Notes under the pieces: generated by a model
Database searches by the model: none
What the model saw: the letters and a program-made list of their open reading frames with translations, nothing else
What the model was told of the DNA's origin: nothing
Part shown: positions 1-64,000 of the stretch, one piece after another
How positions within the stretch are numbered: position 1 is the first letter of the stretch
Layout: the number at the start of each line of letters is the position of its first letter
NCBI RefSeq assembly: GCF_010093345.1
Contig: NZ_PDWT01000001.1
Location: forward strand, 1,116,001 to 1,180,000
Length of the DNA: 64,000 bases
Direction of reading: 5' to 3'
From: Pseudoxanthomonas yeongjuensis
Lineage (GTDB): Bacteria > Pseudomonadota > Gammaproteobacteria > Xanthomonadales > Xanthomonadaceae
Made by a program: the position numbers and the translations under genes

Positions 1-30
1 GCCTTTCTCGGCCGCCTTGCCTTGTTTTGT

Positions 31-97
31 GGATCCGAGCTTGCTCGGATGCTTTTCACATTGAAGCTAGAGCATCCGAGCAAGCTCGGACCTACAA
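31..97. repeat. Palindromic intergenic repeat, GATCCGAGCTTGCTCGGATGCT family
   Basis: An inverted repeat whose arms read GATCCGAGCTTGCTCGGATG and the reverse complement, separated by about 20 bases. The same element occurs at 16323-16388. Each arm is itself a palindrome (CCGAGC TTGCTCGG). It lies just after the sulfurtransferase stop codon, the usual place for REP-like repeats in this group. Function unknown; it may act as an mRNA 3' stem. Confidence 0.8.
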
Positions 98-98
98 G

Positions 99-944
99 TC
101 AACGGGCGACGGGTCGCGACGGATCGCTGATCCATCCGCTCCACGAGCCCGCATACACCCGGGCGCCCTGCAGGCCAGCGCGTTCGAGTGCCAGCAGCAA
201 ATGGCAGGCGGTGACGCCCGAGCCGCACATCACCACGACGTCGCCGGGATCGCGTCCCGACAACAGCGGCATGATTTCGGCACGCAATTGCTGCGGCGGC
301 TTGAAACGGCCCGCCTCCAGGTTGTCGGCGACCGGGCGATTGACCGCGCCCGGCACATGACCGGCCACCGGATCGATAGGCTCGGCTTCGCCACGGAAAC
401 GTTCGCCGGCGCGCGCATCCAGCAGCCAGCCTGTGGCTTCGCCCAGCCGTGATTGCACTTCGTCGGCGGTAACGATGCGCGAAGCATCGAAGTTCGCCGG
501 ATAGGCTGGCTCGGCGGCGGGCGAGCTTGTCGATGCAGTCTCCGGCAGCCCCTTCGCACGCCATGCAGCCAGGCCGCCATCGAGCACCGCCACACGATCG
601 TGGCCGAGCAACTTCAGCATCCACCACAAGCGTGCAGCCGCCATGCTGCCATCGCCCGCGTCGTAAACGACTAGCTGGTGATGCGGCGCGATGCCCCACT
701 CTCCCAGCTTGCGGGCGAACGCGGCGGCCTCCGGCAAGGGATGGCGTCCTTCCCCGGCACGGGTCGGGTCGGACAGGTCGCGATTGAGGTCGGCGTGGAC
801 GGCGCCAGGAAGATGCGATTCCTCGTAGCCGCCGCGGCCGGCCAGTGGATCCATCAACGCGAAGCGCGCGTCGACGATGCGCAACTCCTCACTGCCCAAC
901 GCACCGGCAAGTTCGTCAACGCCGACCAGCGTGTTCCATTTCAT
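99..944 (-). CDS. sseA: Sulfurtransferase (3-mercaptopyruvate/thiosulfate type, tandem rhodanese)
   Basis: 281-residue cytoplasmic enzyme that moves a sulfane sulfur from 3-mercaptopyruvate or thiosulfate to an acceptor such as cyanide or a thiol. It has two rhodanese domains. The N-terminal one (about residues 8-135) lacks the active Cys. The C-terminal one carries the loop CGSGVTAC, whose first Cys is the persulfide site; CGSGVT is the form typical of mercaptopyruvate sulfurtransferases rather than the CRKGVT of thiosulfate sulfurtransferases. The start at 944 follows an AAGGGG ribosome site; an upstream in-frame extension would run into the preceding gene. It starts 10 bases after the Nudix gene stop on the same strand, so the two are probably co-transcribed. 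Confidence 0.9.
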   Translation of the reverse strand: MKWNTLVGVDELAGALGSEELRIVDARFALMDPLAGRGGYEESHLPGAVHADLNRDLSDPTRAGEGRHPLPEAAAFARKLGEWGIAPHHQLVVYDAGDGSMAAARLWWMLKLLGHDRVAVLDGGLAAWRAKGLPETASTSSPAAEPAYPANFDASRIVTADEVQSRLGEATGWLLDARAGERFRGEAEPIDPVAGHVPGAVNRPVADNLEAGRFKPPQQLRAEIMPLLSGRDPGDVVVMCGSGVTACHLLLALERAGLQGARVYAGSWSGWISDPSRPVAR

Positions 945-954
945 GCAAGCCCCT

Positions 955-1761
955 TCATGCAATTCCCGCCAAGCGTTCGCGCAGGTTGAACAGGATCGCC
1001 GCGGTCGCGCCCCAGATGCGCTGGCCGGGCCAGTCGTATTCCAGTACCGCGCGCCTGCGGCCACGGTAATCCACTTCGACCCGGCGCAGGTTTCCGGGCG
1101 CCATCAGGAAGTCGAGCGGCACCTCGAACACATCGGCGACCTCGTCCGGATTCGCAACGGCGACGTAATCCGGATCGATCACCGCGACCACCGGCATGAC
1201 CCGGAAACCGCTGATGGTGGTGAAGGGATCCAGGAACCCCAACGGCGAGATCTGCGACGCGGCAAGGGCGACTTCCTCGTTGCTCTCGCGGATCGCCGCG
1301 GCAACGGGACTGATGTCGCTGGGCTCGATGCGCCCGCCCGGAAAACTGACCTGTCCGCCGTGATGGCGCAGGCCGTCGGTGCGACGGGTCAGCAGGACCT
1401 GCGTGCCCTGCTTGCGCGGCACCAGGCCGGCCAGCACCGCCGACTCGACCGGCGGCCCGGGGGGCAGCAGATCGGCGAGTTCCTCATGGTTCCAGCCTGC
1501 CTGCGTCGGCAGGTTCGCCAGCGGATGCAGGACCTGGCGCAAGGCCTGGCGCTCGGGCAGCAGCAGTTCGAAACCCGCACGCGCCTGTTCGCGACCCGGC
1601 AGGGTCGACTCCATCAGGCGCAGGCGTTCGTCATCGTTCATTTGCGGCCAGCGGGCAATCTCGGCGGTCGTCCGCAGACAACCTTCGCAGAGCCCGTCGT
1701 CACCCAGGGTACAAACACCTATGCACGGGCTGAGCACGGCGCGGTAAGCGGAATTCATCAA
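955..1761 (-). CDS. DUF1289-Nudix fusion, probable CoA pyrophosphatase
   Basis: 268 residues with two parts. Residues 11-45 form a DUF1289 domain with Cys13, Cys17, Cys25 and Cys28 (SPCIGVC then CEGC), probably a small metal-binding module. Residues about 105-250 are a Nudix hydrolase of the CoA pyrophosphatase (NudL/YeaB) group: it has the LLTRRT-LRHHGGQVSFPGG signature that precedes the Nudix box in this group, and the box itself ends RESNEEVAL (Arg158, Glu159, Glu162, Glu163). Members hydrolyse CoA to 4'-phosphopantetheine and 3',5'-ADP. Usual CoA pyrophosphatases are about 190-210 residues and lack the Cys-rich head, so the fusion is notable. Upstream partner of sseA in a two-gene unit. 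Confidence 0.85.
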   Translation of the reverse strand: MMNSAYRAVLSPCIGVCTLGDDGLCEGCLRTTAEIARWPQMNDDERLRLMESTLPGREQARAGFELLLPERQALRQVLHPLANLPTQAGWNHEELADLLPPGPPVESAVLAGLVPRKQGTQVLLTRRTDGLRHHGGQVSFPGGRIEPSDISPVAAAIRESNEEVALAASQISPLGFLDPFTTISGFRVMPVVAVIDPDYVAVANPDEVADVFEVPLDFLMAPGNLRRVEVDYRGRRRAVLEYDWPGQRIWGATAAILFNLRERLAGIA

Positions 1762-1827
1762 TCAGACACCAATCGGGCCTGGCGCGCAACGGCGCCGTCA
1801 CCCGGAACAATCGAACGAACAAGCAAT

Positions 1828-1860
1828 AAAAAATTACGCCGGCTTGGGAGCCGGCGTAAT
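1828..1860 (-). terminator. Intrinsic terminator on the minus strand
   Basis: A perfect 12-bp stem (ATTACGCCGGCT / AGCCGGCGTAAT) with a 4-base loop, followed on the minus strand by a T-rich run. It lies about 190 bases after the FKBP isomerase stop, beyond two repeat units, and before the Nudix gene; most likely it ends the isomerase transcript. Confidence 0.7.
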
Positions 1861-1936
1861 CGAACTTCATGACCAGCTGCGTATTTCACGCGCCACTGAC
1901 GGGATGGCGGCACGGGATCAGGCAACAGCAAAGGCA

Positions 1937-2011
1937 CTGGATCCCCGCCTGCGCGGGGATGACGCAATGATAGAGCTGAAGTCGCTGGATCCCCGCCTGC
2001 GCGGGGATGAC
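1937..2011. repeat. Two direct copies of a CTGGATCCCCGCC palindromic repeat
   Basis: Two identical 27-base units (1937-1963 and 1985-2011, period 48) each containing the palindrome ATCCCCGCC TGCGCGGGGAT. Related units occur at 9571-9675 and 34520-34649. Only two units, each internally palindromic, so this is a REP-type repeat rather than a CRISPR. Confidence 0.75.
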
Positions 2012-2051
2012 ACAACGGCAAAGCCATGCGCTGCGCGCATGGGCCGTTGTG

Positions 2052-2762
2052 TCACTTGACGCTGACCAGCTTGACTTCGAAGACCACGGCCTGGTTCGGG
2101 CCGATCGGCGACTTGGGGGTATTGCCGTAGGCCTTGTCGGCCGGTATCACCACTTCCCAGCGTGCGCCGGCGGGCATCGCCACCAGTGCGTCGCGCAGAC
2201 CGGCAAGCGGGATCTCGCTGACCTTGATCTCCATGGGCGCCGGCGGTGCGGTCTGGCCCTGCTGCGGGCTGAAGGTGTCGACGAAGGTGCGGCCGTCGGT
2301 CAGCGCCCCCTTGTACTGCAGGGTGACGTTGCTGGCCTGGTTCGGCTTGGCGCCATTGCCCGCCTCGATCTCGCGGTACTGGACGCCACCCGGCAGGGTC
2401 TTCACGCCCGGCTTGCCCTTGTTCTGGGCCAGGAATGCGTCGCTCTTGGTCTTGTTCTCGGCCGAGGCCTTTTCGAACTCGGCCTTGGCCTTTTCCATCT
2501 GCCGCTTCTGCATGGCTTCGACGGCGGTGCGCAGCTGGGCGACCGGAACGGTCGGCTCCTTCTTCGCATAGCCTTCCTGCACGGCCTTGACCACCGTGTT
2601 GATGTCGACCGCTTCGCCGCTATCGACCAGGTTGCGGCCGAGGTCGTAACCGAGCGCGTAGCTCAGATCGTTCTTGTTCGGCGCCGGCGTGGTTTGCGCG
2701 AAGGCGGAGCCGGCTACCAGGGTCATGGCCGCGAGGGTGGCGGCGAGCAAACGCAACTTCAT
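2052..2762 (-). CDS. Periplasmic FKBP-type peptidyl-prolyl isomerase (Mip/FkpA-like)
   Basis: 236 residues. A Sec signal peptide (cut after about residue 22, AGSAFA-Q) is followed by an FKBP N-terminal dimerisation region (about 30-125: LSYALGYDLGRNL, then a Lys/Glu-rich helix) and an FKBP domain (about 130-236: VTLQYKGALTDGRTF ... AYGN ... VVFEVKLVSV). The family accelerates X-Pro isomerisation and acts as a chaperone for exported proteins. The segment where the pocket Trp normally sits (VIxGWxE) reads EIPLAGLRDAL here, so the isomerase pocket may be degenerate; this is a by-eye alignment. Monocistronic; probable terminator at 1828-1860. Confidence 0.88.
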   Translation of the reverse strand: MKLRLLAATLAAMTLVAGSAFAQTTPAPNKNDLSYALGYDLGRNLVDSGEAVDINTVVKAVQEGYAKKEPTVPVAQLRTAVEAMQKRQMEKAKAEFEKASAENKTKSDAFLAQNKGKPGVKTLPGGVQYREIEAGNGAKPNQASNVTLQYKGALTDGRTFVDTFSPQQGQTAPPAPMEIKVSEIPLAGLRDALVAMPAGARWEVVIPADKAYGNTPKSPIGPNQAVVFEVKLVSVK

Positions 2763-2934
2763 TATTTACGATCTCCGGGAATGGAATGGGGCGGTCGAAC
2801 CGCCCCAGCAGTACGCGTTAGGATAGCCGCCGAGGGGCTTAACCGCCAGTGACGACCGGGGCTCTGACCGGGCCGCGGGCCTTAAGTTCCGCCCCGTTCC
2901 CACTCCCATGCCCCATTCCCAGCGCAGCCAGATC

Positions 2935-3717
2935 ATGACCGATTCGCCCATCACTCTCCACGACCACGCCGGCATCCGCCGCATCACCGTCAATCGTCCC
3001 GACAAACTCAACGCCCTGAACGCTGCGACCCTGGATGCGCTGTTCGTGGCCTTCGAAGCAGCGGCGGAAGACCCCGCGGCAAGGGTGCTGGTACTGACCG
3101 GAGCCGGTCCCAAGGCTTTCGTAGCCGGGGCCGACATCGCCGAGATGGCCGGCCTGCGCCCCACCCAGGGCCGCGATTTTTCCCTGCGCGGGCAACGCCT
3201 CATGCGCAGGATCGAAACCATGCCCAAGCCGGTCATCGCAATGGTGAACGGATTCGCACTGGGCGGCGGCCTGGAACTGGCCATGGCCTGCCACCTGCGC
3301 ATCGCCGCGGACTCGGCCAGGCTGGGCCAGCCGGAAATCAATCTGGGCCTGATCCCCGGCTTCGGCGGCACCCAGCGCCTGCTGCGCCTGGCCGGACGCG
3401 CCGCGACCCTGGAACTGTGCCTGCTGGGCGCACCGATCGATGCCGCGCGCGCGCTGCAACTGGGCATCGTCAATCGCGTGGTCGCGGCCGCCGAACTGGA
3501 AGCCGAGACCCTGAAAGTGGCCGAACAACTCGCCCAGGCCGCGCCGCTGGCCCTGCGCGGCACCCTGGATGCGGTCAACGTGGGCGGCGAATGCGCCATC
3601 GGCGAGGGCCTGCAGTACGAGACCGCGCAATTCGGCCTGATGTTCTCCACCGACGACATGCGCGAAGGCACGCGCGCCTTCCTGGAACGTCGCAAGCCCG
3701 TGTTCAACGGAAGTTGA
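2935..3717 (+). CDS. Enoyl-CoA hydratase/isomerase family protein
   Basis: 260 residues from the ATG at 2935 (an upstream in-frame ATG at 2908 adds nine residues; neither has a convincing ribosome site). Crotonase fold: the oxyanion-hole stretch KAFVAGADIAEM, the helix NGFALGGGLELAMACHLRIA with the first catalytic Glu, and GQPEINLGLIPGFGGTQRL with the second catalytic Glu. Having both Glu supports true hydration of 2-trans-enoyl-CoA to 3-hydroxyacyl-CoA. Substrate chain length cannot be read from sequence. Likely first gene of a unit with the 121-residue protein and nth. Confidence 0.92.
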   Translation: MTDSPITLHDHAGIRRITVNRPDKLNALNAATLDALFVAFEAAAEDPAARVLVLTGAGPKAFVAGADIAEMAGLRPTQGRDFSLRGQRLMRRIETMPKPVIAMVNGFALGGGLELAMACHLRIAADSARLGQPEINLGLIPGFGGTQRLLRLAGRAATLELCLLGAPIDAARALQLGIVNRVVAAAELEAETLKVAEQLAQAAPLALRGTLDAVNVGGECAIGEGLQYETAQFGLMFSTDDMREGTRAFLERRKPVFNGS

Positions 3718-3723
3718 GTGGGC

Positions 3724-4086
3724 ATGCAAGCGAGCGACATGGAAGCCGGAGCGCATGACTGCGGGCACGGAAGCCGATTACTGGGTTTGCTGCAAAACGA
3801 CGATGTCGATGCCGCGATCGAGGCCGGCCTCATGCACTACGTTCCCTGCACCGCCTGCGGCCTCGAAGTGGCCACGAAATTGATCGATGCGCAGCAGACC
3901 CTGTCCAGGGCATGGTCCGCACGCGATCGCTACCTGGCGCGCAATGCGCGCCTTGCCCGGCGCGTCGCCGAGCGCGAGGCGAAGCGGGCGCCCGTCGTTG
4001 CGGAAAGGAAAAGTCCATTGCCGCCTGCGGCAGCGGCGATCCTGGCCCGCGCCAAGGCCAGGGCCGCGGAGCGCGGCAGGCAATGA
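3724..4086 (+). CDS. Small conserved protein of unknown function with a CTAC motif
   Basis: About 121 residues (ATG at 3724; a GTG at 3718 directly after the preceding stop is also possible). Not recognised. The central part has the pattern YVPCTACGLEVATKLIDAQQ, a CxxC that could bind metal or be redox active. The C-terminal half is Arg/Lys/Ala-rich and helical (ARNARLARRVAEREAKR), suggesting nucleic-acid or ribosome contact; this is only inference. Its stop overlaps the nth start as ATGA, so translation is probably coupled. It reads as a real gene because of tight packing and lineage-typical codon use. Confidence 0.7.
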   Translation: MQASDMEAGAHDCGHGSRLLGLLQNDDVDAAIEAGLMHYVPCTACGLEVATKLIDAQQTLSRAWSARDRYLARNARLARRVAEREAKRAPVVAERKSPLPPAAAAILARAKARAAERGRQ

Positions 4087-4748
4087 ATGCAACATCGAAA
4101 CGCAGCAAGACGCTGAAACCCGACGAAATCCGCGAGCTGTTCTCGCGGCTTGCGGAACTCAATCCCAAGCCCACCACCGAGCTTGCCTACAACACGCCGT
4201 TCGAGTTGCTGGTGGCGGTGATCCTGTCGGCGCAGGCCACCGACGTCGGCGTCAACAAGGCCACGCGCCGTCTTTATCCGGTGGCCAACACCCCTGCCGC
4301 GATCCTCGCGCTGGGCGAAGAGGGCCTCAAGCCCTACATCGCCACCATCGGCCTGTTCAACGCCAAGGCGAAGAACGTGATCGCCACCTGCCGCATCCTC
4401 GTCGAAAAATACGCCGGCGAAGTCCCACGCGACCGCACTGCGCTCGAAGCGCTGCCCGGGGTCGGCCGCAAGACCGCGAATGTGGTCATGAACACCGCCT
4501 TCGGCGAACCGACCATCGCCGTCGACACGCACATCTTCCGCGTCGCCAACCGCACCGGGCTGGCGCCGGGCAAGGACGTACGCGCGGTGGAGGACAAGCT
4601 GATGAAGGTGGTGCCGGACGAGTTCAAGCAGGACGCGCATCACTGGCTGATCCTGCACGGCCGCTATGTGTGCAAGGCGCGCAAGCCGGACTGTCCGCAT
4701 TGCGTGATCCGCGACCTGTGCCGGTACAAGGACAAGACAGTCGCCTGA
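4083..4748 (+). CDS. nth: Endonuclease III (DNA glycosylase/AP lyase)
   Basis: 221 residues; removes oxidised pyrimidines and cleaves the abasic site in base-excision repair. Helix-hairpin-helix [12 protein letters not shown] carries the catalytic Lys, VDTHIFRV carries the catalytic Asp, and the C-terminal iron-sulfur loop is intact with Cys197, Cys204, Cys207 and Cys213 (C-x6-C-x2-C-x5-C). The ATG at 4083 overlaps the previous stop by four bases; a longer in-frame reading back to 3912 would overlap that gene entirely. The last about 90 bases are duplicated just downstream (4814-4929), and the present terminus (RYKDKTVA) differs from that of the copy. Confidence 0.95.
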
Positions 4749-4813
4749 CTCGGCGGGATCCTCCGCCGCCGGCGCGGCTTCGTTACCGCGGCGCCCGCCT
4801 GCTATCGCGGGCC

Positions 4814-4929
4814 GGCTGATCCTGCACGGCCGCTATGTGTGCAAGGCGCGCAAGCCGGACTGTCCGCATTGCGTGATCCGCGACCTGTGCCGATACAGGG
4901 ACAAGACGCCGGAGCCAGGCAATCACTGA
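4814..4929 (+). pseudogene. Duplicated 3' end of nth (fragment)
   Basis: Bases 4814-4907 repeat 4645-4738 of nth with two mismatches (offset 169). The copy is read in the same frame as [19 protein letters not shown] and on through the four-Cys cluster region, then ends [12 protein letters not shown] and stops at 4927-4929. No start codon or upstream domain is present, so this is a remnant. The simplest history is a short tandem duplication in which the copy kept the ancestral terminus and the upstream gene acquired a new stop; the reverse is also possible. Confidence 0.85.
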
Positions 4930-4943
4930 CGGATGCAGAGCGA

Positions 4944-5016
4944 TGTAGGAGCGACGCAAGTCGCGAAGTCCTCACGGTTTGAGGTTACGGACTTCGCGAC
5001 TTGCGTCGCTCCTACA
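4944..5016. repeat. Inverted repeat, TAGGAGCGACGCAAGTCGCGA family
   Basis: 28-base arms (TGTAGGAGCGACGCAAGTCG and onward) facing each other across a 17-base loop. It sits between convergent nth and arsC, where it may serve as a bidirectional 3' stem. The TAGGAGCG start is shared with the more common GTAGGAGCGGGC family in this window. Confidence 0.8.
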
Positions 5017-5025
5017 ACTCATCCC

Positions 5026-5466
5026 TTATGGCAGCAACCGGTTGCCATCCGCGTCCACGACCTGTTCGCCGTCTTCCTTGGCGAAGGCGCCGCGCTGCGG
5101 CAGCGGCAACAGGTCCAGCACCCGCTCGGATGGACGGCACAGGGCCACGCCCAGGGGCGAAACCACGATCGGCCGGTTGATCAGCAAGGGATGCGAGACC
5201 ATCGCATCGAGCAATGCGTCCTCGTCCAGCGCCGGATCGTCCAATCCAAGTTCGCGATAGCAAGCCTCCTTCTCGCGCAGCAGTTCGCGCGCTCCGATAC
5301 CCATGCGTCCGAGCAACGACTGCAATTGCGCACGACTCGGCGGCGACTTCAGGTATTCGACGACGTGCGGCTCGATACCGGCGTTGCGGATCAGCGCGAG
5401 CGTGTTGCGCGAAGTGCCGCACGCGGGGTTGTGGTAGACGACGATATCGAGGGCGGGGTTGTCCAT
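5026..5466 (-). CDS. arsC: Arsenate reductase (glutaredoxin-coupled, ArsC type)
   Basis: 146 residues, close to the about 141 of enterobacterial ArsC. It reduces arsenate to arsenite with glutathione and glutaredoxin. The nucleophile is Cys16 in YHNPACGTSRNTL, and the basic HPLLINRPIVV segment matches the family's Arg-containing anion site. The start at 5466 gives MDNPALDIVVYHNP; the open frame upstream is promoter DNA. It stands alone, without arsR or arsB nearby, so its role could be general thiol reduction rather than arsenic resistance. Confidence 0.88.
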   Translation of the reverse strand: MDNPALDIVVYHNPACGTSRNTLALIRNAGIEPHVVEYLKSPPSRAQLQSLLGRMGIGARELLREKEACYRELGLDDPALDEDALLDAMVSHPLLINRPIVVSPLGVALCRPSERVLDLLPLPQRGAFAKEDGEQVVDADGNRLLP

Positions 5467-5551
5467 GGCTGCTCCAGTGGAGGTTGCGGGGCCGGCATGA
5501 TGCCGGAAAGCGCCGAAACCGACACACCGTGGCCGTGGGCGGATCAAAAAA

Positions 5552-5600
5552 GTGTCATCGCGACGAAATAAGACAGCTTTGTCACAATAACGCAAAGTTC
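5552..5600 (+). promoter_or_regulatory. Possible weak Pho box upstream of the porin gene
   Basis: An AT-richer stretch holding GTGTCAT (5552) and TTGTCAC (5579) half-sites that resemble the CTGTCAT half of a Pho box, but they are not spaced by a multiple of 11 bases. Weak on sequence alone; listed because the porin lies directly upstream of the pst genes. Confidence 0.25.
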
Positions 5601-5649
5601 ACGCACTAGCCTGCGCGGCGTCACCTCACTCACGCCCAATGGCCAATCC

Positions 5650-6801
5650 ATGAAAATCCAACGCCACACCCTCACTCTCGCCTTGCTGGCGGCTATCGCC
5701 GCGCCGGCTGCCCATGCCGAAGTCGCCATCGATGTCATCGGCGGCTCGGAAATCAGCTTCGAAGGCCTGGTCCAGGCCGATGGCAACTGGTTCGACAACG
5801 ACCTGGCCGACCTCAACGGCGTCGGCGCCAACGGCAAGGACAGCGAATACGAACTGCGCCGCGCCGAACTCGTGCTGAAAGGCAAGGGCCCGGGCAACGT
5901 CGAATGGGTCGTGGGCTACGACGCCAAGGCCGACAAGTTCCTCGACACCAACCTCAAGTACAAGATCGGCGGCGACAGCAACCACTACCTGCAGCTGGGC
6001 CAGTTCAAGCAGCCCAACAGCCTGGAAGAACTGTCCAGCACCAAGAACAACGATTTCATCTCCAAGGCCGCGGTCACCAATACCTACGCCGTCGCCCGCC
6101 GCCTGGGCGTGGGCTACAGCTACGGCACCAGCGACTGGAGCCTGACCGCCAGCTACTTCGGCCGCGAACTGACCCGCAACCTGGCCCACGGCCCCGGCTT
6201 CGGCCTGCGCGGCACCTGGGCGCCGATCAACGAGAAGGGCAACGTGCTGCATTTCGGCCTGGCCTATGTCGACTACGACACGCCGGACGACACCTTCCGC
6301 GTACGCTCCCGCCCCAATGCCGACCTGGCCACGGTGCGGCTGGTGGACAGCGGCAATCTGACCGATGCCGACCGTGTCGCCACCACCAGCCTGGAGGGTC
6401 TGTGGATCCACGGCCCGTTCAAGCTGCAGGGCGAGTACTACACCAGCGACGTGCAGCGTTACCGCGCCGGTTCCGACGACTACACCTCCACCGGCGCCTA
6501 CCTCAGCGGCCTGTGGAACCTGACCGGCGAAACCTGGGGCTACAAGGGCGGCACACCCAGCACTTCGGGTCCGAACGAACCGGCCACCGGCATGTGGCAA
6601 CTGGGCCTGCGCTACGACACCATGGACCTGGACGACGGTTCGGTGCAGGGCGGGCAGATGGACATCATCACCGCCGGCGTGAACTACTACTGGCGCTCGA
6701 ACTACAAGGTGGCCCTGAACTACGTCAAGGTCAGCAGCGACCGCGCCGATGTCAGCGACGATCCGTCGATCCTGGAAGCGCGCCTGCAGTTCTTCTGGTA
6801 A
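5650..6801 (+). CDS. Phosphate-selective porin (OprO/OprP family)
   Basis: 383 residues. The signal peptide ends APAAHA-E; the mature part shows alternating beta-strand patterning, the family pattern YELRRAELVLKGKGPGNVEWVVGYD near the N-terminus, LGQFKQPNSLEELSSTKNN, and an outer-membrane C-terminus ending in an aromatic residue (LEARLQFFW). These porins form trimeric anion channels for phosphate or polyphosphate. It lies immediately before pstS and ends in its own strong terminator at 6836-6864. Phosphate-starvation control is inferred from position; the Pho box directly upstream is weak. Confidence 0.9.
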   Translation: MKIQRHTLTLALLAAIAAPAAHAEVAIDVIGGSEISFEGLVQADGNWFDNDLADLNGVGANGKDSEYELRRAELVLKGKGPGNVEWVVGYDAKADKFLDTNLKYKIGGDSNHYLQLGQFKQPNSLEELSSTKNNDFISKAAVTNTYAVARRLGVGYSYGTSDWSLTASYFGRELTRNLAHGPGFGLRGTWAPINEKGNVLHFGLAYVDYDTPDDTFRVRSRPNADLATVRLVDSGNLTDADRVATTSLEGLWIHGPFKLQGEYYTSDVQRYRAGSDDYTSTGAYLSGLWNLTGETWGYKGGTPSTSGPNEPATGMWQLGLRYDTMDLDDGSVQGGQMDIITAGVNYYWRSNYKVALNYVKVSSDRADVSDDPSILEARLQFFW

Positions 6802-6835
6802 TCCGCGGAACTTGCTCCTCCTTCTGTTTCATTTC

Positions 6836-6864
6836 AAGCGCGGCTCCGGCCGCGCTTTTTTTTT
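6836..6864 (+). terminator. Intrinsic terminator after the porin gene
   Basis: Stem AAGCGCGGC/GCCGCGCTT with loop TCCG followed by a run of nine T. It separates the porin transcript from pstS. Confidence 0.9.
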
Positions 6865-6886
6865 GCTTCCTGATCCAGGACTGTGG

Positions 6887-6936
6887 AAGCGGCGTGAGCC
6901 GCGAAAGGCTTTCGCGGCTCACGCCGCTCCCACATG
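6887..6936. repeat. Inverted repeat GGAAGCGGCGTGAGCCGCGAAAG
   Basis: GTGGAAGCGGCGTGAGCCGC faces AGGCTTTCGCGGCTCACGCC and onward, with almost no loop. A REP-like palindrome between the porin terminator and the Pho box of pstS. Confidence 0.7.
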
Positions 6937-6955
6937 GTTCTCCCGCCCCCCGCTT

Positions 6956-6995
6956 GCGTCATCTTCCTGTCATCCGATCGTCGCGGAGGTGTCAC
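6956..6995 (+). promoter_or_regulatory. Tandem Pho box upstream of the first pstS
   Basis: Four seven-base half-sites spaced exactly 11 bases apart: GCGTCAT (6956), CTGTCAT (6967, perfect), TCGTCGC (6978) and GTGTCAC (6989). This is the geometry at which PhoB dimers bind side by side on one DNA face. It ends 65 bases before the pstS GTG. PhoB itself is not encoded in the window. Confidence 0.7.
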
Positions 6996-7060
6996 GCAAT
7001 GGTTATGCAATAGCAGCGAGCGGGATGACCCGCATCGTCCACTTCCCAGGAGCCCACCCA

Positions 7061-8080
7061 GTGTTCAACTCCCTCAAATCGCGCGTCGCGGTGCTGGCCA
7101 TCGCGGCCGCATTCTCGGCCAATGCAATGGCCGCCGACGTCACCGGCGCCGGCGCCTCGTTCGTGTACCCGGCCATGTCCAAGTGGTCGGCCGATTACGC
7201 CAAGGCCAACAGCAAGCAGGTCAACTACCAGTCGATCGGTTCCGGCGGCGGCATCGCCCAGATCAAGGCCGGCACGGTCGATTTCGGCTCCTCCGACGCG
7301 CCGTTGAAGCCCGAGGAACTGGCCAAGTCCGGCCTGGCCCAGTTTCCCTCGGTGATCGGCGGCATCGTGCCCGTGGTCAACCTGCCGGGCGTCGCCGCCG
7401 GCGCGATGAAGCTGGACGGCGAGACCCTGGCCAACATCTTCCTCGGCAAGGTCAAGAAGTGGAACGACCCGGCCATCGTCGCCCTCAACGGCGGCCTGAA
7501 GTTGCCCGACGCCAAGATCACCATCGTGCACCGCTCGGATGGCTCCGGCACCACCTTCAACTTCGTCAACTACCTGTCCAAGGTCAGCGGCGACTGGAAG
7601 AGCCAGGTCGGCGAAGGCACCACGGTCAAGTGGCCGGTGGGCATCGGCGGCAAGGGCAACGAAGGCGTGGCCGCCTACGTCAAGCAGATCAAGGGCGGCA
7701 TCGGCTATGTCGAACTGTCCTATGCGCTGCAGAACAAGATGGCCTATTCGCGGCTGAAGAACGCCGACGGCAACTTCATCGTCCCCAGCGACGACAGCTT
7801 CGCGGCCGCCGCCGCCAGCGCCAACTGGGGCGCGACCAAGGACTTCTACCTGGTCAACACCAATGCTCCGGGCGCCGATTCCTGGCCGATCATCGCCACC
7901 AACTTCATCCTGATGTACAAGCAGCCGAAGAACGCCGCCGGAGCCAAGGGCGCCAAGGAATTCTTCCGCTGGGTCTATGCCAACGGCGACGCCCAGGCCA
8001 CCGCGCTGGGTTACGTGCCCCTGCCGGACGCGCTGGTCCAGCAGATCGAGACCTACTGGTCGCAGAACATGGCGTACTGA
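7061..8080 (+). CDS. pstS: Phosphate ABC transporter periplasmic binding protein PstS (secreted form)
   Basis: 339 residues from a GTG start preceded by AGGAG; longer in-frame readings run through the Pho box. The signal peptide is cut after SANAMA, leaving ADVTGAGASFVYPAMSKW, the classical PstS N-terminus. Phosphate-binding motifs are present: GAGASF, QSIGSGGGIAQI, DFGSSDAPL and HRSDGSGTTFNF. It delivers phosphate to the PstCAB permease. No lipobox, so it is free in the periplasm, unlike the following paralogue. A terminator at 8116-8143 would limit read-through, raising binding-protein levels over the membrane subunits. Confidence 0.95.
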   Translation: MFNSLKSRVAVLAIAAAFSANAMAADVTGAGASFVYPAMSKWSADYAKANSKQVNYQSIGSGGGIAQIKAGTVDFGSSDAPLKPEELAKSGLAQFPSVIGGIVPVVNLPGVAAGAMKLDGETLANIFLGKVKKWNDPAIVALNGGLKLPDAKITIVHRSDGSGTTFNFVNYLSKVSGDWKSQVGEGTTVKWPVGIGGKGNEGVAAYVKQIKGGIGYVELSYALQNKMAYSRLKNADGNFIVPSDDSFAAAAASANWGATKDFYLVNTNAPGADSWPIIATNFILMYKQPKNAAGAKGAKEFFRWVYANGDAQATALGYVPLPDALVQQIETYWSQNMAY

Positions 8081-8115
8081 ACGGACGGGCTCTCTCTCCC
8101 CCTGGTCGTTCACGG

Positions 8116-8143
8116 GCGCGGACCGCGAGGTCCGCGCTTTTTT
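8116..8143 (+). terminator. Intrinsic terminator after the first pstS
   Basis: Nine-bp stem GCGCGGACC/GGTCCGCGC with loop GCGA followed by six T. Confidence 0.88.
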
Positions 8144-8154
8144 GTTTGGAGGCT

Positions 8155-8356
8155 GGGGCGGGAAGCGAGGAACGAGAAACATAGGAACGAGGAACGAGAG
8201 AGAACGGAATGAAAACTTGCCGTGCTTCGGCACTGAGCCACCGACCCCTTGCCGTTCCTCATTCCTCACTCCTCACTCCTCACTCCTCACTCCTCACTCT
8301 TCACTCCTCACTCCTCGTTCCTCACTTCTCGTTCCTCGCTCCTCGCTTCCCGCCCC
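8155..8356. repeat. GA/CT-rich long inverted repeat with tandem CTCACTC units (copy 1)
   Basis: Left arm GGGGCGGGAAGCGAGGAACG (continuing with repeated GGAACGAG) and right arm of CTCACTCCT units ending CTCGTTCCTCGCTCC and CGCTTCCCGCCCC. The outermost about 24 bases are inverse complements apart from an inserted GCTCCTC. The middle holds six or more tandem CTCACTCCT-type units. A second copy lies at 12401-12585. No coding potential and no gene. The element ends exactly where the Pho box of the second pstS begins. Confidence 0.8.
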
Positions 8357-8385
8357 CTGTCATACGCATGTAACAAAAACATCAT
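8357..8385 (+). promoter_or_regulatory. Pho box upstream of the second pstS
   Basis: CTGTCAT (8357, perfect half-site), ATGTAAC (8368) and ACATCAT (8379), spaced 11 bases apart, 53 bases before the start codon. Consistent with PhoB control, so the second pstS probably has its own phosphate-starvation promoter. Confidence 0.6.
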
Positions 8386-8437
8386 TTCATGGCGTCACCC
8401 GCTGGCGCTGAGCCGGCACCTTCGTCAACGGAGTTTC

Positions 8438-9535
8438 ATGATGAACCTGAAGCCGACTCGCCTTGCCCTGCTCGCCCTGTCCGTCACCGTGGCCCTGGCC
8501 GCCTGCAAGCCCGCGGACAACCCGGCCCCGGCCACCGGTGCGCCCGACCCGGCCGCGACCACCGCCCCGGCCGCAGCCAACCCCAACGCCGCCGAGATCT
8601 CCGGCGCCGGCGCTTCCTTCATCTATCCGCTGGTGTCCAAGTGGTCGGCCGACTACAACGCCGCCACCGGCGCCAAGGTCAACTACCAGTCGATCGGCTC
8701 CGGCGGCGGCATCGCCCAGATCAAGGCGGGCACGGTGGACTTCGGTTCCACCGACAAGCCGCTGTCCACGGAAGAACTCGCCCAGGCCGGTCTTGGCCAG
8801 TTCCCGTCGGCGATCGGCGGCGTGGTCCCGGTGATCAACGTGGAAGGCCTGCAGCCGGGCCAGCTGAAACTGACCGGCGCGCTGCTGGCCGACATCTTCC
8901 TGGGCAAGATCACGATGTGGAACGACGCGGCCATCGCTGCGGCGAACCCGGGCGTTGCCCTGCCCGCGGTGAAGATCAGCCTGGTGCATCGCTCGGATGG
9001 TTCCGGCACGACCTTCAACTTCTCCAACTACCTGTCCAAGGTCAGCCCGGAGTGGAAGAGCAAGGTCGGCGAAGGCACCTCGGTGCAATGGCCGGGCGGC
9101 GTCGGCGGCAAGGGCAACGAAGGCGTGGCCTCGTACGTGAAGCAGATCAAGGGCGGCATCGGCTACGTGGAACTGGCCTACGCGCTGCAGAACCAGATGC
9201 CGTACGCTTCGCTGCAGAACGCGGCCGGGAATTTCGTGCAGCCGAATTCGGAAAGCTTCGCCGCCGCCGCGGCCAGCGCCGACTGGGCCAACGCCAAGGA
9301 CTTCAACCTGGTCATCACCAACGCGCCCGGCGCCAACGCATGGCCGATCACCGCCACCAACTTCATGCTGATGCACAAGCAGCCGAAGGACGCCAAGCGC
9401 AGCGCCGAGACCCTGGCGTTCTTCAAGTGGGCCTTCGAGAACGGCCAGTCCCAGGCCAACGAACTGCACTACGTGCCGCTTCCGCCGGAACTGGTGACGC
9501 AGATCGAAGCGTATTGGGGCAGCGAGTTCAAGTGA
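8438..9535 (+). CDS. pstS: Phosphate ABC transporter binding protein PstS (lipoprotein form)
   Basis: 365 residues. The N-terminus carries a lipoprotein signal with lipobox LAAC, then a Pro/Ala-rich linker of about 35 residues, then a PstS domain closely similar to its upstream neighbour (GAGASFIYPLVSKW, QSIGSGGGIAQI, DFGSTDKPL, HRSDGSGTTFNF). The start at 8438 (or 8441, two adjacent ATG) follows GGAG. The linker and lipid anchor suggest a membrane-tethered receptor next to the permease, while the first copy is a soluble scavenger; the division of labour is inference. Read-through into pstC is interrupted only by repeats. Confidence 0.94.
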   Translation: MMNLKPTRLALLALSVTVALAACKPADNPAPATGAPDPAATTAPAAANPNAAEISGAGASFIYPLVSKWSADYNAATGAKVNYQSIGSGGGIAQIKAGTVDFGSTDKPLSTEELAQAGLGQFPSAIGGVVPVINVEGLQPGQLKLTGALLADIFLGKITMWNDAAIAAANPGVALPAVKISLVHRSDGSGTTFNFSNYLSKVSPEWKSKVGEGTSVQWPGGVGGKGNEGVASYVKQIKGGIGYVELAYALQNQMPYASLQNAAGNFVQPNSESFAAAAASADWANAKDFNLVITNAPGANAWPITATNFMLMHKQPKDAKRSAETLAFFKWAFENGQSQANELHYVPLPPELVTQIEAYWGSEFK

Positions 9536-9570
9536 CGGATTGGCCCGCGCATAGCGCGGCCTTGCCAATC

Positions 9571-9675
9571 CGTCATCCCCGCGCAGGCGGGGATCGCTCT
9601 TGACCTTGCCCTTCACGTTGATGCCGCACGCAACATCAACGGCAAGAGCGATTCCCGCCTACGCGGGAACGACGA
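9571..9675. repeat. Compound inverted repeat between pstS and pstC
   Basis: TCATCCCCGCGCAGGCGGGG and GATCGCTCTTG on the left face CAAGAGCGATTCCCGCCTAC and GCGGGAACGACG on the right. Related to the units at 1937-2011 and 34520-34649. Stable mRNA stems here could set pstS levels above pstCAB by protecting the upstream message. Confidence 0.7.
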
Positions 9676-9711
9676 TTCACGGTTCGCTCGAATGACGACC
9701 TTCAGGACATC

Positions 9712-10680
9712 ATGAACGCCATTGCCGCCCCATTGAATGCTCCGTCCACACGCGATTCGCGCGACGCACGCAACGATCGCCTGTTCCGCTGGCTGCTGAC
9801 CGCGACCGTGGCCTTCGTGCTGGTGGCGCTGGCCACCGCCGCGCTGTCCATGCTGTGGGGCGGACGCGAAGTCCTGCAGGCGCAGGGATTGAGCTTCTTC
9901 TATTCCAGCGAATGGAACCCGGTCGAGAACAAGTACGGCGCGCTCGCGCCGATCTACGGCACCATCGTCACCGCGGTGATCGCGATGCTGATCGCGGTAC
10001 CGGTCAGCTTCGGCATCGCCTTCTTCCTGACCGAGGTGGCGCCGCGCTGGTTGCGCGGGCCGGTCGGCACGGCGATCGAGTTGTTGGCGGGCATTCCCTC
10101 CATCATCTACGGCATGTGGGGCCTGTTCGTTCTGGTGCCGGTGATGACCGAATACGGCACGCCCTGGCTCAACGACCATATCGGCACGATTCCCTACATC
10201 GGCGTGTTCTTCCGCGGCCCGCCGCTGGGCATCGGCATGCTGACCGCCGGCTTCGTGCTGGCGATCATGGTCATACCGTTCATCAGCTCGGTGATGCGCG
10301 AAGTCTTCCTCACCGTGCCGCAACGCCTGAAGGAATCGGCCTATGCGCTGGGCTCGACCAAATGGGAAGTCAGCTGGGACATCGTCCTGCCCTACACGCG
10401 CAGCGCGGTGATCGGCGGCATCTTCCTGGGCCTGGGGCGCGCGCTCGGTGAAACCATGGCGGTGGCCTTCGTCATCGGCAACACGGTCAGCCTGTCGGCT
10501 TCGCTGCTGGAACCCGGCACCACCATCGCCGCGCTGATCGCCAACGACTTCGGCGAAGCGACGGAAACCTATCGCTCCGCATTGCTGCTGCTGGGCTTCG
10601 TACTGTTCATCGTGACTTTCGTGGTGCTGGCCATCGCCCGCTACATGCTGATGCAGCTTTCGCGCAAGGAGGGCAACTGA
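9712..10680 (+). CDS. pstC: Phosphate ABC transporter permease PstC
   Basis: 322 residues with a cytoplasmic N-terminus, one N-terminal membrane helix, a periplasmic loop and five more helices carrying the binding-protein-dependent permease signature (ESAYALGSTKWEVSWDIVLPYTRSAVIGG), the EAA loop that docks on PstB. Forms the membrane channel with PstA. Start at 9712 follows AGGA. Stop overlaps the pstA start (ATGA), indicating translational coupling. Confidence 0.96.
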   Translation: MNAIAAPLNAPSTRDSRDARNDRLFRWLLTATVAFVLVALATAALSMLWGGREVLQAQGLSFFYSSEWNPVENKYGALAPIYGTIVTAVIAMLIAVPVSFGIAFFLTEVAPRWLRGPVGTAIELLAGIPSIIYGMWGLFVLVPVMTEYGTPWLNDHIGTIPYIGVFFRGPPLGIGMLTAGFVLAIMVIPFISSVMREVFLTVPQRLKESAYALGSTKWEVSWDIVLPYTRSAVIGGIFLGLGRALGETMAVAFVIGNTVSLSASLLEPGTTIAALIANDFGEATETYRSALLLLGFVLFIVTFVVLAIARYMLMQLSRKEGN

Positions 10681-11541
10681 TGAGCGCGCACTCGGCAGCC
10701 ACCGGCCTCTATCGCCGCCGCGGCATCATCAACGTCGTCGCTCTGGCGCTTTCCTGCGCCACCGCGGTGTTCGGCCTGTTCTTCCTCGCCTGGATCCTTT
10801 GGACGCTGGTCGCCAAGGGCATCGCCGGGATCGACGTCAACCTGTTCACCCGCATGACGCCGCCGCCGATGCAGGAAGGCGGCCTGGCCAATGCCTTCTT
10901 CGGCAGCGCGATCATGTGCGGCCTGGCCATCGCCATCGGCACGCCGCTGGGCGTGCTGGCCGGCACCTGGCTGGCCGAGTACGGCAACGCGCGCAAGGCC
11001 GGCACGGTGGTGCGCTTCGTCAACGACATCCTGCTGTCGGCGCCATCGATCGTGCTGGGCCTGTTCGTGTACACGCTCTTCATCATGCAGTTCGGCGGCG
11101 GATTCTCCGCGCTGGCCGGTGCGCTGGCGCTGGCTTTCATCGTGCTGCCGGTGGTGGTGCGCACCACCGACGAAATGCTGCGCCTGGTACCGGCGCAGAT
11201 GCGCGAGGCGGCCCTGTCGCTGGGCGTGCCGCAATGGAAGGTGATCGTGCAGGTGCTGTACCGCAGCGCGTCGGCCGGCATCGTCACCGGCATCCTGCTG
11301 GCGCTGGCCCGGATCAGCGGCGAGACCGCGCCGCTGCTGTTCACCGCCTTCGGCAGCCAATACTGGAACGCCGATATCACCCAGCCGATGGCCAGCGTGC
11401 CGGTGGTGATGAACCAGTTCGCCGGCAGTCCCTACGAATCCTGGCAGACCCTGGCCTGGGCCGGTGCGCTGGTCCTGACCGTGTTCGTGCTCCTCATCAG
11501 CCTGACTGCGCGCGGCGTGCTGCTGCGGAACAAGATCTCCA

Positions 11542-11549
<8 letters not shown>
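10680..11549 (+). CDS. pstA: Phosphate ABC transporter permease PstA
   Basis: 289 residues, six predicted membrane helices; EAA loop [29 protein letters not shown]. Partner of PstC in the phosphate permease. Starts inside the pstC stop and its 3' end overlaps pstB by eight bases, so pstC-pstA-pstB are one translational unit. Confidence 0.96.
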
Positions 11550-12399
<850 letters not shown>

Positions 12400-12400
12400 G

Positions 12401-12585
12401 AAGCGAGGAACGAGGGTTGAGAAACGAGGAACGAGAGTCGGGAATCTGCAAACCAAGCACTCCCCGCTCCCCGCTCCCCGCTCCTCACTCCTCACTCCTC
12501 ACTCCTCACTCCTCGTTCCTCACTCCTCGTTCCTCGTTCCTCGTTCCTCGTCTCTCACTCCTCACCCCTCACTCCCGGCCTCCCT
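12401..12585. repeat. GA/CT-rich long inverted repeat (copy 2), filling the pstB-phoU gap
   Basis: Left arm AAGCGAGGAACGAGGGTTGA and a second GAAACGAGGAACGAG unit; right arm of tandem CTCACTC, CTCGTTC and CCCCGCT units ending CTCACTCCCGGCC. It occupies the entire 186-base gap from the pstB stop to the phoU start, with the same arm sequences as 8155-8356 but a different centre and unit count. No ORF. On the mRNA it would form a long stem directly before phoU, where the usual ribosome-site bases are missing. Confidence 0.8.
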
Positions 12586-13296
12586 ATGAACAACCAACCC
12601 CACGAACACATCGTCAAGAGCTACGACGAAGAACAGCGTCGCCTGGTCGGAGAGATCATGCGTATGGGCGGCATTGCGGTCGCCCAGCTCGAGGCCGCGC
12701 TGGACGTGGTCGAACGTCGCGACGACCGCGCCGCGCAGCGGATCATCGCCAACGATGTCGAGATCGACAAACTGGAGGCCAGCATCAGCCATGACGTGAT
12801 GCAGTTGGCCCTGCGTGGACCGATGGCCCGCGACCTGCGCGAGATCCTCGCCGGTCTGCGCATTCCCGCCGACATCGAACGCATCGGCGACTACGCCGCC
12901 AACGTGGCCAAGCGCTCGATCGCGTTGAATGTCTCCCCGCCGGTGCCCCACACCGCCAGCCTGCGCGCCCTGGGCAAGCTGGCCGCGCGCCAGGTCGAAG
13001 ACGTGCTGCAGGCCTACAGCGACGGCGACGCGGACCGTGCGCTGAGGGTGCGCGCGCGCGATGCGGAACTGGACGCGCAATACACCGCATTGTTCCGCGA
13101 ACTGCTGACCTACATGATGGAGGACGCGCGCAGCATCACCCCGTGCACGCACCTGCTGTTCATGGCCAAGAACCTGGAACGCATCGGCGACCACGCCACG
13201 AACATCGCCGAGAACATCTGGTTCCTGGTCCATGGCGACCAGCCGCTGCCGCCGCGCGACAAGCGCGACGGGACCAATACCGCTGGCGCGGTCTGA
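12586..13296 (+). CDS. phoU: Phosphate signalling complex protein PhoU
   Basis: 236 residues, two three-helix PhoU repeats with the metal-cluster motifs ERIGDYAANVAKR (first repeat) and ERIGDHATNIAENI (second repeat). PhoU couples the Pst transporter to the PhoR kinase and represses the Pho regulon when phosphate is plentiful. The start lies immediately after the CT-rich repeat and lacks a clear ribosome site, so its translation may be low or depend on coupling across the repeat hairpin. Last gene of the pst locus; phoB and phoR are not here. Confidence 0.96.
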   Translation: MNNQPHEHIVKSYDEEQRRLVGEIMRMGGIAVAQLEAALDVVERRDDRAAQRIIANDVEIDKLEASISHDVMQLALRGPMARDLREILAGLRIPADIERIGDYAANVAKRSIALNVSPPVPHTASLRALGKLAARQVEDVLQAYSDGDADRALRVRARDAELDAQYTALFRELLTYMMEDARSITPCTHLLFMAKNLERIGDHATNIAENIWFLVHGDQPLPPRDKRDGTNTAGAV

Positions 13297-13320
13297 CCCC
13301 TACTTTCCGATGAATCGGAA

Positions 13321-13344
13321 GTAACCGGCTTCCGGGAGCGCGAA
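13321..13344 (+). promoter_or_regulatory. Possible ECF-type promoter upstream of the sigma factor gene
   Basis: GTAACC (13321-13326) and CGAA (13341-13344) lie 14 bases apart, 78 bases before the sigma factor start. GTAACC/CGAA pairs are reported for the SigF-controlled genes of the same family in Caulobacter, but I recall a 16-base spacing there, and I see no matching site directly upstream of the precursor gene. A weak candidate for autoregulation. Confidence 0.25.
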
Positions 13345-13421
13345 CCCATCCGCCCCGGCACTGGCTCTTTGGTACTGTCACGCATGGCGCAACGGCGGCA
13401 TGTTCGAAGTCCGGAGAACAG

Positions 13422-13952
13422 ATGGGCGCAATGCCAGCCAGCAACGAAGACCTGATCGCCGCGCGTGGCGGCGATGCTGCTGCGCTGCAACGCGTACTCT
13501 CGCAGTCGCGGCAGAACCTGCGCCGCTACGCCGAATACCATTGCAACATCAACGATGCCGAAGACGCCGTGCAGGAGAGCCTTATCCTGGTTTCGCGGCG
13601 CCTGCGCGACCTGCGCGTACTGGAGGCCTACACCTCCTGGCTGTTCCGCATCGTCAAGCGCGAATGCAACCGTCTGAAACGGGGGTTACGCATGCTGACC
13701 GGCGATGCCGTCACCGAAGACATCATGCCCATCTGCAGTTTCGAACCCGTCGAACTGCGCCATGACGTCGCTGCTGCCCTGGTCTCCCTGCCTGCCCACT
13801 ACCGCGAAATCATCCTCCTGCGGGACATGGAGGGCTACTCGATAGCGGAATTGGCGCAACAGCTGGGCCTCAACCGCGAAGCAGCCAAATCCCGCCTGCA
13901 CCGGGCACGCCTGCTGGCCCGCGAATACCTGGATCCGGAACGACCGGATTGA
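13422..13952 (+). CDS. ECF-type RNA polymerase sigma factor
   Basis: 176 residues. Sigma-2 region (about 28-90): DAEDAVQESLILVSRRL for core binding and LEAYTSWLFRIVKRECNRLKR for -10 recognition. Sigma-4 (about 120-170): LPAHYREIILLRDMEGYSIAELAQQLGLNREAAKSRLHRAR, the -35 helix-turn-helix. No sigma-1 or sigma-3 region, as expected of ECF sigmas. Start at 13422 follows GGAG. No anti-sigma gene (NrsF/DUF1109 type or other) adjoins it. It lies 153 bases upstream of, and in line with, the bufferin-like operon, so it probably controls that operon, as SigF does for the related operon in Caulobacter (family knowledge). Confidence 0.88.
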   Translation: MGAMPASNEDLIAARGGDAAALQRVLSQSRQNLRRYAEYHCNINDAEDAVQESLILVSRRLRDLRVLEAYTSWLFRIVKRECNRLKRGLRMLTGDAVTEDIMPICSFEPVELRHDVAAALVSLPAHYREIILLRDMEGYSIAELAQQLGLNREAAKSRLHRARLLAREYLDPERPD

Positions 13953-14105
13953 AACCGCTGCATCCAGCTTCGTGCTGCCTGCGTATTCATGGCCAACCAG
14001 GGCAAATACTGCGCTGCCGCAGTGCACACAAGCCTCTACCCGGACCCCGTTACACTTGAACCACAACCCGCGGACCCCCGTCCGCACCACCACTGGAGCA
14101 CGACC

Positions 14106-14627
14106 ATGAGCAAGCCCAACCACAAACCCGTTTCACTCGCCCTGTGCACCGCCCTGGTCGGCGGCCTGGCCCTGTCCGGCTCGGCCTTCGCCATGCAACC
14201 GATGGCCCAGGGTTACCTGGTGTCCGCGACCGCGGGCGCCGGCCAAGAGAAGGCCGCGACCGATGCCGACAAGAAGGCCGAAGGCAGCTGCGGCGCCGAC
14301 AAGAAGGCCGCGGAAGGAAAATGCGGAGAAGGCAAGTGCGGCATGGACAAGGTCGACACCGACAAGGACGGCAAGGCCTCGCGCGCCGAGTTCGATGCCG
14401 CCCATCCGGACGAGCCCGCCAAGTTCGACACCATCGACACCAACAAGGACGGCTTCATCGATGCGGCCGAGGCCAAGGCCCAACACGAAGGCAAATGCGG
14501 CGAAGGCAAGTGCGGTGCCGACAAGGCCAAGGGCGAAGGCAGCTGCGGCGCCGACAAGAAGTCCGACGCCAAGGCCGAACATGCCGAAGGCAAGTGCGGT
14601 GAAGGCAAGTGCGGCGGCAGCATCTGA
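14106..14627 (+). CDS. bufA: Bufferin/HvfA-like RiPP precursor with EGKCG repeats and two EF-hands
   Basis: 173 residues. Sec signal peptide to about residue 29 (LSGSAFA-M). The mature protein has eight Cys, all in repeats: EGSCG at 59 and 144, and EGKCG at 70, 75, 128, 133, 161 and 166, the latter arranged as three [10 protein letters not shown] pairs. Between the first and second pairs lie two EF-hand loops, [12 protein letters not shown] (84-95) and [12 protein letters not shown] (111-122), each with the canonical calcium ligands. In Haemophilus and others, Cys in EGKC motifs of such precursors is converted by the DUF692 enzyme to a copper-binding heterocycle (established for HvfA). The start follows GGAG; the frame open upstream to 13989 lacks a signal peptide. 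Followed 18 bases later by the DUF692 gene. Function here, copper or other metal buffering in the periplasm, is inferred. Confidence 0.88.
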
Positions 14628-14645
14628 TCCGTTCCTGCTGATCGC

Positions 14646-15497
14646 ATGAGCTCCACCCTGCCCGATGCCAGTGCGGGAATAGGCCTGCGACGCGCCCTGC
14701 TGGGCGCGTCGCAGTCCGCGCCCCAGGGCGCATTCGATTTCCTAGAATGCGCGCCGGACAATTGGATCGGCGTGGGCGGGAAATACGGCGAGGCGCTGGC
14801 CGAACTCGCTTCGCGCCATCCCATCACTTGCCACGGACTGTCGCTGTCGCTGGGTGGCGTGGCGCCGCTGGACGAGACCTTCCTGGTGCGCGTGCGCCGC
14901 TTCCTCGATCGGCACAAGGTCGCCCTGTACAGCGAACACCTGAGCTACTGCACCGACGACGGCCACCTCTACGACCTGATGCCGATCCCCTTCACCGAGG
15001 AAGCCGTGCGCCACGTCGCCGCGCGCATCCGCCGCGTGCAGGATCTGCTCGGGCGCCGCATCGCGGTGGAGAACGTGTCCTACTACGCCGCCCCCTACCA
15101 GGCGATGGACGAAGTGGATTTCGTCAACGCGGTCCTGGCCGAAGCCGACTGCGACCTGCTGCTCGACGTCAACAACATCTACGTCAACGCCATCAACCAT
15201 GGTTACGGCGCCGGCGATTTTCTCGCGCGCATGCCGACGGCACGCATCGCCTCGTACCACATCGCCGGCCACTACGATGAAGCAGACGACCTGAAGGTGG
15301 ATACCCACGGCGCCGCGGTCAAGGAAGAGGTCTGGTCGCTGCTGGAAGCCGCGTACCGCATGCACGGCGTGCATCCGACGCTGCTGGAACGCGACTTCAA
15401 TTTCCCGGCGATGCCGGTGCTGCTGGCGGAAGTGGAACGCATCCGCGTATTGCAGCGCGCCGCGGGCGTTGCCGGACAGCGCGCCGCCCATGCCTGA
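14646..15497 (+). CDS. bufB: DUF692 multinuclear non-haem iron oxidative enzyme (MNIO, BufB/HvfB)
   Basis: 283 residues, TIM-barrel family of MbnB and TglH. Candidate iron ligands in the conserved spots: His63 (HGLSLSLGG), His98 (SEHLSYC), Glu142 (AVENVSYY), Asp174/Asn176/Asn177 (LDVNNIYVN), His185, His205 and His209 with Asp211 ([10 protein letters not shown]), Asp219/His221 (VDTHG) and Glu248 (LLERDFN). The family oxidises precursor Cys residues into heterocycles or thioamides using several irons and oxygen; the substrate here should be the EGKCG protein encoded just upstream. Eight-base overlap with the DUF2063 gene shows tight coupling. Confidence 0.93.
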
Positions 15498-16263
15498 GAC
15501 CTTGCGCGAACAGCAGTTCCAGATGGCCGCGCACTTGCGCGATCCCGGCGTCAATCCGCCGCCACCGGGTATCGAGGATCGCCGCCTGGCGATCTATCGC
15601 GAACTGTTCTTCAACAATATCGAGGGCCTGCTGGCCGGCAATTTCCCGGTCATCCGCAAGACCCTGGGCGAGCAGTGCTGGCGCAAGCTGGTGCGCGGGT
15701 TCTACGCGCATCACCGCAGCCATACCCCATTGTTCGCCGAGATCGGTCGCGAGTTCATCCGCTTCCTGCAGGAGCGCGCGCAAGCCGGGACCGACGATCC
15801 CCCTTGGCTGGCGGAGATGGCGCATTACGAATGGGTCGAGCTGGGCCTGCAGATCAACGACGATGAAGTCCCCGCGCATCAGGCTGATGGCGTTCTGCTG
15901 GCCGGCATTCCAGTGCTCTCGCCCACCGCCTGGGCCCTGGCCTACACCTGGCCGGTGCCGCATATCGGTCCCGATTACCAGCCCACGACTCCACCTGAAG
16001 CGCCGACCCTGGTCCTGGTGCGGCGCGACCGGCAATACGAAATCCGTTTCGCCGAAATCTCGCCGCTGGTGTATCGGTTGATCGAGATCCTGCGCGGCGG
16101 CGAATTGAGCGGACGCCAGGCGCTGGAGCAACTGGCGCGGGAAGCCGGCGTCGCCGACCCCGGGTCGGGTCCGGGGCAGGCTCTGCCCGCCTTCATCGAA
16201 CAAGGCGCAGCCATGCTCCAGCGCATGCACGAGGAAGGCACGATCCTGGGCACCGCCTTGTAG
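15490..16263 (+). CDS. bufC: DUF2063 partner protein (BufC/HvfC), putative precursor-recognition subunit
   Basis: 257 residues from the ATG at 15490, which overlaps the DUF692 stop by eight bases. The N-terminal DUF2063 domain shows [47 protein letters not shown] and [24 protein letters not shown]. The C-terminal half (about 165-250) resembles a winged-helix/PqqD-like recognition element of the kind that presents a leader peptide in RiPP systems. It works with the DUF692 enzyme on the precursor (family knowledge). Its TAG stop is supplied by the first bases of the GTAGGAGCGGGC repeat that follows. No DoxX-type fourth gene is present. Confidence 0.9.
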
Positions 16264-16432
16264 GAGCGGGCCTTGCCCGCGATGCTCTTGGCTTTGTCCC
16301 CCAAGGGGACTTCCTTTGGTGCGTAGATCCGAGCTTGCTCGGATGCTTTTCGCGAAGATCAAGAGCATCCGAGCAAGCTCGGATCTACAAGACAAGGGCG
16401 AAAGCATCGCGGGCAAGGCCCGCTCCTACAGG
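16260..16432. repeat. Nested palindromic repeats after the bufferin operon
   Basis: An outer inverted pair GTAGGAGCGGGCCTTGCCCG ... CGGGCAAGGCCCGCTCCTAC (16260-16288 and 16404-16430) encloses an inner inverted pair of the GATCCGAGCTTGCTCGGATG family (16323-16388), as at 31-97. One repeat inserted inside another. No ORF of interest. Confidence 0.8.
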
Positions 16433-16462
16433 CGGGGTTGCGGGCTCTGCTAGGCTTGAGCG

Positions 16463-17089
16463 ATGACGAACGCCGACGAACCCTTGCCGCCCAGCCCCAT
16501 GGCCCGCCGCTTCCGCGGCTACCTGCCCGTGGTCGTGGATGTGGAAACCGGCGGTTTCGACTGGAACCGGCATGCGCTGCTGGAAATCGCGGTGGTGCCG
16601 ATCGACCTCGACGCGGACGGCGCCTTCGTCATGGGCGAAACCGCCAGCGCGCACCTGGTCCCCGCGCCCGGCACCGACATCGACCCGAAGTCGCTGGAAA
16701 TCACCGGCATCGTCCTCGACCACCCGTTCCGCTTGGCCAAACCGGAGAAGGAAGCGCTGGAGCATGTCTTCGCGCCGGTACGCGCGGCGATGAAGAAGCA
16801 CGGCTGCCAGCGCGCGATCCTGGTCGGCCACAACGCGCACTTCGACCTGAACTTCCTCAACGCCGCGGTCGCGCGTTCGGGGCACAAGCGCAATCCCTTC
16901 CACCCTTTCAGCGTGTTCGACACGGTGACCATGGCCGGCATGGCCTACGGCCAGACCGTGCTCGCCCGCGCGGTGCAGGCCGCGGGCATGGAATGGAACG
17001 CCGACGACGCGCATTCGGCGGTCTACGACACCGAGCAGACCGCGCGCCTGTTCTGCAAGATCGCCAACGCCTGGCCCAGGCCCGCCTGA
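16463..17089 (+). CDS. rnt: Ribonuclease T
   Basis: 208 residues, DEDDh 3'-5' exonuclease that trims the 3' ends of tRNA and other stable RNAs. Metal ligands are visible: Asp26 and Glu28 in [11 protein letters not shown], Asp in [11 protein letters not shown], and His and Asp in [13 protein letters not shown]. Length matches the family (about 200-215). It lies alone between the repeats and a convergent exporter gene. Confidence 0.95.
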
Positions 17090-17104
17090 GCCTACGCCGA
17101 CCGA

Positions 17105-17986
17105 TCAGTCCGGCAGGGGTACCGGACCCGGAGCCCGCGCGCCGAGGGTGGCGCCGGCCGAAGCCACCACGACCGCTGCGATCGCCAGCCATTGCAGCAC
17201 GCCCAGTTGCTCGTGCAGGAAGACGAATCCGCAGAGCGCACCGATGGCCGGCTCCAGGCTCATCAACATGCCGAAGCTGCGCACCGGCAGCCGGGTCAAG
17301 GCAAACATCTCCAGGCTGTACGGCAACGCCATCGACAGCACCGCCACCGCAAGACCCACCGGCAGCAGCGCCGGTGCGAGCAGGGCCATGCCGGATGCGA
17401 TGACGCCCCAAGGTACCGCCACTATCGCCGCGATCGCCGCGCCCAGCGCAACCGCCTGCGCGCCATGGTCGGCACCGGCCTTTTGTCCGAACACGATGTA
17501 CAGCGCCCAGCACACCCCCGCGCCGAGCGCGTAGGCCACGCCCAGTGGATCCAGCGACGTCTCCTGCGACGACCATGGCACCAGCAGCAGCAATCCGCCT
17601 ACCGCCAGCACCACCCAACCCACATCGCGCAAACGGCGCGACGCGAGCAATGCGAGTCCCAACGGACCGGTGAATTCGAGGGCGATGGCGATGCCCAGTG
17701 GCACGGTCTGCAAGGCGAGGTAGAACAGCGAATTCATCACCCCCAGCGAGACGCCGTAGCCCAGCAGCATCTTCCAGGGCAAGGTGCGCCACGGCATCCG
17801 CCACGGACGCAGCACCAGCCATAGCAACAGCGTTCCGAAACCCAGTCGCAGGGAAGTCGCGCCCATCGCGCCGACAGCCGGGAACAGGCTCTTGGCCAGG
17901 CTGGCGCCGAGCTGTATCGAGAACATCGCGATGAGCAACAACGATACCGGCAGCAGCAACGAAGCGGCGGGACGTGGGAAGGTCAT
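17105..17986 (-). CDS. rhtA: EamA family transporter, RhtA-like amino acid exporter
   Basis: 293 residues, ten predicted membrane helices in two EamA repeats. The opening FSIQLGASLAKSLFPAVGAMGATSLRLGFGTLLLWLVLRPWR is close to RhtA, the inner-membrane threonine/homoserine exporter. The substrate is inferred from this similarity only. It lies 60 bases after a DmpA-type peptidase gene on the same strand, so export of amino acids released by that peptidase is a possible link. Confidence 0.85.
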   Translation of the reverse strand: MTFPRPAASLLLPVSLLLIAMFSIQLGASLAKSLFPAVGAMGATSLRLGFGTLLLWLVLRPWRMPWRTLPWKMLLGYGVSLGVMNSLFYLALQTVPLGIAIALEFTGPLGLALLASRRLRDVGWVVLAVGGLLLLVPWSSQETSLDPLGVAYALGAGVCWALYIVFGQKAGADHGAQAVALGAAIAAIVAVPWGVIASGMALLAPALLPVGLAVAVLSMALPYSLEMFALTRLPVRSFGMLMSLEPAIGALCGFVFLHEQLGVLQWLAIAAVVVASAGATLGARAPGPVPLPD

Positions 17987-18046
17987 GATCCTGGCTCGGT
18001 GATCGGGAGAGTGCGCGGTGATTCACGGCAGGGAGCCGGGCCGGGC

Positions 18047-19228
18047 TCAGGGCGAGTGGATTCCGTGTTCGACAAGGATCCTGCGCACGCGATCCAGCGG
18101 TATCGCCTCGGCAGTCGTTCCATTTCCGGTGACGGTGGTCGCCATGAACAACGAGTTGTAGACCGCCTCCTCCACTGCATCGACACTGGCCTGGAACACC
18201 GCGCTCATCTCCGCGTTGGCCAGTTCGGTGGTGGTCAGTCGCGGCGCGTCGAAGGCGCGGCGTACCGAATCGGCGGTAGAGAACGCCAGCGCATAATCGC
18301 CGCTTCCATTCGATGCGGAGCTGCCGGTGCGGCCCAACCCCATCATCGCCCGCGAGGCCACGCGCTTGAGATTGCGGTCGCTGAGCGGCGCATCGGTGGC
18401 GATGACGATGATCACCGAACCGTCGCCGCGGTCGTCGGCCATGCCTTTGGTATTCGCATCGTGTTGGGCGACTGCGTTCTGGAACGAATAGCGGCCGAGT
18501 TCGCGACCCACCGGCGCGCCCATCACCTGCAGCACGCCGCCGAAATTGGTCTGCACCAGCACGCCCACGGTCCAGCCGCCGAGCGAGGCCGGCAGCACGC
18601 GCGAAGAGGTGCCGATGCCGCCTTTCCAGCCGAATGCGATGGTCCCGGTGCCGGCGCCGACGCTTCCCTCTTCGACCGGTCCGGTGGTCGCGCCTTCCAG
18701 CGCTTTCCGGACCGCATCGGCGGTGATGGGTCGGGCGCGGATGTCGTTGAGGTCGCCATCATTGGTCTCGCCCACGACCGGGTTGATCGAACGCACCTCT
18801 TGCATGTCCGGCTGTTCCAGCATCCAGGCGGCCATCGCATCGGCCGCCTTCCACACGCACAGTGTGCAGGTCAGCAGGATCGGGGTTTCCAGTTCGCCCA
18901 GCTCGTCGACCTGGCTGCCGCCGGCGAACTTGCCGTAGCCGTTGCCGACATGCAGCGCCGCCGGCACCCGTGAGCGATAGGCGTTGCCGGCATGCGGCAG
19001 GACCGCGGTCACCCCGGTGCGCACCTTGTCGCCTTCGCGCAGGGTGACCTGGCCGACACGCACGCCGGCGACATCGGTGATGGCGTTGAATTTGCCGGGA
19101 GAGAAGATGCCGGGCGCGACGCCCAGGTCGCGTGCGCGGACGCGTTCCTGCCCGTGCGCCGCGAGCGGCAGGATCGCCATGCAAGCCAGCGCGATGCCAC
19201 GAAACAAGACCGTTGACGGACTGACCAT
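18047..19228 (-). CDS. P1 family peptidase (DmpA-like aminopeptidase/D-esterase)
   Basis: 393 residues with a signal peptide (PLAAHG-Q), so periplasmic. Ntn-hydrolase fold: the precursor cleaves itself before the Ser of GDGSVIIVIATDAPLSDRNLKR, which becomes the nucleophile of the beta chain. Other conserved blocks are GKFNAITDVAGVRVG at the N-terminus and NPVVGETNDGDLND. DmpA relatives remove N-terminal L-residues or D-amino-acid esters/amides and beta-alanyl groups. Probably co-transcribed with the downstream exporter gene. Confidence 0.9.
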   Translation of the reverse strand: MVSPSTVLFRGIALACMAILPLAAHGQERVRARDLGVAPGIFSPGKFNAITDVAGVRVGQVTLREGDKVRTGVTAVLPHAGNAYRSRVPAALHVGNGYGKFAGGSQVDELGELETPILLTCTLCVWKAADAMAAWMLEQPDMQEVRSINPVVGETNDGDLNDIRARPITADAVRKALEGATTGPVEEGSVGAGTGTIAFGWKGGIGTSSRVLPASLGGWTVGVLVQTNFGGVLQVMGAPVGRELGRYSFQNAVAQHDANTKGMADDRGDGSVIIVIATDAPLSDRNLKRVASRAMMGLGRTGSSASNGSGDYALAFSTADSVRRAFDAPRLTTTELANAEMSAVFQASVDAVEEAVYNSLFMATTVTGNGTTAEAIPLDRVRRILVEHGIHSP

Positions 19229-19254
19229 GTGATCTCCCCGGAGACCTTCCGGAT

Positions 19255-19321
19255 TGTGGGAGGGGCTTCAGCCCCGACGCTTCTCGGCCTCCTCGCAGTC
19301 GGGACTGAAGTCCCTCCCACA
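19255..19321. repeat. Inverted repeat GTGGGAGGGGCTTCAGCCCCGAC
   Basis: TGTGGGAGGGGCTTCAGCCC faces GGGACTGAAGTCCCTCCCAC and one more base, between the P1 peptidase start and the rlmB stop. A third REP family in the window. Confidence 0.75.
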
Positions 19322-19343
19322 GGAAGCAATCCTCCTCGCCTTC

Positions 19344-20087
19344 CTATCTGCGCTGGCGCACGGCCTCGAACAGGGTCACGCCCGCAGCGACCGACACGTT
19401 GAGGCTTTCGATGTCGCCCGGCATAGGGATCTTCACCAATCCATCGCAATGTTCGCGGGTCAGCCGGCGCATGCCGTCGCCCTCGCCGCCCAGGACCAGG
19501 GCCACGTTGCCGCGCAGGTCGATGTCGTAGAGCGAGGCCTCGGCTTCGCCGGCCAGGCCGTAGATCCAGACACCGAGTTGCTGCAGGTCGCGCAGGCAGC
19601 GGGCCAGGTTGGTGACCGGGAATACCGGCAGCCGATCCGCCGCGCCGGCGGAGGTCTTGCGCACGGTGGCATTGACCGGCGCCGACTTGTCCTTCGGGAT
19701 CACCACCGCGGTCGCGCCGGCCGCGGCCGCGCTGCGCAGGCAGGCGCCGAGGTTGTGCGGGTCCTGCACGCCATCGAGGACCAGCACCAGCGCCTTGCCT
19801 TCGGCGGCTTCGATCAATCCGGCGAGCTCGCCCTCATCCCAGGTCTTGGCCGCCGCGTAGCGCGCGACCGCGCCCTGGTGGCGCACCGATCCGCCAACGC
19901 CATCCAGCGCCTGCTGGGTGACCCGGCGCACCTCGATGCCCTTGCGCCGCGCGTTCTCTTCGATCTCGGTGATGCGCGCATTCTTGCTGCCGGCCTCCAG
20001 CAGGATTTCGCGCACGTTGTCGGCATCGTTCTCGATGGCCGAAGCCACCGCGTTGATGCCGGCGATCCATTGGTTCTGTTTGCTCAT
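19344..20087 (-). CDS. rlmB: 23S rRNA (guanosine-2251-2'-O)-methyltransferase RlmB
   Basis: 247 residues. An N-terminal L30e-like substrate-binding domain (about 1-75) and a C-terminal SpoU methyltransferase with the trefoil-knot motifs LVLDGVQDPHNLGACLRSA, LVLGGEGDGMRR and IPMPGDIESLNVSVAAGVTLFEA. Methylates G2251 of 23S rRNA in the peptidyl-transferase P loop. Start at 20087 (MSKQNQWIAGINAV); the frame upstream passes through a repeat. Downstream of rnr, with which it is paired in many gammaproteobacteria. Confidence 0.95.
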   Translation of the reverse strand: MSKQNQWIAGINAVASAIENDADNVREILLEAGSKNARITEIEENARRKGIEVRRVTQQALDGVGGSVRHQGAVARYAAAKTWDEGELAGLIEAAEGKALVLVLDGVQDPHNLGACLRSAAAAGATAVVIPKDKSAPVNATVRKTSAGAADRLPVFPVTNLARCLRDLQQLGVWIYGLAGEAEASLYDIDLRGNVALVLGGEGDGMRRLTREHCDGLVKIPMPGDIESLNVSVAAGVTLFEAVRQRR

Positions 20088-20116
20088 GGGGAAATCTACA
20101 AAGGGGATGCGGAATC

Positions 20117-20190
20117 GTAGGAGCGGGCCTTGCCCGCGATGCTCTTCGACCAGATCGCGGAAGAGCATCGCGGGCAAGGCCCGCTCCTAC
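20117..20190. repeat. Inverted repeat, GTAGGAGCGGGCCTTGCCCGCGATG family
   Basis: Complete hairpin with arms GTAGGAGCGGGCCTTGCCCG and its complement, between rnr and rlmB on the same transcript. The prevalent repeat family here; other copies at 16260-16432, 32928-33002 and a half copy at 51421-51449. Confidence 0.85.
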
Positions 20191-20195
20191 GGGGG

Positions 20196-22658
20196 TCAAT
20201 ATTTTTCTTTCTTGCGTTTGGCCGGTTGCCCGCGCGGCGGCAATCCCTGCACCTGCTTTTCCTCGGCCAGCTTGAAGTCGATCTTGCGCTCTTCCAGGCT
20301 GGCCTTGAGCACCACGATGCGTACCGGGTCGCCCAGCCGGAAGCTCATGCCGCGGCGTTCGCCGGCCAGGGTCTTGCGGATCGGGTCGAAGTGGTAATAG
20401 TCGTGCGGCAGCTGGGTCACGTGGATCAGACCGTTGACCTTGGAGTCGTTCAATTCAACGAACAGGCCGAAGCTGGTCACCCCGCTGATCACGCCGTCGA
20501 ACTGGCCGCCCACGTGCTGCTCCATCCACGCGGCGCGGTAACGCTCGTCCACTTCGCGCTCGGCCTCGTCGGCGCGGCGCGCGCGTTCGGAACATTGCAG
20601 CGAGAGCGCCGCCATCTGATGGGCTGAGTACAGGTATTTCTCCGGCTTGCCCTTGGTCAACGCGTACTTGATCGCGCGATGCACCAGCAGGTCGGGATAG
20701 CGCCGGATCGGCGAGGTGAAATGCGCATACGCGGCCAGCGCCAGGCCGAAGTGGCCGGCGTTGTCCGGCGTGTACACCGCCAGGCTCTGGCTGCGCAGCA
20801 CCACCGATTCCAGCAGGGCCACGTCGGGGCGCTCGCGGATCTTGTGCAGCAACTGGGTGAAGTCGCGCGGCTGGACCTTGCTCCACGGCGGCATCGACAG
20901 CTTGAACTCCTTGAGGAATTCCAGCAGGTCCGCGTACTTGGATTCCGGCGGCCGGTCGTGCACGCGGTACGGCGCGGGCACGTGCGCGGCCAGCAGGTAC
21001 TTCGCCGCTTCCACGTTGGCCGCGATCATGCATTCCTCGATCAGCTTGTGCGCGTCGTTACGCTGCAGCATGCCGGCCTGGGTGACTTCGCCGCGGTTGT
21101 CCAGTTCGAAACGCACTTCCGAGGTCTCGAACTCGATCGCGCCGCGCTTCTCGCGCGCCTTGTCCAGCAGCTTGTACAACTCGTACAGGCGTTCGACCTG
21201 CGGCAATTGCGCGCCGATCGCGGCGCGCGCGTCGACGTCGTTCTCGCCGACTGCATTCCACACCTGGTCGTAGGTCAGGCGCGCGTGCGAGCGCATCACC
21301 GCTTCGTAGAACTTCGACTGGGTGACTTCGCCCTCGCTGTTCACCTGCATGTCGCAGACGAAGCACATGCGGTCCACTTTCGGGTTCAGCGAGCAGATGC
21401 CGTTGGACAGCGTTTCCGGCAGCATCGGCACCACGAAGCCGGGGAAATACACCGAAGTGGCGCGCTTCTGCGCCTCGTCGTCCAACGGCGTGCCCGGGCG
21501 CACGTAATGCGACACGTCGGCGATGGCCACCACCAGTCGATAGCCGCTGCGGTTCTTCATGCGCAGGCCCTGGCGATTGCTTTCGCAGTACACCGCGTCG
21601 TCGAAATCCTTGGCGTCGGCGCCGTCGATGGTCACCAGCGGCAGGTCGCGCAGGTCCACGCGGCCGGCGATCATCTTCTCGTCGACCACCAGCGGCACCG
21701 CGGCGGCTTCGTCCAGCACTTCCTGCGGGAATTCGTGCGGGATCTCGTGGCCGTGGATCGCCGCTTCCACCACCAGCGACGGGGTCAGCTTGTCGCCCAG
21801 CACCGCGACGATCTTGCCGATAGGGGGACGTCGCGCATCCGGGGCCTGGGTCAGTTCGACCACCACCAGTTGCCCGTCGCGCGCCTCGCCGCGGCCTTCC
21901 TGCGGGATCTGCACGTTGCGCTGCACGCGCTTGTCGTCCGGCACCAGATAGCTGATGCCGCCCTCCAGCGTATATCGGCCGATCAGGCGGCTGAGCCGGC
22001 GTTCCAGCACCTCGACGATGCTGCCTTCGCGGCGCCCGCTGCGATCCACTCCGGTGACGCAGGCCATGACCCGGTCGCCGTGCATGGCCTTGCGCATTTC
22101 GTAGGGCGGCAGGAACAGGTCGTCGCCGCTGCCGTCTTCTGGGCGCAGGAAGCCGAATCCGTTGGGGTTGGCGATGACCACACCGGGGATCAGGTCCATC
22201 TGCTTGGCCGGGGCGAAACCGCCGCGGCGGTTCTGCAGCAACTGGCCGTCGCGGACCATCGCGCCCAGGCGCTTGCCCAGGGCGTCGAAACGGTCGGGCG
22301 CGGTCAGTTCGAGCCTGGCGGCCAGATCTTCGGCGGTCTGCGGGCCATCGGCGGCGCTGAGCACGCCCAGGATGGCTTCGCGGCTGGCGATGGGATCGGC
22401 ATAGCGCTCGGCCTCGCGCGCGGCGTGCGGATCACGGAAATTGCCGCGCTGGGGCGGCGCCGGCTGGCGCGATACCGGAGGTCGGGTGTTGCCACGTGGC
22501 CCCTTGTACGCTGCGGGGGACTTGCCCGCCGGCAGGTCCGGCATCCACGGCGGCAGCTTCGATTTCTTCGTCCCGGCCGCTTTTTTCGCGCCGCCAGCAG
22601 GCTTGCCCGGCTTGCCGGATGCGGGTTTCGACCCGCCTTTCGTTGGCTTCTTCGTCAT
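20196..22658 (-). CDS. rnr: Ribonuclease R
   Basis: 820 residues; processive 3'-5' exoribonuclease that degrades structured RNA. Order: Lys/Pro-rich basic N-terminus, winged helix (EAILGVLSAADGPQTAEDLAARL), two cold-shock domains, RNB domain with the catalytic Asp cluster (ITIDGADAKDFDDAVY), S1 domain (VGGQFDGVISGVTSFGLFVEL) and a basic tail (KRKKEKY). Start at 22658 (MTKKPTKGG); an ATG five codons upstream is also open. First gene of an rnr-rlmB unit, divergent from tRNA-Leu. Confidence 0.96.
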   Translation of the reverse strand: MTKKPTKGGSKPASGKPGKPAGGAKKAAGTKKSKLPPWMPDLPAGKSPAAYKGPRGNTRPPVSRQPAPPQRGNFRDPHAAREAERYADPIASREAILGVLSAADGPQTAEDLAARLELTAPDRFDALGKRLGAMVRDGQLLQNRRGGFAPAKQMDLIPGVVIANPNGFGFLRPEDGSGDDLFLPPYEMRKAMHGDRVMACVTGVDRSGRREGSIVEVLERRLSRLIGRYTLEGGISYLVPDDKRVQRNVQIPQEGRGEARDGQLVVVELTQAPDARRPPIGKIVAVLGDKLTPSLVVEAAIHGHEIPHEFPQEVLDEAAAVPLVVDEKMIAGRVDLRDLPLVTIDGADAKDFDDAVYCESNRQGLRMKNRSGYRLVVAIADVSHYVRPGTPLDDEAQKRATSVYFPGFVVPMLPETLSNGICSLNPKVDRMCFVCDMQVNSEGEVTQSKFYEAVMRSHARLTYDQVWNAVGENDVDARAAIGAQLPQVERLYELYKLLDKAREKRGAIEFETSEVRFELDNRGEVTQAGMLQRNDAHKLIEECMIAANVEAAKYLLAAHVPAPYRVHDRPPESKYADLLEFLKEFKLSMPPWSKVQPRDFTQLLHKIRERPDVALLESVVLRSQSLAVYTPDNAGHFGLALAAYAHFTSPIRRYPDLLVHRAIKYALTKGKPEKYLYSAHQMAALSLQCSERARRADEAEREVDERYRAAWMEQHVGGQFDGVISGVTSFGLFVELNDSKVNGLIHVTQLPHDYYHFDPIRKTLAGERRGMSFRLGDPVRIVVLKASLEERKIDFKLAEEKQVQGLPPRGQPAKRKKEKY

Positions 22659-22710
22659 CCGGCCATGGTACACCCCGGCTGAATCCCGGCCCTGACCTTG
22701 CGCTGATGCG

Positions 22711-22739
22711 TTGACATCCTCCCGCGCAATCCGGAGAAT
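22711..22739 (+). promoter_or_regulatory. Sigma-70 promoter of tRNA-Leu
   Basis: TTGACA (22711-22716), a 17-base spacer, then GAGAAT (22734-22739), followed by a GC-rich discriminator GCGCGCCC typical of stable-RNA promoters under stringent control. The tRNA begins 16 bases after the -10. Confidence 0.75.
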
Positions 22740-22754
22740 GCGCGCCCTGCACCT

Positions 22755-22841
22755 GCCCAGGTGGCGGAATTGGTAGACGCACTAGCTTCAGGTGCTAGCG
22801 GGGGCAACTTCGTGGAGGTTCGAGTCCTCTTCTGGGCACCA
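22755..22841 (+). tRNA. tRNA-Leu(CAG)
   Basis: 87 bases including an encoded CCA. The acceptor arms GCCCAGG and TCTGGGC pair (one G-T), discriminator A, D-arm TGGCGGAATTGGTAGACGCA, anticodon stem CTAGC/GCTAG with loop TTCAGGT giving anticodon CAG, a class II variable arm GGGGGCAACTTCGT, and T-loop GGTTCGAGTCC. Reads the abundant CUG Leu codon. Confidence 0.97.
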
Positions 22842-22846
22842 GCTTG

Positions 22847-22885
22847 AAAAGCAAAACCCTCGCGCAAGCGGGGGTTTTTGCTTTT
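22847..22885 (+). terminator. Intrinsic terminator after tRNA-Leu
   Basis: Long stem AAAAGCAAAACCCTCGC against GCGGGGGTTTTTGCTTTT with a GCAA loop; ends the tRNA transcript. Confidence 0.85.
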
Positions 22886-22959
22886 GGGACTTAGCGAATT
22901 CACGTCGGCCAGCCCGCGTGCGCTAGCTTGTATGCCTTCGAAGGAGACCCCTGGCACCG

Positions 22960-24780
22960 ATGGAGCCGCAACAGATCATCTTCCTGGTCATCCTGGCCGC
23001 GACCCTGGCGCTGTTCATCAGCGAAAAGCTGCGCGTCGACGTGGTGGCCATGCTGGCGCTGCTGGCGCTGACCCTGACCGGCATCCTGGGCCCGAAGGAC
23101 GCGTTGTCCGGCTTCTCCAGCGAACCGGCGATCATCGTGGCCGCGGTATTCGTGCTGTCGGCCGGCCTGTCGGCCACCGGCATCACCGACCGGATCGGCG
23201 CCGGCATCGCCCGCGCGGCCGGCGGCAGCGAGTGGCGCACGATCGCGGTGGTGATGCCGGCGACCGCGGCGCTGGCCGCGTTCTCGCATCATCTGATGGT
23301 CACGGCGATGATGTTGCCGATCCTGGTGCGCCTGGCCCGCGAGCAGAAGCTCGCGACCTCGCGGCTGCTGATGCCGATGTCGCTGGCGGCATCGCTGGGC
23401 ACCACGCTGACCCTGATCAGCGCGCCGGCTTTCCTGCTGGCCAACGACCTGCTGAAGCGTTCCGGCCAACCGGGCCTGGATATCTTCACCATCACCCCCA
23501 TCGGCATGGTCCTGGTCCTGCTGGGCACCGTCTACATGCTGCTGGGGCGGTGGCTGGTTCCCAAGCGCAGCGGCGAATCCAGGCAGTCGGACTACCTCCG
23601 GCTGGACAGCTACTACACCGAACTGGTGATCGAGAAGGAATCGTCCTGGATCGGCAGGACCCGCGGCGATTTCGAAAAGAAATTCAACAAGCGCCTGCAG
23701 GTGGTGGACTGGCTGCGCCTCGGCGTGCGCCGGCAGCAGCAGCAAAGCGCCAACATGCTGCGGGCCGGGGACGTGCTGCTGGTCCGGGCCTCGCCTGACG
23801 AGATCGCTTCGATCAAGGACGAGCCGGGACTGGGCCTGCATGCCGTCGCCAAGTATGGCGAGCGGCCGGTTGCGGAACACCCGGTGGAACTGCTTGGCGA
23901 GGAGCAACTGGTGCAGGCGGTCGTCGCGCCGCATTCCGAGTTCGCCGGCCGCAGCGTCGCCGACATCGATTTCCCGGGCAATCTCGGGGTCGCGGTGGTC
24001 GGCCTGTGGCGCAAGGAAAGCTGGCTGCACGGCGAGATGTCGGAAATGCTGCTGCAGGAAGGCGACCTGCTGGTGCTCTGGGGCCGCGAACAGAATTTCG
24101 AACGGCTCGTCAGCCACCACGGCTTCCTGTTGCTGATGCCCTTCGCCGGGCAGAACAAGGTCCGCCGCCGCGCGCCGCTGGCGCTGCTGATCATGGCCGC
24201 ATCGATCGCCGCCGCGGCAATGGAAATACTGTCCCCGCAGATCGCATTCCTCTGCGGCGCGGTGGCCATGGTCCTGACCCGTTGCGTGGGCGTGGAACAG
24301 GCTTACCGCGAGATCGACGTGCGCATCTTCGTGATGATCGCCGGGGTGATCCCGCTGGGCATCGCCATGGAACGCACCGGCACCGCGTCCCTGTTCGCCG
24401 ATTTCCTGCTCGCGCATACCTCGCACTGGTCGCCGCTGACCCTGCTGCTGGTGATGTTCGGCGCCGCCGCGCTATTGACCCAGGTCCTGTCCGATGCGGC
24501 GACCACGGTACTGCTTTGCCCGATCGCGCTGGCGCTGGCGGAAGGACTGGGCCTGCCCCCGGTTCCGTTCGTGGTCTGCACCGCGATGGGGGCGGTGGCC
24601 TCGTTCCTGACTCCCATCGGCCATCACGGCAATCTGCTGATCCTCAATCCCGGCCAGTACACCTTCGGCGATTTCCTGCGCGTGGGCGTGCCCTTGACCG
24701 CACTGATCGCCCTGGCCAGCGCGTGGATGGCGCGATGGATGTGGCTGGGCGGCCCCCTGCTACCCACGGTCGGCGGTTAA
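22960..24780 (+). CDS. SLC13/DASS-type transporter with two RCK_C domains
   Basis: 606 residues. About six membrane helices (1-200), a cytoplasmic pair of TrkA-C/RCK_C domains (about 205-380: ELVIEKESSWIGRTRGDFEKKF and VVAPHSEFAGRSVADIDFPGN), then a second membrane half (400-600). The family moves dicarboxylates, sulfate or other anions with sodium or protons. The usual polar ligand motifs are altered: where relatives have a LNNTP-type motif this has AFSHHLMVTAMMLP, the second SN motif reads LSDAATTVLL, and TPIGYQTN reads TPIGHHGN. The substrate is therefore unpredictable. AAGGAG lies about 13 bases before the ATG. Confidence 0.85.
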   Translation: MEPQQIIFLVILAATLALFISEKLRVDVVAMLALLALTLTGILGPKDALSGFSSEPAIIVAAVFVLSAGLSATGITDRIGAGIARAAGGSEWRTIAVVMPATAALAAFSHHLMVTAMMLPILVRLAREQKLATSRLLMPMSLAASLGTTLTLISAPAFLLANDLLKRSGQPGLDIFTITPIGMVLVLLGTVYMLLGRWLVPKRSGESRQSDYLRLDSYYTELVIEKESSWIGRTRGDFEKKFNKRLQVVDWLRLGVRRQQQQSANMLRAGDVLLVRASPDEIASIKDEPGLGLHAVAKYGERPVAEHPVELLGEEQLVQAVVAPHSEFAGRSVADIDFPGNLGVAVVGLWRKESWLHGEMSEMLLQEGDLLVLWGREQNFERLVSHHGFLLLMPFAGQNKVRRRAPLALLIMAASIAAAAMEILSPQIAFLCGAVAMVLTRCVGVEQAYREIDVRIFVMIAGVIPLGIAMERTGTASLFADFLLAHTSHWSPLTLLLVMFGAAALLTQVLSDAATTVLLCPIALALAEGLGLPPVPFVVCTAMGAVASFLTPIGHHGNLLILNPGQYTFGDFLRVGVPLTALIALASAWMARWMWLGGPLLPTVGG

Positions 24781-24813
24781 AATCGACGCCAGACCGCATA
24801 ACCGAAGTCCGCA

Positions 24814-27057
24814 ATGACCGAAACCATCCGCCCCACCTTCCACGGCTTCGAACAGATCCCGCTGCGCGAGTACGCCGAACGCGCCTACCTGGACTATTCC
24901 ATGTACGTGGTCCTGGATCGCGCCCTGCCCTTCATCGGCGACGGGCTGAAGCCGGTGCAGCGCCGCATCATCTTCGCGATGAGCGAACTCGGCCTCAACG
25001 CCGGGGCCAAGCCGAAGAAATCCGCGCGCACCGTCGGCGACGTGATCGGCAAGTACCACCCGCACGGCGACAGCGCCTGCTACGAAGCGCTGGTGCTGAT
25101 GGCCCAGCCGTTCTCGTACCGCTACCCGCTGATCGAGGGCCAGGGCAACTTCGGCTCGCCCGACGATCCCAAGTCGTTCGCGGCGATGCGCTACACCGAA
25201 TCCAAGCTCACTCCCATCGCCGAAGTGCTGCTCGGCGAACTCGGCCAGGGCACGGTGGATTGGACCCCGAACTTCGACGGCACCCTGCAGGAACCGACCT
25301 GGATGCCGGCGCGGCTGCCGCACCTGCTGTTGAACGGCACAACCGGGATCGCGGTCGGCATGGCCACCGATGTGCCGCCGCACAACCTCAACGAAATCGT
25401 CAGCGCCTGCGTGCGCCTGCTGGACGATCCGGAAGCCACGGTTGCCGACCTGTGCGAGCACGTGCGCGGCCCCGACTATCCGACCACCGCGGAAATCATC
25501 ACCCCGCTGGCCGACCTGCGCGCCATGTACGAAACCGGCCACGGCAGCGTGCGCGCCCGCGCCACCTTCCTGAAGGAAGGCCAGAACATCGTCATCAACG
25601 CGCTGCCCTACCAGGTGTCGCCGTCCAAGGTGATCGAGCAGATCGCCGCGCAGATGCGGGCCAAGAAACTGCCGTGGCTGGAAGACATCCGCGACGAATC
25701 CGACCACCTCAACCCGGTCCGCGTGGTCCTGATCACGCGCTCGAACCGGGTCGATGCCGAACAGTTGATGGGCCACCTGTTCGCCACCACCGACCTGGAA
25801 AAGAGTTACCGGGTCAACCTCAACATCATCGGCCTGGATGGACGCCCGCAGGTCAAGAACCTGAAGACGATCCTGGGCGAGTGGCTGGCGTTCCGCGCCG
25901 AGACGGTGACCAAGCGCCTCAACCACCGCCTGGAGAAGGTCGAACGCCGCCTGCACCTGCTGGAAGGCTTGCTGGTCGCGTTCCTCAACCTGGACGAAGT
26001 GATCCACATCATCCGCACAGAGGACGAACCGCGCGCGGCCTTGATCGCCCGTTTCGCGCTGAGCGAGGACCAGGCGGATTACATCCTCGACACCAAGCTG
26101 AAGCAGCTGGCGCGGCTGGAGGAAATGAAGATCCGCGGCGAGCAGGACGAACTTGATGCCGAGCGCGACCGCCTGATGTCCACCCTGGCCTCGAAGGCCA
26201 AGCTGAAGAAGCTGATCAAGGACGAATTGCTGGCCGACGCGAAGAAATTCGGCGATGCGCGGCGTTCGCCGCTGATCGCGCGCGAAGCGGCGCAGGCGCT
26301 GGACGAGACCGAACTGGTCGCCAGCGAGCCGATGACCGTGGTGCTGTCGGAGAAAGGCTGGATCCGCGCGGCCAAGGGCCACGACGTCGATGCGGCGTCG
26401 ATGTCGTACCGCGACGGCGACGGCCTGCTGGCGGCGGTGCGCGGGCGCAGCACGCAGCAGGTGGCGTTCCTGGATTCGGAAGGCCGCAGCTATTCCACCG
26501 CGACCCACACCCTGCCCTCGGCGCGCGGCAACGGCGAGCCGCTGACCGGCCGCTTCTCGCCCGCGTCGGGTGCGTCGTTCGTGGCCCTGGCCAGCGGCGA
26601 CAACGACACGCGCTTCGTGCTGGCTTCCTCGCACGGTTACGGTTTCGTCACCCGCTTCGAGAACCTGACCGGGCGCCAGAAGGCCGGCAAGGTGATGTTG
26701 AACCTGTCCACCGGCGCGAAGGTGCTGCAACCGGCGCTCACCGCCAACCCGCAGACCGATCGCATCGTCGCCGTGACCAGCGCCGGGCATCTGCTCGCGT
26801 TCGCGCTGGCCGACCTGCCGGAACTCGACAAGGGCAAGGGCAACAAGATCATCGAGATCCCGAAGGCGAAGCTGGGCACCGAACGCGTGGTCGCGATTGC
26901 GGCCGTGCCCCCCGGCAGCACGCTGCTGGTGAAGAGCGGGCAGCGGACGATGTCGCTGTCGTTCAAGGACCTGGACGAGTACGTGGGCGCGCGCGCCTCG
27001 CGCGGTGGATTGTTGCCGCGGGGTTGGCAGAAGGTCGACGGCCTGGCGGTGGAATGA
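24814..27057 (+). CDS. parC: DNA topoisomerase IV subunit A
   Basis: 747 residues. Type IIA A-subunit with the winged helix, the [26 protein letters not shown] segment (quinolone-determining region, with Ser and Glu at the usual sensitive positions, GDSACYE) and the catalytic Tyr in [15 protein letters not shown]. The C-terminal region forms the blades of a beta-pinwheel. Decatenates daughter chromosomes with ParE. Length (about 740-755) fits ParC rather than GyrA. Start immediately downstream of the SLC13 gene. Confidence 0.96.
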
Positions 27058-27126
27058 GCCCCGTAGGCGGGCTCAGGTAGCCGGAGAGCGATTCCTGGCT
27101 CCCGGCACCCGAACGCAGAGGATCGA

Positions 27127-27786
27127 ATGATGGATGCAGAATTCTGGATGCAACGCTGGCAGGAAGGGCAGATCGGTTTCCACCGCACCGAGGTCATGCC
27201 ATTGCTGGAAACCCACTGGGCCGCATTGCAACTGCCGCCAGGCAGTCGCGTGCTCGTGCCGCTGGCCGGCAAGAGCCTGGACATGCACTGGCTGGCAGCG
27301 CGGGGACATCGCGTACTCGGCGTCGAACTGTCGCCGCTTGCGGTGCAGCAGTTCTTCGCCGAATCGGGCCTGCAGCCAGTGCGGCACCGCAGCCGCTACG
27401 GCGAGCATTTCGTCGCCGGCCCCGTCGAGGTGATCCTGGGCGACGCTTTTGGCCTGGATGCGGAGTTGCTGGGCGACATCGCGGCCATCTACGATCGCGC
27501 CGCGCTGATAGCCCTGCCGCCCGCGTTACGCCGTCGTTATCTGGACACGGTCTATGCCGCGTTGCCGGGCGGATGCGAAGGCTTGCTGATCACGCTGGAA
27601 TATCCGCAGCGGGAGAAGGCAGGGCCACCCTTCTCCGTGGACGCGGAAGAAGTCGCACGCCTCTTCGACCTGCCCTGGCACGCGGCCTTGCTTGAACAGC
27701 GCGACATTCTCGGCCAGGAACCGCGCTTCCAGGCCGAGGGCGTGACTGCCCTAGCCACTGCGGTGTATCGACTGCAGAACTCGTGA
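27127..27786 (+). CDS. tpm: Thiopurine S-methyltransferase
   Basis: 219 residues, SAM-dependent class I methyltransferase. Opening FWMQRWQEGQIGFH and the SAM loop VLVPLAGKSLDMHWLAARGHRVLGVELSPLAVQQFF are diagnostic; YDRAALIALPPALRRRY and LLITLEYPQ complete the pattern. In Pseudomonas the enzyme methylates selenite/tellurite and thiopurines. Length matches (about 218). GAGG before the ATG; follows parC on the same strand by 69 bases. Confidence 0.95.
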   Translation: MMDAEFWMQRWQEGQIGFHRTEVMPLLETHWAALQLPPGSRVLVPLAGKSLDMHWLAARGHRVLGVELSPLAVQQFFAESGLQPVRHRSRYGEHFVAGPVEVILGDAFGLDAELLGDIAAIYDRAALIALPPALRRRYLDTVYAALPGGCEGLLITLEYPQREKAGPPFSVDAEEVARLFDLPWHAALLEQRDILGQEPRFQAEGVTALATAVYRLQNS

Positions 27787-27814
27787 GAGTCCAGCGCGGG
27801 AGGCGCTGCGGGCG

Positions 27815-28300
27815 TCAACTTGCGGGCTTGCCCTCGCCAAGCTTGGTCAACAGGTAGTTCTCGATGCCCAGGCGCTGGATCAGGCCGAGCTGCTGCTCCA
27901 GCCAGTGCGCATGGTCTTCCTCGGTGTCCTTGAGCTGGACCAGCAGCATCGCCCGACTGACGAAATCGCCATGCTGTTCGCACAGGGCGATGCCCTCAGC
28001 CAGCCTGGCCCGCACTTCGTATTCAAGATCCAGATCCTTGCGCAGCATCTCCTCGACGGTCACCCCGGGCACGAACGGCGTCGGCGACATGTCCGGGTCG
28101 CCTTCCAGGAACAGGATGCGGCGCAGCAACGCGTCGGCGTGGTCGGTTTCTTCCTGCATCTCGTGGTGGATGCGCTCGTAGAGCACGTGCAGGCCCTGGT
28201 CTTCGTAGCGGCGCGAGTGGATGAAATACTGGTCGCGCGCGGAAAGCTCGCCGCGCAGCAGTTGCTTGAGGTAGTCGACGACTTCGGGATGGCCTTTCAT
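27815..28300 (-). CDS. bfr: Bacterioferritin, haem-ligand Met replaced
   Basis: 161 residues; four-helix ferritin that oxidises and stores iron as a 24-mer. By direct gapless alignment to the E. coli protein the ferroxidase residues are kept: Glu18 ([11 protein letters not shown]), Glu51, His54 (ETDHAD), the Glu in DLDLEYE and the E/H pair in [12 protein letters not shown]. Position 52, Met in classical bacterioferritin and the axial haem ligand, is Thr here. So it probably stores iron but cannot bind haem by itself, or does so only with a Met-containing partner subunit. Start at 28300 ([11 protein letters not shown]); the open frame upstream has no family similarity. Confidence 0.93.
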
Positions 28301-28470
28301 AGCGGGCGCTCGGCTTGGGACGGCGATCAGTCTGCCGGATCCCGCCGGCGGGCGATTCAATCGGAATCAATCGCATCCGCGGTCCGGCCCGCCTGGGCGG
28401 CATTGGCGGCGACGCCGTGGAATAATCCGAGTCACGACCATCCCAACACTCTCGCCTGGACGGGGCACTC

Positions 28471-30816
28471 ATGCTCAAGTGGATCAAGCGCCTGGCGCTG
28501 CTGTTGCTCGTCCTGATCGTCGCGGCATTGGCTACCGGCTGGTGGCTGATGCGCGGCAGCCTGCCGGCACTCGATGGCGAACTGGCGCTGGCCGGACTCT
28601 CGGCTCCAGTGACGATCCAGCGCGATGCGCTCGGCGTGGTCACCATCGACGCGGCCAGCGAAACCGACATGGCCCGCGCGCTGGGTTATGTGCACGCGCA
28701 GGAACGCTATTTCGAGATGGACCTGATGCGCCGCAGCTCGGCCGGGGAGCTGGCGGAATTGTTCGGCCCGATCGCACTGGACCTGGACAAGGAACACCGC
28801 GCGCACCGCATGCGCGCGCGGGTGATGGCCAACCTGGATGCCTTCGCCGGCGACAAAGTCGCGCAACTGCAGGCCTACACCGACGGCGTGAATGCGGGAC
28901 TGGATGACCTCAAGGTCCGGCCGTGGCCGTATCTGCTGCTGCGCCAGCAACCGCGACGCTGGGAACTGGCGGATTCGGCATTGACCGGTTATGCGATGTA
29001 CTTCGACCTGCAGGATTCGCAGAACACGCGCGAGCTGGCGCTGTGGAAGATCAAGCCGCACGTGCCGCCTGCCCTGTTCGCGCTGCTGACCCGCGACGGC
29101 ACCGAGTGGGATGCGCCGCTGTTCGGCGAGGCGCGCGGCAACGCGGTGCTTCCCGGGGCGGAGGAAGTCGACCTGGCCAAGCTGCCTATGCCGGCGAAGC
29201 AGGATCTCGCCCCGCTCTCGGAGAAAGGTTTTCCCGGCAGCAACAACTGGGCGGTTTCCGGCGCATTGACCGCGGACGGTCGCGCCATCGTCGCCGACGA
29301 CATGCACCTGGGGCTGCGCGCGCCGAACATCTGGTTCCGCGCGCGCTTGCGCTATCCCGATGCGCGCGCGCCGGGCGGCAAGGTGGATATTTCCGGGTTC
29401 ACCCTGCCCGGCATGCCGGCGGTGATCGTCGGCAGCAATGGCCATATCGCCTGGGGGTTCACCAATAGTTATGGCGACTGGGCCGATTGGGCTGGAACTC
29501 CCGCATGCCGTGGCGCCATCGCTGGTTGCATCGGATGGAAGGAATTCCATGAGCCCATCAAGGTCGCCGGCGACAAGCCGTTCGACCTGGTCGTCCGTGA
29601 AACTTCATGGGGACCGGTCCTGCATGAGATCAAAGGACAGGCGCTCGCCTTGCGCTGGACTCCGCAGCTGCCCGGATCCTTGCGCGTCTCCTTCGCCGAT
29701 CTTGCGATCGCCGGGGACATCACGGACGCGTTCGCCGTCGCCGACGAATCCGGCATCCCCGCACAGAATTTCATGGTCGCCGATTCGTCGGGCAGGATCG
29801 CCTGGCGCATCATCGGCGGCTTCCCGCGGCGCGATCCGGGCTGCGACTCCATCGAACCCACGGCAACCGATGCGTGTCCGCCGTGGACGACCGATGCGAC
29901 GGCTTCGCCGAGGCTGGTGGACCCACCTTCGCACCGCCTGTGGACCGCCAACAACCGCACCCTGGATGGCGAAAACCTGAAACTGGCGGGGGACGGCGGC
30001 TACGCGCTGGGCGCGCGCGCAAGACAGATCCGCGACGATCTTTTCTCCAGGGATCGCTTCACCGAGAAGGAACTGCTGGCGATCCAGCTGGACGACCGCG
30101 CGGTGTTCCTGCAGCGCTGGTGGGCGCTGTTGCAGACGGAAAGCAAGCACGACAAGACGCCCGCGCTCGCCGCCCTGGCCAAGGCCGCCGGCCACTGGGA
30201 AGGACGCGCCAGCGTAGATTCGGTCAGCTACCGCATCGTCCGCGCCTGGCGCCTGGCGGTGAACATGCGCGTCGCCGATGGCCTGACCGCGCCGGCGCAG
30301 GCCGCACTGGGCAAGGACTTCGTCATGCCCGACCTGCCGCAACTGGAAGGCGTGGTCTGGCCGCTGCTCGGCGAGCGTCCCGCGAACCTGTTGCCGCGCC
30401 GCTTCGCCAGCTGGGAGGCCTTGCTGGAAGACGCCGCCGCACAGGTCCGCGACGATCTTTCCGGGCATGGTCCGTTGGAGCAACGCACCTGGGGCGAGCG
30501 CAACACGGCGAAAATCTGCCATCCGCTCGCCGGCGCCCTGCCCGCGATGCTCAAGTCTTCCCTGTGCATGCCGGCCGACCCACTGGCGGGGGGTGGCGAT
30601 ATGCCGCGCGTGCAGGCGCCTTCGTTCGGCGCGAGCGAACGCATGGTGGTTTCGCCCGGCCACGAAGCCGACGGCATCATCCACATGCCCGGCGGACAGA
30701 GCGGAAATCCGCTGTCGCCGTTCTGGGGAGCGGGCCATGAGGATTGGGTGCGGGGACGGCCGACGCCGTTTCTGCCTGGGAAGACCGAGTACAAGCTGAC
30801 GTTGAAGCCGCATTGA
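28471..30816 (+). CDS. Penicillin acylase family protein (Ntn hydrolase)
   Basis: 781 residues. The N-terminal hydrophobic segment (residues 7-25) is a signal anchor or signal peptide, placing it in the periplasm. Layout is that of the S45 family: A chain with GYVHAQERYFEMDLMRR, a linker, then autocatalytic cleavage before Ser257 in GFPGSNNWAVSG, with conserved HIAWGFTNSYGDWAD and PGGQSGNPLSPFWG in the B chain. Relatives hydrolyse amides such as penicillins, acyl-homoserine lactones or cyclic lipopeptides; the substrate cannot be told. Stands alone. Confidence 0.93.
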   Translation: MLKWIKRLALLLLVLIVAALATGWWLMRGSLPALDGELALAGLSAPVTIQRDALGVVTIDAASETDMARALGYVHAQERYFEMDLMRRSSAGELAELFGPIALDLDKEHRAHRMRARVMANLDAFAGDKVAQLQAYTDGVNAGLDDLKVRPWPYLLLRQQPRRWELADSALTGYAMYFDLQDSQNTRELALWKIKPHVPPALFALLTRDGTEWDAPLFGEARGNAVLPGAEEVDLAKLPMPAKQDLAPLSEKGFPGSNNWAVSGALTADGRAIVADDMHLGLRAPNIWFRARLRYPDARAPGGKVDISGFTLPGMPAVIVGSNGHIAWGFTNSYGDWADWAGTPACRGAIAGCIGWKEFHEPIKVAGDKPFDLVVRETSWGPVLHEIKGQALALRWTPQLPGSLRVSFADLAIAGDITDAFAVADESGIPAQNFMVADSSGRIAWRIIGGFPRRDPGCDSIEPTATDACPPWTTDATASPRLVDPPSHRLWTANNRTLDGENLKLAGDGGYALGARARQIRDDLFSRDRFTEKELLAIQLDDRAVFLQRWWALLQTESKHDKTPALAALAKAAGHWEGRASVDSVSYRIVRAWRLAVNMRVADGLTAPAQAALGKDFVMPDLPQLEGVVWPLLGERPANLLPRRFASWEALLEDAAAQVRDDLSGHGPLEQRTWGERNTAKICHPLAGALPAMLKSSLCMPADPLAGGGDMPRVQAPSFGASERMVVSPGHEADGIIHMPGGQSGNPLSPFWGAGHEDWVRGRPTPFLPGKTEYKLTLKPH

Positions 30817-30825
30817 CCGCTCCAC

Positions 30826-30977
30826 CCTCTCCCATTCCGGGAGAGGGACAGCACGCGCAAGCGTGCAGGGAGAGGGTTCGGCTTCTACGTAGCGCCCATT
30901 ACCCGGCGCTGAGAAGCAAGAGCCGAACCTTCTCCCGCGGCTGCGGCGCACCCTCTCCCGAAATGGGAGAGGGAAGA
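30826..30977. repeat. Compound inverted repeat CCCTCTCCC ... GGGAGAGGG
   Basis: Short hairpin CCCTCTCCCATTCCGGGAGA at the left and CCCTCTCCCGAAATGGGAGA at the right, enclosing a longer inverted pair GAGAGGGTTCGGCTTCT / AGAAGC-AGAGCCGAACCTTCTC. It separates two convergent genes and may act as a bidirectional 3' structure. Confidence 0.75.
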
Positions 30978-30982
30978 GATCC

Positions 30983-32671
30983 TCACAATGCCGCGTTATG
31001 CACTCCCGCAATCGCCCTGCCCGACGGATCCGCTGCACCGGCGAAGCTCGCATCCCATGCGATCGCGGCAGGCGAGGAACAGGCGATGGACTTTCCGCCG
31101 GGCACGGTCTCAGCCGCGGCCGGGGTCGGAAAGAATTGCTCGAACAGGCTGCGGTAGTAGTACGCCTCCTTGGTCAGCGGCGGATTGACCGGGAAGCGCT
31201 TGTCCGCCGCGGCCAGTTCGCGATCGCTGACCCGGGACTCGGCATGGTCCTTGAGTCCGTCGATCCAGCCATAGCCGACGCCATCGCTGAACTGCTCCTT
31301 CTGCCGCCACAGGATCGATTCGGGCAGGTAACCCTCGAATGCCGCTCGCAGGACGCCCTTCTCCATCCGCGCCCGCCCGCTGCTGGTCTTGTCGATCATC
31401 TTGTACTTGGCATCCATCCTCATCGCCACGTCCATGAACTCGCGATCCAGGAACGGCACCCGCGGCTCCACGCCCCAGGCCATCATCGACTTGTTGGCGC
31501 GCAGGCAATCGTAGTTGTAGAGCGCGTCCAGCTTGCGCACCAGCTCCTCGTGGAACTCGCGCGCGTTCGGCGCCTTGTGGAAGTAGAGATAGCCGCCGAA
31601 GATCTCGTCGGAGCCCTCGCCCGACAGCACCATCTTCACTCCCATCGCCTTGATCCGGCGCGCCAGCAGGTACATCGGCGTGGACGCGCGGATGGTGGTG
31701 ACGTCGTAGGTCTCGATGTGGCGGATCACTTCCGGCAACGCGTCCAGGCCTTCCTCGAAGGTGTATTCGAATCCATGGTGCACGGTGCCCAACGCCTCGG
31801 CCGCAATTTCGGCGGCGGCCAGGTCGGGCGAGCCCTTCAAACCGATGGCGAAGGAATGCAGGCGCGGCCACCAGGCCTCGGCCTTGTCGTCCTCCTCAAT
31901 GCGGTGGCGGGCATAACGCGCGGCCACCGCCGTCACCAGCGAGGAATCCAGCCCTCCCGACAGCAACACCCCGTAGGGCACATCGGTCATCAACTGCCTG
32001 TGCACCGCGCGCTCGAACGCCTCGCGCAGCTCTTGCGTATCGACTTCCACGCCCGCCACCGCGTCGTAGTCGCGCCACGGCCGCTGGTAATACTTCACCA
32101 GTTCGCCACTGGCGCTGTCGTAATAGTGTCCTGGCGGAAACTGGGCGACGTCGGCACAGGTATCCACCAGCGATTTCATTTCCGAAGCCACGCATAGACG
32201 GCCTTCGCGATCATGACCCCAGTACAGCGGGCATACACCCATCGGGTCGCGCGCGATCAAGGCACGGCCCGCGGCCTTGTCCCACAGCGCGAAGGCGAAG
32301 ATGCCGTTGAGCCGGTTGAGGAACGAGGCCGGCGAGTCCTCGCGGTACAGCGCGTTGATCACCTCGCAATCGGATCCGGTCAGAAATTCGTACGGCTGGG
32401 CCAGTTCCTTCTTCAGCTCGCGATGGTTGTAGATCTCGCCGTTGACGGCCAGCGCCAGCCCGCCATCGGCCGAACGCAGCGGCTGCGAACCGCCTGCCGG
32501 ATCGACGATGGCCAGGCGTTCGTGCACGAGGATCGCGCCCTCATCGATGTACACGCCGCTCCAGTCGGGGCCGCGATGGCGCTGCCGTTGCGAAAGCTCC
32601 AGCGCCTGGCGACGCAGGCCCTGCAGGTCGTCGCCCGATTGCAGGCCGAAAATGCCGAAAATGGAACACAT
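30983..32671 (-). CDS. asnB: Asparagine synthase (glutamine-hydrolysing), AsnB
   Basis: 562 residues. Cys2 (MCSIFGIFG) is the glutaminase nucleophile, so the start must be 32671; GGAG lies just upstream. The N-terminal class II amidotransferase domain is followed by the synthetase domain with the PP-loop SGGLDSSLVTAV and SGEGSDEIFGGY. Converts aspartate, glutamine and ATP to asparagine. The frame stays open for 52 codons upstream, but that stretch is the attenuator, not protein. It lies downstream of dapE on the same strand behind an Asn-rich leader ORF and terminator, which probably set its expression by asparaginyl-tRNA charging. Confidence 0.96.
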   Translation of the reverse strand: MCSIFGIFGLQSGDDLQGLRRQALELSQRQRHRGPDWSGVYIDEGAILVHERLAIVDPAGGSQPLRSADGGLALAVNGEIYNHRELKKELAQPYEFLTGSDCEVINALYREDSPASFLNRLNGIFAFALWDKAAGRALIARDPMGVCPLYWGHDREGRLCVASEMKSLVDTCADVAQFPPGHYYDSASGELVKYYQRPWRDYDAVAGVEVDTQELREAFERAVHRQLMTDVPYGVLLSGGLDSSLVTAVAARYARHRIEEDDKAEAWWPRLHSFAIGLKGSPDLAAAEIAAEALGTVHHGFEYTFEEGLDALPEVIRHIETYDVTTIRASTPMYLLARRIKAMGVKMVLSGEGSDEIFGGYLYFHKAPNAREFHEELVRKLDALYNYDCLRANKSMMAWGVEPRVPFLDREFMDVAMRMDAKYKMIDKTSSGRARMEKGVLRAAFEGYLPESILWRQKEQFSDGVGYGWIDGLKDHAESRVSDRELAAADKRFPVNPPLTKEAYYYRSLFEQFFPTPAAAETVPGGKSIACSSPAAIAWDASFAGAADPSGRAIAGVHNAAL

Positions 32672-32722
32672 GGGTAACTCCGTGGGTCGAGGTTTGAGGG
32701 GTGAGGTTCGAAAATAGGAAAC

Positions 32723-32753
32723 AAAAAAACCCGCATCTCGCGATGCGGGTTTT
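32723..32753 (-). terminator. Attenuator terminator in the asnB leader
   Basis: On the minus strand: AAAACCCGCATC, loop GCGA, GATGCGGGTTTTTTT. An intrinsic terminator placed 51 bases before the asnB start codon and 28 bases after the leader ORF stop. Its upstream arm (ACCCGCATC) is also perfectly complementary to bases inside the leader ORF. Confidence 0.88.
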
Positions 32754-32799
32754 CTGGTGATTCGGCTTGTCCTGATTCGCCTAGTCGCAGACCCGCATC
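32742..32799 (-). promoter_or_regulatory. Predicted antiterminator pairing in the asnB leader
   Basis: GATGCGGGT within codons 25-28 of the leader ORF (plus-strand 32791-32799) can pair over nine bases with ACCCGCATC, the upstream arm of the terminator (32742-32750). The two structures are mutually exclusive. A ribosome stalled on the Asn codons leaves this segment free; a ribosome at the leader stop covers it. A smaller CCGCA/TGCGG pairing between the Asn-codon region and this segment could form the pause hairpin. Confidence 0.75.
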
Positions 32800-32876
32800 G
32801 GTCGCGCACGATTATTCGTCCGCGCATTGTTGCGGCGGTTCGAATTGGCGTTGGCGAGGGCGGCTTGGCACGGCAT
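32781..32876 (-). CDS. Asn-rich leader peptide of asnB
   Basis: 31 codons, too short for most gene callers. Seven are Asn within 14 residues (NANSNRRNNARTNN), against an expected one or so; the peptide then ends RPMRVCD with the stop at 32781-32783. The layout of Asn-codon block, antiterminator segment, stop codon, then terminator hairpin with T run and asnB matches ribosome-mediated attenuators of amino-acid operons. There is no Shine-Dalgarno before the ATG; a candidate -10 seven bases upstream suggests a leaderless start. An in-frame upstream ATG exists but its extension passes through a palindromic repeat. Confidence 0.8.
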   Translation of the reverse strand: MPCQAALANANSNRRNNARTNNRARPMRVCD

Positions 32877-32882
32877 GGGAGG

Positions 32883-32912
32883 GAAACTAACCGGTTCGAG
32901 GGGTGGCTGGCA
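32883..32912 (-). promoter_or_regulatory. Candidate promoter of the asnB leader
   Basis: On the minus strand TTGCCA, 18 bases, TAGTTT, then seven bases to the leader ATG. If used, transcription would begin at or next to the ATG. The -35 is good (five of six), the -10 weak (three of six). Confidence 0.4.
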
Positions 32913-32927
32913 AGCCCTCCTCGCCCC

Positions 32928-33002
32928 GTAGGAGCGGGCCTTGCCCGCGAGGCTCTTCATCAGGACCACGGGCAAAGGCATCGCGGGCAAGGCCCGCTCC
33001 TA
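32928..33002. repeat. Inverted repeat, GTAGGAGCGGGCCTTGCCCG family, overlapping the dapE stop
   Basis: Full hairpin with the common arms and a longer loop. The TAG that ends dapE (minus strand) is the TAG of GTAGGAGC, so the repeat supplies the stop codon. Confidence 0.8.
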
Positions 33003-34142
33003 CGACAGCAGACGCTCCAGCAGCCTGCGATACAGACTTGGCAATGCCTCCAGGTCGGCCACGGACACGTTTTCATCCACCTTGTGGATGCTCGCGTTCA
33101 CCGGACCCACCTCGATGCATTGCGCGCCCAGCGGCGCGATGAAACGCGCGTCGGAAGTGCCGCCCGCGGTGCTTTCCTCGGGCGCCATGCCGGCGAATCC
33201 GCCCAGCACTTCCCGCGCAACGGCGCGCAGGCGGCCTTCGGGGGTGTAGAACGGTTCGCCGCCGCGATGCCAGTGCAGATCGTATTCCAGGCCGTGCCGA
33301 TCCAGCACGGCGCCGATCTCGTTCTCCAGTTGCGCCGCATTCCAGTGCGGGTTGTAGCGCAGGTTGAACAGCACCTTCGCCTCACCGGGAATCACGTTGT
33401 TCGCACCGGTGCCGGCGTTGAAGTTGGAAACCTGCAGGCTGGTCGGCGGGAAGGTTTCGTAGCCTTCGTCCCAGCGCCGCGCCACCAGCTCGGCCAGCGC
33501 CGGCAAGGCCTGGTGGATCGGATTGCGCGCCTTGTCCGGATAGGCCACATGCCCCTGCACGCCTTTCAGTGTCAGGGTCGCCGACAAGGTGCCGCGACGG
33601 CCGACGCGCAGCAGGTCGCCGAGCTTGTGCGTGGACGAGGGTTCGCCAGTGATGCACCAGTCGATGGCCTGGCCGCGCTCGCGGAAGGTATCGGCGACCC
33701 GGCGCACGCCATCGATGGCATCGCCCTCCTCGTCTGAAGTGAGCAACAGGGCCACGGTGCCGGGATGCTGCGGATGGGCGGCGACGAACTGCTCCAGTGC
33801 GATCACGAATGCCGCGACACTGCCTTTCATGTCCGCCGCGCCGCGCCCGAAGAGGACGCCCTCGCGGACCGTCGGCTCGAAGGGATCGCTGTTCCAGGCC
33901 TCGGCCGGGCCGGAGGGCACCACGTCGGTGTGGCCGAGCAGGACCAGCACCGGCGAGCCGCTCCCATGCACGGCCCACAGGTTGTCCACTTCGCCGAAAC
34001 GCAGGTGCTCGCAGTCGAAGCCTGCGCGCTGCAGTCGTTCGGCGATCAGCGGCTGGCAACCCGCGTCGTCCGGCGTGACCGAGCGGCGGCGGATCAACTC
34101 GCTGGCCAGATCGAGGATATCGCTCATGAAGGCGTCGCTCAT
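33000..34142 (-). CDS. dapE: Succinyl-diaminopimelate desuccinylase
   Basis: 380 residues; dinuclear zinc M20 peptidase-fold enzyme that makes LL-diaminopimelate for lysine and peptidoglycan. Metal and catalytic motifs: [40 protein letters not shown] (catalytic Glu pair) and a C-terminal His in the segment following [15 protein letters not shown]. The start may be 34142 or the Met five codons later. Overlaps yffB by four bases, so dapD-yffB-dapE form one unit. Confidence 0.95.
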
Positions 34143-34498
34143 TTCCCGATCCCGAAACGCGCCTTGAAGCCGTTGTCGCTGAAGCCCTGGGTCATGACTC
34201 CATCATCCGTCACCACGACCGGACGACGGATCAATTGCGGATATTCCCTCAGCAGCAGCTTCCACTCCGCTTCGGATCCCGGCGACTTGCGGTTCTCCGG
34301 CAACTGCCGCCAGGTGGTGGAGGATTTGTTGATCAACGTGTCCCAGCCGCCGGCCTGCTTCGCCCATTCCACCAGGGCTTCAGGCGAACGCTTTTCGTCG
34401 CGATAGTCGACGAAGGAATACTCCACGCCGAAGCGGTCCAGCCACTTGCTGGCTTTCTTGCAGGTGTCGCAGTTCTTGAGGCCGTAGAGGGTGGTCAT
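34139..34498 (-). CDS. yffB: ArsC/Spx-family reductase YffB
   Basis: 119 residues. Thioredoxin-like ArsC fold with a CDTC motif near the N-terminus ([17 protein letters not shown]) and [10 protein letters not shown] near the C-terminus. YffB proteins are found beside dapE in E. coli and relatives; their substrate is unsettled and they are not true arsenate reductases. Start at 34498; the open frame upstream runs into a repeat. Four-base overlap with dapE. Confidence 0.9.
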
Positions 34499-34519
34499 GC
34501 GTTCCCCGCGAAAAATGGA

Positions 34520-34649
34520 TCGTCGTCCCCGCGAAGGCGGGAGGCGCTGTTCAACAGCCGAATGGCTGGTCATCCAGCGACTTTAGCTTTGCACTCTTGC
34601 AACAGACAAGACGGAAGTCACCGGGTCCCCGCCTTCGCGGGGACGACGA
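34520..34649. repeat. Inverted repeat CGTCGTCCCCGCGAAGGCGGG
   Basis: CGTCGTCCCCGCGAAGGCGG at one end and CCCCGCCTTCGCGGGGACGA at the other, about 85 bases apart, between dapD and yffB in the same transcription direction. Same family as 1937-2011 and 9571-9675. Nothing coding between the arms. Confidence 0.7.
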
Positions 34650-34656
34650 ATAAAAA

Positions 34657-35508
<852 letters not shown>

Positions 35509-35525
35509 CTAATTGTCGTTTCCAT

Positions 35526-38150
35526 TCAAGGGGTGTTTTCGAAGCTGGCGCGCAGTGCCTCGCGCAATGCCTGCTGGGTCTGTTCGCTGAGCGGTTGGCC
35601 ATCCGCATCGGTGATCTGGAAAAGGTCCTCGGCGCGCTCGCCGAAGGTGGCGATGCGCGCATCGTGCACGTTCAATCCCTGTGCGCGCAGCACCTGGGCG
35701 ACATCGGACAACAGGCCCGGACGGTCGGGCGCCACCAGGCTCAGCAAGGTGCGACGCCCGTCCGGCGTGCCACCGAACTCGATCCGGGGCGCGAAGCGGA
35801 AATGCTTCAGTTGCCGCGGCATGGCCCGGCGCGACGTGCGCACATTCTCCAAGGGACCATCCAGCGCGTTGCCGAGCACGGCTTCGACTTCCACCGGATC
35901 GGAACTTGCGTAGCTGTCGGCAGGCAGCACTTCGAAGGTATCGAAGATGGTGCCGCCGGGGCCATCCAGCACGCGCGCCTGGTGGATGCCGAAGCCCATG
36001 CGGTCCAGGGTGGCCAGGATCGCGGCGAACAGGCCGCTGCGATCCGGCGAATGCACGAACACTTCCAGTGCGTCCCCATCATCGGCGATGCGGCGCACGC
36101 GGACGCGGGTTTCCCCGGGCCGCACGTTGCGCAACGCGCTGGCCTGCCAGGCGATCTGCTCCGGGCGGAAACGCAGGAAGCCTTCCTCGGGCATGATCGC
36201 GAACAGCGCATCGGCGGTGGCCGCGTCGAAACCCTGCACCGCCATCAACGCACGCGCGGACTCGCGCGCTTCCTGCATGCGCGCATCGGCCGCGACCGGC
36301 TGCTCCAGGCCTTCGCGCAGGACCCGGCGCGTGGCGAAATACAGGTCGGCGAGCAGACGGTCCTTCCACGCATTCCACAGTTTCGGACTGGTGCCGGCGA
36401 TGTCCGCGCAGGTCAGCAGGTACAGGTAATCCAGGCGTTCGCGGTCGCCGATCAGGGTGGCGAAGCGGTGGATGACCTCCGCATCGGAAATATCCTGCTT
36501 CTGCGAGGTCACCGACATGCGCAGGTGTTGCTCGACCAGCCAGGCCACCAGTTCGGTGTCGCCTTCGCTGAGCCGGTGCGCGGCGCAGAATTCGCGGGCG
36601 TCGACCGCGCCCAGTTCGGAATGGTCGCCACCGCGTCCCTTGGCGATATCGTGGAACAGGCCGGCGAGCAGCAACAATTCCGGCTTGCGCAGGCGCGGCC
36701 ACACTTCGTGGGCGATGGAGAAACGCTCATCGGCGCGACCCGAGGAAAACGCCGCGATGTTGCGCAACACCATCAGCGTGTGCTGGTCGACGGTGTAGAC
36801 ATGGAACAGGTCGAACTGCATGCGCCCGGACACGCGCGCGAACGCGGGGATCCACTGCCCCAGCACGCCGAGCCGGGCCATCCGGGTCAGTGTTTCCACC
36901 GCGCGAGGCATCTTCAGCAACGCCATGAAGGCATCGCGCTGGGCCGGCGTGGCGATTTCGAACGAAGACAGGCGGGTCAGCGATTCGGCCAGCGCGCGCG
37001 CGGTGCGCGAATGCAGGCCGCGCACTTCCGGATGCTCCGCCCATCTCGCGAACAAGGCGAACACCGCGGAGACATCGGCCTGCGGCCAGGCCGGGTCGCG
37101 CGCGGCCAGATAGCCGCGGCGCAACGCGAAGGCCTCATCCAGCGGCTCGGGCAGGGCCTCGCCGTCGAACTGTTCCTCGAAGCGCTGCAGCAGGCGATCG
37201 CTGACCCGGCGCACGATCGCGGCGCTGCGGTAGAAGCCCTGCATCATCTTCTCGACGCCGAGGGTTTCCTCGTCGTCGGCGAAACCCAGGCGCGCTGCCA
37301 GGGTCTTCTGGTGATCGAAGCGCAGGCGCTCTTCCGGACGCCCCGCGACCAGATGCAGGCCGTACCGCAGCCGCCCCAACGAACGGCGCTCGCGCGCCAG
37401 GGCGGCGGCTTCGTCCGGACCGACATGGCCCAGGCCGACCAGCGGCTCCAGCTCGCGCACGCCGAAAGTGCGCAACGCCATCCAGCCCAGCGTATGCAGG
37501 TCGCGCAGGCCGCCGGGACCCTCCTTGATGTTCGGCTCCAGGTTTTCCGAGGTATCGCCGAAGCGCGCATGGCGCATGCGCAGCTCCTCGCGCTTGGCGA
37601 CGAAGAAATCGCGTGGCGGCCAGACCTGGGACGGGGAAATCGCGGCGGCCAGGGTTGCCTGCGCGGCCTCGTCGGCGCACAGCGGACGCCACTCGATCAG
37701 CGCGGTAAGCACGGTCTGGTCGGCGGCTGCTTCGGTGCACTGGCTGGCAGAGCGCACCGCGTGGCTGACCGGCAGGCCGGCATCCCAGACCATGGCGAAG
37801 AACCGGGACAGCGCCGGGTGCTGCGCCTGCTGGGCGTCGGCATCGGCCAGCACCAGCAGGTCGATGTCCGATTGCGGGAACAGTTCGCCGCGCCCGTAGC
37901 CTCCGATCGCGAACAGCGCCAGCGGCGCATCGGCGGGAACGCAGTGGATCCAGGCTTCCTTCAACAGCTGGTCGGCCCCGCGCGCGCGCAGGGCGACCAG
38001 ACGATCGACTTCATCGCCCTGGTCGAAACGCTTCGCCAGTTTTGCGTCGGCTGCGTTGAGCGTCGCGCGCGCCTCGGCCGACCACACGGCATCGCTCCCG
38101 CACCCGGGCGACTGCGTCGTTGTCCCATCCGCAGCGGCCGTGATGCTCAC
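35526..38150 (-). CDS. glnD: [Protein-PII] uridylyltransferase/uridylyl-removing enzyme
   Basis: 874 residues. Nucleotidyltransferase domain GGYGRGELFPQSDIDLLVL (GG and DxD motif), a central helical part, the HD phosphohydrolase LLLLAGLFHDIAKGRGGDHSELGA, and two C-terminal ACT domains that sense glutamine (DRSGLFAAILATLDRMG and DRPGLLSDVAQVLRAQG). Adds or removes UMP on PII, setting glutamine synthetase activity. First full gene upstream of dapD on the same strand, 17 bases apart. Confidence 0.96.
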   Translation of the reverse strand: MSITAAADGTTTQSPGCGSDAVWSAEARATLNAADAKLAKRFDQGDEVDRLVALRARGADQLLKEAWIHCVPADAPLALFAIGGYGRGELFPQSDIDLLVLADADAQQAQHPALSRFFAMVWDAGLPVSHAVRSASQCTEAAADQTVLTALIEWRPLCADEAAQATLAAAISPSQVWPPRDFFVAKREELRMRHARFGDTSENLEPNIKEGPGGLRDLHTLGWMALRTFGVRELEPLVGLGHVGPDEAAALARERRSLGRLRYGLHLVAGRPEERLRFDHQKTLAARLGFADDEETLGVEKMMQGFYRSAAIVRRVSDRLLQRFEEQFDGEALPEPLDEAFALRRGYLAARDPAWPQADVSAVFALFARWAEHPEVRGLHSRTARALAESLTRLSSFEIATPAQRDAFMALLKMPRAVETLTRMARLGVLGQWIPAFARVSGRMQFDLFHVYTVDQHTLMVLRNIAAFSSGRADERFSIAHEVWPRLRKPELLLLAGLFHDIAKGRGGDHSELGAVDAREFCAAHRLSEGDTELVAWLVEQHLRMSVTSQKQDISDAEVIHRFATLIGDRERLDYLYLLTCADIAGTSPKLWNAWKDRLLADLYFATRRVLREGLEQPVAADARMQEARESARALMAVQGFDAATADALFAIMPEEGFLRFRPEQIAWQASALRNVRPGETRVRVRRIADDGDALEVFVHSPDRSGLFAAILATLDRMGFGIHQARVLDGPGGTIFDTFEVLPADSYASSDPVEVEAVLGNALDGPLENVRTSRRAMPRQLKHFRFAPRIEFGGTPDGRRTLLSLVAPDRPGLLSDVAQVLRAQGLNVHDARIATFGERAEDLFQITDADGQPLSEQTQQALREALRASFENTP

Positions 38151-38160
38151 AATGTGGCGC

Positions 38161-38955
38161 TCACAGGTCGTTGTCGTCGCCCGGCACCCGGGTCAGGATC
38201 TCCACGCCATCGTCGGTCACCGCCACGGTGTGTTCCCACTGCGCGGAGAGCTTGCGGTCCTTGGTGACCACGGTCCAGCCATCGGGCAGCAGGCGGGTGT
38301 AGCGGGTGCCTTCGTTGATCATCGGCTCGATGGTGAAGGTCATGCCCGGCTTCAGCACCACGCCATCGCCCGGGCGCCCGTAATGCAGCACCTGCGGCTC
38401 GTCGTGGTAGATCTTGCCGATACCGTGCCCGCAGTACTCGCGGACCACGCTGAAGCGCTGCGACTCGGCGTATTCCTGGATCGCGTGGCCGACATCGCCC
38501 AGGGTCGCGCCCGGCTTGACCGTGCGGATGCCGCGGAACATGGCCTCGCGGGTGGCTTCCACCAGGCGCCTGGCCATGACCGAGGGCGTGCCCACGTAGT
38601 ACATGCGGCTGGTATCGCCGTGCCAGCCGTCCTTGATCACGGTGACGTCGATGTTGACCGTGTCGCCGTCCTTCAGGACCTTGCCCTCGCTGGGTATGCC
38701 GTGGCAGATGACGTTGTTGACCGAGGTGCAGACCGTGAACGGGAACGGGATGCGACCGTGGCCGCCGCCATAGCCGACATTGGCCGGAATGGCGTGCTGC
38801 ACATTGACGATGTGGTCGTGGCAGACCCGGTCCAGCTCGGCCGTGGTCACCCCCGGCTTCACGTGCGGAGCGACGACTTGCAGCACCTCGGCGGCCAGGC
38901 GGCCGGCGACGCGCATCTGCTGGAGTTCTTCGGGGGTCTTGAGATTGATGGCCAT
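38161..38955 (-). CDS. map: Methionine aminopeptidase, type I
   Basis: 264 residues; removes the initiator Met from nascent proteins. Metal ligands lie in VNIDVTVIKDGWHGDTSRMY (two Asp), GHGIGKIYHDEPQVLHYG (His), the Glu of FTIEPMINEG and the final Glu of QWEHTVAVTDDG. Start at 38955 (MAINLKTPEELQQM); the open frame runs 96 codons further back into the rpsB promoter region. Divergent from rpsB as in many Proteobacteria; glnD follows 10 bases later. Confidence 0.96.
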   Translation of the reverse strand: MAINLKTPEELQQMRVAGRLAAEVLQVVAPHVKPGVTTAELDRVCHDHIVNVQHAIPANVGYGGGHGRIPFPFTVCTSVNNVICHGIPSEGKVLKDGDTVNIDVTVIKDGWHGDTSRMYYVGTPSVMARRLVEATREAMFRGIRTVKPGATLGDVGHAIQEYAESQRFSVVREYCGHGIGKIYHDEPQVLHYGRPGDGVVLKPGMTFTIEPMINEGTRYTRLLPDGWTVVTKDRKLSAQWEHTVAVTDDGVEILTRVPGDDNDL

Positions 38956-39139
38956 GGCGGGATTATCGTCGATTTGCACCTGTTCCAGAACCTGCAAAGC
39001 GGCTCGACACAGGCATTCGCTCCTCTTCCAGCGCACAGTACGGACCCGGGGCCACAACCTCCGCACACACTCGAGACCATTCCCAGGCCGACCGAAAGCC
39101 CGGCCAAGCGCCCCTGCCCGGTTTGGCGGACATGAGGAT

Positions 39140-39168
39140 TTGCGGCGGAACCGCCCCGCCGCTATAAT
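39140..39168 (+). promoter_or_regulatory. Sigma-70 promoter of rpsB-tsf
   Basis: TTGCGG (39140-39145), 17-base spacer, TATAAT (39163-39168, perfect). Transcription from about 39175 leaves a leader of about 245 bases before rpsB. Confidence 0.8.
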
Positions 39169-39175
39169 TCCGCGG

Positions 39176-39420
39176 CTTTGTCGGGCCCAGCCTGCAAGGC
39201 CGTCCACGCCGGACGACACCGGCGAATACACACCTGCTGCCACGACCCGTGCCGGGGTGCCCTGCGATTGCTTTGGATAATTCCAATGGAATCAATGGGT
39301 TCGGTCACGGAAGCAGCAGGGAGGCCCAACCCCGGAACCATCGCCCAGACTGCCCATGGCAGCCGGGCAACCGCCTTTACCCAAAAGCTGGCGGCCGGTT
39401 CCCCATCAGGAGTCATCGCA
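39176..39420 (+). promoter_or_regulatory. Long 5' leader of rpsB (candidate S2 autoregulatory leader)
   Basis: A 245-base untranslated leader between the promoter and rpsB. Gammaproteobacterial rpsB-tsf mRNAs have a structured leader to which ribosomal protein S2 binds to repress its own synthesis. Length and position fit, and the stretch GGAATCAATGGGTTCGGTC resembles a conserved leader segment, but I could not fold it reliably. An in-frame ORF runs through it without a start supported by a ribosome site. Confidence 0.4.
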
Positions 39421-40296
39421 ATGCCCCAAGTCACCATGCGCCAGATGCTGGAAGCCGGCGTCCATTTCGGCCACCAGACCCGCTACTGGAACCCCAAGAT
39501 GGCGCCGTACATCTTCGGCGCCCGCGGCAAGATCCACATCATCAACCTCGAGAAGACCGTCCCGTTGTTCACCGACGCGATGAACTTCATCTCGAGCATC
39601 GCCCAAAAGCGCGGCATCATCCTGTTCCTCGGCACCAAGCGCAGCGCGCGCGAGCCGATGAAGGAAGAAGCCATCCGCAGCGGCCAGCCGTACATGACCC
39701 AGCGCTGGCTGGGCGGCACCCTGACCAACTTCGCCACGGTGAAGAAGTCGGTGGCGCGCCTGAAGGAACTGGAAGCCGGCGAAACCGACGGCAGCTTCGA
39801 CAAGCTGGTCAAGCACGAAGTCCTGGGCCTGCGCCGCGAGCGCGAGAAGCTGTTCGCTTCGCTGGGCGGCATCAAGGACATGAATCGCCTGCCCGACGCG
39901 CTGTTCGTCATCGACATCGGCCATGAAGATATCGCCATCAAGGAAGCCAAGAAGCTCGGCATCCCGGTGATCGCGGTGGTCGACAGCAACTACGACCCGG
40001 CCCTGGTCGACTACCCGATCCCGGGCAACGACGACGCCATCCGCGCCGTGCAGCTGTACGCACGCGCCGCCGCCGACGCTGTGCTGGAAGGCAAGGCCGC
40101 CGCTCCGAATTCCGCCGCCGTGCGTGAGGAAGAGTTCGTCGAGGGCGACGGCAAGGCTCCGCGTGGTCGCGCTCCGGCCAAGAAGGCCGCCCCGGCCAAA
40201 CCGGCGGCCAAGGCTGACGGTGCCGGCGAAGGCCTGGCCCGCGCCGAAGCCGAAGTGGCCGAGAACGAAGCGGTCGAAAAGAAAGCCGCCGAGTAA
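39421..40296 (+). CDS. rpsB: 30S ribosomal protein S2
   Basis: 291 residues. S2 core ([27 protein letters not shown], then [36 protein letters not shown] and [10 protein letters not shown]) spans about 1-235. It is followed by a low-complexity Ala/Lys/Pro/Glu tail of about 55 residues ([15 protein letters not shown] and [15 protein letters not shown]), longer than the 241-residue E. coli protein. Tail length varies in this lineage. Start is fixed by homology; the frame upstream is leader RNA. Confidence 0.97.
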
Positions 40297-40425
40297 TCAC
40301 GGCGCAAAGCAGCCGCGCCAAAGTGCGCGGCCGCTTCCAGAAACAGCCGCATGGCGTCTTTCGCCATGCCGCGTCCCGATGGTGGGCCAAGGCCCGCCCT
40401 ACACCGAATGAATCGAGGTAATTCC

Positions 40426-41304
<879 letters not shown>

Positions 41305-41326
41305 TTCCGCCGCAACATCGGCAAGC

Positions 41327-41360
41327 AAAAAAGCCCGCAAGCGATTGCGGGCTTTTTTTT
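41327..41360 (+). terminator. Intrinsic terminator after tsf
   Basis: AAAAAAGCCCGCAA, loop GCGA, TTGCGGGCTTTTTTTT. Perfect 14-bp pairing including the A/T tracts. The following gap to 41546 holds a short GC-rich inverted repeat (about 41480-41513) and nothing else. Confidence 0.95.
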
Positions 41361-41546
41361 CGCGGATTCCCGGGAACGGCAACCTCGATCCTGGGGAGGA
41401 AGCAGTCATCGCCTGGCGGTGGCGGAAGGCTTTTTGCAGGAACGCCCGGGGGACGCGGGTTTCCAGGTTTTCCGCGATCTGGTCGAAGAGCCCGCGCCCA
41501 TGGGCGCTCCTACGGGTGATTCGTCCAACCGCTGGGTGAGGCTGGA

Positions 41547-43133
41547 TCAGGATGCTCCCAACCGACCCATCAATGGCTTCAAATACGGCGCATAGGCGCG
41601 CCACTTGGGAGTTCCTTCCACGCGTATCCCTCCCCGCACCTGCACCGCGCTGGCGGTGACGATGCCGCGCTGGCTGGATTGCAGGTCGAGCATGGCGGGT
41701 TCGAAATCGAATCCGCAGAATGCGGCCACACGCCTGAGCTGCGTTTCGGGGTCGGCGGTCAGCTGCGCATAGTCGACATCGAGTATCCGGCCCGGGTATC
41801 GCGCATGCCAATGCTTCATCAGGCGCTGGTATTCGAGGAAATAGTCCGCGAGTTCCTGCAGGTCGTAGCTGTAGGGGTTGGCGGTCGAGAACAATTCGCG
41901 CAAATTCGAGAAGCAGGTCTCCATCGGGTCCCGCACCATGTGCAGGATCTTCGCGCCCGGCAATGCCCGGCAGATGAAACCGATGTTGAGGAAATTGGAA
42001 GGCAGCTTGTCGGTGAAGAATCGCCCGCTGCCCAAGCGCCAGGCGATTCCATCGAGGTAGCGTTTCCCGACCGCCGGAAAATCCGCTCGCGTGGCGCGCT
42101 CGACTATGACAGGATCGATCACGCCCGGGCAGTGATGGTCGGTGGCATGGCGCATCGCGCTGGTGAAGTCGTAAAGTTCGCCGAGCCCATGCACGTCGTG
42201 GTGCCCGTCGAGCAATTGTTCCAGCAAGGTGGTGCCGGAGCGATGCATGCCGACGATAAACACAGGCACGGTTTCTTTCGTTCCGCCAACCGGCGCCGCA
42301 TTGTCGGCAGCGCTCTCCCCGTCGCGCAGTGCGGCGAACAAACGCGACGTCGCGCCGGTGTCGTAACGAAGCGTGGAGCGCTTGCTGGCGCAGCCCTTGC
42401 GCAACGCGAGCCATGCTTCCGGGTATTGCCCCAGATCGTCCAGCTCCTTGTGCAGCGCGAAGCCCAGCAATGCCGGCTCCTCCGCCGAGCGCATCGGAGC
42501 CTCCAAACGCGAAACGATGCGCTGCACATGGTTGGATCCGGGCGTCTGCTTGCGTACCTGCGCCAGCAACCAGTAGCCCTGCGCCAGCTCGGGCGCGCGC
42601 TTCAGCGCATGCACTGCGTCCTGCTCCGCTTCGGCGAAGCGCCCCAGGTAGATCAGCACCTGCGCGCGCGACAACAGGGTCGCCGGATAGTCCGGGTCAG
42701 CGCGCCTGGCCTCATCCAGGAATTCGATCGCCCTGCCCGGCAGGTTGACGTAACTCAGCTGCGCGGCGAATGCGAGCAACAGGGGTACGGGAATGCGCGA
42801 CAACGGCAGCATGCGCTCGATGCATTCCAGCAGCGCGGGTATTTCGTTGAAGGTGCGCAGGCGCGCGATGAGTTCCTTGATTACCGGTTCCGACTTCGGA
42901 GCCGCCGCATGCGCACGCAGGGCATATGCATGCGCCTCGACGTAATGTCCCGACAGCGAATGCATGTAGGACAACTGCAACAGCAGGTTGGCATCGTCCG
43001 GGTCGAGCGTCAGCGCGGCCCCATAACAGTCGATGGCCCGAGCGAATTCGCCGGTGGTCGCATGCTTTTCCGCGGTTGCAATGAGCTGCGCGAGGCGCTG
43101 CTTCTGCGCCGGGTCCGTCTTCGGCCCCATCAC
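41547..43133 (-). CDS. TPR-containing sulfotransferase (first of a tandem pair)
   Basis: 528 residues. The N-terminal half (about 10-270) is built of tetratricopeptide repeats (FARAIDCYGAALTLDPDDANLLLQLSYMHSLSGHYVEAHAYALRAHAAAP). The C-terminal half is a PAPS-dependent sulfotransferase: 5'-phosphosulfate loop FIVGMHRSGTTLLEQLLDGHHDVHGLGEL, later RFFTDKLPSNFLNIGFICRALPGAKILHMVRDPMETCFSN as 3'-phosphate site. Substrate unknown; such proteins may sulfate protein Tyr, lipids or glycans. Next to a close paralogue and a TonB-dependent receptor. Confidence 0.9.
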   Translation of the reverse strand: MMGPKTDPAQKQRLAQLIATAEKHATTGEFARAIDCYGAALTLDPDDANLLLQLSYMHSLSGHYVEAHAYALRAHAAAPKSEPVIKELIARLRTFNEIPALLECIERMLPLSRIPVPLLLAFAAQLSYVNLPGRAIEFLDEARRADPDYPATLLSRAQVLIYLGRFAEAEQDAVHALKRAPELAQGYWLLAQVRKQTPGSNHVQRIVSRLEAPMRSAEEPALLGFALHKELDDLGQYPEAWLALRKGCASKRSTLRYDTGATSRLFAALRDGESAADNAAPVGGTKETVPVFIVGMHRSGTTLLEQLLDGHHDVHGLGELYDFTSAMRHATDHHCPGVIDPVIVERATRADFPAVGKRYLDGIAWRLGSGRFFTDKLPSNFLNIGFICRALPGAKILHMVRDPMETCFSNLRELFSTANPYSYDLQELADYFLEYQRLMKHWHARYPGRILDVDYAQLTADPETQLRRVAAFCGFDFEPAMLDLQSSQRGIVTASAVQVRGGIRVEGTPKWRAYAPYLKPLMGRLGAS

Positions 43134-43172
43134 CGACTCCTCATGCCCACGGCCCCATGCCCGCGAATGCGC

Positions 43173-44744
43173 TCATGCCGCCCCCTCCAGCAAGCGCCTG
43201 AGAGGTTCCAGTTGCCGCGAATAGCGCTTCCATGCGCCGATTCCCCGCGCATGGATGGGCTGCCTGACCTGCGAGCTGCTCGCCGTGGACACGGGCGCCC
43301 GGTTGGCGGTGATGTCCAGCATGCCGGGCGCTGCCTCCAGCCCGCAGAACGCCAACGCCTTGCGCAAGGTTTCCTCGCCGTCGACGACGATATCCTCATA
43401 GCGCACGACATGAACCGACTCCGGCGCGATGCGTTGCCAATAAGCCAGCAGGTCTTCGAAAGCCGCATGGTGCGCAGCCAGTTCTTCCAACCCATAACTG
43501 TAGGGATAGGCGCCGCCCTCGAACATTTCCTTCAGGTTGGAAAAGCATGCGTCCATGGGATCGCGGCGCAGGCAAAGGATCCTGGCCTGCGGCAGCGCGC
43601 GCAGGATCAATCCTATGTTGAAGAAATTCTGCGGATTCTTGTCGATGAAGAACCCGTCGCCGCAGGCGAAGGGCGATACGCGCTGCAGGTACAGCGCCCC
43701 CGCCTTGCGCGGATCCATCGCGCGCAACTTGTCCCAGCTGGTTTCCGCCAGGGAACCGGGGAAGAAGTGATCCGAGGCCTCGCTGATCGCCGCGTCGAAA
43801 TCATTGCGCTCGCCGAGCGACATCACCCGCGGATGGTTGCCCAGTATCCGGTCCAGCAGCGTCGTGCCCGTGCGCGGCATGCCCACGATGAAGATCGGGA
43901 CGGGCTGTCCCTCCGGTTCGCCGCGGCCGGCATCGATCGATTCGCCGTGGAATGCCTTCAGTCGCGCAAGCTGTCCCGCCTCGTGGGCGACGTCATGCCC
44001 GAGCCTTCCGCGCATGATTCCGGCGCCCCGCATCAATGCATCCCAGGCCGCCTCCGTGTCGCCCGCCGTTTCCAGCTCCTTGAACAAGGCGAAACACAGG
44101 CGCGCCTGTTCCGATGAGCCCACCGGATACTGGTCTGCGGCCGCGCGGATGCGTGGAATCCTCGCACCCGGAGTGGCGGAAGGCTGATGGTAGGCCAGCG
44201 ACCAGTGCGCATCGGCGTAGTGCGGCGACAGGCGCAATGCGTATTCGTAGTGCTCGGTGGCCTCATCGAGTCTTCCCAGCGACCGCAGCACATTGGCGCG
44301 GGTATGGCTCAACAGATGATTGGGGCGTACGCGCGCGCCCACGCGACCCAGGAATTCCAGTGCGTGTTCATGCTCGCCTACCAGCCACAGATGCTGCGCG
44401 AACACGGCCGACTGCTTCAGCACTTCCGGATCCGAAGTATCCAGCGCCCCGATCAGGCGCGCCACCTCGGCATTCTCGGCAAACGCCAGCAACCGCAAAC
44501 TGATGAAACCGGCATCGCGGCCGAGGCCTGCCGTGGTGGCGATCCGGCTGGCATCGAGCGCATGCGTGCGCGACGCGACATACCGGTCCGACATCTGCGC
44601 GAAGCGGGAAAGCCGGAGCTGCGGCGTGACCTGCATGGGCTCGATGGCGAGCATGGCCTCGTACTCGGCCTTGGCCGCCGGCACGTCGCCCGCCGCTTCG
44701 TGGCGGCGCGCGGCGTTCCAGTGGATCGACAGCTCTTCTTTCAT
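43173..44744 (-). CDS. TPR-containing sulfotransferase (second of a tandem pair)
   Basis: 523 residues from the Met of MKEELSIHWNAARRHEAAG (an upstream Met adds ten). Same architecture as its neighbour: TPR helices to about 270, then sulfotransferase with FIVGMPRTGTTLLDRILGNHPRVMSLGERNDF and FFIDKNPQNFFNIGLILRALPQARILCLRRDPMDACFSN. It is a diverged paralogue, not a recent copy. Gap to the next gene is 39 bases, same strand, so co-transcription is likely; a terminator at 44811-44837 separates them from the upstream receptor gene. Confidence 0.9.
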   Translation of the reverse strand: MKEELSIHWNAARRHEAAGDVPAAKAEYEAMLAIEPMQVTPQLRLSRFAQMSDRYVASRTHALDASRIATTAGLGRDAGFISLRLLAFAENAEVARLIGALDTSDPEVLKQSAVFAQHLWLVGEHEHALEFLGRVGARVRPNHLLSHTRANVLRSLGRLDEATEHYEYALRLSPHYADAHWSLAYHQPSATPGARIPRIRAAADQYPVGSSEQARLCFALFKELETAGDTEAAWDALMRGAGIMRGRLGHDVAHEAGQLARLKAFHGESIDAGRGEPEGQPVPIFIVGMPRTGTTLLDRILGNHPRVMSLGERNDFDAAISEASDHFFPGSLAETSWDKLRAMDPRKAGALYLQRVSPFACGDGFFIDKNPQNFFNIGLILRALPQARILCLRRDPMDACFSNLKEMFEGGAYPYSYGLEELAAHHAAFEDLLAYWQRIAPESVHVVRYEDIVVDGEETLRKALAFCGLEAAPGMLDITANRAPVSTASSSQVRQPIHARGIGAWKRYSRQLEPLRRLLEGAA

Positions 44745-44810
44745 GCATTTCTTCTGCGGCAGTGAGGCAAGCATATCCGCTGGACCGCCGTCCGGCGACA
44801 GGCGCGCATC

Positions 44811-44837
44811 AAAAAAACGGCCGCCCGAAGGCGGCCG
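44811..44837 (-). terminator. Intrinsic terminator after the TonB-dependent receptor
   Basis: Minus strand: CGGCCGCC, loop TTCG, GGCGGCCG followed by seven T. It lies 35 bases after the receptor stop and before the sulfotransferase pair. Confidence 0.9.
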
Positions 44838-44871
44838 ACAAGAGAGCGATGGACTTGATGCAGGTCGTCGG

Positions 44872-47800
44872 TCAGAAGTCGTACTGGACCATGAAGCGGA
44901 AGCTGCGCGGCGCCTGGTAGGCGCGTGGCAACAGGTAGGTGTTCAACGGGTTGCCCGTTGCCGAATCCTCGGCCACATCGCTAACGGCGATCACCTTCTG
45001 CGAGTTGAAGACGTTGAATACATCCATCTTGAACTGCAGGCCGGGTGCGAACGAAGGGCGGTAAGCCACATTCAAGTCGAATGTCGTCGTCGTTGGCAGA
45101 CGACCCGCGGTACCACGGGGTACCGCCGATACCGTCGTGTCATTCGAGGCACCATCGGGCGAGTTGCTGCAACGCATGAAGCCGGAACCATAAGGGTGCG
45201 GCGCATAGTTGCTCTCACCGAAGACCCCGTCACCGTCCGGATCCGTTCCAGCCGGCTCGGGGAGAAGTGGATTCTGGTCCAGTACGCCCAGGCAATTGAT
45301 CGGCCGGCCGGTCTGTACGAGCAGATTACCGCCCACGGACCATTCCTCGCTCACATCGTAGTTACCGAACACCTTCAATGCGTGGCGACGATCATTGGGC
45401 AGGTAACCTTCCGTGTCGACCGTAAGCTCGCGATAGTCGAAGTCCTGGGTGGTGTTGGTATCGCCCTGGCCGATATCCGACTTCACCCCGCCTTCGGTAT
45501 TGCCCTTGTTGTAACCCAGCGTGTACGAAGCCTGGAAGAAGAACTTGTCCCAGCTGCCATCGAGGAACAGTTCCAGTGCCTTGTACGAGCGCTTGGCCTG
45601 CGGGCTCAGGCGATCGCCGTCCACGGTGTATGTCGTGTAGATGCCATCGCCGTTGAGGTCGGTGACGATCACCGCGTCCTCGCCCGGGTTGAACAAACGG
45701 CAATAGGGGAAGCCCGGATTCGGTACCGTATAGTCCAGCCCGTCCGCATCGGCCAGGTCGGTGATGGCGGTGTAATCGCAGTTGTCGTCGATGGCCGCCT
45801 TCAGCTTGCGGTAGATGGCGCGCGCACCAAAATTCAGGTGGTCGGTCCACGCACTCTGGAAGCCCAGGATGAACTCATCCTGGTACATTGGATCCAGGTT
45901 CTTGCTGGCGATGGTCAACGGATCGTGTGCGTTGCCATCCTCACCGTTGATCAGGTTCAGCGGATTCAGCGGGCCGATCAAGATGGGCGCACCGGTGACC
46001 GGATCAACCCCGGAGAAATGATTGTTATTGCTGCGCTGGTAGATCGATGCGCTGGAACCACGTACGGCCACGCTGGGAGTCAGCGGCAACGCGTAGCGGC
46101 CTGCATTGCCGTAGATCTTCAGCGTGGAGTCGCCGTTGACGTCCCATGAAAAGCCCAGGCGCGGGCCGAACTGATTTGAGATCTTGACGAAGGCCTTGCC
46201 GGTTGCGTCCAGGTTCTCGAACGTATCCCAGCGTGCGCCGAGGTAGGCCAGGAAATTCTCGGTGATGCTCCAGCTGTCCTCGATGTAGTAGGCCTGTTGC
46301 TTGACCTCGAGCGTGGTACCACGCGCTGTCGTCTGGCGACGGACCACGTCGACCTCATCGCCAGTATCCGGCTTTCCATCCGGACCGTTCTGGGTGGAAT
46401 AGCGCCAGAGCCAGCCACCGGCGTTGGCCTCGCCTGCCACCGATTCGTAGTTATCGATGTCCACGCCGAAACGCAGCTGGTGCGGTCCCAGGATCCACTC
46501 GGCGTCGATGCGGTACTGGTCGCGGGTGTCCTCGTTGTTGCTTGCCTGCAGCAAGGCACCATCGGTCAGGTTGCAGTAGCTGCCGTATGTTCCGGTGATG
46601 TCCTGGCGATAGCCGGGACGCAGGTCCAGGATCACCGGGCAACCGCCCAACGCGGTGGTGCCGTTGATGTCGGTGGTGAACGCGGTGGTGATGTCGCCGT
46701 TGTAGCTCACCTTGGAACCATCCGGGTTCTCAAGGTGCTGCTGACGCTTGAATACGCCATGGCCGTACAACGCGGTCAGGGTGAAGGTGTCGGTCAGGTA
46801 GCCGGTGTACTTGAGCACGTAATTGTCGCCACCCTGGGTATCGAACAGGGTGCCGGCATAGGCCGTCCGATCCACCTCGCCCGGCGTATTCGCGTACACC
46901 TTGGTCTCGGTCTCCTGCTTGTCCGAGAAGGCGGTGAGTTCAAGCTTGTTGCTGTCGTTGATGTTCCAGTCGAATTTGGTCAGCCAGGTGGGATTCTTGA
47001 GTGAACCGCTGCGGTTGGTGAAGGCATTCCTGTCACCCCATGTGTCCGTATCGGTCTGTCCATACGACAGCAGCGCGTAGCCGAACAGGCGATCCTGCAC
47101 CAGCGCGCCACCGGCCCATACGCTGCCGATCAGCTCGTCTCGCGTGTCCTTGCTGTTGTCCTCTGCCACCGTGCCGAAATCGCTCGCCTCCAGGGGATTG
47201 GAATACTTGACGTTCTCGACATCTGAACGCAGGGCTTTCGGTGCCCAGAACACATTGGCGCCCGCCTTGAACTCATTGGTGCCGCGCTTGGTGATCTGGT
47301 TGACCACGCCGCCCAGCGAACGACCGAATTCCGCGCCATAACCACCGGTCTTGATCTGCTGTTCGGCGATGCCCTCGAACGGAACCTTGGAGAAATTGAG
47401 GCTGCGGAACGAATTGGTTACGTTGAAACCATTGATGTAGTACTGGTTCTCGGCGACGGACGAACCACCGAACGAAGCCAGATTGCCGAAGGCGTTGTCG
47501 CCGCGCACGGTGCCGGGCGCCAGCAGCGCCACCGAAGTCGTGTCGCGCGGCACCGGGATCTTGGCCAACTGGGCCGAAGTCAGGATGGTGGTGGATTCGA
47601 CCGAGGAAACGTCGATGGGATTGACCAGGGTCGAAGCCACCACCGTCACCGTACCCAGGTTGGTGGCGCCATCGCCGCCGCTACTGGCCGCGGTGAAATT
47701 CACCGAGGTGCCGGTACCGACATTGACCGAGACCTCGCGTGCCGACGTGGTTCCGTCCGTGCGTTTGAGGGTCACGCGATAGGTGCCCGGCGAAAGCGCC

Positions 47801-48012
47801 GAGACGCGGTAGGCGCCGTCGGCACCGACCGAAATCGTGCGGCTGAAGCCGGTTGCGGGATTCTCGACCAGCACCGTTTCGCCAGCGGAAGCCTGGCCGA
47901 AAACCGCACCGGAGGTATTGGACTGCGCGTGGACATATGAGTTGAAGCAGAACCCGAGCGCCACGGTAAGGGCGCTGCGCCGAAGCGCTCGATTGAAAGT
48001 GCGTTTGGACAC
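44872..48012 (-). CDS. TonB-dependent outer-membrane receptor, Oar-like, with carboxypeptidase-regulatory-like domain
   Basis: 1046 residues. Signal peptide (to about residue 29, YVHA-Q), a CarboxypepD_reg-like beta-sandwich (about 30-110: GETVLVENPATGFSRTISVGADGAYRVSALSPGTYRVTL), a plug (about 125-270: ILTSAQLAKIPVPRDTTSVALLAPG, GYGAEFGRSLGGVVNQITKRGTNEF) and a 22-strand barrel ending in an aromatic residue (RFMVQYDF). Oar-like receptors import or export large substrates using TonB energy; the ligand is unknown. Downstream are two sulfotransferases; upstream is a perfect Crp/Clp site, suggesting control by cAMP- or c-di-GMP-responsive Crp-family regulators. Confidence 0.93.
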   Translation of the reverse strand: MSKRTFNRALRRSALTVALGFCFNSYVHAQSNTSGAVFGQASAGETVLVENPATGFSRTISVGADGAYRVSALSPGTYRVTLKRTDGTTSAREVSVNVGTGTSVNFTAASSGGDGATNLGTVTVVASTLVNPIDVSSVESTTILTSAQLAKIPVPRDTTSVALLAPGTVRGDNAFGNLASFGGSSVAENQYYINGFNVTNSFRSLNFSKVPFEGIAEQQIKTGGYGAEFGRSLGGVVNQITKRGTNEFKAGANVFWAPKALRSDVENVKYSNPLEASDFGTVAEDNSKDTRDELIGSVWAGGALVQDRLFGYALLSYGQTDTDTWGDRNAFTNRSGSLKNPTWLTKFDWNINDSNKLELTAFSDKQETETKVYANTPGEVDRTAYAGTLFDTQGGDNYVLKYTGYLTDTFTLTALYGHGVFKRQQHLENPDGSKVSYNGDITTAFTTDINGTTALGGCPVILDLRPGYRQDITGTYGSYCNLTDGALLQASNNEDTRDQYRIDAEWILGPHQLRFGVDIDNYESVAGEANAGGWLWRYSTQNGPDGKPDTGDEVDVVRRQTTARGTTLEVKQQAYYIEDSWSITENFLAYLGARWDTFENLDATGKAFVKISNQFGPRLGFSWDVNGDSTLKIYGNAGRYALPLTPSVAVRGSSASIYQRSNNNHFSGVDPVTGAPILIGPLNPLNLINGEDGNAHDPLTIASKNLDPMYQDEFILGFQSAWTDHLNFGARAIYRKLKAAIDDNCDYTAITDLADADGLDYTVPNPGFPYCRLFNPGEDAVIVTDLNGDGIYTTYTVDGDRLSPQAKRSYKALELFLDGSWDKFFFQASYTLGYNKGNTEGGVKSDIGQGDTNTTQDFDYRELTVDTEGYLPNDRRHALKVFGNYDVSEEWSVGGNLLVQTGRPINCLGVLDQNPLLPEPAGTDPDGDGVFGESNYAPHPYGSGFMRCSNSPDGASNDTTVSAVPRGTAGRLPTTTTFDLNVAYRPSFAPGLQFKMDVFNVFNSQKVIAVSDVAEDSATGNPLNTYLLPRAYQAPRSFRFMVQYDF

Positions 48013-48077
48013 TGTGTGACTCCCCGCTGTAGGTTGACCTCACATGAGCGGCCGGACCGGCCCGCCCTCCATAAAGC

Positions 48078-48091
48078 ATGACTTTAGTCAT
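48078..48091. promoter_or_regulatory. Short palindrome in the receptor upstream region
   Basis: ATGACTTTAGTCAT, a 6+2+6 palindrome 66 bases before the receptor start. Possible operator; no family assigned. Confidence 0.3.
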
Positions 48092-48165
48092 ACGACTCAG
48101 GTCGCCCGTCTTAATAGCAGGTTAATCAAATGTTGGAATTAGGTTATGTCACTTGAACGCAATTA

Positions 48166-48181
48166 TGTGACTTTCATCACA
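48166..48181. promoter_or_regulatory. Crp/Clp binding site upstream of the TonB-dependent receptor
   Basis: TGTGACTTTCATCACA, a perfect TGTGA-N6-TCACA palindrome, about 154 bases before the receptor start in an unusually AT-rich 335-base gap (48013-48346) that holds no gene. This is the consensus for Crp, and for Clp in Xanthomonads. The nearest gene in the direction of use is the receptor. Confidence 0.7.
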
Positions 48182-48346
48182 TTTCAACAGGGAACTTTTC
48201 TGACTTTTACGTTCATATATGCCGACATTGGTGGACCAGCGGAAACGTAATGCGCAGTTCACTTCGCCGGCCCGGTCAGGCTCTCGAAGGCTGGGAATTC
48301 AAGGTTGAATGCGGCAGCCGCAATTCGATCGCGTGGCCGATGACGG

Positions 48347-49042
48347 CTATTCCCTGGCCTGGAACACCACTTCCTCATAAGGCTGGACCACCACCCAACC
48401 TTCGCCCGCGAACCTGAGCTGGATGCTTTCGCCCGAACCTCTACCCAGCAGCGTGCCCAGGGAAATGTCGGTGACGATTTCCGGCGTCAGGCCGCCCGAC
48501 CAGGCCACGGTGGCATTCGGATCGGTGAATACCGGGCCGGTCTGCGCATCGACCGGCAAGGTCAAAGGTTCGTAATGCGAGGTGATGGCGACGATGCCGC
48601 TACCGCTCAGGCGCACGTTGAACAGACCGCCGGAAAGCATGCCGGCGACCTTGCGCATCATCGTGATCCTGCTCTCGATGCCCGATTCGACTGCCAGCAC
48701 ATCGTTGCCGTTGACGAAGATCGCCTCGCCGGCCAGGCGCAGCAGGGTGATCTTCTTGCCGGAGTCCGCCAGGTACACGCGGCCCTCGCCTTCCACCTTC
48801 ATCAGCTGCATGCCCTCGCCGCTGACCATCTTCTTCAGCAGATTGCCCAGGCCCTGTTCCATGATTCCCTGGCGGGTGAACTTGACGCCGCCCTTGCGCG
48901 CGACCATGGACCCGGCCTTGGCCCAGACCATGCCGTTGAGGCGCACTTCCAGCATGTGCGGGCTTTCCAGTTCGAAGGCATCGCCGCTTACGTCCTTTTC
49001 CCTGGACGAGGCCAGGAATTCCTGCAGGGTACGCACGCTCAT
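48347..49042 (-). CDS. AIM24 (TIGR00266) family protein
   Basis: 231 residues. A trimer-type beta-barrel family; conserved stretches are VRLNGMVWAKAGSMVARKGGVKFTRQG, GRVYLADSGKKITLLRLAGEAIFVNGNDVLA, SGSGIVAITSHYEPLTLPVD and RGSGESIQLRFAGEGWVVVQPYEE. Cytoplasmic; the function of bacterial members is unknown. Start at 49042 with MSVRTLQEFLASS; the open frame upstream overlaps the divergent cupin gene's promoter. Confidence 0.9.
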   Translation of the reverse strand: MSVRTLQEFLASSREKDVSGDAFELESPHMLEVRLNGMVWAKAGSMVARKGGVKFTRQGIMEQGLGNLLKKMVSGEGMQLMKVEGEGRVYLADSGKKITLLRLAGEAIFVNGNDVLAVESGIESRITMMRKVAGMLSGGLFNVRLSGSGIVAITSHYEPLTLPVDAQTGPVFTDPNATVAWSGGLTPEIVTDISLGTLLGRGSGESIQLRFAGEGWVVVQPYEEVVFQARE

Positions 49043-49123
49043 GTCCGCTCCTTGGTGTCGGTAATGGAAGCGACGGAATCGCCGCGGTCGCCATAATAGG
49101 CTTCCCTGCCACGGAGCACCGGC

Positions 49124-49480
49124 ATGCCGCGCATCGTCCGCATTCCGCACGACATGGGAGGCAGCACGCCCGAAGCAGTGGCCAGCGAGCGCCTGGTCTC
49201 AGGCACGCCGATGCAGGCGGTCGCCAATGCCTATTCCGATGCCGGCAACGCGTTCCATTGCGGTGTCTGGGAAGGCGGCGTCGGCGCATGGCGCGTGTCC
49301 TGCGGCGAACACGAGTTCTGCCACCTGCTGTCGGGCCGGCTGCGCCTGCGGGGCGACGACGGTAGCGAAACCGAACTCGCGGCCGGGGACAGTTTCGTCG
49401 TACCCGCCGGCTTCGAAGGCGTATGGGAAGTACTGGAGCCCGCACGCAAGCTCTATGCGGTCTACGAGTCTCCCGCCTGA
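49124..49480 (+). CDS. Cupin domain-containing protein (DUF861 type)
   Basis: 118 residues, a single small cupin barrel. Motif 1 has HEFCHLLSGRLRLRGDDGSETELAAGD and motif 2 FVVPAGFEGVWEVLEPARKLYAVYE. It resembles the ureidoglycine-aminohydrolase-like/DUF861 cupins; the metal set is reduced (His and Glu in motif 1, no His in motif 2), so catalysis is uncertain. Divergent from the AIM24 gene and 57 bases upstream of pyrH. Confidence 0.85.
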   Translation: MPRIVRIPHDMGGSTPEAVASERLVSGTPMQAVANAYSDAGNAFHCGVWEGGVGAWRVSCGEHEFCHLLSGRLRLRGDDGSETELAAGDSFVVPAGFEGVWEVLEPARKLYAVYESPA

Positions 49481-49506
49481 CGACGACCACGACGCTCGGC
49501 TAGAAT
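49477..49506 (+). promoter_or_regulatory. Candidate promoter of pyrH
   Basis: CTGACG, 18-base spacer, TAGAAT (49501-49506), overlapping the cupin stop codon and 31 bases before the pyrH ATG. Confidence 0.4.
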
Positions 49507-49537
49507 GAGCCTGTTTACCCCCACGCCAGAGACGCCC

Positions 49538-50263
49538 ATGACCGCTCCCCTCGCCTATCGCCGCATCCTGCTCAAGCTGTCCGGCGAGGCGCTGATGGGG
49601 GCCGAAGACTACGGTATCGACCCGATCGTGATCGGGCGCATCGCCCGCGAGATCATCGAAGCGCGCGATGCAGGTGCCGAAGTAGGGTTGGTGATCGGTG
49701 GCGGCAACATCTTCCGCGGCGCCGGCCTGGCCGCCAGCGGCATGGACCGGGTCACCGGCGACCAGATGGGCATGCTGGCCACGGTGATCAACGCGCTGGC
49801 CATGCAGGACGCGCTGGAGAAACTGGGCGCCAAGGTCCGCGTGATGAGCGCCCTGAAGATCAACGACGTGTGCGAGGACTACATCCGGCGGCGCGCCGTG
49901 CGCCACCTGGAGAAAGGCCGCATCGCGATCTTCGCGGCCGGCACCGGCAATCCGTTCTTCACCACCGACTCGGGCGCCGCATTGCGCGCGATCGAGATCG
50001 GCGCCGACCTGCTGCTGAAGGCGACCAAGGTCGATGGCGTCTACGACCGCGATCCGGGCAAGTTCCCGGACGCCAAGCGCTTCGAGCAATTGACCTACGA
50101 CGAGGTCCTCAACCGCGACCTGCAGGTCATGGACACCGCCGCCTTCGCCCTGTGCCGCGACAGCGACGTGCCGCTGCGCATCTACGACCTGTCGGTGCCG
50201 GGCAACCTGATGCGGATCCTGCAGGGCGAGAATATCGGCACGCTGGTGAAGGGGCGTAGCTGA
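49538..50263 (+). CDS. pyrH: Uridylate kinase
   Basis: 241 residues, amino-acid-kinase fold; phosphorylates UMP to [17 protein letters not shown] at the N-terminus, [42 protein letters not shown] in the nucleotide region, [33 protein letters not shown] at the ATP site. Start at 49538. It usually follows tsf directly; here about 8 kb of accessory genes separate them. Confidence 0.97.
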
Positions 50264-50450
50264 GGGGTGAATTCGCGCCTGCGGCGCTGTGAAGGGTGAG
50301 GTCGGCCGCTATGCGGCCTGCGAATGAAACAAGCGCTCCACTTGGCCATTGGCAGGTGGCGAAGCCGCCGACTTCCCAGCGAGCGTAGCGAGCGACTTCC
50401 CCGCCTTCATGTAATTGTGTCCGCCCGGACGCATTGGCCACGCTATCCCC

Positions 50451-51365
50451 ATGGCCCATTCCCACGCCCCCGACCTTCCCCAAGGCTCCGCCACGCGCGC
50501 GTTCGGCTGGGCCATCGTCATCAACCTTGCCTACACCGCGCTGGAAGCGGGTTACGGTTTCCACGCCAACTCGCTGGCCTTGCTGTCCGATGCGCTGCAC
50601 AACCTGGGCGACGTGCTCGGCCTGGGCCTGGCATGGGGCGCCGCGAAACTGGCGCAGCGTCCACCCACGAACAGCCACACCTATGGCTGGCGACGCGCCA
50701 CGCTGCTGTCGCCGCTGGCCAATTCGATCCTGCTGATGGTGTTCGCCGGCGCACTGGGCTGGGAGGCGATCCGCCGCTTCAGCGCGCCGCCGTCGATTCC
50801 GGCAGCGACGGTGATGGTGGTGGCGGGCATCGGCATCCTCGTCAACCTGGGCGCAGCGTGGCTGTTGCGCGACGGACATGGGCACGACCTGAACAAGCGC
50901 GGCGCGTTCCTGCATCTGATAGCCGATGCGGCGGTCTCGCTGGCGGCGGTGCTTGCGGGCGCCGGCATGTTGGCGTTCGGCTGGGAGTGGCTGGACCCGG
51001 CCATTGCCTTGCTGGTCGGCGTGGTGATCGCGGTCGGCACTTTCGGCCTGCTGCGCGACAGCTTCAACGCGGCCATGGATGCGGTGCCCGGCAACATCGA
51101 CCAGGCCGAAGTGAAGGCTTTCCTGTCGGCGCAACCCGGGGTCAAGGCGATCCATCACCTGCATATCTGGCCGCTGGGCGCCAACGAGATCGCCCTGACC
51201 GCGCACCTGGTGCGCCCGGAAGACCACGACCACGACGCCTTCATCGATGCCACCACGCATGAACTGGACCATCGTTTCGGCATCAACCACGCGACCCTGC
51301 AGATCGAACGCGGCATGGCCTGCGGGCACGACCTGCACGATGCCGCGCCGCATCATTCGCATTGA
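50451..51365 (+). CDS. Cation diffusion facilitator family metal transporter
   Basis: 304 residues, six membrane helices. Transport site residues: ANSLALLSDALHNLGDVLGLGLAW (His and Asp) in helix 2 and HLIADAAVSLAAVLAG (HxxxD) in helix 5, the CzcD/ZitB pattern for zinc (or Cd/Co). The cytoplasmic C-terminal domain (HHLHIWPLGANEIALTAHLV) is followed by a His-rich tail (CGHDLHDAAPHHSH). Exports divalent metal against protons. Unusual in sitting between pyrH and frr, normally adjacent genes. Confidence 0.93.
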   Translation: MAHSHAPDLPQGSATRAFGWAIVINLAYTALEAGYGFHANSLALLSDALHNLGDVLGLGLAWGAAKLAQRPPTNSHTYGWRRATLLSPLANSILLMVFAGALGWEAIRRFSAPPSIPAATVMVVAGIGILVNLGAAWLLRDGHGHDLNKRGAFLHLIADAAVSLAAVLAGAGMLAFGWEWLDPAIALLVGVVIAVGTFGLLRDSFNAAMDAVPGNIDQAEVKAFLSAQPGVKAIHHLHIWPLGANEIALTAHLVRPEDHDHDAFIDATTHELDHRFGINHATLQIERGMACGHDLHDAAPHHSH

Positions 51366-51420
51366 CCCCTGCGGGAGCGGCGTCCCGCCGCGAGCTCTTG
51401 AGCTTGTCGCATCGGTCTAA

Positions 51421-51449
51421 AGGCATCGCGGGCAAGGCCCGCTCCTACA
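51421..51449. repeat. Half copy of the GTAGGAGCGGGC repeat
   Basis: GGCATCGCGGGCAAGGCCCGCTCCTACAG; only the right arm is intact, with a degenerate left part (GCGGGAGCGGCGTCCCGCCGCG at about 51370). Confidence 0.7.
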
Positions 51450-51482
51450 GCCCCTTTCCGGGGATACCTTGCCGGCCTCCCG

Positions 51483-51488
51483 TATAAT
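51483..51488 (+). promoter_or_regulatory. Probable -10 element of the frr operon
   Basis: Perfect TATAAT 33 bases before the frr ATG. No good -35 at 16-18 bases, so confidence is moderate. It would drive frr-uppS-cdsA-dxr-rseP and perhaps bamA. Confidence 0.5.
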
Positions 51489-51521
51489 CGGCGGCTGGCC
51501 GAATTCTTCCGGAAGACCGCA

Positions 51522-52079
51522 ATGCTCAACGAAATCAAGAAAGACGCGCAGGCGCGCATGGCCAAAAGCATAGAAGCGCTGCGCCACGACCTGACCAAGC
51601 TGCGCACCGGCCGCGCCACCACCGCGCTGGTGGACCACCTGAAAGTCAATTACTACGGTTCGGACATGCCCCTGACCCAGGTCGCCAGCGTGACCGTGAC
51701 CGATGCGCGCTCGCTGACCATCAGCCCGTGGGAAAAACAGATGGTTTCGGCGGTGGAAAAGGCGATCCTGGCCTCCGACCTGGGCCTGACCCCGAACACC
51801 GCCGGCACCGTGATCCGGATCAATATCCCCGCCCTGACCGAAGAGCGCCGCCGCGAGCTGTCCAAGCACGTCCATGGCGAAGGCGAGAACGCCAAGATCG
51901 CGGTGCGCAACATCCGCCGCGACGCCAACCAGCAGGTCAAGGACCTGCTGAAGGAAAAGGAAATCACCGAGGACGAGGAACGCCAGACCCAGGACGAGAT
52001 CCAGAAGCTCACCGACAAGGCGATCAAGGATGTCGACGACGTGGTCAAGGCCAAGGAACAGGAACTGATGTCCGTCTGA
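51522..52079 (+). CDS. frr: Ribosome recycling factor
   Basis: 185 residues, full family length. Three-helix bundle plus hinge domain: [52 protein letters not shown], and [27 protein letters not shown]. With EF-G it splits the post-termination ribosome. Confidence 0.97.
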
Positions 52080-52096
52080 CGCAGTCGCATAGCCCC

Positions 52097-52861
52097 ATGA
52101 CTGCCACTGCACCCACACCAGCCGCTGTCCCGCGCCATCTCGCCGTGATCATGGACGGCAACGGACGCTGGGCCGAACGCCGCCGCCGGCCACGCATCAT
52201 CGGCCACCGCGCCGGCGCGCGCGCGGTCAACGTGTGCATCGATTTCTGCCTCGAACGCGGTATCCGGGCGCTGACCCTGTTCGCCTTTTCCAGCGAGAAC
52301 TGGGGACGTCCGCAGGAGGAAGTGGGCGCGTTGATGAAGCTGTTCCTCAACGCGCTGGACCGCGAAGTCGAGGAACTGGACCGCCGCGGCGTGCGTGTGC
52401 GCTTCATCGGCGAACGCGAGCGCTTTTCCGCAGGCATCCGCGAACGCATGCGCGCCGCCGAAACCCAGACCCTGGCCAATACCCGCCTGGACCTGGTGAT
52501 CGCGGCCAGTTATGGCGGCCGCCAGGACATCACCGATGCCGCGCGCGCGCTGGCTGCCGATGTCGCCGCCGGCAAGCTGCGCGCGGAGGACATCGACGAA
52601 GCCGCGGTCGCTTCGCGCATGGCGCTGGCCGACCTGCCGCCGCCCGATCTTTTCATCCGCACCGGCGGCGACCATCGCATCAGCAATTTCCTGCTGTGGC
52701 AGTTGGCCTATACCGAATTGTGGTTCACCGAACTGCTATGGCCGGAACTGGATGCCGCCACGCTGCAGCAGGCGATGGACGATTTCGCCGGGCGCGAACG
52801 CCGTTTCGGCCTGACCAGCGCCCAAGTGGCCGACGCCCTCCCGGAGAAAACCCACGCATGA
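52097..52861 (+). CDS. uppS: (2E,6E)-farnesyl-diphosphate-specific undecaprenyl diphosphate synthase
   Basis: 254 residues, cis-prenyltransferase. The diphosphate loop HLAVIMDGNGRWAERR carries the catalytic Asp20; IRALTLFAFSSENWGRP and DLFIRTGGDHRISNFLLWQLAYTEL are the other conserved blocks. Makes the C55 lipid carrier for peptidoglycan and O-antigen. Overlaps cdsA by four bases (ATGA). Confidence 0.96.
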   Translation: MTATAPTPAAVPRHLAVIMDGNGRWAERRRRPRIIGHRAGARAVNVCIDFCLERGIRALTLFAFSSENWGRPQEEVGALMKLFLNALDREVEELDRRGVRVRFIGERERFSAGIRERMRAAETQTLANTRLDLVIAASYGGRQDITDAARALAADVAAGKLRAEDIDEAAVASRMALADLPPPDLFIRTGGDHRISNFLLWQLAYTELWFTELLWPELDAATLQQAMDDFAGRERRFGLTSAQVADALPEKTHA

Positions 52862-53697
52862 CCAGGACCCGAATCATCGCCGCGCTGGCGATGGCGCCCA
52901 TCGCCATTGCCGCGATCCTGCTGCTGCCCACGCCCTGGCTGATCGCCCTGGTGGCATTGCTGTTCCTGATGGGGATGTGGGAATGGTTCAAGCTGGTCGA
53001 GATCGACGACACCCTGTCGCGGACCATCCTGCTGGTCGCCAACCTGCTGTTGATGGTGCTGCTGGTATGGGCGTCGGCCGGCTCGCTGGTGTTGTTCCAG
53101 ATCGTGACCCTGGTGGGCGTGGTGTGGTGGCTGCTGGCGCTGCTGTGGCTGCGCTTCTTCGACTTCGCTTCCGACCATGAAACCTATGCGCGCGGCTTCA
53201 AGCTTGCGGCCGGCACCCTGGCCATCATTCCGGCCTGGTGCGCGCTGGGACTGATCCATGCCGGCCAGCCGGACGGCCACCGCTGGCTGCTTACCGCGCT
53301 CACCATCGTCTGGGCCGCCGACAGCGGCGCGTATTTCGCCGGGCGGCATTTCGGCGGCAGGCTGTTCGGAAGCCGCAGGCTGGCGCCGCGCATCAGTCCC
53401 AATAAGACCCTCGAAGGCCTGCTGGGTGGATTGCTGGCAGGCGTCGCGGTCGGACTGCTGTTCGCCTGGTTCACCGACCTGACCCTGGTCCATGTGCCTG
53501 CCTTCATCATCGTGGCCTTGGCCACCGTGTTGTTTTCGGTGGTCGGCGACCTGTTCGAGAGCCTGCTCAAGCGCCATGTCGGCGCCAAGGACTCCGGCAA
53601 CATGATCCCGGGCCACGGCGGCATCCTCGATCGCCTGGACGGGGTGCTGGCGGCGTTGCCGGTCTTCGCCCTGGGCAAGGAACTGTTCGGTTTCTGA
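52858..53697 (+). CDS. cdsA: Phosphatidate cytidylyltransferase
   Basis: 279 residues, about eight membrane helices. C-terminal signature [36 protein letters not shown] matches the CDS family. Makes CDP-diacylglycerol from phosphatidic acid and CTP at the inner membrane, the precursor of all phospholipids. Start overlaps uppS; stop is one base from the dxr start. Confidence 0.96.
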
Positions 53698-53698
53698 C

Positions 53699-54901
53699 AT
53701 GGGCGAAGCACGCAACGTCGCGATATTCGGAGCCACCGGTTCGATCGGCGCCTCGGCGCTGGACGTAATTGCGCGCCACCCGGATCGCTTGCGCGCCAGC
53801 GTGCTGGCTGCCGGCAGCCAGGTCGATGCCCTGGTCGCACTGTGCGTGGCGCACCGACCGACGCATGCGGTGATCGCCGATGAATCGCGTTACGCCGCGT
53901 TGCGCGACGGTCTGCGTGATGCCGGCCTTTCCACCCGGGCGCACGCGGGAGGCGCCGCACTCGATGCCCTGGCGGCGTCGGACGCCTGCGACACCGTGAT
54001 CGCGGCGATAGTGGGAGCGGCGGGGCTGGGCTCCACACTGGCGGCGGCGCACGCGGGCAAGCGCCTGTTGCTGGCCAACAAGGAGTCGCTGGTCCTGGCC
54101 GGCGAATTGCTGATGGCCGCGGCCAATGGCGCAAATGCCGAGATCATCCCGATCGACAGCGAACACAACGCCATCTTCCAGTGCCTGCGTTCACGCGACA
54201 CTCAGGGCGATGTGCGGCGCATCGTGCTTACCGCTTCTGGCGGGCCATTCCGTGGAAGGAGCCGCGATTCGCTTGCCCCGGTCACCCCGGAGCAAGCCAT
54301 CGCCCACCCAAAATGGTCGATGGGGCCGAAGATCTCGGTCGACTCGGCCACGCTGATGAACAAGGGCCTGGAGCTGATCGAGGCCCACCACCTGTTCGAC
54401 ATTCCCGGGCACAAGCTCGCCGTGCTGGTGCATCCGCAGAGCCTGGTGCATTCGCTGGTGGAATTCGTCGACGGCTCGACCCTGGCCCAACTCGGTTTGC
54501 CGGACATGCGCACTTCCCTGGCGGTCGGCCTGGGATGGCCGCAACGGATCGAATCGGGAGTCGCGGGACTGGACCTGCTGGCCCATGGCCGGCTCGATTT
54601 CGAAGCGCCCGATAGCGACGCCTTCCCCTGCCTGCGACTGGCCTGGCAGGCGCTCGAGGCCGGCGCCGCCGCACCAGCCGTGTTGAATGCCGCGAACGAA
54701 GTCGCGGTTTCAGCCTTTCTTCAGGGCCGGATAGGTTTCCTAGCCATTCCCGCGCTGGTCGAGGACACTCTCACCGCGCTGTCCGCCGCCCCGGCCGAAT
54801 CGCTGGAAGCGTTGCTGGCGGCGGATGCGCAGGCGCGCCGCTTCGCCGAAAGCAAGCTCACCGAACACGCAGTCACAGGCCACGCCCACCCGCATGAGTG
54901 A
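53699..54901 (+). CDS. dxr: 1-deoxy-D-xylulose-5-phosphate reductoisomerase
   Basis: 400 residues. NADPH site [18 protein letters not shown]; metal and substrate region [14 protein letters not shown] and [37 protein letters not shown] is the second conserved block. Second committed step of the MEP isoprenoid pathway, feeding UppS upstream. Overlaps rseP by eight bases. Confidence 0.97.
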
Positions 54902-56249
54902 CATCGTTGGCTCAATCTGGTGGATGATCGTCGCCCTCGGAGTGCTGGTGACGTTCCATGAATTCGGCCACTACTGGGTGGCCCGGCGCTGTGGGGTGAA
55001 AGTGCTGCGCTTCTCGGTGGGCTTCGGCAAGCCCCTGTGGTCGCGTTTCGATCGCCATGGCACCGAGTTCGCCATCGCCGCGATCCCGCTGGGCGGCTAC
55101 GTGAAGATGCTGGACGAGGCCGAAGGCGACGTGCCGGCCTCACAGCTGAAAGAGGCGTTCAACCGCAAGCCGGTGCTGCAGCGCATCGCGATAGTGGCGG
55201 CGGGCCCGATCGCCAATCTGGTGCTGTGCGTGGCCTTGCTCTGGGCCATGTTCGTGATCGGACGACCCGACTATTCCGCGACCCTCGGCCAGGTCCAGGG
55301 CATCGCGGCCAAGGCCGGCTTCGTGGCGGGCGACAGGATCCAGGAGATCGAAGGCCAGCCGGTGCGCACTTTCGGCGACGCCATCCAGGCCATGACCACG
55401 GCGGCGATGGACGGCCGCGACCTGCAGGTGGCGGTGGTCGACAGCCACGGGCTGAAACACGTGCGCACCCTGCCACTGTCCACGCTTGCCAGCGGTTTCG
55501 ACCAGGAGAACGTGTCCGGACTCGCTGGCTTCGCCTGGCGGCACCAACTGGCGCCGGCGGTGGTGGAAGCCACCGCTCCCGGGATGCCCGCATCCGGGCT
55601 GCTGTTGCCGGGCGACCGGATCGCCGCGATCGATGGCGCCCAGGTGCGCGGCTTCGGGGATATCACGCCCCTGGTGCAGAAAATCGGCGAGCGTGGCGGC
55701 GCCGGCAAGCTCCAGGTCGAACGCGACGGCAAGCTGCTGACGCTGGAAGTCGCGCCCGCCCGGTACCGCGACCCCGCTTCCGGTCGACAATACTGGTCGC
55801 TGGGGATCGCGCCTCCCTCGCAACCGGCCGCCTACGACTCGATGCAGCGGCTGGGTCCGCTGGCGGCGATCCCCGCCGCCTTCCGCGAAACCGGCAAGAT
55901 GACCTCCGATTCGCTGGGCATGATCCGGCGCATGTTCACCGGACATGCCTCGGTAAAGGGCATCTCCGGTCCGCTGACCATCGCCCAGGTGGCCAACAAC
56001 ACCGCGAAAATGGGCGTGGCCTGGTTCCTGTTCTTCCTGGCCCTGCTTTCGTTGAGCCTGGCCATCATCAACCTGCTGCCGATCCCGGTCTTGGACGGCG
56101 GGCACCTGCTGTATTACCTTATAGAGTTGGTCAAGGGCAGTCCGTTGAGCGAACGCGCCATGGCCACCGGGCAATACGTGGGCCTGGCCATGCTGGCCAG
56201 CCTGATGGGTCTGGCGTTCTACAACGACATTTTCCGTCTGGTGACCTGA
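54894..56249 (+). CDS. rseP: RIP metalloprotease RseP
   Basis: 451 residues, inner-membrane site-2 protease. HEFGH zinc motif (residues 22-26) in the first helix, two PDZ domains in the periplasm (about 115-310), and the third zinc ligand in [14 protein letters not shown]. Cleaves anti-sigma RseA in the envelope stress response and clears signal-peptide remnants. Start at 54894, eight bases inside dxr. Confidence 0.96.
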
Positions 56250-56395
56250 TGGCCCTGCTTTCCCGGTTTTCCCTGGCCTGCCTTGACCCGGCCCGCTTTT
56301 CCCAGGCGCGCTTTTCCGAAGTTCTCCCGCCGGCCGTATTCCGGCACTCCCCTGCACCTGAGCAGGCAACACCCGCACTTACCTTATCGGATGTG

Positions 56396-58843
56396 ATGAT
56401 GACGCGACTCCCCTCCCGCCGCCTGCTCGCCCTCGCCCTGGCTTCGGCCATCGCATTGCCGGCATGGGCGCAGACGACGGAATCCGGCCTGCCGGCCATC
56501 GCCAGTACGGACGCCTTCACCGCCACCGATATCCGCATCGACGGCCTGCAGCGCATCTCCGCCGGCACGGTCCTGACCTACCTGCCGATCGAACGCGGCG
56601 ACACGGTCGACTCAAGCAAGACCGGCGAAGCCATCCGCGCGCTGTACAAGACAGGCTTCTTCGAGGACGTCAGGCTCGACCGCCAGGGCAGCATCCTGGT
56701 CATCACGCTCACCGAACGCCCCGCGATCAACAAGCTCACCCTGTCCGGCAACAAGGACATCAAGACCGAGGACCTGATGAAGGGCCTGCAGGACATCGGC
56801 CTGGCCGAGGGCGAGACCTTCGACCGCCTTGCCCTGGACCGCGTCACCCAGGAGCTGACCCGCCAGTACAACAACCGCGGCAAGTACAACGTCGAAATCA
56901 ACCCGGTGGTCTCGCAACTGGACCGCAACCGCGTCGATGTGACCATCAACGTCAAGGAAGGCAAGGCCGCCAAGATCCGCCACGTCAACCTGGTCGGCAC
57001 CGAGAAGTTCGAGAACGAGGACATACTGGACAACTGGGAATCGAAGGAAAGCAACTGGCTGTCGTGGTATCGCCGCGACGACCAGTATTCCAAGGAAAAA
57101 CTGTCCGGCGACATCGAGAAGTTGAATTCGTACTACCTGGATCGCGGCTACGTCGACTTCAGCCTGGATTCGACCCAGGTCGCGATCAGCCCCGACAAGC
57201 AGGACATGTTCATCAGCGCCGGCGTCACCGAGGGCGAGCAGTACAAGGTCTCCGACGTCAAGGTCACCGGCGACACCATCCTGCCGGTCGAGGAAATCGA
57301 GAAGCGGGTGCTGGTCAGGAAGGACCAGGTGTTCTCGCGCGCGCTGCTGGAATACACCTCCGATGCCATCACCTCCACCCTGGGCAACATCGGCTACGCC
57401 TTTTCCCAGGTGAATCCGATCCCGACCGTCGATCGCGAGAACCGCACCGTCGCCATCAACCTGCAGGTGGTGCCGGGCCCGCGCGTCAACGTCCGCCGCA
57501 TCGTGTTCAAGGGCAATACGCGCACCGCCGACGAGGTCCTGCGCCGCGAGATGCGCCAGTTCGAAGGCAGCTGGTATTCGCAGGCCGCGATCGACCGCTC
57601 CAAGATCCGCCTGCAACGCCTGGGCTACTTCGAGACCGTCGATGTCGAGACGCCCCCCGTGCCCGGCAGCAACGACCAGGTCGATGTGGTCTACAACGTC
57701 AAGGAAACCACTTCGGGCAGCTTCGTCTTCGGCCTGGGTTATTCGCAGCTGTCCGGCATCACCACCTCGATCCAGCTGTCGCAGAACAACTTCCTCGGCA
57801 GCGGCAACCGGGTCTCGGTGGAAGCGCAGCGCAGCGACTACCTGCAGCGTTATTCATTCTCGTACGTGAACCCGTTCTTCACCGACGAAGGCCTGTCGCT
57901 GGGCTACAACCTGTGGTGGCGCGAGTTCGACTACTCCAGCTTCAACACCGCCCAGTACTCCACCACCAGCGCCGCCGCCCAGGGCGTGCTCGGCTTGCCG
58001 ATCACCGAGAACGACACCGTCTCGCTGCTGTTCGGCGTCGATACCAACGAGATCCTGACCTTCGCCGGCTCTACTCCCGCGTCGATCATCGATTACATCA
58101 ATGCGGTGGGAAATCGCACCTTCCACGCCTGGCGTACCGAGCTCGGCTGGGCGCGCGACACCCGCAACGATTACTTCATGCCCACCGCCGGCACCTACCA
58201 GCGGATCTCGACCGAAATCACCCTGCCCGGCTCGACGGTCGAGTATTACAAGCTCAACTACGAGTTCTCCAAGTACTGGCCGCTCAGTCCGTCGCTGGTG
58301 CTGAACACGCGTGCGGAACTCGGCTATGGCGACAGCTACGGCAGCGACACCACGCGCCGGTTCTGCGCGGTGCAGCCCAGCCAGCCGCAAACCAAGGCCG
58401 TCGCCGAACCGTGCGCGCCGGGCTCGGTCGAAACCAATGTCGTCACCGCCACCGGCCTGCCGTTCTTCGAGAACTTCTACGCCGGCGGCGTGCGTTCGGT
58501 GCGCGGCTTCCGCGACAACACCCTGGGGCCGCGATCGGAGGTGATCGGCGGCTACAGGGGCCAGCCCCTGGGCGGCGCGCTGAAGACCACGGGTTCGCTG
58601 GAAATGTATTTCCCGAAGCTGTTCGACTCCAAGGCGGCGCGCATCTCGGCCTTCGTCGACTTCGGCAACGTGTACGCGGGCACCAGCGACTTCGACGCTG
58701 CCGAGCTCAGGGCCTCCACGGGCGTTTCACTGCTGTGGCGCGCGCCGGTGGGCCCGATCTCGATCAGCTACGCTTTCCCGCTGCGCAAGGAAGACGACGA
58801 CGAGATCGAGCGCCTGCAGTTCACCTTCGGCGGCGCGTTCTGA
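56396..58843 (+). CDS. bamA: Outer-membrane protein assembly factor BamA
   Basis: 815 residues. Signal peptide (ALPAWA-Q), five POTRA domains (about 40-440), then the Omp85 16-strand barrel with the loop-6 motif VRGFRDNTLGPR and a C-terminal Phe (QFTFGGAF). Inserts beta-barrel proteins into the outer membrane, including the porin and receptor encoded in this window. Start at the first of two adjacent ATG; the frame is open far upstream inside rseP, which is a shadow. No skp follows, unlike E. coli. Confidence 0.97.
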   Translation: MMTRLPSRRLLALALASAIALPAWAQTTESGLPAIASTDAFTATDIRIDGLQRISAGTVLTYLPIERGDTVDSSKTGEAIRALYKTGFFEDVRLDRQGSILVITLTERPAINKLTLSGNKDIKTEDLMKGLQDIGLAEGETFDRLALDRVTQELTRQYNNRGKYNVEINPVVSQLDRNRVDVTINVKEGKAAKIRHVNLVGTEKFENEDILDNWESKESNWLSWYRRDDQYSKEKLSGDIEKLNSYYLDRGYVDFSLDSTQVAISPDKQDMFISAGVTEGEQYKVSDVKVTGDTILPVEEIEKRVLVRKDQVFSRALLEYTSDAITSTLGNIGYAFSQVNPIPTVDRENRTVAINLQVVPGPRVNVRRIVFKGNTRTADEVLRREMRQFEGSWYSQAAIDRSKIRLQRLGYFETVDVETPPVPGSNDQVDVVYNVKETTSGSFVFGLGYSQLSGITTSIQLSQNNFLGSGNRVSVEAQRSDYLQRYSFSYVNPFFTDEGLSLGYNLWWREFDYSSFNTAQYSTTSAAAQGVLGLPITENDTVSLLFGVDTNEILTFAGSTPASIIDYINAVGNRTFHAWRTELGWARDTRNDYFMPTAGTYQRISTEITLPGSTVEYYKLNYEFSKYWPLSPSLVLNTRAELGYGDSYGSDTTRRFCAVQPSQPQTKAVAEPCAPGSVETNVVTATGLPFFENFYAGGVRSVRGFRDNTLGPRSEVIGGYRGQPLGGALKTTGSLEMYFPKLFDSKAARISAFVDFGNVYAGTSDFDAAELRASTGVSLLWRAPVGPISISYAFPLRKEDDDEIERLQFTFGGAF

Positions 58844-58870
58844 CGCGCCTGCCTACGCGCGGTTCCCCGC

Positions 58871-58901
58871 AAAGGCCCGGACACGTCCGGGCCTTTGCTT
58901 T
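58871..58901 (+). terminator. Hairpin terminator between bamA and lpxD
   Basis: AAAGGCCCGGA, loop CACG, TCCGGGCCTTT followed by GCTTT. The T tract is interrupted, so termination may be partial. Confidence 0.65.
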
Positions 58902-58937
58902 CCACCCGACCCGGTCCCGACGTTAAACTGCAAGCTT

Positions 58938-59960
58938 ATGGAAGCCTTCCAGGCCACTGCCGACGAACTCGCCCAGCGCTTCGCCCTTTCCGTCCGCGGC
59001 GACGGTTCGGCGAAGGTCCATGGCGTGGCAACGCTGGCCAATGCCGGGAATGGGCAGCTCGCCTTTCTCGCCAACCCGCGCTACCGCAGCCAGTTGGCCG
59101 CCAGCCAGGCATCGATCGTCGTGCTGCGCGAGGAAGATGCCGCCGCCGCCCCGCATACCGCATTGATCGCACGCGATCCCTACACCACGTTCGCGAAGAT
59201 AGCCGCGCTGTTCGAATCGCAACCTGCGCGCGAGGCGGGCATCCACCCCAACGCCGCGATCGACCCGCGCGCCAACATCGCGGCAAGCGCCCACATCGGT
59301 CCCTTCGTGGTGGTCGGCGCCAACAGCCGCATCGGCGAAGGCTGCGTGATCGGCCCGGGCTGCGTGATCGGCGAGGATTGCGAAGTGGGTGCGGGCAGCG
59401 AACTCGGCGCGCGCGTCACCCTGGTGACCCGGGTCCGCCTGGGACAGCGCGTGCGCATCCACCCGGGCGCGGTGCTCGGCGCGGACGGCTTCGGCCTGGC
59501 CATGGACGCAGGACGCTGGATCAAGGTGCCGCAACTGGGTGGCGTGGTGGTCGGCGACGATTGCGAGATCGGCGCCAACACCACCATCGACCGCGGCGCC
59601 CTTGGCGACACCGTGCTGGAGGAGGACGTGCGCCTCGACAACCAGATCCAGATCGGCCACAACGTGCACATCGGCGCGCACACGGCGATGGCCGGCTGCA
59701 GCGCCGCGGCCGGCAGCGCGAAGATCGGGCGTTATTGCCTGATAGGCGGCGCGGCCGGGGTGCTCGGGCACCTGGAGATCTGCGACAAGGTCACGATCAC
59801 CGCGATGTCGCTGGTCACCCATTCGATCCGCGAGCCCGGCGAGTATTCCTCGGGTACGCCGCTGACCGACAACCGCACCTGGCGCAAGAACGCCGCCAGG
59901 TTCAAGCAACTGGATTCATTGGCGCGGCGCCTGCCCGGCGTGCGCAAGGAGGAAGAATGA
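58938..59960 (+). CDS. lpxD: UDP-3-O-(3-hydroxyacyl)glucosamine N-acyltransferase
   Basis: 340 residues. N-terminal uridine-binding domain (1-100), then a left-handed beta-helix of hexapeptide repeats ([26 protein letters not shown]) with the catalytic His in [20 protein letters not shown]. Third step of lipid A synthesis. Ends in ATGA overlap with fabZ. Confidence 0.97.
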
Positions 59961-60415
59961 ACGAGGCCGTGCAACTCCCCATCGACGTGACCCGCATCCA
60001 GCAGGTGCTGCCGCACCGGTATCCGTTCCTGCTGGTCGACCGGGTGGTCGAATTCGAGGCGCACAAGCGCATCGTCGCGCACAAGAACGTGACCATCAAC
60101 GAGCCGTGCTTCCAGGGCCATTTCCCCGGCCACCCGGTGATGCCGGGCGTGCTGGTGATCGAGGCTCTCGCCCAGGCTGGCGGCATACTGACCCAGCTGT
60201 CGCGCGGCACGGTCGCCGACAACAAGCTGTTCTATCTGGTCAAGATCGACAACGCGCGCTTCTCGCGCATGGTCGTGCCGGGCGACGTGCTGGAACTGCA
60301 CGTGGAGATCAAGCGCATCATCCGCACCATGACCTTCTATACCTGCGTGGCCCGTGTCGCCGGCGAGCTCGTCGCTTCCGCCGACGTGCTCTGCGCGGAA
60401 ACCGAGAAGGAATAA
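59957..60415 (+). CDS. fabZ: 3-hydroxyacyl-[acyl-carrier-protein] dehydratase FabZ
   Basis: 152 residues, hot-dog fold. [13 protein letters not shown], the catalytic His in [20 protein letters not shown] with the Glu in the same helix. Dehydrates 3-hydroxyacyl-ACP for fatty acid elongation and competes with LpxA/LpxD for the same precursor, hence the shared operon. Confidence 0.97.
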
Positions 60416-60419
60416 GCGC

Positions 60420-61208
60420 ATGAGCGGAGCGCCCGGGATACACCCCAGCGCCTGGATAGATCCGGCCGCGCGGCTGGGCGCCAATGTGCGGGTCGGGCCG
60501 TTCACCAGCATCGGTGCGGACGTGGAAATCGGCGAAGGCACGGTGATCGGCGCGCACTGCAGCATCACCGGTCCGACCCGGATCGGTCGCGACAACCACA
60601 TCGTCGGCCATGCCGCGATCGGCGGCGATCCGCAGGACAAGAAATTCAAGGGCGAGCGCACCGAACTGGTGATCGGCGACCGCAACATCATCCGCGAGTT
60701 CGTCACCCTCAACCGGGGCACCGCCGCTGGCACTGGCCTCACCCGCATCGGCGACGACAACTGGCTGCTGGCCTACACCCATGTGGCGCACGATTGCGTG
60801 ATCGGCGACAACTGCGTGTTCTCCAACAATTCCACACTGGCCGGACATGTCGAAATCGGCGACTGGGTGATCATGAGCGGCTTCGCCGGCGTGCACCAGT
60901 TCTGCCGCATCGGCGCGCATGCCTTCCTGGGCATGGGCGTGCTGGTCAGCGGCGACGTTCCGCCCTACACCATGGTCGCCGCCGAGTCCCAGGGCCGGCC
61001 ACGCGGCATCAACAGCGAAGGCCTGAAGCGGCGCGGCTTCGATGCCGGACGCATCAGTGCGATCAAGCGCGCGTACCGCACTCTGTACGTCGCCGGATTG
61101 CCGCTGGCCGAGGCCCGGCAGCAATTGGCCGAGCAGGCCCGCGAAAGCGATGACGTGCGCGCCCTGCTCGATTTCATAGAAAGCGGCGAACGGCCCCTGC
61201 TGCGATGA
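60420..61208 (+). CDS. lpxA: UDP-N-acetylglucosamine O-acyltransferase LpxA
   Basis: 262 residues. Hexapeptide beta-helix with catalytic His in [16 protein letters not shown] and a helical C-terminal cap ([24 protein letters not shown]). First step of lipid A synthesis. Start four bases after the fabZ stop. Confidence 0.97.
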
Positions 61209-61218
61209 GCATGCCGCG

Positions 61219-62451
61219 ATGAGCAGAGAGAAGCAGGACGGCGCGCAGTCCCCGACCCTGTCCGATCTGGTCGCCTCTCCCGCAGCCTTGCGTGCCGCAA
61301 CCACGCGCCCGAGGCGGATCGCCCTGGTCGCCGGCGAGTCCTCGGGCGATGCGCTCGGCGCAGGCCTCGTCAACGAATTGCGCAAGCGGTTTCCCGATGC
61401 CGGGTTCGCGGGCATCGGTGGCGATGCGATGCGGCTGGCGGGCTGCGATACCTGGTTCGACTCCGGTGAGCTTGCGGTGATGGGTTTGTCGGAAGTGCTG
61501 CGTCACCTTCCCCGCCTGTTGAAACTGCGCCGCGCACTGCGCGAGCGCGTCCTGGCGTGGCAGCCGGACGTATTCATCGGCATCGACGCGCCCGATTTCA
61601 ACCTGGGCGTGGAGCGCTGGTTGAAGCAGCGCGATGTGCGCACCGTGCATTACGTCAGCCCTTCGGTATGGGCCTGGCGCGAGAAGCGCGCGCAGAAGAT
61701 CGGCGCCAGCGCCGACATGGTCCTGTGCCTGTTCCCGATGGAGCCGCCGATCTATGCGCGGCATGGCATCGATGCGCGTTTCGTCGGCCACCCGATGGCG
61801 GATGAAATGCCGATGGAACCCGACCAGGCCGCGGCGCGGGAGGCATTGGGATTGCACGCCTACACCCCGGTGCTGGCGGTACTGCCAGGCAGCCGGCTGG
61901 GGGAGATCGAACGCCTTGCGCAGACTTTCCTGGAAGCCGCGCGCAGCGTGGCCGCGACCGTCCCCTATCTGCAGATCGTGGTTCCCGCCGCGAACGCGGA
62001 TTGCCGCAGCGCGCTGGAACCGCTGGTCGCCCGACTTTCCGACCTGTCGCCGCCGCCGAAACTGATCGACGGGCAGGCGCGCGAAGCCATGGTCGCGGCG
62101 GACGTGGTGCTGCTGGCCTCGGGCACGGCTACGCTGGAGGCGATGCTGGCCAAGCGGCCGATGGTGGTGGGTTACAAGGTCGCGCCGTGGACCTATCGCA
62201 TCGTCAAGGCCTTCGGCATGTTGAAGGTGGAGCGTTATGCCCTGCCCAACGTGCTGGCCGGCGCCGACCTGGCGCCGGAACTGATGCAGGACGAATGCAC
62301 GCCATCGAACCTGTCGGCGGCGGTGACCAACCTGTTCCAGCACCCGGAAATCGTCGGCGCGCTGCAGCCGCAGTATCGTGAGCTGCACGAAGCCCTGCGC
62401 CAGGATGCGTCGGCACGCGCGGCCGACGCCATCGCCAGGCTGGTGCGATGA
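61219..62451 (+). CDS. lpxB: Lipid-A-disaccharide synthase
   Basis: 410 residues, GT19 glycosyltransferase. After an N-terminal extension of about 33 residues the core begins [22 protein letters not shown]; later [52 protein letters not shown] and [22 protein letters not shown]. Joins UDP-diacylglucosamine and lipid X. Overlaps rnhB by four bases. The extension has no internal Met, so the start is kept despite being long. Confidence 0.96.
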
Positions 62452-63080
62452 ACGTCGCCACCCCTCTTCTGGTGGCCGGGGTCGATGAGGCCGGACGCGG
62501 ACCGCTGGCCGGACCGGTTTCGGTCGCGGCGGTGATCCTGGATCCGTCGCGGCCCATCGCCGGACTGGACGACTCGAAGAAACTCAGCGAAAAAAAGCGC
62601 GAGATGCTGTATCCGCTGATCGTCGAACGCGCGCTGGCCTGGCGTATCGAATTCGTCGATGCCGCCGAAATCGATGCATTGAACATCCTGCAGGCCACAC
62701 TGACCGGCATGCGTCGTGCACTGCATGCGCTGTCGCCCGCGGCGCAGCTCGCGCGCATCGACGGCAACCGCCTGCCGCGCGACCTGCCCTGCCCGGCGCA
62801 AGCGATCATCGGCGGCGATGCGCTCGAACCGGCGATCATGGCCGCCTCGATCCTGGCCAAGGTCGCGCGCGACCGCGCGATGCACGCGCTGCACCTCGAG
62901 TACCCGCAATACGGTTTCGACCGGCACAAGGGCTATCCCAGCGCGGCGCATCTCGCCGCGCTCTCGGCGCATGGCCCCTGCCCGCAGCACCGGCGCAGTT
63001 TCGCGCCAGTGCTGCATGCCTGCAACGCGCGCGGATACCCCCCCCGCGAACGCGCCCCAGCCCTCATCTCCACTGGCTAG
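62448..63080 (+). CDS. rnhB: Ribonuclease HII
   Basis: 210 residues. Catalytic DE of [25 protein letters not shown], the Asp of [26 protein letters not shown] and [28 protein letters not shown]. Removes ribonucleotides from DNA and primers. Start overlaps lpxB. In many relatives dnaE follows; here a convergent gene does, overlapping by four bases. Confidence 0.95.
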
Positions 63081-63568
63081 CCGAAAGGACGCGGCCCCGT
63101 CGGACGGATGATCACGCCACCGGCGAATGCAACCCCCGGCGTGCCCTTTTCGCCTTCCACGCGCACCTCGTAGTCGTACAGTCCCGGGGTCGCGTCGCGA
63201 CGTATGGTCGCCTCGGCTATCTGTTGCGGCAAAGACGAGAAAGTACGTTCGCGGATATCGCCGTCGTATTCCGCCCTTGTCGGGCTCTCGGTCGAAGGCG
63301 CATCGGCAACCGTATGACCCGATCCGTGATCCACCGGAAAGCCTTCGGGGAAGACCAGCTTGAACGCACGCTGTTCGTTGGACGCGGTGTGCCAGACCAC
63401 CCGGTCCCCCGCATACAGGATCACCATGGCCGCATCGACCAGCGGCGAACCATCCTCCTTGTAGGAAACCTTTATCAGGGAAGCACGCGGCGGATGCACG
63501 CCATCGGACAGATCATCCGCGCCACCCCCGACTTCCGCCTTGCTCTCATTGCCATCATCGATCGCCAT
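63077..63568 (-). CDS. Hypothetical protein, possible beta-sandwich
   Basis: 163 residues from [15 protein letters not shown] (an upstream Met adds three). Not recognised. No signal peptide. The first about 30 residues are acidic and disordered; the rest looks like a beta-sandwich ([34 protein letters not shown], then [14 protein letters not shown], and [30 protein letters not shown]), loosely reminiscent of cupredoxin-like or Ig-like folds but without clear metal ligands. Convergent with rnhB and 52 bases downstream of a TPR protein gene on the same strand, with which it may form an operon. Confidence 0.6.
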
Positions 63569-63620
63569 GTGTTGCACTCCCGGTTAGTGCGCCATCCATG
63601 GAGCGGAGGGTCCAGCTTGC

Positions 63621-64000
63621 TCAACGCACGGATTTCTCTCCCGTCCGTGCGTGGAAACGCTTCAGGAATGGATTGGTCCTGATCATGCTTTCCGATATCC
63701 CCCCCTCGCGCGCCCATGCTTCGCGCTTCATCACATCTTCCTTGCTGCCGATGAGGGTCATGGTCTGTGCGTTGTACCAACCCACTTCGCCGCGCTCGGT
63801 TCCCAGCGCCTCGGACCTGGCGACCAGTTCGCGGGCTTTTCCGGCGTCGCCGAGATTGACCCGGTACCAGCCCAAGGCAGCCAGCGCGCGCGCATCGTCG
63901 GGTTTTATCTTCAGATATTGCTCCGCCATGCTCGCGGCGCGCAGGAAAGGTTCCCGCGAACGGCCCGCATCGGCCGGATCCGCCAGCAGCGCTTCCGCCA
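63621..64000 (-). CDS. TPR-containing protein, 3' portion only (runs off the window)
   Basis: The frame is open to the window edge with no start needed: an internal Met lies at 63929, but codons upstream (AEALLADPADAGRSREPFLRAASMAEQ) read as the same repeat protein. The visible part includes at least two tetratricopeptide helices (AEQYLKIKPDDARALAALGWYRVNLGDAGKARELVARSEAL) and ends KRFHARTGEKSVR. The domain it serves, for example a kinase or secreted binding protein, lies outside the window. Confidence 0.65.
   Translation of the reverse strand, partial: AEALLADPADAGRSREPFLRAASMAEQYLKIKPDDARALAALGWYRVNLGDAGKARELVARSEALGTERGEVGWYNAQTMTLIGSKEDVMKREAWAREGGISESMIRTNPFLKRFHARTGEKSVR

Follow-up and report, generated by a model that had tools for sequence, protein, structure and literature searches.

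An intergenic region on the minus strand of the window (the whole 64-kb stretch of DNA that was analysed) lies between the end of dapE, at position 33000, and the start of asnB, at position 32671. The upstream gene was assigned by NCBIfam TIGR01246. Against the NCBIfam model for asparagine synthase B (NF006949; cut-off 499), the asnB product (P0001) reaches 875 bits. It also matches Pfam PF00733 and PF13537. Hence, the gene named as the target in the preliminary description is indeed an asparagine synthetase. Between dapE and asnB, and on the same strand, are a short leader open reading frame (ORF), an intrinsic terminator and a predicted promoter (Table 1). Both the ORF and the terminator with its seven-T run had been noted previously, and re-reading the DNA confirmed them. 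Asparagine is specified by 7 of the 14 codons from codon 9 to codon 22 of the leader. The tail of the leader contains segment B, which is complementary over 10 nt to segment C, the 5′ arm of the terminator; this pairing had also been described. Segment C can alternatively pair with segment D. Since C is common to both structures, the antiterminator (B:C) and the terminator (C:D) are mutually exclusive. Between positions 32600 and 33050, both strands considered, there are three terminator-like sites where shuffled sequences predict 0.3. Two overlap the minus-strand hairpin and the third is the plus-strand image of the same hairpin.

Table 1. Coordinates of the features upstream of and including asnB.
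Feature	Position	Strand	Sequence or remark
-35 hexamer of predicted promoter	32908..32913	-	TTGCCA
-10 hexamer of predicted promoter	32884..32889	-	TAGTTT; 18 nt after the -35 hexamer, 7 nt before the leader ATG
Predicted transcription start	32876	-	at or adjoining the A of the leader ATG; placed from -10-to-start gaps
Leader peptide ORF	32781..32876	-	31 codons plus stop, seven Asn codons; MPCQAALANANSNRRNNARTNNRARPMRVCD
Control region	32811..32852	-	leader Asn codons 9, 11, 13, 16, 17, 21 and 22
Segment B, antiterminator 5′ arm within leader ORF	32791..32800	-	CGATGCGGGT; pairs with 32750-32741
Intrinsic terminator hairpin	32724..32755	-	loop GCGA
Segment C, common to antiterminator and terminator	32741..32750	-	ACCCGCATCG
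Segment D, terminator 3′ arm	32729..32737	-	GATGCGGGT
Seven-T run of intrinsic terminator	32723..32729	-	
Shine-Dalgarno-like motif before asnB	32678..32681	-	GGAG
asnB, glutamine-hydrolysing asparagine synthetase	30983..32671	-	putative controlled gene

We compared the region with those of other genomes. A leader was scored where an ORF had at least three Asn codons within 12 and a terminator behind it; a stricter form called for at least four. Scanning public genomes gave 80 asnB loci, 79 of which hold upstream sequence (L083 does not). Leader and terminator occur together in 39 of the 79, namely L070 and 38 loci picked by eye from the asnB loci. All 38 picked loci have a leader with three or more Asn codons and a terminator, and 36 have at least four. 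Among the 41 loci outside the picked set, four have at least four Asn codons within 12 and one (L070) has a terminator behind the ORF. Lysobacterales or Xanthomonadales names are attached to 37 of the 38 leader loci; the exception, L010, is a Pseudomonadota MAG. There are 14 kinds of label, including Xanthomonas, Stenotrophomonas, Lysobacter, Luteimonas, Thermomonas, Arenimonas, Rhodanobacter, Dyella, Frateuria and Fulvimonas. The 31-residue leader is identical in genome G032, which belongs to the window's genus, and in L048, a Pseudoxanthomonas record; the genus is thus probably Pseudoxanthomonas. No leader was found at L080, which is labelled Lysobacteraceae and has an asnB 64% identical, or at L017, L024 and L042, which have other labels and asnB genes 75–82% identical.

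A more even sample comprised 151 genomes of the order, 90 of which have asnB at an E value of 1e-150 or better. Leader and terminator are present in 23 of 24 asnB genomes of the window's family (f1), 19 of 20 in f12 and 3 of 3 in f2, with at least four Asn codons in 22, 18 and 3, respectively. The check proposed in the preliminary description, Asn enrichment of the leader in Xanthomonadales relatives, thus gives 45 of 47 genomes across the window's family and two sister families. In f1 and f12, the two genomes lacking a leader (G091 and G067) have asnB genes that are only 65–66% identical. In five other families of the order, leader and terminator were scored in 2 of 43 (G082 and G007), one with at least four Asn codons. 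G082 has four, a tail pairing with the terminator arm of -14.0 kcal/mol, and the GCCCGC terminator core and layout of the three families, in an AT-rich setting. It is probably a true copy of the element in a fourth family. G007 has three Asn codons and weak tail pairing (-7.0). At 46 asnB loci of other Pseudomonadota, seven have an ORF with at least four Asn codons; the G+C content of those regions is 36–46%. A hairpin lies behind the ORF in L211, L219 and L238 (at least four Asn codons) and in L220 (three), and tail pairing in these four is weak (-4.6 to -10.7). L070, labelled Rubrivirga, has an Asn-rich ORF, a terminator and tail pairing of -16.3, and is a possible independent case. From these comparisons, the element appears to be common in three families of the order. 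Beyond these and the family of G082 it is not convincingly seen in the loci compared, save perhaps at L070.

Clusters of Asn codons are rare among short ORFs. In the window, 826 stop codons close ORFs of 8–70 amino acids (387 on the plus strand and 439 on the minus strand). Only one of these ORFs, the leader, has at least four Asn codons within 12. Its best count is six and the next highest in the window is three. We also surveyed the 38 relatives' loci (558 strand-kb). Apart from the 350 nt directly above asnB, seven ORFs there have at least five Asn codons within 12; five are longer versions of the leader, and L009 carries two on its opposite strand. Five more ORFs of that survey have four. 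AAT accounts for 261 of 534 leader Asn codons, compared with 50 of 325 in the asnB genes of the 38 named loci. Substitutions in the leader tails of close relatives are only mildly coding-like (45, 60 and 67 at the three codon positions; 66 synonymous and 106 not). The Asn cluster is kept across the three families while the remaining leader peptide diverges.

Pairing was assessed with 83 leader loci, comprising the 45 genomes of the order and the 38 named loci, some of which are from the same species. A terminator lies behind the leader in all 83. In an alignment of the 77 distinct loci (A1), 92.4% of terminator cells are paired. For the B:C helix of the same alignment, 78.5% of pairs are standard compared with 70.3% (sd 0.8) in shuffles that retain the relatedness among loci, none of 500 being as high. 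Sliding the helix by one to three columns leaves at most 42.9% paired. Consistent with this, each leader tail pairs better with its own terminator arm (-18.7 kcal/mol; 66 loci) than with permuted arms (-15.9), and none of 5000 permutations, which likewise retain relatedness, is as low. The tail pairing energy is -19.6 compared with -13.9 in codon-shuffled tails, with p of 0.05 or less in 43 of 72 loci and above 0.05 in the other 29. The complementary segments are therefore kept in related genomes, with weak B:C pairing in L036 and L038 (-12.5 kcal/mol; p of 0.35 and 0.28).

That antiterminator and terminator pairs might covary, as the preliminary description suggested, is borne out in part. 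The antiterminator covariation score is 0.185 compared with 0.100 in shuffles. Two of five antiterminator covariation measures do not exceed shuffles, which are as high in 258 of 500 cases for pairs with a double change and in 489 of 500 for further pair types. One change can be followed directly. L028 and its relative L106 (genome G136) have CCG CAG GCC in the leader in place of the CCG CGG GCC of their neighbours, and GGCCTGC in the 5′ arm of the terminator in place of the GGCCCGC of other loci. The B:C pair is kept as A-U and the terminator tolerates a U-G; hence, the change tracks the antiterminator. In the Asn region, the segment that could form a pause or protector (1:2) hairpin has a mean z of -0.86, and 46% of 72 segments are below -1. 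Such a hairpin is no more than suggested by these values.

The spacing of Asn codons, segment B and stop codon was compared with the reach of a ribosome, taken as about 12 nt beyond the codon (PMC4833913, section 4). With this footprint, two or more Asn codons at which stalling would keep the ribosome clear of B are present in 83 of 83 loci. The median distance from the start of the last Asn codon to B is 13 nt, and that from the end of B to the stop codon is 6 nt. Once the ribosome has reached the leader stop codon, its footprint extends over half of B or more in only 63 of 83 loci. When the free RNA was folded with a ribosome at the stop codon, the terminator formed in 83 of 83. With a stalled ribosome, at least five B:C pairs formed in 82 of 83; we dropped this count as evidence because codon-shuffled tails do nearly as well (83%), and the pairing energies given above distinguish real from shuffled tails better.

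A predicted sigma70-like promoter accompanies the leader. The pattern used was a TTGC -35 element, a spacer of 16–19 nt, a -10 hexamer and a gap of 5–8 nt before an in-frame leader start. Written after the sites had been seen, it fits 82 of 83 loci and 2 of 1002 control ATG or GTG codons of the same regions. A stricter first pattern fits 53 of 83 loci and 3 of 1002 controls. The spacer is 17 nt in 56 loci, 18 nt in 25 and 19 nt in one. The gap between the -10 hexamer and the leader start is 6 nt in 44 loci, 7 nt in 30, 5 nt in five and 8 nt in three, and the start codon is ATG in 80 and GTG in two. With a -10 box this close to the start codon, transcription is predicted to begin at the AUG or beside it. 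Of the 53 loci that fit the stricter pattern, 14 have a Shine-Dalgarno-like motif in the 16 nt preceding the leader start, in none of them within the -10-to-start gap; before asnB there is one in 79 of 83. Judged by promoter position, the leader mRNA is probably leaderless, a prediction that goes beyond the preliminary description. At G082 the promoter-like site, located by eye, is about 27 nt from the leader ATG; hence, that copy would not be leaderless. A general promoter scan found nothing in the element region, because its rule needs four of six matches at the -10 hexamer and TAGTTT has three.

For asparagine to be sensed through a tRNA, Asn-tRNA has to be made from the free amino acid. 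In all 45 leader-bearing genomes of the three families, asnS is over cut-off. In the same 45, neither gatB (E up to 1e-60) nor asnA (E up to 1e-30) was found. Hence, charging of tRNA-Asn should report free asparagine, and Asn-tRNA in these genomes appears to be made through AsnRS. Across the 151-genome sample, 90 genomes have this asnB and 46 have gatB (45 over cut-off), with no overlap.

We conclude that the element is very probably a ribosome-mediated transcription attenuator controlling asnB through tRNA-Asn charging. The basis is sequence comparison: conservation, covarying alternative pairings, geometry, promoter position and the AsnRS route. These support the attenuation reading first proposed for the window; translation, stalling, termination and the response of these to asparagine we infer. 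Briefly, transcription would begin at the leader AUG or beside it, with a ribosome translating the Asn-rich leader close behind RNA polymerase. With ample Asn-tRNA, the ribosome would reach the stop codon and cover or disturb B. Segments C and D would then pair as the terminator, and transcription would end with a short RNA of about 155 nt. When asparagine is short, the ribosome would stall on an Asn codon and leave B free. Free B would pair with C before D is made, so that polymerase reads on into asnB. Since it would work like ribosome-mediated attenuators, most of whose testable features were found here, we place the element in that class. We also lean, with less assurance, towards a fuller reading: an undescribed attenuator that reads Asn-tRNA and is leaderless by design in the three families. 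A ribosome would need no Shine-Dalgarno sequence to load on the nascent 5′ end and would be coupled to polymerase from the first codon. Each terminated round would also release a leaderless mini-mRNA of about 155 nt, whose Asn- and Arg-rich peptide could act in trans.

On their own, the same promoter and terminator could delimit a transcript of about 155 nt. In that case the Asn-rich ORF together with the terminator might be a stand-alone gene for a small RNA or small protein, with asnB transcribed from its own downstream promoter and no control by read-through. An attenuated leader, rnTrpL/peTrpL of Sinorhizobium meliloti, has been described as active in trans (PMC7298713). We regard a stand-alone gene as quite improbable, since it leaves unexplained the match between the enriched codon and the product of the downstream gene, the covariation of leader tail with terminator arm, and the absence of the leader in G091 and G067, where asnB is divergent. 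Direct sensing of asparagine or tRNA-Asn by a riboswitch, T-box or protein-bound RNA, with the ORF untranslated, is very improbable. Genes that have switched between leader-peptide control and a T-box or riboswitch are described (PMC2965389). However, neither the window nor six relatives have a match at this element that attains the gathering score of any Rfam 15 family. Conservation falls on segments B, C and D and on Asn codons that share one frame, and the consensus fold of the element contains the terminator only. Barely credible is an assignment of the terminator to dapE, with the Asn-rich ORF a product of chance or low complexity: the hairpin does lie downstream of dapE on the same strand, but a promoter-like site intervenes, and so singular an Asn cluster in the window, kept across three families, argues against chance.

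T-box control of asparagine genes in Firmicutes senses tRNA-Asn charging upstream of the genes. The proposed attenuator resembles it in what is sensed and where. Unlike the T-box, in which RNA binds the tRNA directly and there is no leader peptide, the asnB element has no Rfam match. In the his, trp, leu, thr, ilv and pheA attenuators of Proteobacteria, as at asnB, a short leader ORF contains codons for the amino acid that is the product, the antiterminator and terminator exclude each other, and an intrinsic terminator precedes the structural gene. The asnB element differs from them in the amino acid that would be sensed, in its target, in having B inside the leader ORF and in its predicted leaderless start; its pause or protector hairpin is only partly supported. 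Sinorhizobium meliloti belongs to another class of Proteobacteria. Its trpL leader RNA starts with the ATG, a precedent for a leaderless leader, and trpL/rnTrpL attenuation releases a small RNA (PMC7298713). The amino acid and gene are different from those at asnB. Histidine leader peptides precede hisS and hisZ paralogues in bacilli (PMC2965389). As here, leader-peptide attenuation was found by comparing upstream regions; the amino acid is histidine and the bacteria are Firmicutes, unlike the case of asnB. The preliminary description knew of no asparagine example. In line with this, we found no asparagine leader-peptide attenuator among the open full-text papers listed by our searches; comparative studies of attenuation outside that literature may contain an earlier prediction. 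Neither ‘asn’ nor ‘asparagine’ occurs in the text of a paper listing attenuated operons of Proteobacteria (PMC1183508), and ‘asnB’, ‘asparagine’, ‘attenuat’ and ‘leader’ are all absent from the main text of PMC7694677.

If our reading is true, ribosome-mediated attenuation would respond to one more amino acid, asparagine, in the families to which Xanthomonas, Stenotrophomonas, Lysobacter and Rhodanobacter belong. It would account for how asnB could be tuned where Asn-tRNA comes through AsnRS. With its predicted leaderless start, the element would be a conserved natural system in which to study how ribosomes that load on leaderless mRNA keep pace with RNA polymerase. Small RNAs mapped upstream of asnB in such bacteria may be the attenuated leader.

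Finally, we searched with family models. Five leader peptides matched no Pfam or NCBIfam family at E up to 10, in a search where HMMER filters drop most matches above about E 0.1. The Rfam His_leader model, used as a positive control, had no match in the window's genome at E up to 1. The sole Rfam match in the window is a tRNA at 22755-22838. Covariance model R1 gave 33 matches at E up to 10 in the window's genome. The leader ranked first (4.4e-21) and the second match (4.0e-7) spans only model positions 47–126. Across 369 genomes sampled from the class, at least 233 have an R1 match at E up to 0.1. Among the matches listed, four at 8.6e-16 or better are leaders from the window's family, and many weaker ones span only the terminator end of the model. 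We inspected 18 R1 loci (L175–L192). Five (L175 and L178–L181) contain known leaders, and the other 13 have no ORF of 8–60 amino acids with more than four Asn codons within 12. A Phe-rich ORF is present at L184.

The type of asnB seen in the window was found in 90 of the 151 genomes sampled from the order, and gatB in 46. No genome in this sample carried both. Because the two genes never co-occur, the distribution suggests that Asn-tRNA is supplied by two mutually exclusive routes in the order. The window's genome also encodes additional asparagine-synthase-like sequences, approximately 105 kb away (33–48% identity). All coordinates are collected in the table.

We found candidate Asn leaders outside the three main families. 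In genome G082, of family f7, a leader with four Asn codons precedes asnB; its tail is complementary to the terminator arm, and the terminator contains GCCCGC. A promoter-like site lies farther upstream of the leader. The G082 locus is probably a true copy of the element in another family of the order. An ORF ahead of asnB was also identified in a MAG contig labelled Rubrivirga. It has four Asn codons within eight, a strong terminator and a tail able to pair with the terminator 5' arm (-16.3 kcal/mol). The asnB gene here is 63% identical, and the locus is possibly an independent Asn attenuator.

Within leader-bearing families, the leader is absent from three records (G091, G067 and L080). Their asnB genes are divergent (64–66% identical). 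The ORF upstream of asnB looks similar in L080 and G091, which suggests replacement of the asnB gene there.

Immediately upstream of the predicted asnB leader promoter is a 27 nt inverted repeat, which resembles a REP-type palindromic repeat. Its 23 nt core, GTAGGAGCGGGCCTTGCCCGCGA, occurs seven times in the window without mismatch; no copies were expected.

Coordinates of inverted-repeat sites and related loci
Feature	Record	Positions
Inverted repeat beside leader promoter	window	32927-33004
Further site of the repeat core	window	16260-16429
Further site of the repeat core	window	20117-20190
Further site of the repeat core	window	51426-51448
Probable Asn leader locus before asnB, f7 (L144)	G082, C49	28254-28764
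Asn-rich ORF, Rubrivirga-labelled contig	L070	2040-2185
Locus with Phe-rich ORF (L184)	G187, C443	1600-1679
Additional asparagine-synthase-like sequences	G000, C11	1038013-1041622

Codon choice was compared between leaders and asnB genes. AAT accounts for about half of leader Asn codons (261 of 534, 83 loci) but only 50 of 325 in asnB itself (38 loci). The covariance model search of genomes from the class also recovered a short Phe-rich ORF, MRERVNRIAVFVNFNFFITFFVFFWW, which is probably a pheA-type leader.
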